From contig JAPOQU010000084.1 in assembly GCA_026710545.1 (NCBI GenBank), positions 1 through 35,737 of the forward strand: 35,737 nucleotides of DNA. Reading direction: 5' to 3'. Within the stretch, counting starts at the first letter, position 1; the number at the start of each line of letters is the position of its first letter. Below the pieces are notes generated by a model. It did not search any database, was not told the origin of the DNA, and worked only from the letters and a program-made list of their open reading frames with translations. This stretch comes from Gammaproteobacteria bacterium (GTDB lineage: Bacteria; Pseudomonadota; Gammaproteobacteria; Eutrophobiales; Eutrophobiaceae). Positions 1 through 35,737 of this stretch are shown piece after piece. The position numbers were made by a program, and so were the translations under genes.

Positions 1-154
1 CCCGGCGCGGGAAAGAGGCGAGAGATCACGAACAAGGGCAAACTATAGCCCAACACTATTGAGTAAGGCACTGTAAACAGGCAAAATCTATTATCAAGAC
101 CCGTTTCAAATCTCTAACGCGGGATTTGGGTGAATACTAATTGGAGAGAACATT

Positions 155-1831
155 ATGCATGCAGTGATCATCGGCGCCGGCATGGGCGGCCTGTTTGCGG
201 CCCTGGCTTTGCGCGAATCAGGCAAGTTCGACAAGATTGACGTCTACGAACAAACCGGAGTGCCCAGCACCGCGGGAGCCGGGCTCAATATCGCGCCCAA
301 CGGCGCACTGCTCTGCAACTGGCTGGGCGTTGATCTGGATGGCGGCGACATCAAAGGACCTCATGGCGCAGTCGACGGCGGGCGCGCTGCAATCCTGGAT
401 GCAACCCGCGAAATCATGCCCGACGGGTCGGTTTCGCGCCGCCCTATCAAGTATAACCGGGCAGACGACACCAGCGCGGGCTTCCACCATATGCATCGCC
501 TGGACCTGCTGATGTGTTTGTATAAACGTGTTTTCGAATTCGGTCCTGAAACCGGCGTTACGTGCCCGATCCAGGTCCACATGAACAAACGCCTTAACTC
601 TCTCAGGCAAACCGCTACGACTGCAATTGCCGGCTTTGAGGATGGCAGCACTGCCGCAGGCGATGTGCTGGTCGGCGCCGACGGCATCAACTCCAAGGTA
701 CTGGAACTGCAATGGCCTGATACCCCGCCGCGGCGCTGGACGGATGTCACCGTTTACCGGGGCCTCATCAGGCGGGAGGACGTGGCGGCGCTGCGTAAGG
801 CGGACGGCAGCCCCCTGGATAACAATCCCATAGACTCATTCAGTATGGACGTGCGCAAGAACCCTTACGCATGGGCGCTGACGTACTGGGTTCGGGGCGG
901 CGAATTGCTCAACGTGTGGCAGGCTTATTACGAACCCGACTCGGCTGAATTCGAAGCGGATGAGGGTGACTGGTTCCCGGTCGACAATTCCGAATTGCAG
1001 GCCAATATGGGCCGGGCGTTTGCAGATGACGTACGTAAGGACGATATTATCGCACTCTCCGGCGCGGTGGAGAACCCGACCAAGTGGGGACTCTACGACC
1101 GCGATGCCTTCGAACATTGGCAGGACGGCCGCATCTGCCTGCTCGGCGATGCGGCGCATCCAATGCTGCCGACCATGGGCCAGGGCGCCAGTCAGGCGTT
1201 CGAGGATGCCGCGGCGCTCAGCAGTTGCTTTAATATGCACGGCGACGATATCTACAGCGCACTGCTGCATTATGAACGCGTCCGGCATTACCGGGCGACG
1301 CGCTTCCAGTTCATGTCGAAATTCCTGTTCAAACACCTCGAGCCCGAGGACTCGCCGGAACGCCGCCAGATACTGAAGGCGCTGAATGAACGGGACTACC
1401 CGATATTTAACCACGACGAACGCGCCGGCGACGACGACTCCTGGATTTACCTGTTCGATGCCCGTGAAATTGGTGACAAATTGCCGTTGAAAAAGCTCGG
1501 CCCATGGGATTTCCGCTCACGGACTGCGGCAATGGAGACGCGGCAGGAAATTGCCGCCAACCTGTGGCAACCTGCAGTTTCGCTCAACGGAGAGCGGACG
1601 GTTACCCGGTCAGAAGTCGCCCGGCACAATACGTTCGAAGACTGCTGGATTATCATCGACAACGCGGTTTACGACATCAGCGAATGGAAGGATCACCATC
1701 CGGGCGGGCCGTTTGTTGCGCGCATGTACGCCGGCAAGGATGCCACCGCCGAGTTCGGCGATTATCACAGCAGGCGGGCCGAGCGGCACATGCAGCATTT
1801 CCGCGTCGGTTACCTGGAAAAATCAATATAG
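155..1831 (+). CDS. FAD-dependent monooxygenase with C-terminal cytochrome b5 domain
   Basis: A 558-residue protein that joins two redox modules. Residues 1 to about 400 look like a class A flavoprotein hydroxylase (salicylate hydroxylase type). They show the N-terminal dinucleotide-binding GAGMGG (residues 8-13), a GADG segment near 174 and the FAD ribityl-binding GDAAHP segment at about 331-336. Residues about 485-558 look like cytochrome b5, with HPGG at 515-518 and a second candidate haem-ligand His at 538 in YHS. Class A hydroxylases usually stop near 400-450 residues, so the haem tail is an addition. No signal peptide or membrane segment is seen, so it is probably cytoplasmic. The start is supported by GGAGAG at 143-148. 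The substrate, probably an aromatic or polyene compound, cannot be read from sequence. It converges on the NTF2-like gene with only 7 bp between them. Confidence 0.9.
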   Translation: MHAVIIGAGMGGLFAALALRESGKFDKIDVYEQTGVPSTAGAGLNIAPNGALLCNWLGVDLDGGDIKGPHGAVDGGRAAILDATREIMPDGSVSRRPIKYNRADDTSAGFHHMHRLDLLMCLYKRVFEFGPETGVTCPIQVHMNKRLNSLRQTATTAIAGFEDGSTAAGDVLVGADGINSKVLELQWPDTPPRRWTDVTVYRGLIRREDVAALRKADGSPLDNNPIDSFSMDVRKNPYAWALTYWVRGGELLNVWQAYYEPDSAEFEADEGDWFPVDNSELQANMGRAFADDVRKDDIIALSGAVENPTKWGLYDRDAFEHWQDGRICLLGDAAHPMLPTMGQGASQAFEDAAALSSCFNMHGDDIYSALLHYERVRHYRATRFQFMSKFLFKHLEPEDSPERRQILKALNERDYPIFNHDERAGDDDSWIYLFDAREIGDKLPLKKLGPWDFRSRTAAMETRQEIAANLWQPAVSLNGERTVTRSEVARHNTFEDCWIIIDNAVYDISEWKDHHPGGPFVARMYAGKDATAEFGDYHSRRAERHMQHFRVGYLEKSI

Positions 1832-1838
1832 AGTAACG

Positions 1839-2237
1839 CTATTCCGGGAGGATCGGATTAAGTGAATCATGGCTGTGCACCATGACCCATTTATCATCAC
1901 GCCATTCAAAGATAAAGGTCATCCGGCCCTTGCGCTCTACAGGTTCTCCATTCGTTCCTGGTGCGGAAGATTCGAACAGGCAGATGGCCCAGGCAATCTT
2001 CTCTGAAGCATGAATGGAGATAGATGAGGGATCTATTTTGAATTTATCAATATTCGGCCAGACCCTGGAAAACTGTTTTTCATACAGTTCATCATACCCT
2101 TGTGCCGCAACTGCAATCGAACCGAAATAAACGCCATCGTCAGGTATCAAATCACGCACACCCTCATAGTCCAGTTCATGAACGCTCTCCACGATCCGAT
2201 TCAGTATCTTTCTTATCGCAGTACGTTTATCAGGCAT
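1839..2237 (-). CDS. SnoaL/NTF2-like fold protein
   Basis: A 132-residue protein of the size and layout of the NTF2-like superfamily. An N-terminal helical stretch (about 1-25) is followed by a conserved-looking DLIPDDGVYFGS region. Beta strands end in RKGRMTFIFEWRDDKWVMVHSHDSLNP, typical of SnoaL-like/DUF4440 proteins that act as small isomerases, cyclases or accessory subunits. The start is supported by a purine-rich GGAGGGACAGG just upstream on the minus strand. It is divergent from the OsmC gene and convergent with the monooxygenase. It may assist the neighbouring monooxygenase, but that is inferred from position alone. Confidence 0.75.
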   Translation of the reverse strand: MPDKRTAIRKILNRIVESVHELDYEGVRDLIPDDGVYFGSIAVAAQGYDELYEKQFSRVWPNIDKFKIDPSSISIHASEKIAWAICLFESSAPGTNGEPVERKGRMTFIFEWRDDKWVMVHSHDSLNPILPE

Positions 2238-2258
2238 TTTCCTGTCCCTCCCTTGATT

Positions 2259-2285
2259 CTGGTTAACCAGGATTTATCATGATAA
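2259..2285. promoter_or_regulatory. Two adjacent 12-bp palindromes in a divergent promoter region
   Basis: CTGGTTAACCAG (2259-2270) and TTATCATGATAA (2274-2285) are both perfect palindromes separated by 3 bp. They lie between the divergent NTF2-like and OsmC genes. This is a plausible place for a dimeric regulator to control both genes. No regulator is assigned. Confidence 0.35.
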
Positions 2286-2344
2286 GTTGCAGGCACATTT
2301 ATCGGAACATTCACAACACAATGTGACAGTACCAGGAGACTACT

Positions 2345-2851
2345 ATGGATTCCACAGAGTTGAAAGAGTTACAGGCGCCGTTGAAAGAACAATATATCGA
2401 CGCCCCCCAAACCGCCGTAATTACCATGCGGGCGGAAAGTCATGTGACCGAAGGTATAGCCTGCAAGGTGGAGACCGGCAGGCAACTTGCAGAAGCAGGT
2501 CTGCACCCTGCCGCCGGCGGCGACGGTTCGCAGCTATGCTCGGGAGATATGCTGCTTGAAGCGCTGGTCGCCTGCGCCGGCGTGACCCTGAAAGCGGTCG
2601 CCACGGCAATGGGGATCAATTTGACCGACGCCAGTATTCATGCGGAGGGCGACCTGGATTTTCGCGGCACCCTGGCGGTAGACCGAGATGCAAAGGTAGG
2701 CTTTCGCGACATTCGCTTGCGCTTTTCAATGCAATCCGATGCGCCGCCTGAGTCCCTGGACAAACTGATTCAATTGACCGAACGCTACTGTGTCGTACTG
2801 CAGACCCTGAGGGACAGCGCCGATTTCAGCGTGACCGCCAGTTATAACTGA
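2345..2851 (+). CDS. OsmC/Ohr family protein
   Basis: A 168-residue protein of OsmC-family length and layout. The two redox-active cysteines of the family are visible: one in LVACAGVTLKAVATAMG (about 75-91) and one in ERYCVVLQTL (about 145-155). OsmC/Ohr proteins reduce organic hydroperoxides with these thiols, although many family members are of unknown substrate. The C-terminal SADFSVTASY is a usual family ending. The start has a good Shine-Dalgarno (CCAGGAG) about 7 bases upstream. It is a single gene, divergent from the NTF2-like gene. Confidence 0.88.
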   Translation: MDSTELKELQAPLKEQYIDAPQTAVITMRAESHVTEGIACKVETGRQLAEAGLHPAAGGDGSQLCSGDMLLEALVACAGVTLKAVATAMGINLTDASIHAEGDLDFRGTLAVDRDAKVGFRDIRLRFSMQSDAPPESLDKLIQLTERYCVVLQTLRDSADFSVTASYN

Positions 2852-2868
2852 TTATCGAGGCGCGCTCG

Positions 2869-2958
2869 TCACAACGCAAATCGCGTGTATAAGTAGGCGA
2901 GCGTGATTGCGCTGAGCACTACGATTGCGCCTATTTCGCCAGGCAGCGAGTGGGAAAT
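2869..2958 (-). pseudogene. Possible 3' remnant of a membrane-protein gene
   Basis: On the minus strand a 29-codon open stretch ends in TGA and reads ISHSLPGEIGAIVVLSAITL followed by AYLYTRFAL. This is one clean hydrophobic segment followed by a short basic tail, as at the C-terminus of an inner-membrane protein. It has no start codon and an in-frame TAG immediately upstream (2959-2961). It may be the decayed end of a lost gene, or chance. The rest of 2852-3008 shows nothing else. Confidence 0.22.
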
Positions 2959-3008
2959 CTACATTACAATTACGGTGTCTTGTATATTTCACTTAATAAT
3001 TCATAAGC

Positions 3009-4562
3009 ATGTCTTGCTTACGCCTTGTTAAATCAAGCGCCCGGGCAACACTGTTATTGTTCTGCCTGGCCGGGGCAAACAACTTGGCTGCCGCAGATGA
3101 CCTGCCCCGGTATTACGGGCAGGTCCCATGGGCCAGTGTGCACCGTGATTCGCGGAATTCCGATTTTTCTCCACTGCCGACGTCTGCCGACCTGAAAGAG
3201 AGCATATCAGTGCTTGACGGTGCAGCGCTGATTAATCCCGGTGTCATTGACGAAGATGGAAACCACTTTGTTACCAGCGCCAGGGGCCCCGGGTTCAGTC
3301 ATCTGCATGCTTTTGACAGGACTGGCCGGTTGCTGTGGGAAAGCCCTAAACACAGGCTGGCTGATGATCTGGATTCCCATGCCGGATTTAATTCGCCGGT
3401 AATAGATGAAAACGGTGACATCTACATTGGCGACGGAAATCAATTGTGGGCATTCCATCCCGATGGGAAATTGAAATGGGTAACGCCGTTACCGGAACCG
3501 GGTGATCCGTTTGTCTACCAGGTTATTTCCAGGCAGGGCTATGTCGGCGGCATCACCACAAACGGGAAAGTCCTGTTTTATAAAAGAGATACAGGTACCC
3601 TTGCGGTACCCATGTTTAACCTGCCGACAGGCGTGGCCCCGCATAAAGGTCCGTCACTGCCGGGCCTGTGGCAGGGTGGGTTAATGGATGTAACAGTTAT
3701 TCCGTTATTTAAACAGATAGCGTTTGGTTACCGTGTCCAGGTAGCCAACGCGCCTGCCGTTCACCCTGAAACCGGACGAATATTTATCACGGCAGCCGGG
3801 CCGAAACGGGGGGATGAATATACCGGAATTTTGTATGGATTGGATCTAACGGAATCCGGTGTTACGACTGCGATTGAATTGCCTATGGGTGGGGGTAGCG
3901 GGACCAGCCCCGCTCTCTCGGTATCCGGTGACACTGTGTATAGCGCTGACGGTGACGGCAATATGCTTGCCGTTGATTCCTACAGCGGAGAAGTTCGCTG
4001 GTCTGCGAAAGGCGAAGGACTGCTATCTCCTGCAATCGGTCCCGATGATACTATCTATACGGGAAATATTTTTGCTGCGCCGACTGTCATCGCCCTTAAC
4101 CCGGACAACGGATCGATAAAATGGGCTCGCTCGTATGATGATGCAGCCGCGCGGGTGTTGCCTGTTCTGGAACCTTTTGCGCCCCTTGTTCCGGACGGCA
4201 GGCCGATCGCCCGTCTGGTCAGCGTTATTTCCGTCTCGGCCAATCATGTCTGGGTGGGAATGAATTTCGGTTACAACTACCATCAGCCGGACACGGGCCT
4301 GACCCTGCCCATACCGCACAAATCAGTTGTATGTGCCCTTGATCCGGTAAATGGAGAACTACTGAAGTGTACCGAAGTCAGGGATACCGTAGAGGGAATG
4401 ATTAAAATTGGTTATGGCGGTGAGATAACGGTAAGTCACACGACAATCTTCGGTTCGTTTTTTTATTACGGGGTCAACCCGTCTTTACCTCCGGACTATA
4501 GAAACCCGGTAAAACCGGTGGGTGGTATGACAATCCTGCAAGCCAGACCGCCGTGCCGGTAG
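3009..4562 (+). CDS. Secreted PQQ-repeat (beta-propeller) protein
   Basis: A 517-residue protein with an N-terminal signal peptide (hydrophobic core about 14-26, likely cut after AAA near residue 29). The body is built of repeats of the pyrroloquinoline-quinone-domain type, seen as 'IYxGDG..LWAFHPDGKLKW', 'LAVDSYSGEVRWSAKGEGLLSPAI' and 'VIALNPDNGSIKW'. These repeats fold as propeller blades. Some such proteins are quinoprotein dehydrogenases, others are non-enzymatic BamB-like scaffolds, and the sequence does not decide between them. No haem CxxCH motif is present. No clear Shine-Dalgarno precedes the ATG. It stands alone and converges on the metallo-hydrolase gene. Confidence 0.8.
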   Translation: MSCLRLVKSSARATLLLFCLAGANNLAAADDLPRYYGQVPWASVHRDSRNSDFSPLPTSADLKESISVLDGAALINPGVIDEDGNHFVTSARGPGFSHLHAFDRTGRLLWESPKHRLADDLDSHAGFNSPVIDENGDIYIGDGNQLWAFHPDGKLKWVTPLPEPGDPFVYQVISRQGYVGGITTNGKVLFYKRDTGTLAVPMFNLPTGVAPHKGPSLPGLWQGGLMDVTVIPLFKQIAFGYRVQVANAPAVHPETGRIFITAAGPKRGDEYTGILYGLDLTESGVTTAIELPMGGGSGTSPALSVSGDTVYSADGDGNMLAVDSYSGEVRWSAKGEGLLSPAIGPDDTIYTGNIFAAPTVIALNPDNGSIKWARSYDDAAARVLPVLEPFAPLVPDGRPIARLVSVISVSANHVWVGMNFGYNYHQPDTGLTLPIPHKSVVCALDPVNGELLKCTEVRDTVEGMIKIGYGGEITVSHTTIFGSFFYYGVNPSLPPDYRNPVKPVGGMTILQARPPCR

Positions 4563-4576
4563 GTTATAAGAGAATT

Positions 4577-4592
4577 TAACCGAAACCGGTTA
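4577..4592. terminator. Small hairpin between convergent genes
   Basis: TAACCG-AAAC-CGGTTA is a perfect 6-bp stem with a 4-base loop. It lies between the stop of the PQQ-repeat gene and the stop codon of the convergent metallo-hydrolase gene, which it overlaps. There is no T-run, so it is a weak candidate terminator only. Confidence 0.25.
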
Positions 4593-5507
4593 TTCCCTGA
4601 TATGGTTATGAATGCTGTATTTCAGGAAGAAGTCTGCCTCACCGTAGCCAGGATATAACGCAGTCATTTTCTCCATGGCCTCTTCACGGGTCTTTGCCGC
4701 CTGCACGATACGGGTGTAGTCGTCAATGTACCCGATCATGGCATCGAACATGCTCATGTCCCCCACGTCGCCATGGCCGGGATAGACGGTGGGGTTGCGT
4801 CCCGCGTATTCGTTTTTAATCCGCACCAGTTCTTCCCGCCAGTTGGCGATATCCTGCCAGCTTATATCGTCACCCTGCCAGTGGTGCACCCGGTTATAGC
4901 CGAAGTCGGAGAGGAAGATGGCGTTGAGTTCCGGGCTGTAAACCGTGGTCATGTGATCCGCTTCCGCAGGTTTGTAATCCGTAGTCAACTCCAGCGTACC
5001 GCCGCCGTCCAGGGTCAAGGTATCGTCATTCAGCAGGTGGATGGTGTTTTCGTAATCAAAGCCATCCGGGTTTTCTGCCGATTTGGGTCTCAGCGGCGGT
5101 TCCAGCACCGGCTCGGCGTCGGTGGCCCCGAACCCGTCCATGTAAATTGCATAAGCCTTGATGTCCTTGCGGATGTCATCATTGGCCACGACAATCTTCG
5201 CATCGGGAAACTCGTCCCGGAACAGGGGCATGCCGGTGAAGTGATCGGTATGCCCGTGGGTTATCAGGATGTGGGTGACCGGCAGCTTGTAAGCCTTGAC
5301 GCGCTCGGCCAGTTGTTTCGCCTCGGCGGTCTTGCGCTGCACGTCCATGACGATGATGGATTTGCCGTTGGAGAAAATGAAAGAGTTCACCGTGGCGAAA
5401 TCGCCCTTGAACATCTCCACTTCGAGTTTGTTTGCGGTATCGCCGCCGCATGCGGTGAAACTCAGCAACATGACCAGGCAAATAAAAGGCGGGATCAGTG
5501 ATCTCAT
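4590..5507 (-). CDS. Metallo-beta-lactamase-fold hydrolase, lipoprotein
   Basis: From the chosen start this is 305 residues. It begins MRSLIPPFICLVMLLSFTAC, a lipoprotein signal with a lipobox (SFTAC) followed by GGD. The zinc-binding HGHTDH motif (ILITHGHTDHFTGMP) and later metal-site segments (LSDFGYNRVHHW, VYPGHGDVG) identify the MBL fold hydrolases. The start at 5507 is preferred over the longer reading frame because GGAG lies 9 bases upstream and the lipoprotein signal starts there. The product is probably anchored in the periplasm. The substrate is unknown. Its promoter region is shared with the divergent DUF4286-like gene. Confidence 0.88.
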   Translation of the reverse strand: MRSLIPPFICLVMLLSFTACGGDTANKLEVEMFKGDFATVNSFIFSNGKSIIVMDVQRKTAEAKQLAERVKAYKLPVTHILITHGHTDHFTGMPLFRDEFPDAKIVVANDDIRKDIKAYAIYMDGFGATDAEPVLEPPLRPKSAENPDGFDYENTIHLLNDDTLTLDGGGTLELTTDYKPAEADHMTTVYSPELNAIFLSDFGYNRVHHWQGDDISWQDIANWREELVRIKNEYAGRNPTVYPGHGDVGDMSMFDAMIGYIDDYTRIVQAAKTREEAMEKMTALYPGYGEADFFLKYSIHNHIRE

Positions 5508-5571
5508 GGTTTTCAACTCCACATTGGTTGCACTTGTAAGCGTTATTTTATCTAATATAGACCTTTTAAAG

Positions 5572-6426
5572 ATGAAAACAACCATACCCACTGTATTGGT
5601 GGGGTTCCTGTTATATCTCGTAACAGTCCCTGCCCCAGCCGCTGATTCCGGTATTGACGGTCACTGGTTCTATATGGTCAAGACCAAAAGTACGGACCCG
5701 GCCAGGGAAGCAGAATTCAACGCCTGGTACGACGATATCGACATCCCCGATGTGCTGGCCGTTCCCGGTTTCATGCGGGCCCGCCGCGCTGTACATAAAA
5801 GCTTTATGGAACTGCCGGAACTCGACTTGAGCGAAGATGAAGGTAAATACATCGCGCTCTACGGTATCGAAACCGCGGATATTGACAAGACAATTATCGA
5901 TTTGTATGTGGGCGCCCGCAAAATGGTGGCGCGGGGCCGCATTACCGAGCTGCTGAAGGTGACGGAAGCGAATTACTACCGCAAACTCACCGGGTATCCG
6001 CCGGCAACAGTTACATGGAGGGAGGTAAACATTAGAAAGCGCCTCCTGGCAACCAGCCCGCCAGCCGACGGCCGGCGCTATGTTTATATTCAGAAGATAA
6101 TCTGTTGCGCTGATGGAAATGACTACAAGCGCTTGCTTGAGTGGTTGAAAGACAGTTATATTCCCGGCGTGATGGAGTACCGTGCAATCACCGGAGTCCA
6201 TGCCTATGAACTCTATCGCATCATGGAAGTAGTAGCGCTGGAGCCCGGGGAAATCCCCCATCTGCTGCTGGTGCATGAATTGACCACGGACGTAATTCAG
6301 CGGACCGTCCTTGAGTTAAGTTCCCTGGCCTATGAATTGGTACAGGCAGGAAACATGGAAGAGTTGTTTGTTGAAGGCAACGACTCTGCCGTGTACCGGC
6401 TGATGAGTGACGTGAAGCCGGATTAA
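5572..6426 (+). CDS. Exported DUF4286/EthD-like dimeric alpha-beta barrel protein
   Basis: A 284-residue protein. The start at 5572 gives a clear signal peptide (MKTTIPTVLVGFLLYLVTVP, then APAAD). The open frame continues upstream but there overlaps the divergent gene. The segment FYMVKTKSTDPAREAEFNAW followed by YDDIDIPDVLAVPGFMRARR is typical of DUF4286/EthD-like ferredoxin-fold proteins. A second weaker copy seems to start at RRYVYIQKIICC with 'YIPGVMEYRAITGVHAYELY', giving two barrel-like halves. Family members are usually cytoplasmic partners of catabolic enzymes, so the apparent export is unusual. Function is not known. Confidence 0.7.
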   Translation: MKTTIPTVLVGFLLYLVTVPAPAADSGIDGHWFYMVKTKSTDPAREAEFNAWYDDIDIPDVLAVPGFMRARRAVHKSFMELPELDLSEDEGKYIALYGIETADIDKTIIDLYVGARKMVARGRITELLKVTEANYYRKLTGYPPATVTWREVNIRKRLLATSPPADGRRYVYIQKIICCADGNDYKRLLEWLKDSYIPGVMEYRAITGVHAYELYRIMEVVALEPGEIPHLLLVHELTTDVIQRTVLELSSLAYELVQAGNMEELFVEGNDSAVYRLMSDVKPD

Positions 6427-6483
6427 GCGTTCAGACCCGCATGAGCGGACATGTTGATAATTCTGCCCGATAAGACAAGCAGG

Positions 6484-7125
6484 TTACTCAAAGCACTTTG
6501 AGATCATAAAGTTCAACGCGCTGATTTCCCAGTCAAGGACCTCCTCGTAATCAGGACGGGCATGGTCGCGATACATCCAGGTGCCGTAGTTGATGTAATA
6601 GGCGTGTAGCGCCAGACGTTGCAATTTTTCCATTGACCATCGGGAACCGAAGTGCTTCATGAAGCCGGCCATTTCCCTGGCGATCAGTTCCGCATGGCGC
6701 CGGTCTGCCTCGGCGAGGGCCGGATAGATCTTGACGGCGTTATGCATTTCGAATACCACCTCGACGTCAGCCTCGGCGTCTTTCATTGCCCTGTTGAAGC
6801 GATCAAAGAATTCCTCCCGCGATAAAGACAGGTAGGGTTCAGATTTGAACATCTCCATGATCGACGAGAACTGTCCCAGCATCTCCTTGTACAATTCGAA
6901 CAGTATGGCCTCCTTGTTCGGGAAATACTGGTACAGCGACCCGACCGATATATTCGCTTCCCTGGCAATGTGATTGGTTGTTATCCCGGAAATTTCACCC
7001 GTGCCGTAATTCCTGAGCAGGTTGCGGGTTGCGTCAAGGATACCTTTCACCATCTTCTGTGAACGGGATTGGGACGGCTTTTTCCTGGGAGACAACTTCT
7101 GGTGGACGTGGATAGTTTCCTGCAT
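6484..7125 (-). CDS. TetR family transcriptional regulator
   Basis: A 213-residue protein. Residues about 23-75 form the TetR DNA-binding domain: ILDATRNLLRNYG, then ITTNHIAREANISVGSLYQY followed by FPNKEAILFELY. The remainder is an all-helical ligand domain whose sequence does not reveal the ligand. The N-terminus is rich in Lys, Ser and Arg. It is divergent from a TonB receptor gene with 144 bp between, the usual arrangement for local repression, so it probably controls the receptor/amidohydrolase pair and possibly itself. Confidence 0.9.
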   Translation of the reverse strand: MQETIHVHQKLSPRKKPSQSRSQKMVKGILDATRNLLRNYGTGEISGITTNHIAREANISVGSLYQYFPNKEAILFELYKEMLGQFSSIMEMFKSEPYLSLSREEFFDRFNRAMKDAEADVEVVFEMHNAVKIYPALAEADRRHAELIAREMAGFMKHFGSRWSMEKLQRLALHAYYINYGTWMYRDHARPDYEEVLDWEISALNFMISKCFE

Positions 7126-7186
7126 GGTTGTTCTTCAGTTTATTGTCCCAGGCTGAGTGATAGACCGGAATGATACAGGAATAATG

Positions 7187-7231
7187 TTGACTTTCCACGC
7201 CATATTGCGAATAATTACTCGTACTTTATTC
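7187..7231 (+). promoter_or_regulatory. Candidate sigma-70 promoter and dyad for the TonB receptor gene
   Basis: TTGACT (7187-7192) and AATAAT (7210-7215) are separated by 17 bp, matching the sigma-70 consensus at 5 of 6 bases in each hexamer. Overlapping the -10 is a dyad GAATAA (7209-7214)/TTATTC (7226-7231) with an 11-bp spacer. It could be an operator for the divergent TetR protein. The ATG is 54 bp downstream of the -10. Confidence 0.5.
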
Positions 7232-7269
7232 CAGAACCTCACTTTTCGTGTGACTCACGGGGAAAAAAC

Positions 7270-9699
7270 ATGTCGACCATGAAAAAATTTCCGCCACTTT
7301 ACGTAGCTTCCTGCCTGATTCTACTGATTGCCTCCGCTCCTGACCTCGTACTGGGCCAGCAGACCGCGCTTGAAGAAATCATCGTGACTGCGCAGAAACG
7401 CGAGCAGGGAATCAACGACGTCGGCATTACCGTAAACGTCATGTCGGGAGAACTCATTCAGGACCTGGGGATCAGTACGGCAGAAGACCTGGCCAGGTAC
7501 ACGCCGGCCCTGAACATCAACGAGACCGCTGCTACCGGCGTGCCGCAATATACCCTGCGCGGCGTCGGTTTCCAGGATTTCACCACTTCCAGTTCAGCCA
7601 CCGTCGGCCTTTACTTCGACGGCGTCAATATACCCTACACGGTCATGAGCCGGGGCACGCTGTTCGACCTCGAGAGGATAGAAGTGCTGAGAGGCCCGCA
7701 GGGTGACCTGTACGGCCGCAACACCACTGCCGGACAGATCAATTTCATCAGCAAAAAACCGACGGAAGAACTCGAAGCCGGAGTGACCGGGAGTTTCGGT
7801 TCCTACGAGACCATCGACGTAGAGGGCTTTGTCAGCGGTCCCATCAGCGAACAGGCTCGGGGCAGGTTCGCATTCAGGACGATACATTCGTTCGACGGCT
7901 GGCAGGAGAGCCTGACCCGGAACGATGACCTGGGCGAAAAGAACGTGGAATCCGTGCGCGGCATACTGGATATCGACATAGGCCAGGATGCGCGTCTCGA
8001 GCTTAACGTGCGTTATACCAAGGATGATTCCGAGAACCAGTCGCCTGCCGCCATTGACGGCACGGACATCGGCGCCGGTCTTGCCCTGCTGCCCCATACC
8101 CCCCTTGAAAACTACAGCCCTGATTTTGTCACGCTGACTTCGACACCGCCGTGGTTCTCCGACGGCAAGGACAACAAGGATGCGGATTGGAGCAATACCT
8201 ATACCAGCGCCATCACCGGCACCACTTACGATATCAGGCCGGAACGGGATAACGAATTGATCGGTGTTTCGGGCAGGCTGGAATGGAATATCGGCGGCGT
8301 CACCGTGACTTCGCTGACTTCCTACGACGAATTTGACCGGCGTGAAGCCTTCGAGGGTGACGGCGGCGACTTTGTGGACACCTCCAACATCAACACCTCC
8401 AGGGTTGAGGCTTTTTCCCAGGAATTGATCATCTCCATGGAGACCGACCGGCTGACCTGGCTCGCCGGTATGTACTATTCGAATGATGACGTCAGCGAGA
8501 TGTACCACTTTTTTATGCCCGATTCCTTTTTCGGTAACGGTTCCATTCCCTGGGGCGCAATTCCCTTCGCGTTCGCGCCAATCCTGGAGCTCGACACCAG
8601 TTATGAGCAGGATACCGAGTCCATTGCCGGCTTTGCCCACGTAGAGTGGTCCTTCACGGAGCAGCTTAAATTAACCCTGGGCGCGCGCTATACCAGTGAA
8701 GAGCGTACCTGGTCCGGCTGCACGTTTTCCGCAACGGACAATTCCCTGGGTAACTTCCTGAACCTGCTGTTCGGTTCGTCACTGGGGCCGGGTGACTGCG
8801 GCACCATTGATGACGACCCGAACTCACCGAACAATGTCTTCGTCACTGCCAATCCGAACGATGCGTTCCAGGTTTTTACCGATACCATCGACACCAATAA
8901 ATGGATGTGGAAAGCGGGTCTGGACTATGCGTTCAACGATGACATACTGGCTTATTTTTCCGCATCCCGCGGATTCAAGTCCGGCGGCTTCAACGGCGCA
9001 AATTCAAATGCCACCACCCAGTTGCTGCCATACCGACCGGAGACGCTCACCGCCTATGAACTGGGCACCAAGATGACCCTGCTGGACGGCAGCATGCAAT
9101 TAAACCTTAACGGGTATTTTTATGATTACAAGGACAAACAGGAAGGCGACCTGGCCGTTACCTTCGTGGGCAATATCGTCGGTCTGACAAATATTCCCAA
9201 AGCGGAAGTGCTGGGCGCTGAAGTAGAACTGGACTGGGCGCCGGTTTCAGGTCTGAACCTGCATTTCGGCGCTTCATATATAGATTCCGAAATCAAGGAG
9301 TGGCAAGCTGTGGATCCTGCCAGCGTCTGGCCGGAAGTTCTGTATATCGACGCGTCGGGAGCGCCGCTCGCGCAGGCGCCCGAGTGGTCTTATAACGGCT
9401 TGGTCAGCTATCGCTGGTCCCTGAATGATGCGATATACCTGGAACTCGCCGGCGATGTCAATTACGTGGATGAATCAGGCGGTGTCGCGGGGCCTGCATT
9501 CCGCTCCAGTGATTACACGATATTCAACGTGAGAGGCGCCATCGGCAGTCATGATGACAAATGGCGATTGCAGGTGTGGAGCCGGAATATCACAGATGAA
9601 TATTACTTTCCCTCCGCATTTACCGGTAACGGACCCAACGTCCGCTATGTCGGTATGCCGAGGACGGTCGGCGTAACCGTACAATACAATTTTTTCTAG
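7270..9699 (+). CDS. TonB-dependent outer-membrane receptor
   Basis: An 809-residue protein with a signal peptide (about 1-30) and a TonB-box-like LEEIIVTAQKRE at about 33-44. A plug domain (about 45-165) contains 'YTLRGVGF' and 'IEVLRGPQGDLYGRNTTAGQINFIS'. A long beta-barrel ends in the aromatic VGVTVQYNFF needed for outer-membrane assembly. Such receptors import large or scarce substrates using TonB energy. The class with EEIIVTAQKRE is abundant in marine Gammaproteobacteria and sphingomonads, often with unknown ligands. It is followed after 36 bp (to the preferred start) by a secreted amidohydrolase, probably in one operon, and is divergent from a TetR gene. Confidence 0.95.
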   Translation: MSTMKKFPPLYVASCLILLIASAPDLVLGQQTALEEIIVTAQKREQGINDVGITVNVMSGELIQDLGISTAEDLARYTPALNINETAATGVPQYTLRGVGFQDFTTSSSATVGLYFDGVNIPYTVMSRGTLFDLERIEVLRGPQGDLYGRNTTAGQINFISKKPTEELEAGVTGSFGSYETIDVEGFVSGPISEQARGRFAFRTIHSFDGWQESLTRNDDLGEKNVESVRGILDIDIGQDARLELNVRYTKDDSENQSPAAIDGTDIGAGLALLPHTPLENYSPDFVTLTSTPPWFSDGKDNKDADWSNTYTSAITGTTYDIRPERDNELIGVSGRLEWNIGGVTVTSLTSYDEFDRREAFEGDGGDFVDTSNINTSRVEAFSQELIISMETDRLTWLAGMYYSNDDVSEMYHFFMPDSFFGNGSIPWGAIPFAFAPILELDTSYEQDTESIAGFAHVEWSFTEQLKLTLGARYTSEERTWSGCTFSATDNSLGNFLNLLFGSSLGPGDCGTIDDDPNSPNNVFVTANPNDAFQVFTDTIDTNKWMWKAGLDYAFNDDILAYFSASRGFKSGGFNGANSNATTQLLPYRPETLTAYELGTKMTLLDGSMQLNLNGYFYDYKDKQEGDLAVTFVGNIVGLTNIPKAEVLGAEVELDWAPVSGLNLHFGASYIDSEIKEWQAVDPASVWPEVLYIDASGAPLAQAPEWSYNGLVSYRWSLNDAIYLELAGDVNYVDESGGVAGPAFRSSDYTIFNVRGAIGSHDDKWRLQVWSRNITDEYYFPSAFTGNGPNVRYVGMPRTVGVTVQYNFF

Positions 9700-9735
9700 A
9701 AAATCGCTGATTGGCTGACTTTAAGGAAGATGAGC

Positions 9736-11451
9736 ATGCAGGAAAAATTTTCGGCCTGGCTGGTTCCTGTTGTCTTGTGTACCTTGTGCGGGCCCGCACT
9801 GGCCGCAGACGGACAGGCTGAAACCATCTTCACCAACGGCCGTATCCATACGCTGAACCCGGAACAACCCGAGGCGGAAGCGTTGGCGATTCGAGCCGGC
9901 GTGATTATCGCGGTAGGTGACACGGACACCATTACCGCCACGGCGGGCCCACAGACCCAACGCATCGATCTTGGCGGCAAGGTGGTTTTGCCCGGATTCC
10001 ATGACATGCACGTACATCCCCTGTTTGCCGGTGTCAGGCAGACGGAATGCAAGATTGAACAAGGCTCAACCCTGGAACAGATTCAGCATGAAGTGCAGGC
10101 CTGCATCGACAGGACGGACACGGGAGGCTGGATCACCGGGGGACAATGGGATGCCCATGCCATCGGACAGATACCTGACCGTTCGATGCTTGACACGATC
10201 TCTCCGAAAAACCCCGTTCTGTTAAGCGACACCAGTGGCCACAGCGCCTGGGCCAACTCCAAGGCGCTGGCCATTGCCGGAGTCACGGCCGATACGCCGG
10301 ATCCTGAGGGCGGTATCATTGAGCGTGACAGTGGTGGTGAACCCACTGGCATCCTGCGCGAAGCGGCCATCATGCTGGTCAGGATGCATGTGCCGCCGCA
10401 TTCGTATGAAGCGCTGCGCGCTGCGCTTGAGTGGAGCATGAATCAGATGTTGTCTCATGGAATCACCTCTTTTACCGAGGCATCGACGGGTTTTGTCGCG
10501 GGCATGACCCGGGAAGTGAAGCTTTATGCGGACATGGCCGATGCGGGAATGGTCAAGCAACGGGTCAGGTTGTGTCTGAACTGGGAACCGGGCAATGCGG
10601 AACTTGAGGCCGTGATTGCGGATCGCAACCTGTATGCACGAACCAATGTTGCCACCGACTGCATCAAGATATTTCTGGATGGCGTCCCGACCGACAGCCA
10701 TACCGCCGCGATGCTGGATCCGTATGCCCGGCCCATGGAAGGACGTTCCGACGATGCGAGCCGTTACGGCATGTTGCTGGTAGACCAGGACGTTCTGAAC
10801 GAGGCGGTAACCCGGTTCGACCGTATGGGCCTGACCGTGAAGTTCCATGCCGCAGGAGATGCCGCGGTGCGGGCGGGATTGAATGCCTTCGATGCCGCGC
10901 GCACGGCCAACGGTTTCAGCGGACAGTTGCACGACGTAGGCCACTGCACCTTCGTCTCCCGGGAAGACCTCCCCCGCGCAAGAGCGCTCGGAGTGACCTT
11001 TGAAGTGTCACCGTATTTGTGGAGTCCCAGTCCCATAAACGATGATATTTCCAAAGAAGTGGGAGACGAACGCACCAGGCGCGTATGGCCGGTGCGGGAA
11101 ATGATCGAAGCCGGCGCGCTGGTAGTGCCGGGATCGGACTGGGCTGTTGTTCCCTCGGTCAATCCCTGGATAGCGGTGGAAGCGCTGGTGACGCGAGAGG
11201 AACCGGGCGGCAGCGCAAAACACTTCGGCAAGGAACAGGCCGTATCTCTCGATCAGGCCATCCGACTGTTCACGGTCAATGCTGCAAAACACCTGGGCAT
11301 GGCGGACAAGGTCGGCCGCATCGAACCCGGCTTGCTGGCCGATTTGATTGTGCTTGACCGTGACCCCTACAGTATCCCGGTGACGGAATTGCACCAGGTC
11401 AGGGTTGAGCAGACCATCATCAACGGCACCCCGGTTTACCAGGCGAAGTAA
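9736..11451 (+). CDS. Secreted amidohydrolase family 3 (YtcJ-like)
   Basis: A 571-residue protein from the preferred start. An ATG also exists at 9730, but AAGGAAG at 9723-9729 sits at proper distance only for 9736. An N-terminal signal peptide ends near LAADG. The metal-dependent hydrolase barrel shows FHDMHVHP (His92 and His94), then 'KFHAAGDAAV', 'DVGHCTFVSREDL' and 'VVPGSDWAVVP'. These match the YtcJ/NfdA-like branch that hydrolyses amide, urea or related C-N bonds. The C-terminal 'GLLADLIVLDRDPY' is typical. It lies directly after the TonB receptor gene, suggesting that the receptor imports its substrate or product. The substrate is unknown. Confidence 0.88.
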   Translation: MQEKFSAWLVPVVLCTLCGPALAADGQAETIFTNGRIHTLNPEQPEAEALAIRAGVIIAVGDTDTITATAGPQTQRIDLGGKVVLPGFHDMHVHPLFAGVRQTECKIEQGSTLEQIQHEVQACIDRTDTGGWITGGQWDAHAIGQIPDRSMLDTISPKNPVLLSDTSGHSAWANSKALAIAGVTADTPDPEGGIIERDSGGEPTGILREAAIMLVRMHVPPHSYEALRAALEWSMNQMLSHGITSFTEASTGFVAGMTREVKLYADMADAGMVKQRVRLCLNWEPGNAELEAVIADRNLYARTNVATDCIKIFLDGVPTDSHTAAMLDPYARPMEGRSDDASRYGMLLVDQDVLNEAVTRFDRMGLTVKFHAAGDAAVRAGLNAFDAARTANGFSGQLHDVGHCTFVSREDLPRARALGVTFEVSPYLWSPSPINDDISKEVGDERTRRVWPVREMIEAGALVVPGSDWAVVPSVNPWIAVEALVTREEPGGSAKHFGKEQAVSLDQAIRLFTVNAAKHLGMADKVGRIEPGLLADLIVLDRDPYSIPVTELHQVRVEQTIINGTPVYQAK

Positions 11452-11503
11452 AGTAACCTCTAAAAATGCCATCCTGGACCTGGTGAAATGAGCGGGAGTT
11501 GAA

Positions 11504-11566
11504 ATAGCCAAAAACTAATAGTTCTAAGCTTAGAACTATTGGCTATAATGATTCAGATATGAATCA
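11504..11566 (+). promoter_or_regulatory. Operator-like palindromes and TATAAT box at soeA start
   Basis: A perfect 24-bp palindrome (half-site AATAGTTCTAAG, 11517-11540) is framed by a second, outer pair ATAGCCA (11504-11510)/TGGCTAT (11540-11546). A consensus TATAAT lies at 11544-11549, only 9 bases before the soeA ATG (11559), and no Shine-Dalgarno is present. A further inverted repeat TGATTC (11549-11554)/GAATCA (11561-11566) spans the start codon. The palindrome would overlap the -35 position. This suggests a regulated promoter, possibly with a leaderless transcript. Confidence 0.6.
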
Positions 11567-14399
11567 ATTCGGCCAAACTCAGTCAACATCCCCAGAAAAT
11601 CCGGATCAAGTCAAGACTACAACCTGCTACATGTGTGCCTGCCGCTGCGGCATCCGGGTTCATCTGAAGGATGGAACGGTCCGTTATATAGAAGGCAATC
11701 CCGACCACCCGGTAAATAAAGGGGTGCTGTGCGCAAAAGGTGCGGCCGGCATCATGCAGCACTACTCCCCTGCCCGATTGGCAAACCCGCTACTGCGAGT
11801 GGGTGAACGCGGGAGCGGGGAATTCAGGGAGATCAGCTGGGATGAGGCCTTGACCATTGCCACCGGATGGTTGTCAAACATCCGTTCCACTGATCCAAAG
11901 CGGCTGGCATTTTTTACCGGCCGCGATCAAAGTCAATCCCTGACCGGTTGGTGGGCGCAACAATTCGGCACGCCGAATTATGCTGCGCACGGCGGTTTCT
12001 GCTCCGTGAACATGGCTGCTGCCGGTCTTTATACGATCGGCGGATCATTCTGGGAATTCGGCGAGCCTGATTGGGAACACACGCGCTATTTCCTGATGTT
12101 CGGTGTTGCGGAAGACCACGCATCCAACCCCATCAAGATGGGCCTCGGCAAGCTGAAAAGCAGGCCGGATACAAAATTTGTATCGATCAACCCCGTACGC
12201 ACCGGTTATTCGGCAATTGCAGACGAATGGCTGGGGATACGGCCCGGCACTGACGGGTTGTTAATCTTTTCATTGATCCACGAACTGCTGAAGGCTGAAA
12301 AGATCGACTGGGAATATCTCGTGCGCTACACCAACGCGCACTGGCTGGTAATTCAGGATCCCGGAACACGCGAGGACGGCCTGTTTGCCCGTGACGTTGA
12401 ATCAGGAAAACCCTTGTGCTTTGACAACATCTCAAAAGAAACAATTGATGCAAATTCACAAGGTATATCTCCTGCATTAGTGGGCAGTTATGAATTGACG
12501 GACGGCCGCCGGGTTGTACCGGTCTTCCACCTGCTCGCACAGCGTTTTCTGGATGCGGCTTATGCGCCGGAACAGGTCGCTGATAAAACCGGCATCCCGG
12601 CCAGACAGATTAAGCGAATTGCAGCAGAACTGGCCGAGGCTGCATTTGAACATCAGATTGAACTTGATGTCCCCTGGACAGACTGGACCGGCCGCAAGCA
12701 CGATAAAATGATCGGCAGGCCGGTTTCCATGCACGCGATGCGTGGTATATCCGCCCACTCAAACGGCTTTCATACCTGCCGCGCACTGCACATCCTGCAG
12801 ATTTTACTGGGTTCGATAGATGTGCCTGGTGGTTTTCGTTATAAAGCGCCCTACCCCAAACACATTCCCCCACCCGATATACCGGCTGATGATCCGGCCA
12901 AACCGAATACACCGTTAGGCGGAATGCCCCTCGGTTTTCCAACCATGCCAGGCGAATTGCTTAACCGGGATGACGGAACCGCGCAACGTATCGACAAGGC
13001 TTTCAGCTGGGAATATCCATTGGCCTTGCACGGCATGATGCATATGGTGATACATAATGCCTGGAAAGCTGACCCTTATCCCATAGATACATTATTCATG
13101 TACATGGCGAACATGGCGTGGAATTCCTCCATGAACGTACCGGAGACCCTGAAATACCTGACCGACAAGGACGAAACAACGGGAAAGTATAAAATCCCGC
13201 ATGTTATCTACAGCGATGCCTACTATTCGGAAACGGTTCCCTATGCCGACCTGGTACTGCCGGATACGTCATACCTGGAGCGCTGGGATTGTATTTCCCT
13301 GATGGACCGGCCGATCGGTGAAGCGGATGCCGTCGCCGATTCGATCCGGCAACCGGTGGTGCTGCCGGAGCGGCAGGTCAGGCCGTTCCAGGATGTCCTG
13401 CTGGATTTGGGGGCACGACTCGGGCTACCCGGTATGGTCAAGGCCGATGGTACGGCCAGGTACCCGGGCGGTTATGCAGACTACATGGTCAACCATATGC
13501 GCACTTATCGCACCGGCCCGCTGGCGGGCTGGCGCGGCGCAGACGGTAATCAGCATTGCACAGGGCAACCCAACCCGGATCAGTTACAGCGCTATATCGA
13601 CAACGGCTGTTATTGGCGCCATGAATTCACTGCAGATCAGCGTTACTATAAATTTGCCAACAAATCGTACCTGGAATTTGCCCATGCCGCCGGCTGGATC
13701 TACAACGCCCAACCGATAGTCCTGCAGCTGTATAACGAAGCAATACAACGTTTGCGCCTGGCTGCAGAGGGCCAGGGACATTACCCGGCGCCGGAGCAGT
13801 ATAAAACGCGTATCCAGACCTATTTTGACCCTTTACCGATCTGGTATGAACCATTTGAAAGCAACATGGTGGATACCGGTCAGTATCCCTTGCATGCGCT
13901 GACGCAGCGGCCCATGCACATGTATCACTCATGGGGTTCGCAGAATGCCTGGTTGCGCCAGATCACCACTGCCAATGATTTGTATATACATCATCAACTT
14001 GCGGAAAAACTGCATCTCGGTGATGACGACTGGGTCTGGCTGAAGAGCCCCCACGGTAAAGTCAGATGCCGGGTCAAATGCATGAGCGGCGTCAATCCGG
14101 ACACGGTCTGGACCTGGAACGCAATCGGCAAGCGCAGCGGCGCCTGGAACCTGGACAAGGACGCACCCGAAGCAAAACAGGGTTTTTTGCTCAACCATAT
14201 CATCTCGGAGTTACTGCCTGAGAACAAGGACGGTTACCGTTACGCAAATTCCGATCCGGTTACCGGGCAGGCTGCATGGTTTGATTTGCGGGTCGCGATC
14301 GAAAAATGCCGGGATGATGAAATACATCAAAGCGCGCCGCAATTTGATGCGTTGCCGCCTCACGGCAACCCGCAGGTTTCAGGCACGAAGCAACCATGA
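11559..14399 (+). CDS. soeA: Molybdopterin oxidoreductase, probable sulfite dehydrogenase SoeA
   Basis: A 946-residue catalytic subunit of the DMSO reductase (bis-MGD molybdenum) family. The N-terminus binds one [4Fe-4S] cluster through C23-x2-C26-x3-C30 and C58 (CYMCACRC and GVLCAKG). Cys148 in GGFCSVNMA is the likely molybdenum ligand, as in polysulfide/thiosulfate reductases and formate dehydrogenases. No twin-arginine signal is present, as known for SoeA, which works in the cytoplasm. The length and the following B and C subunits plus TauE/SafE permease match sulfite:quinone oxidoreductase SoeABC (sulfite to sulfate, electrons to quinone). A polysulfide- or thiosulfate-reductase-like role is the main alternative, but those enzymes normally carry a Tat signal. 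It is the first gene of a five-gene operon and overlaps soeB by 4 bp. Confidence 0.82.
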   Translation: MNQFGQTQSTSPENPDQVKTTTCYMCACRCGIRVHLKDGTVRYIEGNPDHPVNKGVLCAKGAAGIMQHYSPARLANPLLRVGERGSGEFREISWDEALTIATGWLSNIRSTDPKRLAFFTGRDQSQSLTGWWAQQFGTPNYAAHGGFCSVNMAAAGLYTIGGSFWEFGEPDWEHTRYFLMFGVAEDHASNPIKMGLGKLKSRPDTKFVSINPVRTGYSAIADEWLGIRPGTDGLLIFSLIHELLKAEKIDWEYLVRYTNAHWLVIQDPGTREDGLFARDVESGKPLCFDNISKETIDANSQGISPALVGSYELTDGRRVVPVFHLLAQRFLDAAYAPEQVADKTGIPARQIKRIAAELAEAAFEHQIELDVPWTDWTGRKHDKMIGRPVSMHAMRGISAHSNGFHTCRALHILQILLGSIDVPGGFRYKAPYPKHIPPPDIPADDPAKPNTPLGGMPLGFPTMPGELLNRDDGTAQRIDKAFSWEYPLALHGMMHMVIHNAWKADPYPIDTLFMYMANMAWNSSMNVPETLKYLTDKDETTGKYKIPHVIYSDAYYSETVPYADLVLPDTSYLERWDCISLMDRPIGEADAVADSIRQPVVLPERQVRPFQDVLLDLGARLGLPGMVKADGTARYPGGYADYMVNHMRTYRTGPLAGWRGADGNQHCTGQPNPDQLQRYIDNGCYWRHEFTADQRYYKFANKSYLEFAHAAGWIYNAQPIVLQLYNEAIQRLRLAAEGQGHYPAPEQYKTRIQTYFDPLPIWYEPFESNMVDTGQYPLHALTQRPMHMYHSWGSQNAWLRQITTANDLYIHHQLAEKLHLGDDDWVWLKSPHGKVRCRVKCMSGVNPDTVWTWNAIGKRSGAWNLDKDAPEAKQGFLLNHIISELLPENKDGYRYANSDPVTGQAAWFDLRVAIEKCRDDEIHQSAPQFDALPPHGNPQVSGTKQP

Positions 14400-15127
14400 C
14401 GTGCCTGCCCGCGTCCACCGGAAAAAAGCTCGGCCTGGTCATCGATCTCGACACCTGTGTCGGGTGTCATGCCTGTGCCACCAGTTGTAAAGCATGGAAC
14501 AGCAGCGGCAATTCAGCGCCGCCCACTGATACCGATCCCTACGGCGCTGACCCGTCCGGCGTATGGTTCAACCGGGTGCATGCCTACGAAGTGGAAAATG
14601 AGCAAGGGGAATCGATTACGGTACACTTTCCCAGGTCGTGCCTGCATTGTGATGACGCCCCCTGTGTAACGGTATGTCCGACCGGGGCCTCATATAAACG
14701 GGAAGAGGACGGTATCGTACTGGTCAATCCGGACACCTGCATAGGCTGCAAGTTATGTTCCTGGGCATGCCCGTACGGCGCCAGGGAATATGATCAGACA
14801 GACGGGGTCATGAAGAAGTGCACGCTGTGCGTCGATAAAATTTACAACAAAGACCTGCCGGAACACGACCGTGTGCCCGCTTGCGTTGCCGCCTGCCCTA
14901 CCGGGGCCAGAAGTTTCGGTGACTTGGCTGATCCGGATTCCGGGGTGGCAAAACTGGTTGCATCCAGACAAGGCTACGACCTGATGCCGGAGCAGGACTG
15001 TAAACCGGTTAACAAGTATCTGCCGCCCCGTAAAGGAAAAAAAGATAAACCTGCTGCACTGTCCCCGCAGGTTACAGATATCGAAAACGCCATTTTAAGA
15101 TGGCTGGACAAGACCCTCAGCCGCTGA
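14396..15127 (+). CDS. soeB: Four-cluster ferredoxin subunit, probable SoeB
   Basis: A 243-residue electron-transfer subunit with four sets of cysteines for [4Fe-4S] clusters: CVGCHACATSC near the start, CLHCDDAPCVTVCP, CIGCKLCSWACP, and CTLC with CVAACP. This is the DmsB/PsrB/SoeB pattern, carrying electrons from the molybdenum subunit to the membrane anchor. There is no signal sequence, consistent with a cytoplasmic complex. The start codon overlaps the soeA stop (ATGA), implying translational coupling, and soeC starts 1 bp after its stop. Confidence 0.9.
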   Translation: MTCLPASTGKKLGLVIDLDTCVGCHACATSCKAWNSSGNSAPPTDTDPYGADPSGVWFNRVHAYEVENEQGESITVHFPRSCLHCDDAPCVTVCPTGASYKREEDGIVLVNPDTCIGCKLCSWACPYGAREYDQTDGVMKKCTLCVDKIYNKDLPEHDRVPACVAACPTGARSFGDLADPDSGVAKLVASRQGYDLMPEQDCKPVNKYLPPRKGKKDKPAALSPQVTDIENAILRWLDKTLSR

Positions 15128-15128
15128 C

Positions 15129-16061
15129 ATGCATCCCGCGTTTTCCGTTATCTTCTTTACCACGCTGACCGGTGCAGGTTACGGATTGCTCGGTTTACTG
15201 GGTGCCGGCGTTGTATTCAGGTTCGTCCCGGACCATGCCGGTTTCGGCATGTATGGCGTTGTTACGGCACTCGTCCTGATCTCCAGCGGATTGCTTTTCT
15301 CGACATTTCATCTGGGCCGTCCGGAACGCGCCTGGCGCGCATTCAGTCAGTGGCGATCTTCATGGCTAAGCCGGGAAGGCGTATTTGCAATCCTGACCTT
15401 TTTCCCGTTGATGCTTTTCGCGTACGAATGGGTCGTCATGGAAAGACAGGGTTTGATACAAAACATAGCCGGCATAGTCACAACAGTATTTTGCCTGGCA
15501 ACTGTTTTCACCACGGCGATGATTTATGCTTCATTGAAAACGATCGCTGCATGGAACAATCAATGGGTAGCGCCCGTTTATATCAGTTTCGCCTTGATGT
15601 CCGGCGCTACAATCTGCGTTGCGCTGCTGGCGTGGTCTGGTCATTACCAGGTATGGACAACAGGCTTTGCCTGCATGGCCATCATTGGCGCCGGTCTGCT
15701 CAAGATAAAATACTGGTCCCATATCGATAACACGCCTTTAACCGGTTCCACCGAATCAGCAACCGGACTGGGGCGGTTCGGCAAAGTGCAACTGCTGCAA
15801 TCACCCCATACCCAACAAAACTATCTTATGCAGGAAATGGGTTATGAAGTCGCGCGCAGACATTCCGCTAAGTTACGAAGGTTGGTAGTGAACCTGGGGT
15901 TTATAACACCCCTGGTATTACTTGCGTTGAGTTTTACGGAGATTCCCGTGCTGCGCCTGGCCAGCGTGACAATTGCAGTGACTGTCATGCTGTTCGGTAT
16001 TTTGATCGAGCGCTGGTTATTTTTCGCAGAGGCAAAGCACACTGTGATGCTCTATTACTGA
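15129..16061 (+). CDS. soeC: DmsC-type membrane anchor, probable SoeC
   Basis: A 310-residue integral membrane protein with about eight hydrophobic segments, beginning HPAFSVIFFTTLTGAGYGLL. It resembles the DmsC family of quinone-reactive anchor subunits, including the conserved early 'STFHLGRPERAWRAFSQWRSSWLSRE' region in the second cytoplasmic loop. In SoeABC this subunit passes electrons to the quinone pool. DmsC-type rather than NrfD/PsrC-type anchors are what Soe complexes carry. It is tightly packed between soeB (1 bp) and the permease gene (9 bp). Confidence 0.85.
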   Translation: MHPAFSVIFFTTLTGAGYGLLGLLGAGVVFRFVPDHAGFGMYGVVTALVLISSGLLFSTFHLGRPERAWRAFSQWRSSWLSREGVFAILTFFPLMLFAYEWVVMERQGLIQNIAGIVTTVFCLATVFTTAMIYASLKTIAAWNNQWVAPVYISFALMSGATICVALLAWSGHYQVWTTGFACMAIIGAGLLKIKYWSHIDNTPLTGSTESATGLGRFGKVQLLQSPHTQQNYLMQEMGYEVARRHSAKLRRLVVNLGFITPLVLLALSFTEIPVLRLASVTIAVTVMLFGILIERWLFFAEAKHTVMLYY

Positions 16062-16070
16062 CACGGTCTA

Positions 16071-17108
16071 ATGAACATTTCACCCCAGGAAGCGGGCAGT
16101 AAAAGACATCTTCACCTATGGGCGCCGGAGCTTAGCCTGCTGGTGTTGTTAGTGCTGCTTTCTTATCTTGTTATTGCAGTATTTTCCAACATATCGGATA
16201 GCGGCGAATTCCATGGCGGTTTGATCATACTGGGGATGTTTGGATCGTTTGTTTTCAGTGTGCTGATAGCGATAGTCGCAGTGCTGGGCGGGGTCGGCGG
16301 AGGGGTGATTTTCACCCCGATTATCCTGGGTTTTACCTCCGTCGATACTCTCATCGTGCGTGCTACGGGGGTGGTCGTGGCGATGTTCAGCGGACTGATT
16401 TCGGCCAGGCCGCTGTTGCGCCGCGGCCTGGTTGACATCAAGCTGGTATTTTTCGGCGCCGTTCCCATTATCCTGGGGTCATTGGCGGGCGCCTACAGTG
16501 CAGTCCACCTGTCCCGTCAATTTGGCGAGACCGGTGATGCATTCGTCAGGTTGACCCTGGGGTTGCTTATACTCGGTATTGCCGGACTGTTTATTATCAG
16601 CGGCAAACGCAGCGAATATCCGGTCAACGAAAGCGAGGGTCCGATCGCGAAAGGTCTGGGCTTGTCGGGCTCTTACTGGGATGACTCACTTAACAGACAA
16701 GTTGACTACAAGATAAGACGCGGCCGCTACGGGTTACTGCTGTTGGTACTGGTCGGTTTTGTCGGCGGTTTTTTCGGGCTGGGTGGAGGTTGGTCCGTGG
16801 TGCCCATATTCAACCTGTTAATGTATGTGCCCCTGAAACTGTCCGCAGGTTGCAGCGGCCTGTTGCTTGCCCTGGGCAACGCCGCGGCCATCTGGCCTTA
16901 TATCGCCGCAGGCGCTCTCATTCCCTTGTTTGTCGCACCCTGGGTACTGGGCCAGGTGATCGGCGGGATTATAGGCGCATATATTCTCAGCGCCGTTCGC
17001 TCCGGTTTTGTAAGGATACTATTAATCGCGTTACTGCTACTGACCGGTGTGAAATTGATGATCAGGGGCCTGGAAGGCGTATTTATATTTCAAATTCCTT
17101 TTATTTGA
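16071..17108 (+). CDS. TauE/SafE family sulfite/sulfonate permease
   Basis: A 345-residue membrane protein with the two-fold TauE/SafE repeat. The first half has VAVLGGVGGGVIFTPIILG, the second LVGFVGGFFGLGGGWSVVPI. Each glycine-rich motif opens a bundle of about four helices, with an extra N-terminal membrane segment at about 25-45. Family members export sulfite, sulfoacetate or related anions. The position directly after soeABC supports a role in removing excess cytoplasmic sulfite or moving a sulfur compound. Residues about 160-220 form a longer hydrophilic middle loop than in short members. Confidence 0.88.
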   Translation: MNISPQEAGSKRHLHLWAPELSLLVLLVLLSYLVIAVFSNISDSGEFHGGLIILGMFGSFVFSVLIAIVAVLGGVGGGVIFTPIILGFTSVDTLIVRATGVVVAMFSGLISARPLLRRGLVDIKLVFFGAVPIILGSLAGAYSAVHLSRQFGETGDAFVRLTLGLLILGIAGLFIISGKRSEYPVNESEGPIAKGLGLSGSYWDDSLNRQVDYKIRRGRYGLLLLVLVGFVGGFFGLGGGWSVVPIFNLLMYVPLKLSAGCSGLLLALGNAAAIWPYIAAGALIPLFVAPWVLGQVIGGIIGAYILSAVRSGFVRILLIALLLLTGVKLMIRGLEGVFIFQIPFI

Positions 17109-17117
17109 AAGCAACCT

Positions 17118-17540
17118 ATGCACGAACCCGGTCAATCACCCCTCCAGCAGTCACCGATAGCCAGAATTTACGGCGAGATCGTGTACTGGTGCACGATTGT
17201 TGCATCGTTCCTGGTCATTATCAGTACGACGTGTGCATTTCTGGGCATGCCTGGCTTGTTCGATCCGGCTTACCTGTTCAGTTCCATCTGGGCCGGAAAG
17301 GAGGCCGCAGAAATCTGGCTCAGTTCCACCGGGCAACTACCCGACACTCACTGGTATCTGTATCAGTTATGGAATGCCGACTCATTAGCCATGCTTGGCA
17401 TTGTTCTCGGTATATTTTCAGTTGTGCCCGCTTCATTTGCTGCGTCTGTTATTTTTTTCAAACAGGGACAGAATTTTTTTGGCATTATGGGGTTATTGAC
17501 CGGTTTGTTGATTTTGCTGCCTTGTCTTGGCCTGATTTAA
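17118..17540 (+). CDS. Small membrane protein of the soe operon, unknown function
   Basis: A 140-residue protein with three hydrophobic segments at about residues 17-40, 85-112 and 117-140. Between the first two lies a hydrophilic loop (KEAAEIWLSSTGQLPDTHWY) that could be periplasmic. I do not recognise the family with confidence; a DUF1634-like relation (small partners of TauE permeases) is possible but unproven. It begins 9 bp after the TauE/SafE gene and is the last gene of the operon, so it may modulate transport or the Soe complex. Confidence 0.7.
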   Translation: MHEPGQSPLQQSPIARIYGEIVYWCTIVASFLVIISTTCAFLGMPGLFDPAYLFSSIWAGKEAAEIWLSSTGQLPDTHWYLYQLWNADSLAMLGIVLGIFSVVPASFAASVIFFKQGQNFFGIMGLLTGLLILLPCLGLI

Positions 17541-17605
17541 ACCATTGGGACGGGCCGGCGACGAAAGCAGGTCTTCACAACTACAGCACAATAATTAAGC
17601 CCCTG

Positions 17606-17620
17606 TCCTGCATGGCAGGA
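17606..17620. terminator. Hairpin between convergent soe operon and hyuA
   Basis: TCCTGC-ATG-GCAGGA forms a perfect 6-bp stem with a 3-base loop in the 86-bp gap between the convergent soe operon and hyuA. A T-rich stretch follows some bases later on the plus strand. It is a weak candidate terminator. Confidence 0.3.
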
Positions 17621-17626
17621 GTGCGG

Positions 17627-19705
17627 TTATTTATTTCTCCCGACATCTATTGCAAGAATGCCGGAAGAGGCTGCCGTTATGGAACAATCCGGCGGCACGA
17701 CAGTAGTCGAATCGGTCTGCAGAATGATGGCGGGACCCGGTATTCCGGTATTTAACGGCAGGTCGCCGCGCCTGTAGAAAGCTGTTTCATACTCATCCAG
17801 ATGTTCTTCAAGTCGAAACACAGTCATGTCACGCTTGACCAGGGCCTTGTCCAGTGACCCGCCGGAAGCCACCGTTGGTGTTCCGATCTTCGGCATCGGG
17901 CCGATCCCCGTAACCCTTATATTGACGAACTCTACCGGGCTGTCCGGGAAACTGTGGCCGTATTCACTGTGGTGTAAGGCATGAAATGCTGCCAGCGTTT
18001 CCTGGATGGTTTCTTCATTCACTTCACCGCCGGGCACCGGCACACGTAATTCGTATCCCTGACCGACATAATGAATGTCCGTATAGCGCAAATAACGTGT
18101 TGCATCAAGGTCAATGTTGTCGGTTACAAACTGGTTGCGCAGTTGCGCTTCCATATCTGCAAAACCGCTGTTCAAACGTTGAAAATCAATTGCCGTTGAC
18201 AGCAGAAATGATGTTTGAATGATGTCGTATTTCAAATCCGTGGTCAGTAAACCCATGGCCGAGTTAATCCCCGGATAGGGAGGAACGATGACTTCCGGGA
18301 TCTCCAGGATACGGGCAACCTCTGCGCCATGCAGTGGACCGGCCCCGCCTGAGGCAACAAGCGCATAATCACGAGGATCAATTCCTTTTTGTACGGTACG
18401 GGCGCGAATGGCATTTGCCATATTGGAATTAAGCAGGGTAGTAATTCCTTCAGCGGTATCCAGTAGCGGAATCCCCAGGCGGTCAGCCATACGCTGTACA
18501 ACTTCCGTCGCTGCCCCGGCATCCAGGTCCATGGCTCCGCCCAGAAAGTTTCCTTTATCCAGTCTGCCTAACACCAGGTTTGCATCGGTGACGGTGGCCT
18601 CAATACCACCCTGGCCATACGCGGCCGGACCCGGTTTTGCGCCGGCGCTTTGCGGACCGACCTTGAATCCACCGCCATCATCCAGGTATGCAATGGAACC
18701 GCCACCGGCGCCTATGGTATGGACGTCAACCATAGGGACCATGATCGGATACCCGCCAATGAATGTATCGCGTGCCGAAGCCTCGGCAAATATTCCATCC
18801 GTGACAACGCCGATGTCTGCACTGGTGCCGCCGATATCGAATGTAATAACGTTTTTCCGTTTTGCCAGTTCCCCAACCCATGCTCCTCCCAGAACACCTG
18901 CAGCGAGGCCGGACATCATGGTATTGATGGGCAATTGAGAGATCGTTTTCGCTGTCGCCACGCCCCCGTTCGAACACATGACGTGCAACTCTGCCCGGAT
19001 ATTCTCTGTTTGCAACGCCTGTTCCAGGTTCTCGACATACTCGCGCACCAACGGCCCGATAAATGCATTCATGGCAGCCGTTGTAAAACGCTCGAACTCA
19101 CGGAACTGGGGTGAAACTTCGCTGGAGGTAGTAACGAAGGCATCAGGGCACTGTTCCTTTACAATGGATTTGGCGCGCTCTTCATGCTCCGGGTTGAGAT
19201 AAGCGAACAGAAAACAGATTGCGATCGAATTAATGCCCGCCTCATGTAATTCAAGCGCGGCCTGCCTGACCTGAGCCTCGTTCAGCGGCACCAGCACTTC
19301 GCCGTTGGGAGGAGTCAGCCGTTCGGTGACAGTCTTGCGATAACGCCGTTTGATTAGCGGTCGTGCCTGCCAGGGTATGTCCTGCATTATCGAATAGTGT
19401 TGCGGTCGCTGATGACGGCCGATATGAACAATATCGCGGAAGCCGGCCGTGGTTATCATGCCTGCCTGTACGCCCCGGTACTGCAGTACTGCATTTGTAG
19501 CGACTGTCGTGCCGTGGAAAACATGCGCAATATCTGCGTGAGCGACGCCGCAGCGTTCGCATATTTCAGCAATGCCCTGTATTACCGCTATGGAGGGGTC
19601 ATCAGGAGTACTGGCGATCTTGTGAATTGCGATTTCAGTAGTGGATGAATCGGTCAAGACAATATCGGTAAATGTGCCGCCGACATCTACACCAATGACT
19701 TTCAT
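17627..19705 (-). CDS. hyuA: Hydantoinase/5-oxoprolinase subunit A (HyuA)
   Basis: A 692-residue protein of the ATP-dependent hydantoinase A family (N-methylhydantoinase, 5-oxoprolinase, acetone carboxylase beta). The N-terminus GVDVGGTFTDIVL is the actin-like ATP phosphate-binding motif, and FHGTTVATNAVLQYRG, ITFDIGGTSADIGVV and ALVASGGAGPLHGAEVARIL complete the nucleotide fold. With subunit B it opens a five-membered lactam or hydantoin ring at the cost of ATP. It is transcribed away from hyuB with their starts about 230 bp apart, whereas these subunits are more often co-directional. A carboxylase-type role cannot be excluded from sequence, but the ureide genes nearby favour ring opening. 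Confidence 0.9.
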   Translation of the reverse strand: MKVIGVDVGGTFTDIVLTDSSTTEIAIHKIASTPDDPSIAVIQGIAEICERCGVAHADIAHVFHGTTVATNAVLQYRGVQAGMITTAGFRDIVHIGRHQRPQHYSIMQDIPWQARPLIKRRYRKTVTERLTPPNGEVLVPLNEAQVRQAALELHEAGINSIAICFLFAYLNPEHEERAKSIVKEQCPDAFVTTSSEVSPQFREFERFTTAAMNAFIGPLVREYVENLEQALQTENIRAELHVMCSNGGVATAKTISQLPINTMMSGLAAGVLGGAWVGELAKRKNVITFDIGGTSADIGVVTDGIFAEASARDTFIGGYPIMVPMVDVHTIGAGGGSIAYLDDGGGFKVGPQSAGAKPGPAAYGQGGIEATVTDANLVLGRLDKGNFLGGAMDLDAGAATEVVQRMADRLGIPLLDTAEGITTLLNSNMANAIRARTVQKGIDPRDYALVASGGAGPLHGAEVARILEIPEVIVPPYPGINSAMGLLTTDLKYDIIQTSFLLSTAIDFQRLNSGFADMEAQLRNQFVTDNIDLDATRYLRYTDIHYVGQGYELRVPVPGGEVNEETIQETLAAFHALHHSEYGHSFPDSPVEFVNIRVTGIGPMPKIGTPTVASGGSLDKALVKRDMTVFRLEEHLDEYETAFYRRGDLPLNTGIPGPAIILQTDSTTVVPPDCSITAASSGILAIDVGRNK

Positions 19706-19806
19706 GCCTGTTGGTTTTCCTGGTGAGAAATTACAGTTTCTGCCAACCGTTTTACCTGGAGGGTTTTTATCATTGCCGGATCAAGTTGATAAGGTGATTA
19801 GCAGGC

Positions 19807-19932
19807 ATGAGCAGTGAGGACATCTTAATTGAAAGTGGATTCAACTTCAACTTGCGCCCCGAATACGCTACGATATCCATGGTTCACAGAAACAGGTTTT
19901 ACTCGCTGTCAGAAAAAAATTTACCACTGTAA
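19807..19932 (+). CDS. Possible short upstream ORF before hyuB
   Basis: An ATG-initiated frame of 41 codons (begins MSSEDILIESGFNFNLRPEY) ends in TAA one base before the preferred hyuB ATG (TAAAATG). The spacing would suit translational coupling to hyuB, which has no Shine-Dalgarno of its own. No clear ribosome-binding site precedes the short frame, so it may be chance. Confidence 0.25.
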   Translation: MSSEDILIESGFNFNLRPEYATISMVHRNRFYSLSEKNLPL

Positions 19933-19933
19933 A

Positions 19934-21733
19934 ATGAACATGGCAGGCTCGCATAACAAACCTCAATCCAGCGGCACACGGGTAGACCCCGTAACCGCCA
20001 GTATTATCTACGGCGCCCTGGAGAACATCGCAATAGAAATGGGATACAAGCTTATGCGGATGTCCTATTCCAGTATCATCCGCGAATCCGAGGATTTCGG
20101 TGCGGCGCTGTGTGATGCGCAGGGGCGGCAACTTTGCGAGTGCAAGAAGAGTACGCCACTGCAGTCCGGCCCTATTCCCGGTTATGTCCAGGGGATAATG
20201 AAACAATTACAGGAGCGCGGTGACGTCCTGCGCGAAGGCGACGTGATCATTCACAATGATGCGTACAACGGGGCTTCTCACAGTCCGGATATCGGCTTCT
20301 GCGTGCCCGTGTTCCATGCCGGGGAACTTATCGGCTTCGCAATGACGACAGCTCATCACCTCGATATCGGCTCATGCGAACCGGGGAGTGTTGGTGTTTC
20401 CAATTGTGCTGACGCCTACGCTGAAGGTTTGCAGTTCAAAGCCATAAAAGTGGAAGACTGCGGCGTCAGTAACGGCGCAGTGTGGCAGTTGATTCGGGAT
20501 AATGTTCGTGTCCCCGATTTGATAGTGGGTGACATGGAAGCCCAGATTGCCGCCTGCCGCGTCGGGGCCGAACGGTTTGTCGCACTCATCGACCGGTTCG
20601 GCCTGGATGTCCTGCGTGAGGCAGTGGAAGATCTGTTCGATTATTCGGAGCGATTGATGCGGACGCAGATAGAGAAAATTCCTGACGGAACCTACTCCGC
20701 AACAGGCGTGGTAGATGGTTATCTGGATCATTCGGACCCCGATTTAAAATTACTGCCCATAAAAGTTACGGTTACTGTTGCAGGCTCTGAGTTGACAGTT
20801 GACCTGACCGGTACGGCCGACCAGGTAGAAGGCCATGCCATTAATATGCCGTTCATCGGTACCGTTGATGTTTCCATCTGGTTGACTCTGCGATCAATTC
20901 TTCTCGATACGGAACTGCATGGCGATATACCGCAAAATGCCGGGTTGTATCGCCCAATACATATCACAGCTCCCAGGGGGTCACTGGCAAACCCGGTTTT
21001 TCCTGTGCCGACAATGGCGCGTGTCTCTCCAGGTAATGTGCTGGCGGATACACTGATGCGGGCGCTGGCGCCTGTCCTGCCGAACCAGGTCAGTGCAGGT
21101 ATAGCCAATCTGAAGGCCCTGGGTTTTTCCGGTCTGCGCGGCGAACAGCACTGGGTGCATATTGAAATATTCGAGGGGAGCTACGGAGGGCGGTTTGGCA
21201 AGGACGGCATGGATACCGTGGACACCCTTTACGCCAATACCCGCAATAACCCAATCGAAGATATCGAAACCCATGTGCCGCTACGGGTGAACCAGTACCA
21301 ATTACGGGACAAGGCCTGCCCCGCCGGTAAGTGGCGCGGCGGGCTCGGCATGATCAAGGAGGTGGAATTTCTGGCTGATGGCTCGGTCAGCGCTGAAGGC
21401 GACGGTCATTCCCAGCAGGGCTGGGGTTTTGATGGAGGAAGCAATGGCGTATCGTCAGAATTGATACTGAAACAAAACAACGGCGAACAAATCAGCCTGC
21501 CGTCAATGTTGCAAACCCGGCCTGCGTCGGCAGGTGACAGATTCATTGCCATAGGCGGCTCGGGTGGCGGTTATGGCAACCCTTATGAGCGCGATGCGAA
21601 CCAGGTCCTTAATGATTACCTGGACGGCTATATTTCCCGTAATGAAGCTCGGGATAAATACGGTGTGGTGATAACGGCGACGGACACACTGGACCTTGGC
21701 CGGACAAAGAGTCTCCGAAGTACGGCGGACTAA
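19934..21733 (+). CDS. hyuB: Hydantoinase/5-oxoprolinase subunit B (HyuB)
   Basis: A 599-residue protein of the hydantoinase B family. Recognisable parts are DPVTASIIYGALENIAIEMG, IIRESEDFGAALCDAQGRQL, 'GDVIIHNDAYNGASHSPDIGF', 'TTAHHLDIGS' (candidate metal ligands) and the glycine-rich 'IAIGGSGGGYGNPYERD'. ATG 19934 or 19940 is preferred. A longer frame from TTG 19829 has GAGGA at a fair distance, but the added 35 residues do not resemble the family. HyuB pairs with the divergent HyuA as the catalytic hydantoinase. It heads a co-directional run of allA, puuE, transporter, M20 and aminotransferase genes. Confidence 0.9.
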   Translation: MNMAGSHNKPQSSGTRVDPVTASIIYGALENIAIEMGYKLMRMSYSSIIRESEDFGAALCDAQGRQLCECKKSTPLQSGPIPGYVQGIMKQLQERGDVLREGDVIIHNDAYNGASHSPDIGFCVPVFHAGELIGFAMTTAHHLDIGSCEPGSVGVSNCADAYAEGLQFKAIKVEDCGVSNGAVWQLIRDNVRVPDLIVGDMEAQIAACRVGAERFVALIDRFGLDVLREAVEDLFDYSERLMRTQIEKIPDGTYSATGVVDGYLDHSDPDLKLLPIKVTVTVAGSELTVDLTGTADQVEGHAINMPFIGTVDVSIWLTLRSILLDTELHGDIPQNAGLYRPIHITAPRGSLANPVFPVPTMARVSPGNVLADTLMRALAPVLPNQVSAGIANLKALGFSGLRGEQHWVHIEIFEGSYGGRFGKDGMDTVDTLYANTRNNPIEDIETHVPLRVNQYQLRDKACPAGKWRGGLGMIKEVEFLADGSVSAEGDGHSQQGWGFDGGSNGVSSELILKQNNGEQISLPSMLQTRPASAGDRFIAIGGSGGGYGNPYERDANQVLNDYLDGYISRNEARDKYGVVITATDTLDLGRTKSLRSTAD

Positions 21734-21742
21734 CTACTGAAA

Positions 21743-22267
21743 ATGACCAGCATACCGAAAATTATTGCCGAGCCATTGAATAAGGATATTTTTTCTGAAT
21801 TCGGAGAAGTAATTCACAGTCCGCCTGAAGGCGTCCGTGAATTCTTCAATGAGCGGCTCGAAAACACCCGCACCGGCGCACGGGTTGATCTCTCCCTTGC
21901 CACGATAAAACCTGTCGACAAGCTGCCCCTGCATGCGACCGTGATGGAACGTCACCCGTTTTCAAGTCAGACGTTTTTACCATTGAAGGCATCCAGGTAT
22001 TTTGTCGTCGTCGCACCTGACAGTGACGATGGCGGTCCGAACCTGGCCGGTGTCAGGGCCTTTGTGGCTGAGCGCGACCAGGGTATTACATACCGGCGCG
22101 GTGTCTGGCATCACGGCATGACCGTACTCGATGAAACAGCCGTTATGGCCGTTTTGATGTGGTGCGACGGTAGCAGCGGCGACGAAGAGTTTCTGGATAT
22201 CGATACGCCGTTTGAAGTTATGCTGCCCCCTGACATGGCGAATCGGCCTAAGCAGACGGATTCATAG
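21743..22267 (+). CDS. allA: Ureidoglycolate lyase (AllA family)
   Basis: A 174-residue cupin-like enzyme that splits ureidoglycolate into glyoxylate and urea, the last step of allantoin breakdown. Family segments visible are EFGEVI near the start, 'MERHPFSSQTFLPL' and 'GVWHHGM' (candidate metal or substrate His residues). It follows hyuB by 9 bp, and its stop codon overlaps the GTG start of puuE. Its presence is the strongest sign that this operon handles allantoin or related ureides and not only generic hydantoins. Confidence 0.88.
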   Translation: MTSIPKIIAEPLNKDIFSEFGEVIHSPPEGVREFFNERLENTRTGARVDLSLATIKPVDKLPLHATVMERHPFSSQTFLPLKASRYFVVVAPDSDDGGPNLAGVRAFVAERDQGITYRRGVWHHGMTVLDETAVMAVLMWCDGSSGDEEFLDIDTPFEVMLPPDMANRPKQTDS

Positions 22268-23178
22268 TGGCTTACTCATCAGAAAGAGACCTGATTGGTT
22301 ACGGTGCAAACCCGCCGGAGCCGGCCTGGCCGAACGGTGCGCGGCTAGCGCTTAATTTTGTTCTTAATTACGAAGAAGGATCGGAGTATTCAATACCGGA
22401 CAATGATGCCCGTTCGGACAGCGCCCTGACGGAAGTCGGCGGCTACGACCCCGGTCTCAAAGGGCGGGACCTGGCAGCGGAATCCATGTACGAATACGGC
22501 TCCCGGGTCGGGTTCTGGCGGGTGCTGCGCCTGTTTCAGGAGCGAGACCTGCCGTTAACGGTATTTGGCTGTGCCCTGGCGCTGGAACGTCATCCTCCCG
22601 CTGCTGAAGCGATAAAAAAGGCTGACTACGATGTCTGTTGTCATGGCTGGCGCTGGGAAAATCATTTCGATCTCGATATCGAAGAGGAACGTGAGCATAT
22701 TCACCGGGCCATAAAGTCACTGGAAAAAACCATTGGTGAAAGACCTTACGGCTGGTATTGCCGCTACGGTCCCAGTGTCAATACAAGACAACTGATCATT
22801 GAAGAGGGAAACTTTCTTTATGACTCAGATGCGTATAACGATGACCTGCCCTATTGGGTCCAGGTAAATGACTACCCGCACCTGGTTGTCCCTTATACCC
22901 TCAGTAACAATGATGCCAAGTTTGCCCTGGGTTCTTTTTCCACGGCGCGCGAATTCAACGAATATCTCCAGGACTGTTTCGACGTGATGTACCGGGAGGG
23001 TGAGACGCATCCGAAAATGATGTCGATCGGCCTTCACCTCCGGGTCATCGGCCATCCTGCCCGTATTCCCGGTCTCGAACGGTTTCTCGATTATGTCATG
23101 AAGCACGACGACGTCTGGGTCACCCGGCGGCTTGATATTGCCAGACACTGGATTGCGACACACCCCTATGGGAGTTAG
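22267..23178 (+). CDS. puuE: PuuE-type allantoinase (polysaccharide deacetylase fold)
   Basis: A 303-residue protein of the metal-independent allantoinase PuuE family, related to polysaccharide deacetylases. It hydrolyses allantoin to allantoate. Seen are ALNFVLNYEEGSEYSIPD, 'LTEVGGYDPGLKGRDLAAESMYEYGSRVGFWR', 'DVCCHGWRWENHF' and 'GWYCRYGPSVNTR', matching the family along its length. The start is GTG and overlaps the allA stop by one base. Its last codons run into a heptamer tandem array, so the exact C-terminus may depend on repeat number. Confidence 0.9.
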   Translation: MAYSSERDLIGYGANPPEPAWPNGARLALNFVLNYEEGSEYSIPDNDARSDSALTEVGGYDPGLKGRDLAAESMYEYGSRVGFWRVLRLFQERDLPLTVFGCALALERHPPAAEAIKKADYDVCCHGWRWENHFDLDIEEEREHIHRAIKSLEKTIGERPYGWYCRYGPSVNTRQLIIEEGNFLYDSDAYNDDLPYWVQVNDYPHLVVPYTLSNNDAKFALGSFSTAREFNEYLQDCFDVMYREGETHPKMMSIGLHLRVIGHPARIPGLERFLDYVMKHDDVWVTRRLDIARHWIATHPYGS

Positions 23179-23303
23179 GAGTTACGAATTGGGAATTACG
23201 AATTAGGAATTACGAATTAGGAATTAGGAATTAGGAATTAGGAATTAGGAATTACGAATTAGGAATTACGAATTAGGAATTGGGGATTGGGAATTGGGAT
23301 TTA
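23171..23303. repeat. Heptamer tandem repeat (GGAATTA/CGAATTA, about 19 units)
   Basis: About nineteen 7-base units, mostly GGAATTA with interspersed CGAATTA and degenerate GGAATTG, GGGATTG and GGAGTTA at the edges. The array starts inside the last codons of puuE (the stop TAG lies in it) and ends 4 bases before the transporter ATG at 23308, whose only purine-rich upstream sequence (GGGA) lies in the array. Slippage would change the 5' spacing by 7 bp per unit. It has no spacers and is not CRISPR. Confidence 0.95.
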
Positions 23304-23307
23304 AGCG

Positions 23308-24657
23308 ATGGCTGACGCGGGTGGCAATTCAAGAATTGAGGGTCTGAAACCGGTCGGTCACGGCGACAGGGTGTTCAACCTCCTGTCCTATACCTTGATG
23401 CTGTGGGCGTCACTGATTGTTATCCAGGGCTTTGTGCTGGGCCAAGCTTTGCTGCCGCCGCAGGGAAACCTTTCCCTGGTGCAGGGCACCGTAGTCATAC
23501 TGGTTTCAGCGCTGATCATGACGCTGTTCATGAGCCTCAACGGCAAGGCGGGATTGCAGCATGGGATTCCGTTCTGTATCCAGGTGCGGGCGTCATTCGG
23601 CATTCGGGGGGCACGCCTCCCTGAGTTTATTCGTCTCCTGCCGGCAATCGTCTGGTATGGATTCGGCACCTGGATAGCCGCCCTGGCCATGGACGGCATT
23701 ATCCAGACCCTGACCGGATTTACCTTTGACGGTATCAAACTGATTTACTTTTTTGCATTTCTCATCATTCAGACGTGGTTTGCCGCGCGCGGCATCCGCA
23801 TGATGAAATGGTTTACCGTTGTGGCATCCATAGCGCTGGTACTGATCATCGTGGAGATGCTGTTTTCCACGCTGCAAAGCGAGCAGTTTGAAATCGACGA
23901 GACCTGGCGCGTCAGCGGCGACTGGGGCTGGTCATTCTGGACAGGGGTAAATGCCACCGTGGGTATTCTTGTCGCAGTCATGGTCAGCGCAAGTGATTTG
24001 ACCCGCTATCTTGAAAACAAGCAAAGCAGCATGTGGCTGGGTCATTTATTCGGACTCATACCGCCCCTGGGATTAATGATGTTCCTCGGCTTCGTTTCTG
24101 CGGTGACGACCGGCCAATGGGATCCCATACAGGCGCTGATGCAATTGTCGCCAGACCCGGTGGTCATGATACTGATGCTGGTTTTCATCCTGGTAGCACA
24201 GTTCAGCACCAACTTGACCATTAATATCTTGCCCCCGGCATTCATATTCGAGGAATTGTTCGGTTTCAACTGGCAAAAAGGAGTCATTCTCACGGGTATT
24301 CTCGCGAGTCTCTCCTTTCCCTGGGTCCTGCTTGAAAGCGGAGCGAATTTTGTTGCTTTCATCAATTACTACACCGCGTTATTCGGGCCGCTCCTGGGAT
24401 GCATGCTCGCCCAGCGGTGGTCGGACAAGGGTCAATTACTGGTCGATGATCTGTACGACGAGAGTTCCGGGAGCAGGTACTGGTATAGCGCCGGACTGAA
24501 CCCGGCTGCCATCATCAGTACGCTGGCGGCTTCCATCGTCACCATGATCTGGTGGTTGCAGATTTCCTGGCTGGTGGGATTACCGCTTGGAATATTGGGC
24601 TATTTTATTGTTAACAGGGCGCTCACACTTGCCGCATCAATCCGGCGCCGAAAATGA
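23308..24657 (+). CDS. NCS1 family nucleobase/hydantoin/allantoin transporter
   Basis: A 449-residue membrane protein with about twelve hydrophobic helices. It shows NCS1 features: 'NLLSYTLMLWASLIVIQGFVLGQAL' at the first helix, 'HGIPFCIQVRASFGIRGARLPEFIRLLPAIVWYGFGTWIAA' in helices 2-3, and 'SASDLTRYL'. The family includes the hydantoin importer Mhp1 (HyuP) and allantoin and uracil permeases, which use sodium or protons. With hydantoinase and allantoinase genes on both sides it probably imports a hydantoin or allantoin. A heptamer repeat occupies its leader. Confidence 0.92.
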   Translation: MADAGGNSRIEGLKPVGHGDRVFNLLSYTLMLWASLIVIQGFVLGQALLPPQGNLSLVQGTVVILVSALIMTLFMSLNGKAGLQHGIPFCIQVRASFGIRGARLPEFIRLLPAIVWYGFGTWIAALAMDGIIQTLTGFTFDGIKLIYFFAFLIIQTWFAARGIRMMKWFTVVASIALVLIIVEMLFSTLQSEQFEIDETWRVSGDWGWSFWTGVNATVGILVAVMVSASDLTRYLENKQSSMWLGHLFGLIPPLGLMMFLGFVSAVTTGQWDPIQALMQLSPDPVVMILMLVFILVAQFSTNLTINILPPAFIFEELFGFNWQKGVILTGILASLSFPWVLLESGANFVAFINYYTALFGPLLGCMLAQRWSDKGQLLVDDLYDESSGSRYWYSAGLNPAAIISTLAASIVTMIWWLQISWLVGLPLGILGYFIVNRALTLAASIRRRK

Positions 24658-24670
24658 ATACAGTTGCAAG

Positions 24671-25900
24671 ATGTTAACCGTTGACGCAAAAAGGACGATT
24701 GAAGATTTGAGGACGCTCGCTGATTTCGGCAAGTTTGAATCCGGTGTAAACCGGCGCGGCTTCACCCCCGAAGATATTGCCGCGCGGGCCTGGTTACTGG
24801 AGCGTATGCAGGAAGCCGGGCTCGATGCCTACATTGATGGTGTCGGCAACGTGACAGGAAAAACACCGGGCTGCGAACGTTACATCATTATCGGCTCTCA
24901 TTCGGATACCGTTCCCAAGGGCGGGTGGCTGGACGGGGCATTGGGCGTCATCTTTGGTCTGGAGATAGCCAGGGCATGGGTGGAAGCCGGCGGCAACGCC
25001 GGTACCGGTGTAAAAGCCTTCTCCTTCAGCGACGAAGAAGGCCGTTTTAACGGGTTGTTCGGCAGTTCCATCTACAGTGGACTGAAATCGCTGGAGCAGG
25101 TAGTTGATTCCATTGCTGATGACGGTACCGTGCTGGGAGACGCCCTGCGGCAAGCCGGTTACGCAGGCCGGCCTGTTGCCACATTTGATCCGGCACAGGA
25201 CATTGCCTGCATCGAGGCGCATATCGAACAAGGCCCGGTGCTGGAGAGCAACGACAGGATAATCGGTATCGTCACCGAAATTGTCGGCGTCGGACGTTCG
25301 CAGGTTTTTTTCTTCGGCAAGGCGGGCCATGCAGGCACCGTGCCGATGGCGATGCGCCAGGATGCCGCGGCCGCGGCGTATGATTTTGCGGTAATGTTCG
25401 CGCATTTCTGCCATCAACACTGCAGTGATTCCACGGTCTGGAACATCGGCAAGTTGCGGTTGGAACCGGGGGCCTACAATGTAACCGCCCGGGAAGCGGA
25501 GGTGTTCCTCGAATACCGTGATACTTCAGCGGATATACTCACCCGCATCAACAAGGCTATTCCGGAACTGGCGGCTGAGGCCGGTGCAAAACATAAAGTC
25601 GGCCACAAATGGATACCCGGCGTTAACATACCGCCGGAACTTATGGATTCAAACCTTGTGGACCGCCTGGAAGCGGCCGCTGAACGCTGCAATGCCCCGC
25701 GCATGCGTATGCCCAGCGGCGGCGGCCATGATTGCATGTTGTTTGCAAGAAAGGTACCCACGGCCATGTTATTTGTGCCCAGCCTCGGCGGACACAGTCA
25801 TGTTGTTGCCGAGGATACCCGTGAAGTGGACATGGCCCTGGGGATCGAGGTACTGGGCGAACTAGTCTCGGATATAATTGCAAACGGCCTGCCCGCATGA
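24671..25900 (+). CDS. M20 amidohydrolase: allantoate or N-carbamoyl-amino acid hydrolase
   Basis: A 409-residue zinc-dependent amidase of the M20 family (AllC/HyuC branch). Zinc-site residues are visible: His77 in GSHSDTVP, Asp88 in LDGALGV, Glu122-Glu123 in SDEEGRF, the His of EAHIEQGP, and a late His in GGHSHVVAEDT. AllC splits allantoate; HyuC splits N-carbamoyl-L-amino acids formed from hydantoins; sequence alone does not decide. ATG 24671 is chosen over a frame starting inside the transporter gene because the family begins here. It starts 13 bp after the transporter and overlaps the aminotransferase gene by 4 bp. Confidence 0.88.
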   Translation: MLTVDAKRTIEDLRTLADFGKFESGVNRRGFTPEDIAARAWLLERMQEAGLDAYIDGVGNVTGKTPGCERYIIIGSHSDTVPKGGWLDGALGVIFGLEIARAWVEAGGNAGTGVKAFSFSDEEGRFNGLFGSSIYSGLKSLEQVVDSIADDGTVLGDALRQAGYAGRPVATFDPAQDIACIEAHIEQGPVLESNDRIIGIVTEIVGVGRSQVFFFGKAGHAGTVPMAMRQDAAAAAYDFAVMFAHFCHQHCSDSTVWNIGKLRLEPGAYNVTAREAEVFLEYRDTSADILTRINKAIPELAAEAGAKHKVGHKWIPGVNIPPELMDSNLVDRLEAAAERCNAPRMRMPSGGGHDCMLFARKVPTAMLFVPSLGGHSHVVAEDTREVDMALGIEVLGELVSDIIANGLPA

Positions 25901-26955
25901 TGAATGTCCATCCTGAATTGATGTCCGCAATTGAGCTCTTCGAGTTGCCTGATGAACTGGGCTTCGGAAATACCCTCGCACCGGTCATGTACCGGCTCGA
26001 TTACGCTGACGGCGCCTGGGGCGAGGGCCAATTACTGCCTTATGCCGGCATTTCCATTGACCCCGCCGCGAAAGTACTACACTTCGCGCAGGTTGTGTTC
26101 GAGGGACTGAAGGCATACCGGGGAGAGCATGCACAGATAAAATTATTCAGGCCGCATATGAATGCCACCAGGTTCAATCGCTCGTGTACACGGATGCTGA
26201 TGCCTGAACTGCCCGAGTCACTCTTTATTGAAGGGGTATCCGCGGTTTCCGCCTGCGCCGGCCCACTCGTTCCGGGACTGCCGGGCCAATCGCTCTACCT
26301 GCGTCCGCTGATGTTCGGCACGCAGCCTTCACTTGGCCTGGCCCCTTCCGACTGTTTTGCTTTTCTCGTTATCGCCAGTCCCTCTGACGCCCTCATCACC
26401 GGCAGCCTGCGTGTCGTGGTGGAACGGGAGGTCACCCGCGCCGCAAAGGGCGGCACCGGCAATGTCAAGGCCAGCGGTAATTACGGCGCATCCCTGTACT
26501 CCTCGATGGCTGCAATCGACAGCGGCTTCAACCAACCCCTGTGGCTTGACGCGCGCGAACAGAAATACATTGAAGAACTGTCAGCCATGAATTTTTTTGC
26601 GGTGATTGACGGAGAGTTGCACACCCCTGAAACGGGCGGTACGATTCTCCCGGGAGTGACACGGGATTCAGTGATTGCCCTGGCGGCAGATCTCGGGATT
26701 CCGGTCCGGGAAGGAAAAATTGCAATCGACTCGCTGCTGCAACAAATCTGTTCAAAACGGTGTACCGAGGCCTTTGCCTGCGGCACTGCGGCCGTCATCG
26801 CCCCAATCAGCGTGATAGCCGAGAAGGACGGCGCCATATATGAATTACCCGAGATTTCCGGCCCTGTCGCAAACAGGTTGCGAGGTGAACTGCTCGATAT
26901 CCAGGAAGGCCGTGCGCCGGACAGGTTTAACTGGCTATATACTGTAAGTATGTAG
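25897..26955 (+). CDS. Class IV aminotransferase, branched-chain (IlvE) type
   Basis: A 352-residue PLP enzyme of the branched-chain aminotransferase family. Conserved features are HFAQVVFEGLKAYRG, 'RPHMNATRFNRSCTRM', the PLP-lysine segment GNVKASGNYGAS, 'LDAREQKYIEELSAMNFFAV' and 'TILPGVTRDSVIALAADLG'. It exchanges amino groups between branched-chain (or similar hydrophobic) amino acids and glutamate. Its start overlaps the M20 gene stop (ATGATG), so the two are translated together. Within a hydantoin/ureide operon it may use amino acids released by the M20 enzyme, which is inference. It could alternatively be the cell's ordinary IlvE. Confidence 0.88.
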   Translation: MMNVHPELMSAIELFELPDELGFGNTLAPVMYRLDYADGAWGEGQLLPYAGISIDPAAKVLHFAQVVFEGLKAYRGEHAQIKLFRPHMNATRFNRSCTRMLMPELPESLFIEGVSAVSACAGPLVPGLPGQSLYLRPLMFGTQPSLGLAPSDCFAFLVIASPSDALITGSLRVVVEREVTRAAKGGTGNVKASGNYGASLYSSMAAIDSGFNQPLWLDAREQKYIEELSAMNFFAVIDGELHTPETGGTILPGVTRDSVIALAADLGIPVREGKIAIDSLLQQICSKRCTEAFACGTAAVIAPISVIAEKDGAIYELPEISGPVANRLRGELLDIQEGRAPDRFNWLYTVSM

Positions 26956-26987
26956 TCTCACTCACACAACCGTATGGCGAGCACCCG

Positions 26988-27662
26988 ATGTCTTCAAATA
27001 CCAGGACATCCGTACAACCCATTGAGAACCTGAGTCAGCGCGCGCTCCAGACCCGCAAAAAACTCAAGGCTGCGACGCGCGATTTGTTGAATGAAACCGG
27101 GTTTCACCGCATGCGCGTTCAGGATATTACCAAGGGCGCCGGTGTAGCTGCCGGTTTGTTTTACCGATATTTTCCCGCTGTTCCCGAGATTGTCCAGGAG
27201 ATCTGCGAGGACTTTATGGATGATTTGAACGCCAGGACCAGGAGCCTGCCCGTGCTCACTCATCCCTATGACCAGATCTTCGAGCGGCACGCCCTCGCCG
27301 TTGAATTGTTTTCAGACAATCCCGGTATCGTGCGCTGCCTGTTCCAGCACGATGATGACTTTCCCCAGTTTGGCCGGATCTGGAAAGCGGCCGCGCATGA
27401 ATGGAATTTACAGGTAGCCGATTTTCTCAAGTCTCAGGCGTCCATGCCGCAGCAGCAGGCGGAACATATGGCATATGTCCTCGGAGCCATGACAGAAGGA
27501 GTCTTCTTTCAGTACCTGATCCGGCACACAAAAGACCTGTTCGATATGGGGCGGGAACCGAGAGATATTGCAGAGATTATCGCCATCATGTGGTACCGGA
27601 CGATCTTTATGGAAGATCCGCCTGCGGGTAAATTGAATTCTACCAATCCATTAATTTTGTAA
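26988..27662 (+). CDS. TetR family transcriptional regulator
   Basis: A 224-residue regulator. The DNA-binding domain spans about residues 15-65: ALQTRKKLKAATRDLLNETG, then MRVQDITKGAGVAAGLFYRY followed by FP. The C-terminal helical domain contains 'LFQHDDDFPQFGRIWKAAAHEW' and probably binds an unknown ligand. It is the last gene of the ureide operon (32 bp after the aminotransferase) and lies 188 bp before a TonB receptor gene, so either could be its target. Confidence 0.88.
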   Translation: MSSNTRTSVQPIENLSQRALQTRKKLKAATRDLLNETGFHRMRVQDITKGAGVAAGLFYRYFPAVPEIVQEICEDFMDDLNARTRSLPVLTHPYDQIFERHALAVELFSDNPGIVRCLFQHDDDFPQFGRIWKAAAHEWNLQVADFLKSQASMPQQQAEHMAYVLGAMTEGVFFQYLIRHTKDLFDMGREPRDIAEIIAIMWYRTIFMEDPPAGKLNSTNPLIL

Positions 27663-27850
27663 GGTGAAACAGAACAACAGCGCAAGTTAATCCGCAGAAG
27701 TAATCTATCTGTACAAGCGGGTGGATGTTGCGGTATAGCAACAAGAAATAAGTTGAACGTGAATTCAGTTTCAGCTAGTATGAATATAGTGTGTTCTCAA
27801 TAATTCCCGGTTGTTTTATAAATACAACAACTCATAAGGAGGATTGTTAG

Positions 27851-30190
27851 ATGCTATTGCAAACCACTTCCCCACAACTACGACTTCCTTATATCTGCCA
27901 TTACCTGTACGTTGGTTTAGGTTTACTGGCGTTCAGTATTCCCGTGCCGGCCCAGATGTTGGAAGAAATAGTGGTGACTGCCCAGAAACGTGAGGAGACG
28001 CTTCAGAACGTTGCCAATCCGGTCACGGTATTTTCCGGCGAAGACCTCAACTCGCTGCGTATCAAGGAACCGAGAGACCTGGCCATGCAGACACCTGGGT
28101 TGCTCACCAAATTCGGCCCTAATGGCCTGCGAACTGTGAGCTTTTATCTGCGTGGTGTGGGGATCAACGACTTCTCGGGTACGGTTGATTCTTCCGTCGG
28201 TGTCTATGTAGACGAAGTCTACAAGCCCACACCGGATACCCTGAACTTCGCTCTTATGGACGTACAGCGGGTTGAAGTGCTCAAGGGTCCCCAGGGAACA
28301 CTCTATGGCCGTAACAGCACCGGCGGCGCGGTGAATATCATCTCGGCCCTGCCTACGACTGAAGCGGAAGGCTACATACGCGCCGGGTTCCAGCGCTTTA
28401 ACACCGGCACCCTGGAGGGTGCGGTAAGCGGCCCGCTCTCCGAAACCTTGTTGGGCCGGGTGTCCGTCTCCGGGCAACTCAGCGACTCGGGCTCGGGTTA
28501 CGCTTTCAACCGTTTGACAAATAATACCATTGGTGAGGACGACCGGATCGCCGTGCGCGGCCAGCTACACTGGCTGCCGACGGAGGATTTCGATGCGCGG
28601 GTGATCTTCAACTACGGTTACCACGAGTCCGAGGAGCCGTTGCTCGAAGCTTCCAATGCGCTCGATCCTGCCGGGGGTGGGGTCTGCGCCCCTGTGCGGG
28701 CGGGAAGGCGCGCCGAAGGACAATGTGTGGGTTTGCTGGGGAATTTTGATCCCGACGATAACCGCTTCGATACCGAGGCCGATGCCGAGCCCATGGTCGA
28801 AATGGAAGATCACAACGTGATTGGACATATCAACTGGCGTTTACCGCGTTTCACTATCACCTCGATCACCGGTTACGAGCACTTCGAAAAAGAGCAGTCG
28901 CAGGATCTCGATGCCTCACGGTTCGTGATCGGCAATAACGACACCATCGACAGCGATGTAGACAGCTTCAGCCAGGAAGTGCGTATTACATCGGATGATT
29001 CCTGGGGGTTTGAGTGGATTATCGGCGGCTTTTACTTCCAGAGCGACATCGCCTGGTTCCAGACGATTGACCTGAGCGACATCGCGATACCAACCAGCAA
29101 CGGCGCCGACCAGGATACGGAATCCTGGGCGGTATTCGGCGATGTCACTGTCCCCATTACCGACCAGGTCGAGGTCGAGGCTGGTCTGCGTTTCACGTAC
29201 GAAGAACGCGACTGGACAGGCGGTTCGTTTATCGGCACTTATACGGACCTCGACAACGCTTTTGCGTCCCTGACAACCCCCGGTTTCGTACCCTGTCCAT
29301 TATCGGCCTTGCCCATCACGCCCGGCGGCACCTGCGACGGCTTTATGCCCGGCGGCCCCCTTGACTTCGAGAACAAGCAGGACGAAGAAAACGTCGACTT
29401 CCGAGTCGCGCTCAAATACAGCCCGACCGACGATATGATGTGGTATATGTCTGTGAGTGAAGGCTTTCGTAGCGGCGGATATTCAGGCGCCGTGATATTT
29501 TCACAACCGGCGCTGGAGCCATTCGGTGTCGAATCCCTCCGGGCCTATGAAGGCGGGTTCAAGTGGACCCTGCTGGACGGACGCATGCAGTTCAATGCAA
29601 GCGGATTTTTCTATGACTTCGAGGGCTACCAGGCTACATTCGTGCGCGGTACCGAGATCAGCGCGCGCCTGCAAAACGCCGGCGACGTGGAAATCTTCGG
29701 GGCTGAAGGATCTGTACAATGGCTGATGACTGAACGGTTCTATGTCGATTTGGGTGTAAGCTGGCTGGACAACGAAATCGTTGAGACCGAAGTTGTCCTG
29801 TCTTCACTTGAAGGAGGTCCTGCCGCGACTATCAAGGGTAACGAGATTACTAACGCTCCGGATTGGTCTTTTAACGGGCGAGCGCGTTTGGAATTACCGC
29901 TCATGGGGGGATTTCGCCCTTACCTTCAGGGTGACTTCAAGTATGTCGACAAACATTTTCTGGAACCCAATAACCGCCTGATCCTGCAAGAAGACGGCTA
30001 CTTCCTGCTGAATGGTCGCCTGAGCATCCAACAGGATAACGGCAACTGGGATGCGGCGTTGTGGGTCATGAATCTCACCAACGAGAAATACCTCACATCC
30101 GGTCAGGATATTATCAGCGGTTTGGGATTTGCCCATCAGATGCAGGGGCCGCCCCGCACCTATGGAGTCGAAGTCGGCTACAATTGGTAA
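27851..30190 (+). CDS. TonB-dependent outer-membrane receptor
   Basis: A 779-residue receptor with a signal peptide (about 1-35) and a TonB-box-like LEEIVVTAQKREE at about 37-49. The plug contains 'SFYLRGVGINDFSG' and 'VEVLKGPQGTLYGRNSTGGAVNIIS', and a barrel ends in the aromatic GVEVGYNW. A strong Shine-Dalgarno AAGGAGG (27836-27842) lies 8 bases before the ATG. In the 188-bp leader I see a small hairpin TGTTGC-N6-GCAACA (27726-27743) and only a poor promoter match (TTGAAC 27753-27758, TAGTAT 27776-27781). The 3' end overlaps the amidase start by 29 bp, so they are co-transcribed. The ligand is unknown. Confidence 0.95.
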   Translation: MLLQTTSPQLRLPYICHYLYVGLGLLAFSIPVPAQMLEEIVVTAQKREETLQNVANPVTVFSGEDLNSLRIKEPRDLAMQTPGLLTKFGPNGLRTVSFYLRGVGINDFSGTVDSSVGVYVDEVYKPTPDTLNFALMDVQRVEVLKGPQGTLYGRNSTGGAVNIISALPTTEAEGYIRAGFQRFNTGTLEGAVSGPLSETLLGRVSVSGQLSDSGSGYAFNRLTNNTIGEDDRIAVRGQLHWLPTEDFDARVIFNYGYHESEEPLLEASNALDPAGGGVCAPVRAGRRAEGQCVGLLGNFDPDDNRFDTEADAEPMVEMEDHNVIGHINWRLPRFTITSITGYEHFEKEQSQDLDASRFVIGNNDTIDSDVDSFSQEVRITSDDSWGFEWIIGGFYFQSDIAWFQTIDLSDIAIPTSNGADQDTESWAVFGDVTVPITDQVEVEAGLRFTYEERDWTGGSFIGTYTDLDNAFASLTTPGFVPCPLSALPITPGGTCDGFMPGGPLDFENKQDEENVDFRVALKYSPTDDMMWYMSVSEGFRSGGYSGAVIFSQPALEPFGVESLRAYEGGFKWTLLDGRMQFNASGFFYDFEGYQATFVRGTEISARLQNAGDVEIFGAEGSVQWLMTERFYVDLGVSWLDNEIVETEVVLSSLEGGPAATIKGNEITNAPDWSFNGRARLELPLMGGFRPYLQGDFKYVDKHFLEPNNRLILQEDGYFLLNGRLSIQQDNGNWDAALWVMNLTNEKYLTSGQDIISGLGFAHQMQGPPRTYGVEVGYNW

Positions 30191-31772
30191 AGTCGATATT
30201 GAACCAGGAAACCTCTGGGATTCAGCCGGAGGTTCCCTGTTCTCCCGGCGCGACTTTGTTCAGCGGGCAGGTTCAGGTCTTGCCTCTGCCGCCGTATTAA
30301 CAAGTTTACCTGGTCCTTTGCTCCGAGCGGGTCCTGCCGATACTACCGGTATCGTAAGTTTGACTGCGCTGGAACTTTCCCAAGCAATCAGCAAAAAGAC
30401 GCTTTCATGTAAAGAAGTGATGTCAGCCTACCTGGCTCATATCGAGAACATCAATCCTGTCTTTAACGCCATCGTGTCTCTGCAGGACCCTGATTCTTTG
30501 ATGCAGCAGGCGACCCGATGCGACCAGGAACTGGCACAGGGAACCAGCAGGGGCTGGATGCATGGTTTTCCAATAGCAATAAAGGACCTCGCGGATGCCG
30601 AAGGACTGAAAACCACCCGGGGCTCACCTATATTCAGGGACAATATTGCCGCTGAAGATTCAATCCATGTGGCACGCATCAAAGACGCCGGCGCCATCAT
30701 CATCGGTAAAACCAACGTGCCGGAATTCGGCCTCGGTTCGCACACGTACAATCCCGTTTTCGGCGCCACTGTTAATGCCTATGATGGACGCAGTTCAGCG
30801 GGCGGCAGTAGTGGTGGCGCAGCAGTCGCATTGGCTTTACAGATGTTGCCGGTAGCGGATGGTAGCGACTTGATGGGCTCATTACGTAACCCGGCAGCCT
30901 TCAATAATGTCATCGGCTATCGACCGACGCCGGGCCTGGTGCCTTTGAGCGAATCCTTTATTGAAGAATTACCCTGTAATGGCCCCATGGGCAGAAATGT
31001 GCAGGACACCGCGATGTTGTTATCAACCATTGCCGGTTATCACCCCAGGTCACCAACATCACTTAAACTTGATCCGGCACAGTTCAGGCGACCTCTGGCG
31101 AAGGATTTCACGGATATAAGAATAGGCTGGCTAGGTGATTTCGATGGCTACCTGCCAATGGAAAACGGCATACTTTCGCTTTGTGAAAAGGCATTGCAGG
31201 GCTTTCGCGACAATGGCTGTATTGTTGAACAGGTAACACTGGATTATTCCATGGAACAATTGTGGCAAACCTGGCTGACTTTCCGGCATTGGCTGGTGCG
31301 TGCCAGGGCATTGCCTTTATATCAAAACCCTGAGACACGTGCGCAACTGAAGCCGGAATTAGTCTGGGAAATCGAAGGTGGGGAGAATATTTCCGGTGAC
31401 CAGGTTGCAGCAGCATCGAGGTCCAGGGGATTTTGGTATGGCGCCTTACGGCAAGCCTTTGCCCAATTCGATTTCCTGGTCTTGCCTACTGCCCAGGTCT
31501 TCCCTTTTGATGCGGAGATTCACTGGCCGAAGCAAATCGCCGGCCGTAGTATGGATACCTATCATCGCTGGATGGAAGTTGTTATTCCCGGCACATTGTC
31601 CGGTTGTCCGGTCGTTAATGTGCCTGCAGGGTTCGGTGACCGGGGTCTGCCGATGGGACTACAAATTATCGGCAAACGCTACGCTGATTTTGCGACCCTG
31701 CAAATGGCGTACGCGTACGAACAGGCGAGTCGCTGGAACCTGGATACGCATCCCCCAATCCTTTCTTCGTAA
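30162..31772 (+). CDS. Tat-exported amidase (amidase signature family)
   Basis: A 536-residue enzyme of the amidase signature family. A twin-arginine signal is seen as SRRDFVQRAGSG (Arg29-Arg30) followed by a hydrophobic stretch. The Ser-cisSer-Lys triad is readable: Lys141 (AIKDLAD), Ser216-Ser217 (GGSSGG) and nucleophile Ser240 (GSLRNPA), with the usual 24-residue gap. It hydrolyses carboxamides in the periplasm; the substrate is unknown. ATG 30162 is chosen; another in-frame ATG 33 bases upstream lies deeper in the receptor gene. It overlaps the TonB receptor by 29 bp, suggesting that the receptor captures the amide or peptide it cleaves. Confidence 0.9.
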   Translation: MESKSATIGKVDIEPGNLWDSAGGSLFSRRDFVQRAGSGLASAAVLTSLPGPLLRAGPADTTGIVSLTALELSQAISKKTLSCKEVMSAYLAHIENINPVFNAIVSLQDPDSLMQQATRCDQELAQGTSRGWMHGFPIAIKDLADAEGLKTTRGSPIFRDNIAAEDSIHVARIKDAGAIIIGKTNVPEFGLGSHTYNPVFGATVNAYDGRSSAGGSSGGAAVALALQMLPVADGSDLMGSLRNPAAFNNVIGYRPTPGLVPLSESFIEELPCNGPMGRNVQDTAMLLSTIAGYHPRSPTSLKLDPAQFRRPLAKDFTDIRIGWLGDFDGYLPMENGILSLCEKALQGFRDNGCIVEQVTLDYSMEQLWQTWLTFRHWLVRARALPLYQNPETRAQLKPELVWEIEGGENISGDQVAAASRSRGFWYGALRQAFAQFDFLVLPTAQVFPFDAEIHWPKQIAGRSMDTYHRWMEVVIPGTLSGCPVVNVPAGFGDRGLPMGLQIIGKRYADFATLQMAYAYEQASRWNLDTHPPILSS

Positions 31773-31808
31773 CTGAATAGACGGAGTTTTACCATCTCAC
31801 CAGACTGC

Positions 31809-33152
31809 TCAACTGTCGATTGAAAAAAGCCTTTTCGCATTTTCGTGCAATACCTTATTTGCGATCTCTTCACAATTGGACTGACTCCAGCCGTAATTGG
31901 ACTTGTAATCCCTTAATATTTTCGCCAGAACCTGACGAACATTCCAGGCGCAGTAACCTATCTCCTCAGGTACATTATTGGAATCACTGCCATGCATTAC
32001 CTTGTCAGCCGGCGCCAATGCCAAAAAGGCTCTCAACGTCTCTTCCAACACACCGGGAAACTTTGAATAGAAAGAAAGATCCGTATACACGTTAGGAAAC
32101 TGGCTCAACATTGCAGCAACGTGCTGATGATACGGATACCCGGTATGAATCAGGAGGAACCGGGTCTCTACTTTTTTGATTTCGTCATCCAGAAATACAT
32201 CTCTCAATCTTAATGGACTATTGAAATCAAACCTCAATGCCGGGTGCAATGCCACCGCGGTATGAATAATAACCCGTGACTTCAACTCGCCTGCCTTGAT
32301 ATAAATATGCCTGAGTAAGAAGTCCTGGTATTTACGAAACGCTTGCTGCATTTCGGTTTCTTGATAATCCGCAACGTTACTGAATGGCACAAACCGGGTA
32401 GCAGGGTTTTTAAGCAGTTTCTGCAGGGCCTTTTCCGCCGTCGCAGCATCAATCAAATCAATACCCAGGGGTCTGTAATAGGCCACATTAACCTTGAATC
32501 CGACACAACCGTCGGCCACACAGCGCTCCAGGATATTACTTATTTCGGCGGCGACATCTTTCAGAGAACTTAATCCTTTCTCAGCAGCCCATTCCGGTTG
32601 AATAATCCTTGCAATATTGTAACTCCACACAAATCGATCGGATGGGATCGGGCTCTTCGGTCGTCTGGCTTCGATTTCACGTGATTCCAGTACTACCTTT
32701 TCTATTTTTTCCCGTTCCAGAATGGATTCTATATAACTGCTGAAACCGCTTTTTATGCCTCTGGTAACAACTGAGTTAAACCCGTCTAAATCGGGATTTA
32801 CACCATACACCCTTGATACATAGTTGTAATAACCGGTTTGTCTCGGCATGTTATACAGGTGTTGCTTGAATACCAATGACAGTCGTTTCCTTAATTGTTC
32901 CTTACCTTCGTATTCATAACCGGGCAGCATTGAACTAACAAAGGATGAATTCCATTTATCGTAAGATTCGCTCAGCGTGATCGGATGGGGTGGATGTACA
33001 TGCGTATCTACTACATTGATTTCATTGAGATCCAGTCCCCCAACTACCGGCGGATGTATAGAGCCCCAGTCATCTATGGCTGCGAGACTGTCTGTGGCAG
33101 CAAGCATTGCGCAGCTTGCACCGGTATATTTAATGAAATCTCTTCTTTTCAT
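31809..33152 (-). CDS. Tat-exported amidohydrolase (amidohydrolase 2-like TIM barrel)
   Basis: A 447-residue protein with an N-terminal twin-arginine signal (MKRRDFIKYTGASCAMLAAT). A metal-binding start of strand 1 (NVVDTHVHPPHP) is present, and a late 'VMHGSDSNNVPEE' segment supplies the C-terminal Asp. 'RFLLIHTGYPYHQHVAAMLSQFPNVYTDLSFYSKFPG' is typical of amidohydrolase 2-type hydrolases or decarboxylases. The substrate is unknown. The gene is more AT-rich than those to its left. It starts inside a short frame that follows the TPP-enzyme gene and has no obvious Shine-Dalgarno. It converges on the amidase gene. Confidence 0.82.
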   Translation of the reverse strand: MKRRDFIKYTGASCAMLAATDSLAAIDDWGSIHPPVVGGLDLNEINVVDTHVHPPHPITLSESYDKWNSSFVSSMLPGYEYEGKEQLRKRLSLVFKQHLYNMPRQTGYYNYVSRVYGVNPDLDGFNSVVTRGIKSGFSSYIESILEREKIEKVVLESREIEARRPKSPIPSDRFVWSYNIARIIQPEWAAEKGLSSLKDVAAEISNILERCVADGCVGFKVNVAYYRPLGIDLIDAATAEKALQKLLKNPATRFVPFSNVADYQETEMQQAFRKYQDFLLRHIYIKAGELKSRVIIHTAVALHPALRFDFNSPLRLRDVFLDDEIKKVETRFLLIHTGYPYHQHVAAMLSQFPNVYTDLSFYSKFPGVLEETLRAFLALAPADKVMHGSDSNNVPEEIGYCAWNVRQVLAKILRDYKSNYGWSQSNCEEIANKVLHENAKRLFSIDS

Positions 33153-33243
33153 TTAGGCATTCAATAACCAGATCCCGGCGTTCACGATCAGCTTCAATTA
33201 TTTCATACCAGACCAGGCGGTTCAATAATGCCCGAAGGACCAA
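33130..33243 (-). CDS. Possible 37-codon ORF linking TPP enzyme and amidohydrolase
   Basis: The 97-bp gap between the two minus-strand genes is open in the frame of the upstream gene. From TTG 33243 it reads 37 codons (contains RLVWYEIIEADRERRDLVIE), a charged amphipathic helix. It overlaps the amidohydrolase start by 23 bp. It may be a tiny coupled gene, an old C-terminal extension of the upstream enzyme, or chance. No Shine-Dalgarno is seen. Confidence 0.25.
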   Translation of the reverse strand: MVLRALLNRLVWYEIIEADRERRDLVIECLNEKKRFH

Positions 33244-33249
33244 GACTTG

Positions 33250-34950
33250 TTATTGATGAATAACATCGTCGTTGACAGAGATTTGTTCTGGATCTGTCTT
33301 GATATCAAGTACACAAGGTTCGCCGCCCTTTAACGCGTCGGCGAAGGCGTCAGGAAACTCTGACTCGTGTCGAATCGTGTAACCACGACCACCTAAGGAT
33401 GATGCAAATTCCGCAAAGTCGACTGGCCCAAGTCCAGTTGCGATCGGCCGTCCAGGATAGTGGCGTTCCTGGTGTACTTCGATCGTCGCATATTTTTGAT
33501 TGTCAAACACCAAGGCAACTAAAGGGATTTGCTCCCTCACTGCAGTTTCAATTTCAGCACCTGTCATGAGGAAGCCCCCATCACCTGAAAAAGAAACAAC
33601 CGGTTGATCTGGTTTGTGTAGTTTTGCGGCAATGGCTGCAGGAACAGCGTAACCCATTGCACCGGAGATTGGTCCAAGAAATGTACCTGGCCTGTTAAAT
33701 CTAACGTAACGGTCGAGCCAGCCAGAAAATGTACCCGCATCGCTGGTGTAAATCGTAGATTCAGGCGCTAGCTTGTGAATATGACGGGTGATTGAGGTCA
33801 GGTCGGCATACGAATCACTTGCGGAACCATGAACGGGTGTCGTTTCCTTCACCCACTCATCGTGACGAGTTTTTAAAAGCTGCTGTCTACCGGCAACTGT
33901 ATCTTCATCCAATTTCGAGGCATCCGCAGCACAATTCAATGCATTGAAAAATGACAATGCATCGGCAACCGCCATCAAGTCCACGCCGGAGGGAACCATC
34001 ATGCTCTCGACTGCAGTATCCACAATGATCAATTCAGTTTCGGCTTTTGGAAAGGAGTAGCCAAGTGCGGTGTTCTCATCAAGCCGATGACCAACAACGA
34101 GAACTATGTCAGCTTCTGTCAGGCTTTTTCTAACAGTTGACGATGCGCGTAACCCTGTATGTCCTAAATAGCAGCCGTGATCATTGGGAAAAGCGTCTGG
34201 TCGCCGCCATCCAGCTAGAACACCTATCTTTTCTCTCTCAGCAAATGCTACTGCAGCATTAGTTGCACCACTGGCCAGAACACCGGCGCCAACGATTATG
34301 ATCGGGTTCTTTGCGAGTCTTAATCGCTCCAGGATCTGACGGACCACACCTGCAGGCGCTTCAATAGGTTGAGGCATAGATTGCTTTAATGAATTGGTTA
34401 CAGTGCATTCCATCGAAAGAATATCCTCGGGAAGAGAAATAACCACAGGCCCAGGTCGCCCTTGTGTTGCGACACAAACTGCTTTATTCGCGATTTCTGC
34501 GAGTCGATCAGGTCTGGTAGGCTCAACAACCCATTTCACCATGGGGCTAAAAATACTAACCAGATCTGCTTCCTGAAAGGCCTCACGGCCGCGCTTATTC
34601 GTTGGAACTTGACCCAATATAGCGATCAGTGGGCTCGAGTCCTGCATGGCGGTGTGTAGACCAATAGCCATATTGGCCGCACCTACCATACGAGTCGCCA
34701 TGCATAGTCCCGGTCGGCCACTTAGCTTCCCTACTGCCTCCGCCATGAAGCCAGCCGCCCCTTCGTGTCGGGTCGCAATTGTTCGTATGTCTGTTCTATC
34801 CCTGAGTGCATCCAAGACACCAAGGAAACTCTCTCCAGGGACGGTAAATGCAAAGCGCACCCCTCCCCTTGCCAGTTCGTTAACAAGGAGCTCTGCACCG
34901 CTGGCAACTATTTTATTATCTGCATTCGGATCTATCACTTGGAAGAGCAT
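33250..34950 (-). CDS. Thiamine-pyrophosphate enzyme, acetolactate-synthase-like
   Basis: A 566-residue TPP enzyme with three domains in the usual order. The PYR domain (about 1-170) has the activating Glu63 in RHEGAAGFMAEA, then comes a central domain. The PP domain shows 'GAMGYAVPAAIAA', GDGGFLMTGAEIETAVRE and FDNQKYATIEV (the GDG...N cofactor motif). It resembles large subunits of acetolactate synthase but could be a decarboxylase or carboligase on another 2-oxo acid. Glyoxylate carboligase, which would suit an allantoin pathway, is unlikely because that enzyme lacks the Glu. No regulatory small subunit lies beside it. An in-frame TGA upstream confines the start to 34950. Confidence 0.85.
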   Translation of the reverse strand: MLFQVIDPNADNKIVASGAELLVNELARGGVRFAFTVPGESFLGVLDALRDRTDIRTIATRHEGAAGFMAEAVGKLSGRPGLCMATRMVGAANMAIGLHTAMQDSSPLIAILGQVPTNKRGREAFQEADLVSIFSPMVKWVVEPTRPDRLAEIANKAVCVATQGRPGPVVISLPEDILSMECTVTNSLKQSMPQPIEAPAGVVRQILERLRLAKNPIIIVGAGVLASGATNAAVAFAEREKIGVLAGWRRPDAFPNDHGCYLGHTGLRASSTVRKSLTEADIVLVVGHRLDENTALGYSFPKAETELIIVDTAVESMMVPSGVDLMAVADALSFFNALNCAADASKLDEDTVAGRQQLLKTRHDEWVKETTPVHGSASDSYADLTSITRHIHKLAPESTIYTSDAGTFSGWLDRYVRFNRPGTFLGPISGAMGYAVPAAIAAKLHKPDQPVVSFSGDGGFLMTGAEIETAVREQIPLVALVFDNQKYATIEVHQERHYPGRPIATGLGPVDFAEFASSLGGRGYTIRHESEFPDAFADALKGGEPCVLDIKTDPEQISVNDDVIHQ

Positions 34951-35059
34951 TCCATATTCACGTCACGTAATCCAGTCTATTTGTCGTACTTCGTGTTACT
35001 CGTTCAATTTTTACTCCTGCAAAAATTGTCGCGTAAGTCACCCAAGTTCGAGATATAAA

Positions 35060-35091
35060 AAAGCCCCCGACCTTCATAGATCGGGGGCTTT
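35060..35091 (-). terminator. rRNA-type intrinsic terminator, distal copy
   Basis: AAAGCCCCCGA and TCGGGGGCTTT form a perfect 11-bp stem around a 10-base loop, followed on the minus strand by a T-run. It is a classic intrinsic terminator downstream of the 5S stub and the second line of termination for the rRNA operon. Confidence 0.9.
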
Positions 35092-35099
35092 GTGTTAAG

Positions 35100-35117
35100 C
35101 CCTGGCGGTGACCTACG
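35100..35117 (-). pseudogene. 3' stub of a 5S rRNA gene
   Basis: GCCCTGGCGGTGACCTACG equals the 3' terminal bases of the intact 5S gene to the right, including the strand that pairs with the 5S 5' end, but no 5S body follows. It looks like the remains of a tandem 5S copy or of a duplication of the operon end. Confidence 0.7.
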
Positions 35118-35193
35118 TTCATTGCGCACATCCCTGTGCGCAACCCTCCGGGCGGCCTGCGGCCGTGCAAATCGTCTGTCCTGACGATTTGTC
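35118..35193 (-). repeat. Three-hairpin element, copy 1 (76 bp)
   Basis: The element has three stems: TTGCGCACA/TGTGCGCAA (35122-35143), CGGCC/GGCCG (35153-35165) and CAAATCGTC/GACGATTTG (35168-35191). It is the reverse complement of the element at 35420-35495, of equal length. It is bordered by a 12-bp perfect inverted repeat, GGTGACCTACGT (35107-35118) and ACGTAGGTCACC (35207-35218). Confidence 0.88.
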
Positions 35194-35212
35194 GCACTCC
35201 GTGCTCACGTAG

Positions 35213-35293
35213 GTCACCCAAGTTCGAGACATAAAAAAGCCCCCGACCTTCATAGATCAGGGGCTTTGTGTTAAGCCCTGGCGGTGACCTACG
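35213..35293 (-). repeat. Direct repeat copy 2: terminator plus 5S 3' end
   Basis: This is the partner of 35037-35117. It contains the proximal terminator and the true 3' end of the intact 5S gene. Confidence 0.9.
35236..35267 (-). terminator. rRNA-type intrinsic terminator, proximal copy
   Basis: This has the same stem-loop as the distal copy. One base in the right arm differs (TCAGGGGCTTT). In the minus-strand RNA this gives a U-G wobble, so the stem is kept in the rRNA-sense transcript, followed by a U-run. It lies directly after the 5S gene. Confidence 0.9.
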
Positions 35294-35391
35294 CTCGCAC
35301 GGGTAAACCCGCACTACTATCGGCGCTACGTCGTTTCACTTCCGAGTTCGGTATGGGATCGGGTGGTACCAACGCGCTATGGCCGCCAGGA
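35276..35391 (-). rRNA. rrf: 5S ribosomal RNA
   Basis: About 116 bases on the minus strand. The 5' end CCTGGCGGCCATAGC pairs with the 3' end CCGCCAGG, and the internal 'CCCATACCGAACTCGGAAGTG' region is characteristic of bacterial 5S rRNA. The exact ends are uncertain by a few bases. It lies 157 bp downstream of the 23S gene, with no tRNA between. Confidence 0.95.
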
Positions 35392-35419
35392 AATCGGTAC
35401 TACTGCAATTCGGTAAACT

Positions 35420-35495
35420 GACAAATCGTCAGGATAGACGATTTGCACAGCGTTAGCTGCCTGAAAAGGTTGCGCACAGGGATGTGCGCAATGAA
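35420..35495 (+). repeat. Three-hairpin element, copy 2 (76 bp)
   Basis: Stems are CAAATCGTC/GACGATTTG (35422-35445), CAGC/GCTG (35448-35459) and TTGCGCACA/TGTGCGCAA (35470-35491). It is inverted relative to the copy at 35118-35193 and lies in the 23S-5S spacer. The outer stems are nearly identical between copies; the middle stem has different sequence but is still a stem. Confidence 0.88.
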
Positions 35496-35548
35496 AAGCC
35501 AAGGTATTGCACTGTTGTCAGCATATAACAGATCGTTTGAGTGTTATA

Positions 35549-35737
<189 letters not shown>

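Follow-up and report, generated by a model that had tools for sequence, protein, structure and literature searches.

Are the two palindromic elements that flank a 5S rRNA gene at the end of this contig parts of the rRNA operon, or copies of a repeat that belongs to the genome at large? The window (the whole stretch of DNA analysed, 35,737 nucleotides) ends in an rRNA operon on the minus strand, and its 5S gene is flanked by two elements in opposite orientation, at 35118-35193 and 35420-35495, where an earlier note on this DNA had described them. The ends of the two are complementary over 28 bp (100%) and 32 bp (94%). In what follows, G000 is the window's own genome and G003 a sister species of the same genus; the four hairpins of the element are called hp1 to hp4. 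The features are as follows.

35548..35737, minus strand: 23S rRNA 3' end (Rfam RF02541)
35422..35494, plus strand: element copy 2, CAAATC...CAATGA, 73 bp, in the spacer between 23S and 5S; G003 has no copy at the orthologous site
35420..35421, plus strand: GA target dinucleotide of copy 2, from the G003 empty site and the GA rule in flanks
35422..35445, plus strand: copy 2 hp1, loop AGGATA
35448..35459, plus strand: copy 2 hp2, CAGC GTTA GCTG
35460..35469, plus strand: copy 2 hp3, CCT GAAA AGG
35470..35491, plus strand: copy 2 hp4, loop GGGA
35276..35390, minus strand: 5S rRNA gene (Rfam RF00001, 97.9 bits)
35236..35267, minus strand: terminator-like hairpin in the interval between 5S and copy 1
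35119..35191, minus strand: element copy 1, CAAATC...CAATGA, 73 bp, within a truncated extra 5S 3' end; GA at 35193-35192 precedes it
35168..35191, minus strand: copy 1 hp1, loop AGGACA
35153..35165, minus strand: copy 1 hp2, CGGCC GCA GGCCG
35144..35152, minus strand: copy 1 hp3, CCC GGA GGG
35122..35143, minus strand: copy 1 hp4, loop GGGA
35100..35118, minus strand: truncated second 5S 3' end adjoining copy 1, recognised as a direct repeat
35060..35091, minus strand: second terminator-like hairpin, in a duplicated unit

Both copies read, from the hp1 end, GA, hp1 (CAAATCGTC..GACGATTTG), CA, hp2, hp3, hp4 (TTGCGCACA GGGA TGTGCGCAA) and TGA, where the paired tokens are the stem arms. The arms of hp2 are CGGCC/GGCCG in one window copy and CAGC/GCTG in the other, those of hp3 CCC/GGG or CCT/AGG. 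Between the GA and the next flank base, either copy holds 73 bp and four hairpins, one more than the three originally described; the equal length of the two copies holds, but not the 76 bp then given, since empty sites set the ends at CAAATC...ATGA. The reported 12-bp flanking inverted repeat is likewise present (35107-35118 with 35207-35218), but the 5S end that it includes is that of the truncated second 5S 3' end and not of the 5S gene. Only 5S and 23S score above the Rfam gathering score in the window, and neither element copy matches a curated family; at E<=1 there is one 19-bit sRNA match spanning 35057-35268, far under the gathering score, and nothing else on the copies.

Inverted copies around a 5S gene could act as rRNA processing stems, their paired transcripts looping out the 5S precursor, as the earlier note had suggested; an enzyme of the RNase III type would then cleave the stem. 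Folding predicts the pairing that this requires: the rRNA-strand fold contains 70 inter-copy pairs, and the inter-copy duplex is computed at -125.3 kcal/mol, versus -36.5 and -33.2 for the separate copies. However, it does not point to a conserved processing device. The terminator-like hairpin at 35236-35267 separates 5S from copy 1, which most transcripts should therefore not reach; moreover, the orthologous operon of G003 has no copy 2, the element is absent from four of the six 5S loci compared within the genus, and copies are dispersed in genomes. An inter-copy duplex may form in read-through transcripts, but we regard a processing role as very improbable, and predict that neither window copy is needed for 5S maturation.

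The same-genus comparison covers fetched stretches of the six genomes with a 5S match (G006 gave none). Only in G000 does the element lie on both sides of 5S; G003 has one, and the fetched loci of G001, G002, G004 and G005 have no element. The orthologous rrn locus of G003, 92-96% identical in the aligned pieces, carries copy 1 and lacks copy 2. Most likely, copy 2 entered the spacer between 23S and 5S once this lineage and that of G003 had separated. Copy 1, which G003 shares, is the older one and sits in a redundant 5S remnant. That remnant lies within a tandem duplication of a 92-bp terminator-bearing unit (35029-35120 and 35205-35296, 95% over 92 bp), which comprises the terminator and the 5S 3' end and encloses the truncated 5S piece at 35100-35118. 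G003 retains this arrangement with a different second terminator. An inverted 5S-3'-end-like piece lies beside the tandem duplication (35029-35296). Past the second terminator, directly after CGA, the window also has a hairpin at 35005-35028, CAATTTTTACTCCTGCAAAAATTG, whose loop on the minus strand is the hp1-like CAGGAG; it is possibly a diverged hp1.

BLAST of the region against G000 found 33 places, some copies being counted in both orientations. With a covariance model built from 22 copies and searched over the family genomes, the matches number 26 in G000, most of them outside the window rRNA operon, 38 in G002, 40 in G003 and 39 in G005; G001 has five copies, and G004, of the same genus, 97% complete and in 6 contigs, has zero covariance-model matches. 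Family-wide, the model finds matches in 26 of the 53 genomes, which represent 17 of the 18 genera; of 369 genomes sampled across the class, 78 have a match at E<=1e-5 and 291 have none. A fixed rRNA-operon position without copies elsewhere is contradicted by these dispersed copies and by the 5S loci of the relatives. The two window elements are not rRNA parts, and the mobile REP/MITE-like family that had been offered as the other reading is upheld by copies dispersed in genome, family and class. Among the matches listed for the hp1 pattern in named genomes are Methylomonas, Methylobacter, Methylocaldum and Rhodanobacter, together with Luteimonas, Marinobacterium, Microbulbifer, Psychromonas and many gammaproteobacterial MAGs. 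A few listed records are titled Verrucomicrobia, Betaproteobacteria, Deltaproteobacteria or Anaerolinea, and one is Extensimonas vulgaris; those that are MAGs may be contamination. Plasmids and phages gave no blastn match at E<=0.01 with queries of 75-78 bp, a length at which such a search has low power.

We followed the pairing in two alignments. For the first, 22 copies were collected with a pattern in which the hp4 foot and portions of hp1, two G of its loop among them, were fixed; 98.9% of the cells in this alignment are paired, and 29 are double-changed, versus 6.6 in shuffles. The second, fitted to the covariance model, holds 85 matches (79 distinct rows) in named genomes, from the first 80 listed loci less L147, L160, L180 and L188, which have weak matches only. 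Here 94.4% of cells are paired; 301 are double-changed, 15 one-sided and 110 unpaired, and shuffles of the 79 rows give 85.7 double-changed cells. In both alignments, therefore, the stems are kept while their sequence changes, as had been surmised from the middle stem of the two window copies. Because the collection patterns fixed much of hp1, the telling part of this covariation is hp2-hp4, which holds 290 of the 301 double-changed cells. The loops are conserved as well, GNA in hp3 of 69/85 matches and NGGA in hp4 of 80/85. Conservation of the hp1 loop in the 85 matches is no evidence, since the named-genome search pattern fixed most of hp1 and its GGA; among the BLAST matches printed, all 17 that bear hp1 have the loop AGGA.

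The pairs themselves are of a particular kind. Of 1840 standard pairs in the second alignment, 18 (0.98%) are G-U, as are 5 of 544 in the 22-copy alignment, versus 51 of 347 (14.7%) in a 5S control of 11 genes, scored on an RNAalifold predicted consensus with identical rows counted once. On this contrast it is likely that the pairing matters as DNA. It takes a form that works on either strand, which is what DNA hairpins should show; the picture would be the same if RNA were needed from both strands, or under palindrome-correcting mutation.

The ends of the element follow from its flanks. Of the 85 matches, 83 entered the count, and 78 of these gave flanks that were both complete and unique: -2 is G in 75/78 and -1 is A in 77/78, positions that the covariance model includes and the search pattern does not. 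The left end is GA followed by CAAATC, and the right end is mostly ATGA/GTGA or TGC. Over the same 78 flanks neither end carries a GTAG or CGTC tag. There are no terminal inverted repeats, the left hairpin CAAATC.. and the right ..hp4-ATGA not being mutual inverted copies. Insertion-free counterparts place the integration 3' of GA with no detectable target duplication; as most sites end in GA, a 2-bp GA duplication is indistinguishable from none there, and the informative sites are those with right ends TGC or TGT, at which one-base decay is in principle possible. Head-to-tail tandem copies share a common junction, in which ATGA runs directly into CAAATC. Several copies are nested in other short repeats, some of which are presumably REPs. 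Copies at L004, L005, L007, L010, L130 and L140 lie within larger inverted repeats, for example TTTTCAAGAC..GTCTTGAAAA, and form composite repeats. A hairpin with a stem of at least 5 ends at the target in 7 of 41 flank clusters, versus 4.0% of control GA sites, a modest enrichment of a feature that some single-strand mechanisms would predict; right flank hairpins of this kind occur in 6/41 clusters, about the same as on the left. At L124:3653-3725 (minus strand) and L006:1203-1276 the element sits at an ATGA start or stop/start overlap, where its right end (GGA .. ATGA) would give the downstream gene a Shine-Dalgarno-like stretch and an ATG.

Exact insertions are also found within protein genes. 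The Lhr helicase of G000 (contig C96) carries an exact 24-residue in-frame insertion of the element. Among the best 60 of 120 Lhr homologues listed, 12 have the insertion (one as a tandem double) and 46 have none, P0001, 85% identical, being one without; P0059 and P0060 have short unrelated residues at the site and belong to neither group. In IS91-type transposases an exact 25-residue insertion is present in 6 of 120 listed homologues and absent from 114. Both lists are ranked by an insertion-bearing query, so the counts are not frequencies. Two of the six insertion-bearing transposases come from one Nitrococcus genome, and one of these is the query's own gene, which suggests that in Nitrococcus the IS91-type transposon copied itself after the element had inserted. 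IS91/ISCR-like transposase ORFs with the element in frame at one site are seen at L200:6938-7789, L229 and L230; such ORFs are a possible vehicle for horizontal spread. Length is divisible by three in 109 of 190 elements, copies within a lineage being non-independent, and open frames run through 54 of the 190, which is no evidence by itself.

Copies of RNA genes are broken as well. In the MAG RIFCSPLOWO2_12_47_11 (L168), the element splits the anticodon loop of a partial tRNA-Ser, and the joined flanks match the intact tRNA-Ser of the locus at 51/51 bases. The element there ends in TGT after the target GA, and so no target bases are seen twice. The tRNA-Ser(CGA) locus at L168:3900-4560 has two such partial copies, each broken by the element in the anticodon loop, beside the intact gene; the second has 4 extra junction bases, where the model match ended early. 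Partial tRNA-Ser-like sequence also flanks copies at L184, L191 and L231. In G013, an intact 5S (94 bits) is accompanied by a second 5S (51 bits) that the element breaks at a position homologous to that of window copy 1. Weaker matches are present next to the intact 5S of G013 (41.8 bits) and downstream of the 5S in G016 (29.4 bits). The 5S position common to G000/G003 and G013 could reflect either common descent or repeated targeting. The simplest reading of the RNA-gene insertions is that they survive in redundant gene copies. A degenerate second 5S without the element (30.6 bits; L111, G012 C11:161857-161970) lies about 7 kb from an intact 5S.

What moves such an element? The familiar answer would be a RAYT, the Y1 transposase of the usual REPtron kind, with the element as its REP. 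The element is indeed a short palindrome, sometimes nested in other repeats, and a Y1 match is present in 55 of 78 element genomes versus 170 of 291 others (p=0.067, uncorrected). However, none of 32 Y1 loci of about 3 kb, drawn from 71 Y1 matches in 19 genomes, carries the element at E<=0.01. One of these is the IS200-like TnpA locus L049; neither there nor at the 31 others did we find shared ends with an autonomous IS200/IS605. The RAYT-like genes of G000, on contigs C89 (L050) and C6 (L051), are adjoined by other palindromes, GGGGTCAGAGCA.. at L050 and GGGGACAGATTT.. with a 22-bp tandem array at L051. Moreover, G005 (39 copies) and G001 (5 copies), both draft genomes, have no Y1 match, and the ends of the element are without GTAG or CGTC tags. 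Movement by a RAYT is thus improbable. Other enzymes fared no better: Y2 (IS91) is present in 16/78 element genomes versus 57/291 others (p=0.87) and IS110 in 35/78 versus 91/291 (p=0.03, uncorrected), and G000 has no Y2 or IS110 match at 1e-5. Over the 369 class genomes, co-occurrence with Y1, Y2 or IS110 is absent or weak, and none stands out. As possible bounds of an autonomous element we considered seven pairs of neighbouring copies, five of them inverted and two direct, from six genomes and with spacings of 0.3-1.6 kb. The genes in or near which these pairs sit differ, some being of the recombinase or transposase kind, and we could see no gene that the pairs enclose in common. The Y1, Y2, IS110 and neighbouring-copy searches gave no mobilising enzyme or autonomous relative.

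The pairing could also have causes that owe nothing to transposition. The element might be kept for an RNA function, as a terminator, an mRNA stabiliser or a protein-binding leader, its mobility being incidental. Strong covariation and conserved loops would fit, GNA and GNNA loops being stable in nucleic acids. However, G-U at 1% of pairs is unlike one-strand RNA when 5S has 14.7%, the element occurs inside proteins and tRNA/5S gene copies, and the two window copies face opposite ways; selection for an RNA role is accordingly quite doubtful. Quasi-palindrome correction, in which replication strand switching copies one arm onto the other, would produce covariation by mutation and not by selection. 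It accounts well for changes that are nearly all double and Watson-Crick (the 301 against 15 one-sided and 110 unpaired cells), and the pseudo-5S flank also holds an inverted repeat; yet correction alone does not require hp3 and hp4 loops to be conserved across many genera, and it accounts for pairing, not for spread. We consider it an unlikely source of the covariation, though one with real weight.

The reading we favour, and think probable, is that of one dispersed, gene-free repeat of about 72 bp with four hairpins, patchy in Gammaproteobacteria, which inserts 3' of GA without detectable duplication and which an enzyme acting in trans probably moves in the form of folded single-stranded DNA. 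The family, its structure, the GA target, the empty sites and the in-frame and RNA-gene insertions are shown. Movement itself is read from presence versus absence at sites, and single-strand movement is the most likely mechanism because of the Watson-Crick covariation, the conserved loops, the asymmetric GA target and the lack of detectable duplication. In such a mechanism the element would move as folded single-stranded DNA, its hairpins with conserved GGA loops would be the recognition feature of the enzyme, and that enzyme would act in trans. Insertion after a short target (GA) with no detectable duplication is as in IS200/IS605-derived elements. The element is unlike a MITE, having no terminal inverted repeats and no target-site duplication at tRNA-Ser (51/51; GA-ending sites are ambiguous).

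Several known systems offer partial parallels. The Rickettsia palindromic elements (RPEs) are described in PMC10969869 as short palindromic repeats in many copies that insert in frame into genes unrelated to one another and encode a conserved peptide. The in-frame insertions here (Lhr, 24 aa; IS91-type transposase, 25 aa) are alike, whereas RPEs occur in a different class and are about 150 bp long, and the present element of about 72 bp has four hairpins and a GA target and also enters tRNA and 5S gene copies. NCBIfam includes RPE models, and none of them is among the NCBIfam matches of four element-bearing proteins, a comparison at the level of those models. The GTAG and CGTC superfamilies of REPs, by PMC3733652, are 20-40 bp with a tagged end, the GTAG ones being RAYT-linked; the present element is likewise a small dispersed palindrome and differs in its size of about 72 bp, with no tag and no RAYT link. 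ERIC and RU-1, RU-2 and RU-3, enterobacterial repeats of 103-168 bp, are intergenic and also fused in frame within genes, according to PMC2759123; the intergenic and in-frame genic copies here are similar, the architecture is different, and insertion-free homologues with exact junctions are shown here. For 5S rRNA expansion segments, the section of PMC7812874 consulted names Pseudoalteromonas alone among bacteria outside the clostridia. These segments, like our element, add hairpin sequence to 5S genes and 5S pseudogenes, but what is inserted here is a member of a repeat family spread through the genome. In the literature searched, hp1-type letters occur in no paper and we found no description of this element family; subscription papers, mostly outside the search, may contain one. 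In our reading it is a non-autonomous mobile repeat that behaves like RPEs and REPs; the tests made place it neither with the RAYT-linked REPs nor with the MITEs, and so far show no sequence link to RPEs.

The findings have practical uses. Annotation of genomes is affected, with 24-25 residues added to conserved proteins and tRNA and 5S gene copies broken. The scarcity of G-U offers a simple test by which DNA hairpins might be told apart from RNA structures in other repeat families. Named isolates (Methylomonas, Methylobacter, Rhodanobacter) carry the family, and with exact empty sites and one target rule a mobilisation assay is possible. RPEs reside in obligate intracellular bacteria, and to our knowledge the spread of gene-free palindromes such as RPEs is unsolved. 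Tentatively, and at somewhat less than even chance, the present elements may be class-wide, minimal four-hairpin parasites made of single-stranded DNA, unrelated to RAYT-driven REPs: an independent gammaproteobacterial counterpart of the RPEs, which an undescribed trans-acting enzyme would insert after GA in intergenic DNA, in other repeats, in tRNA and 5S gene copies and, in frame, in conserved proteins.
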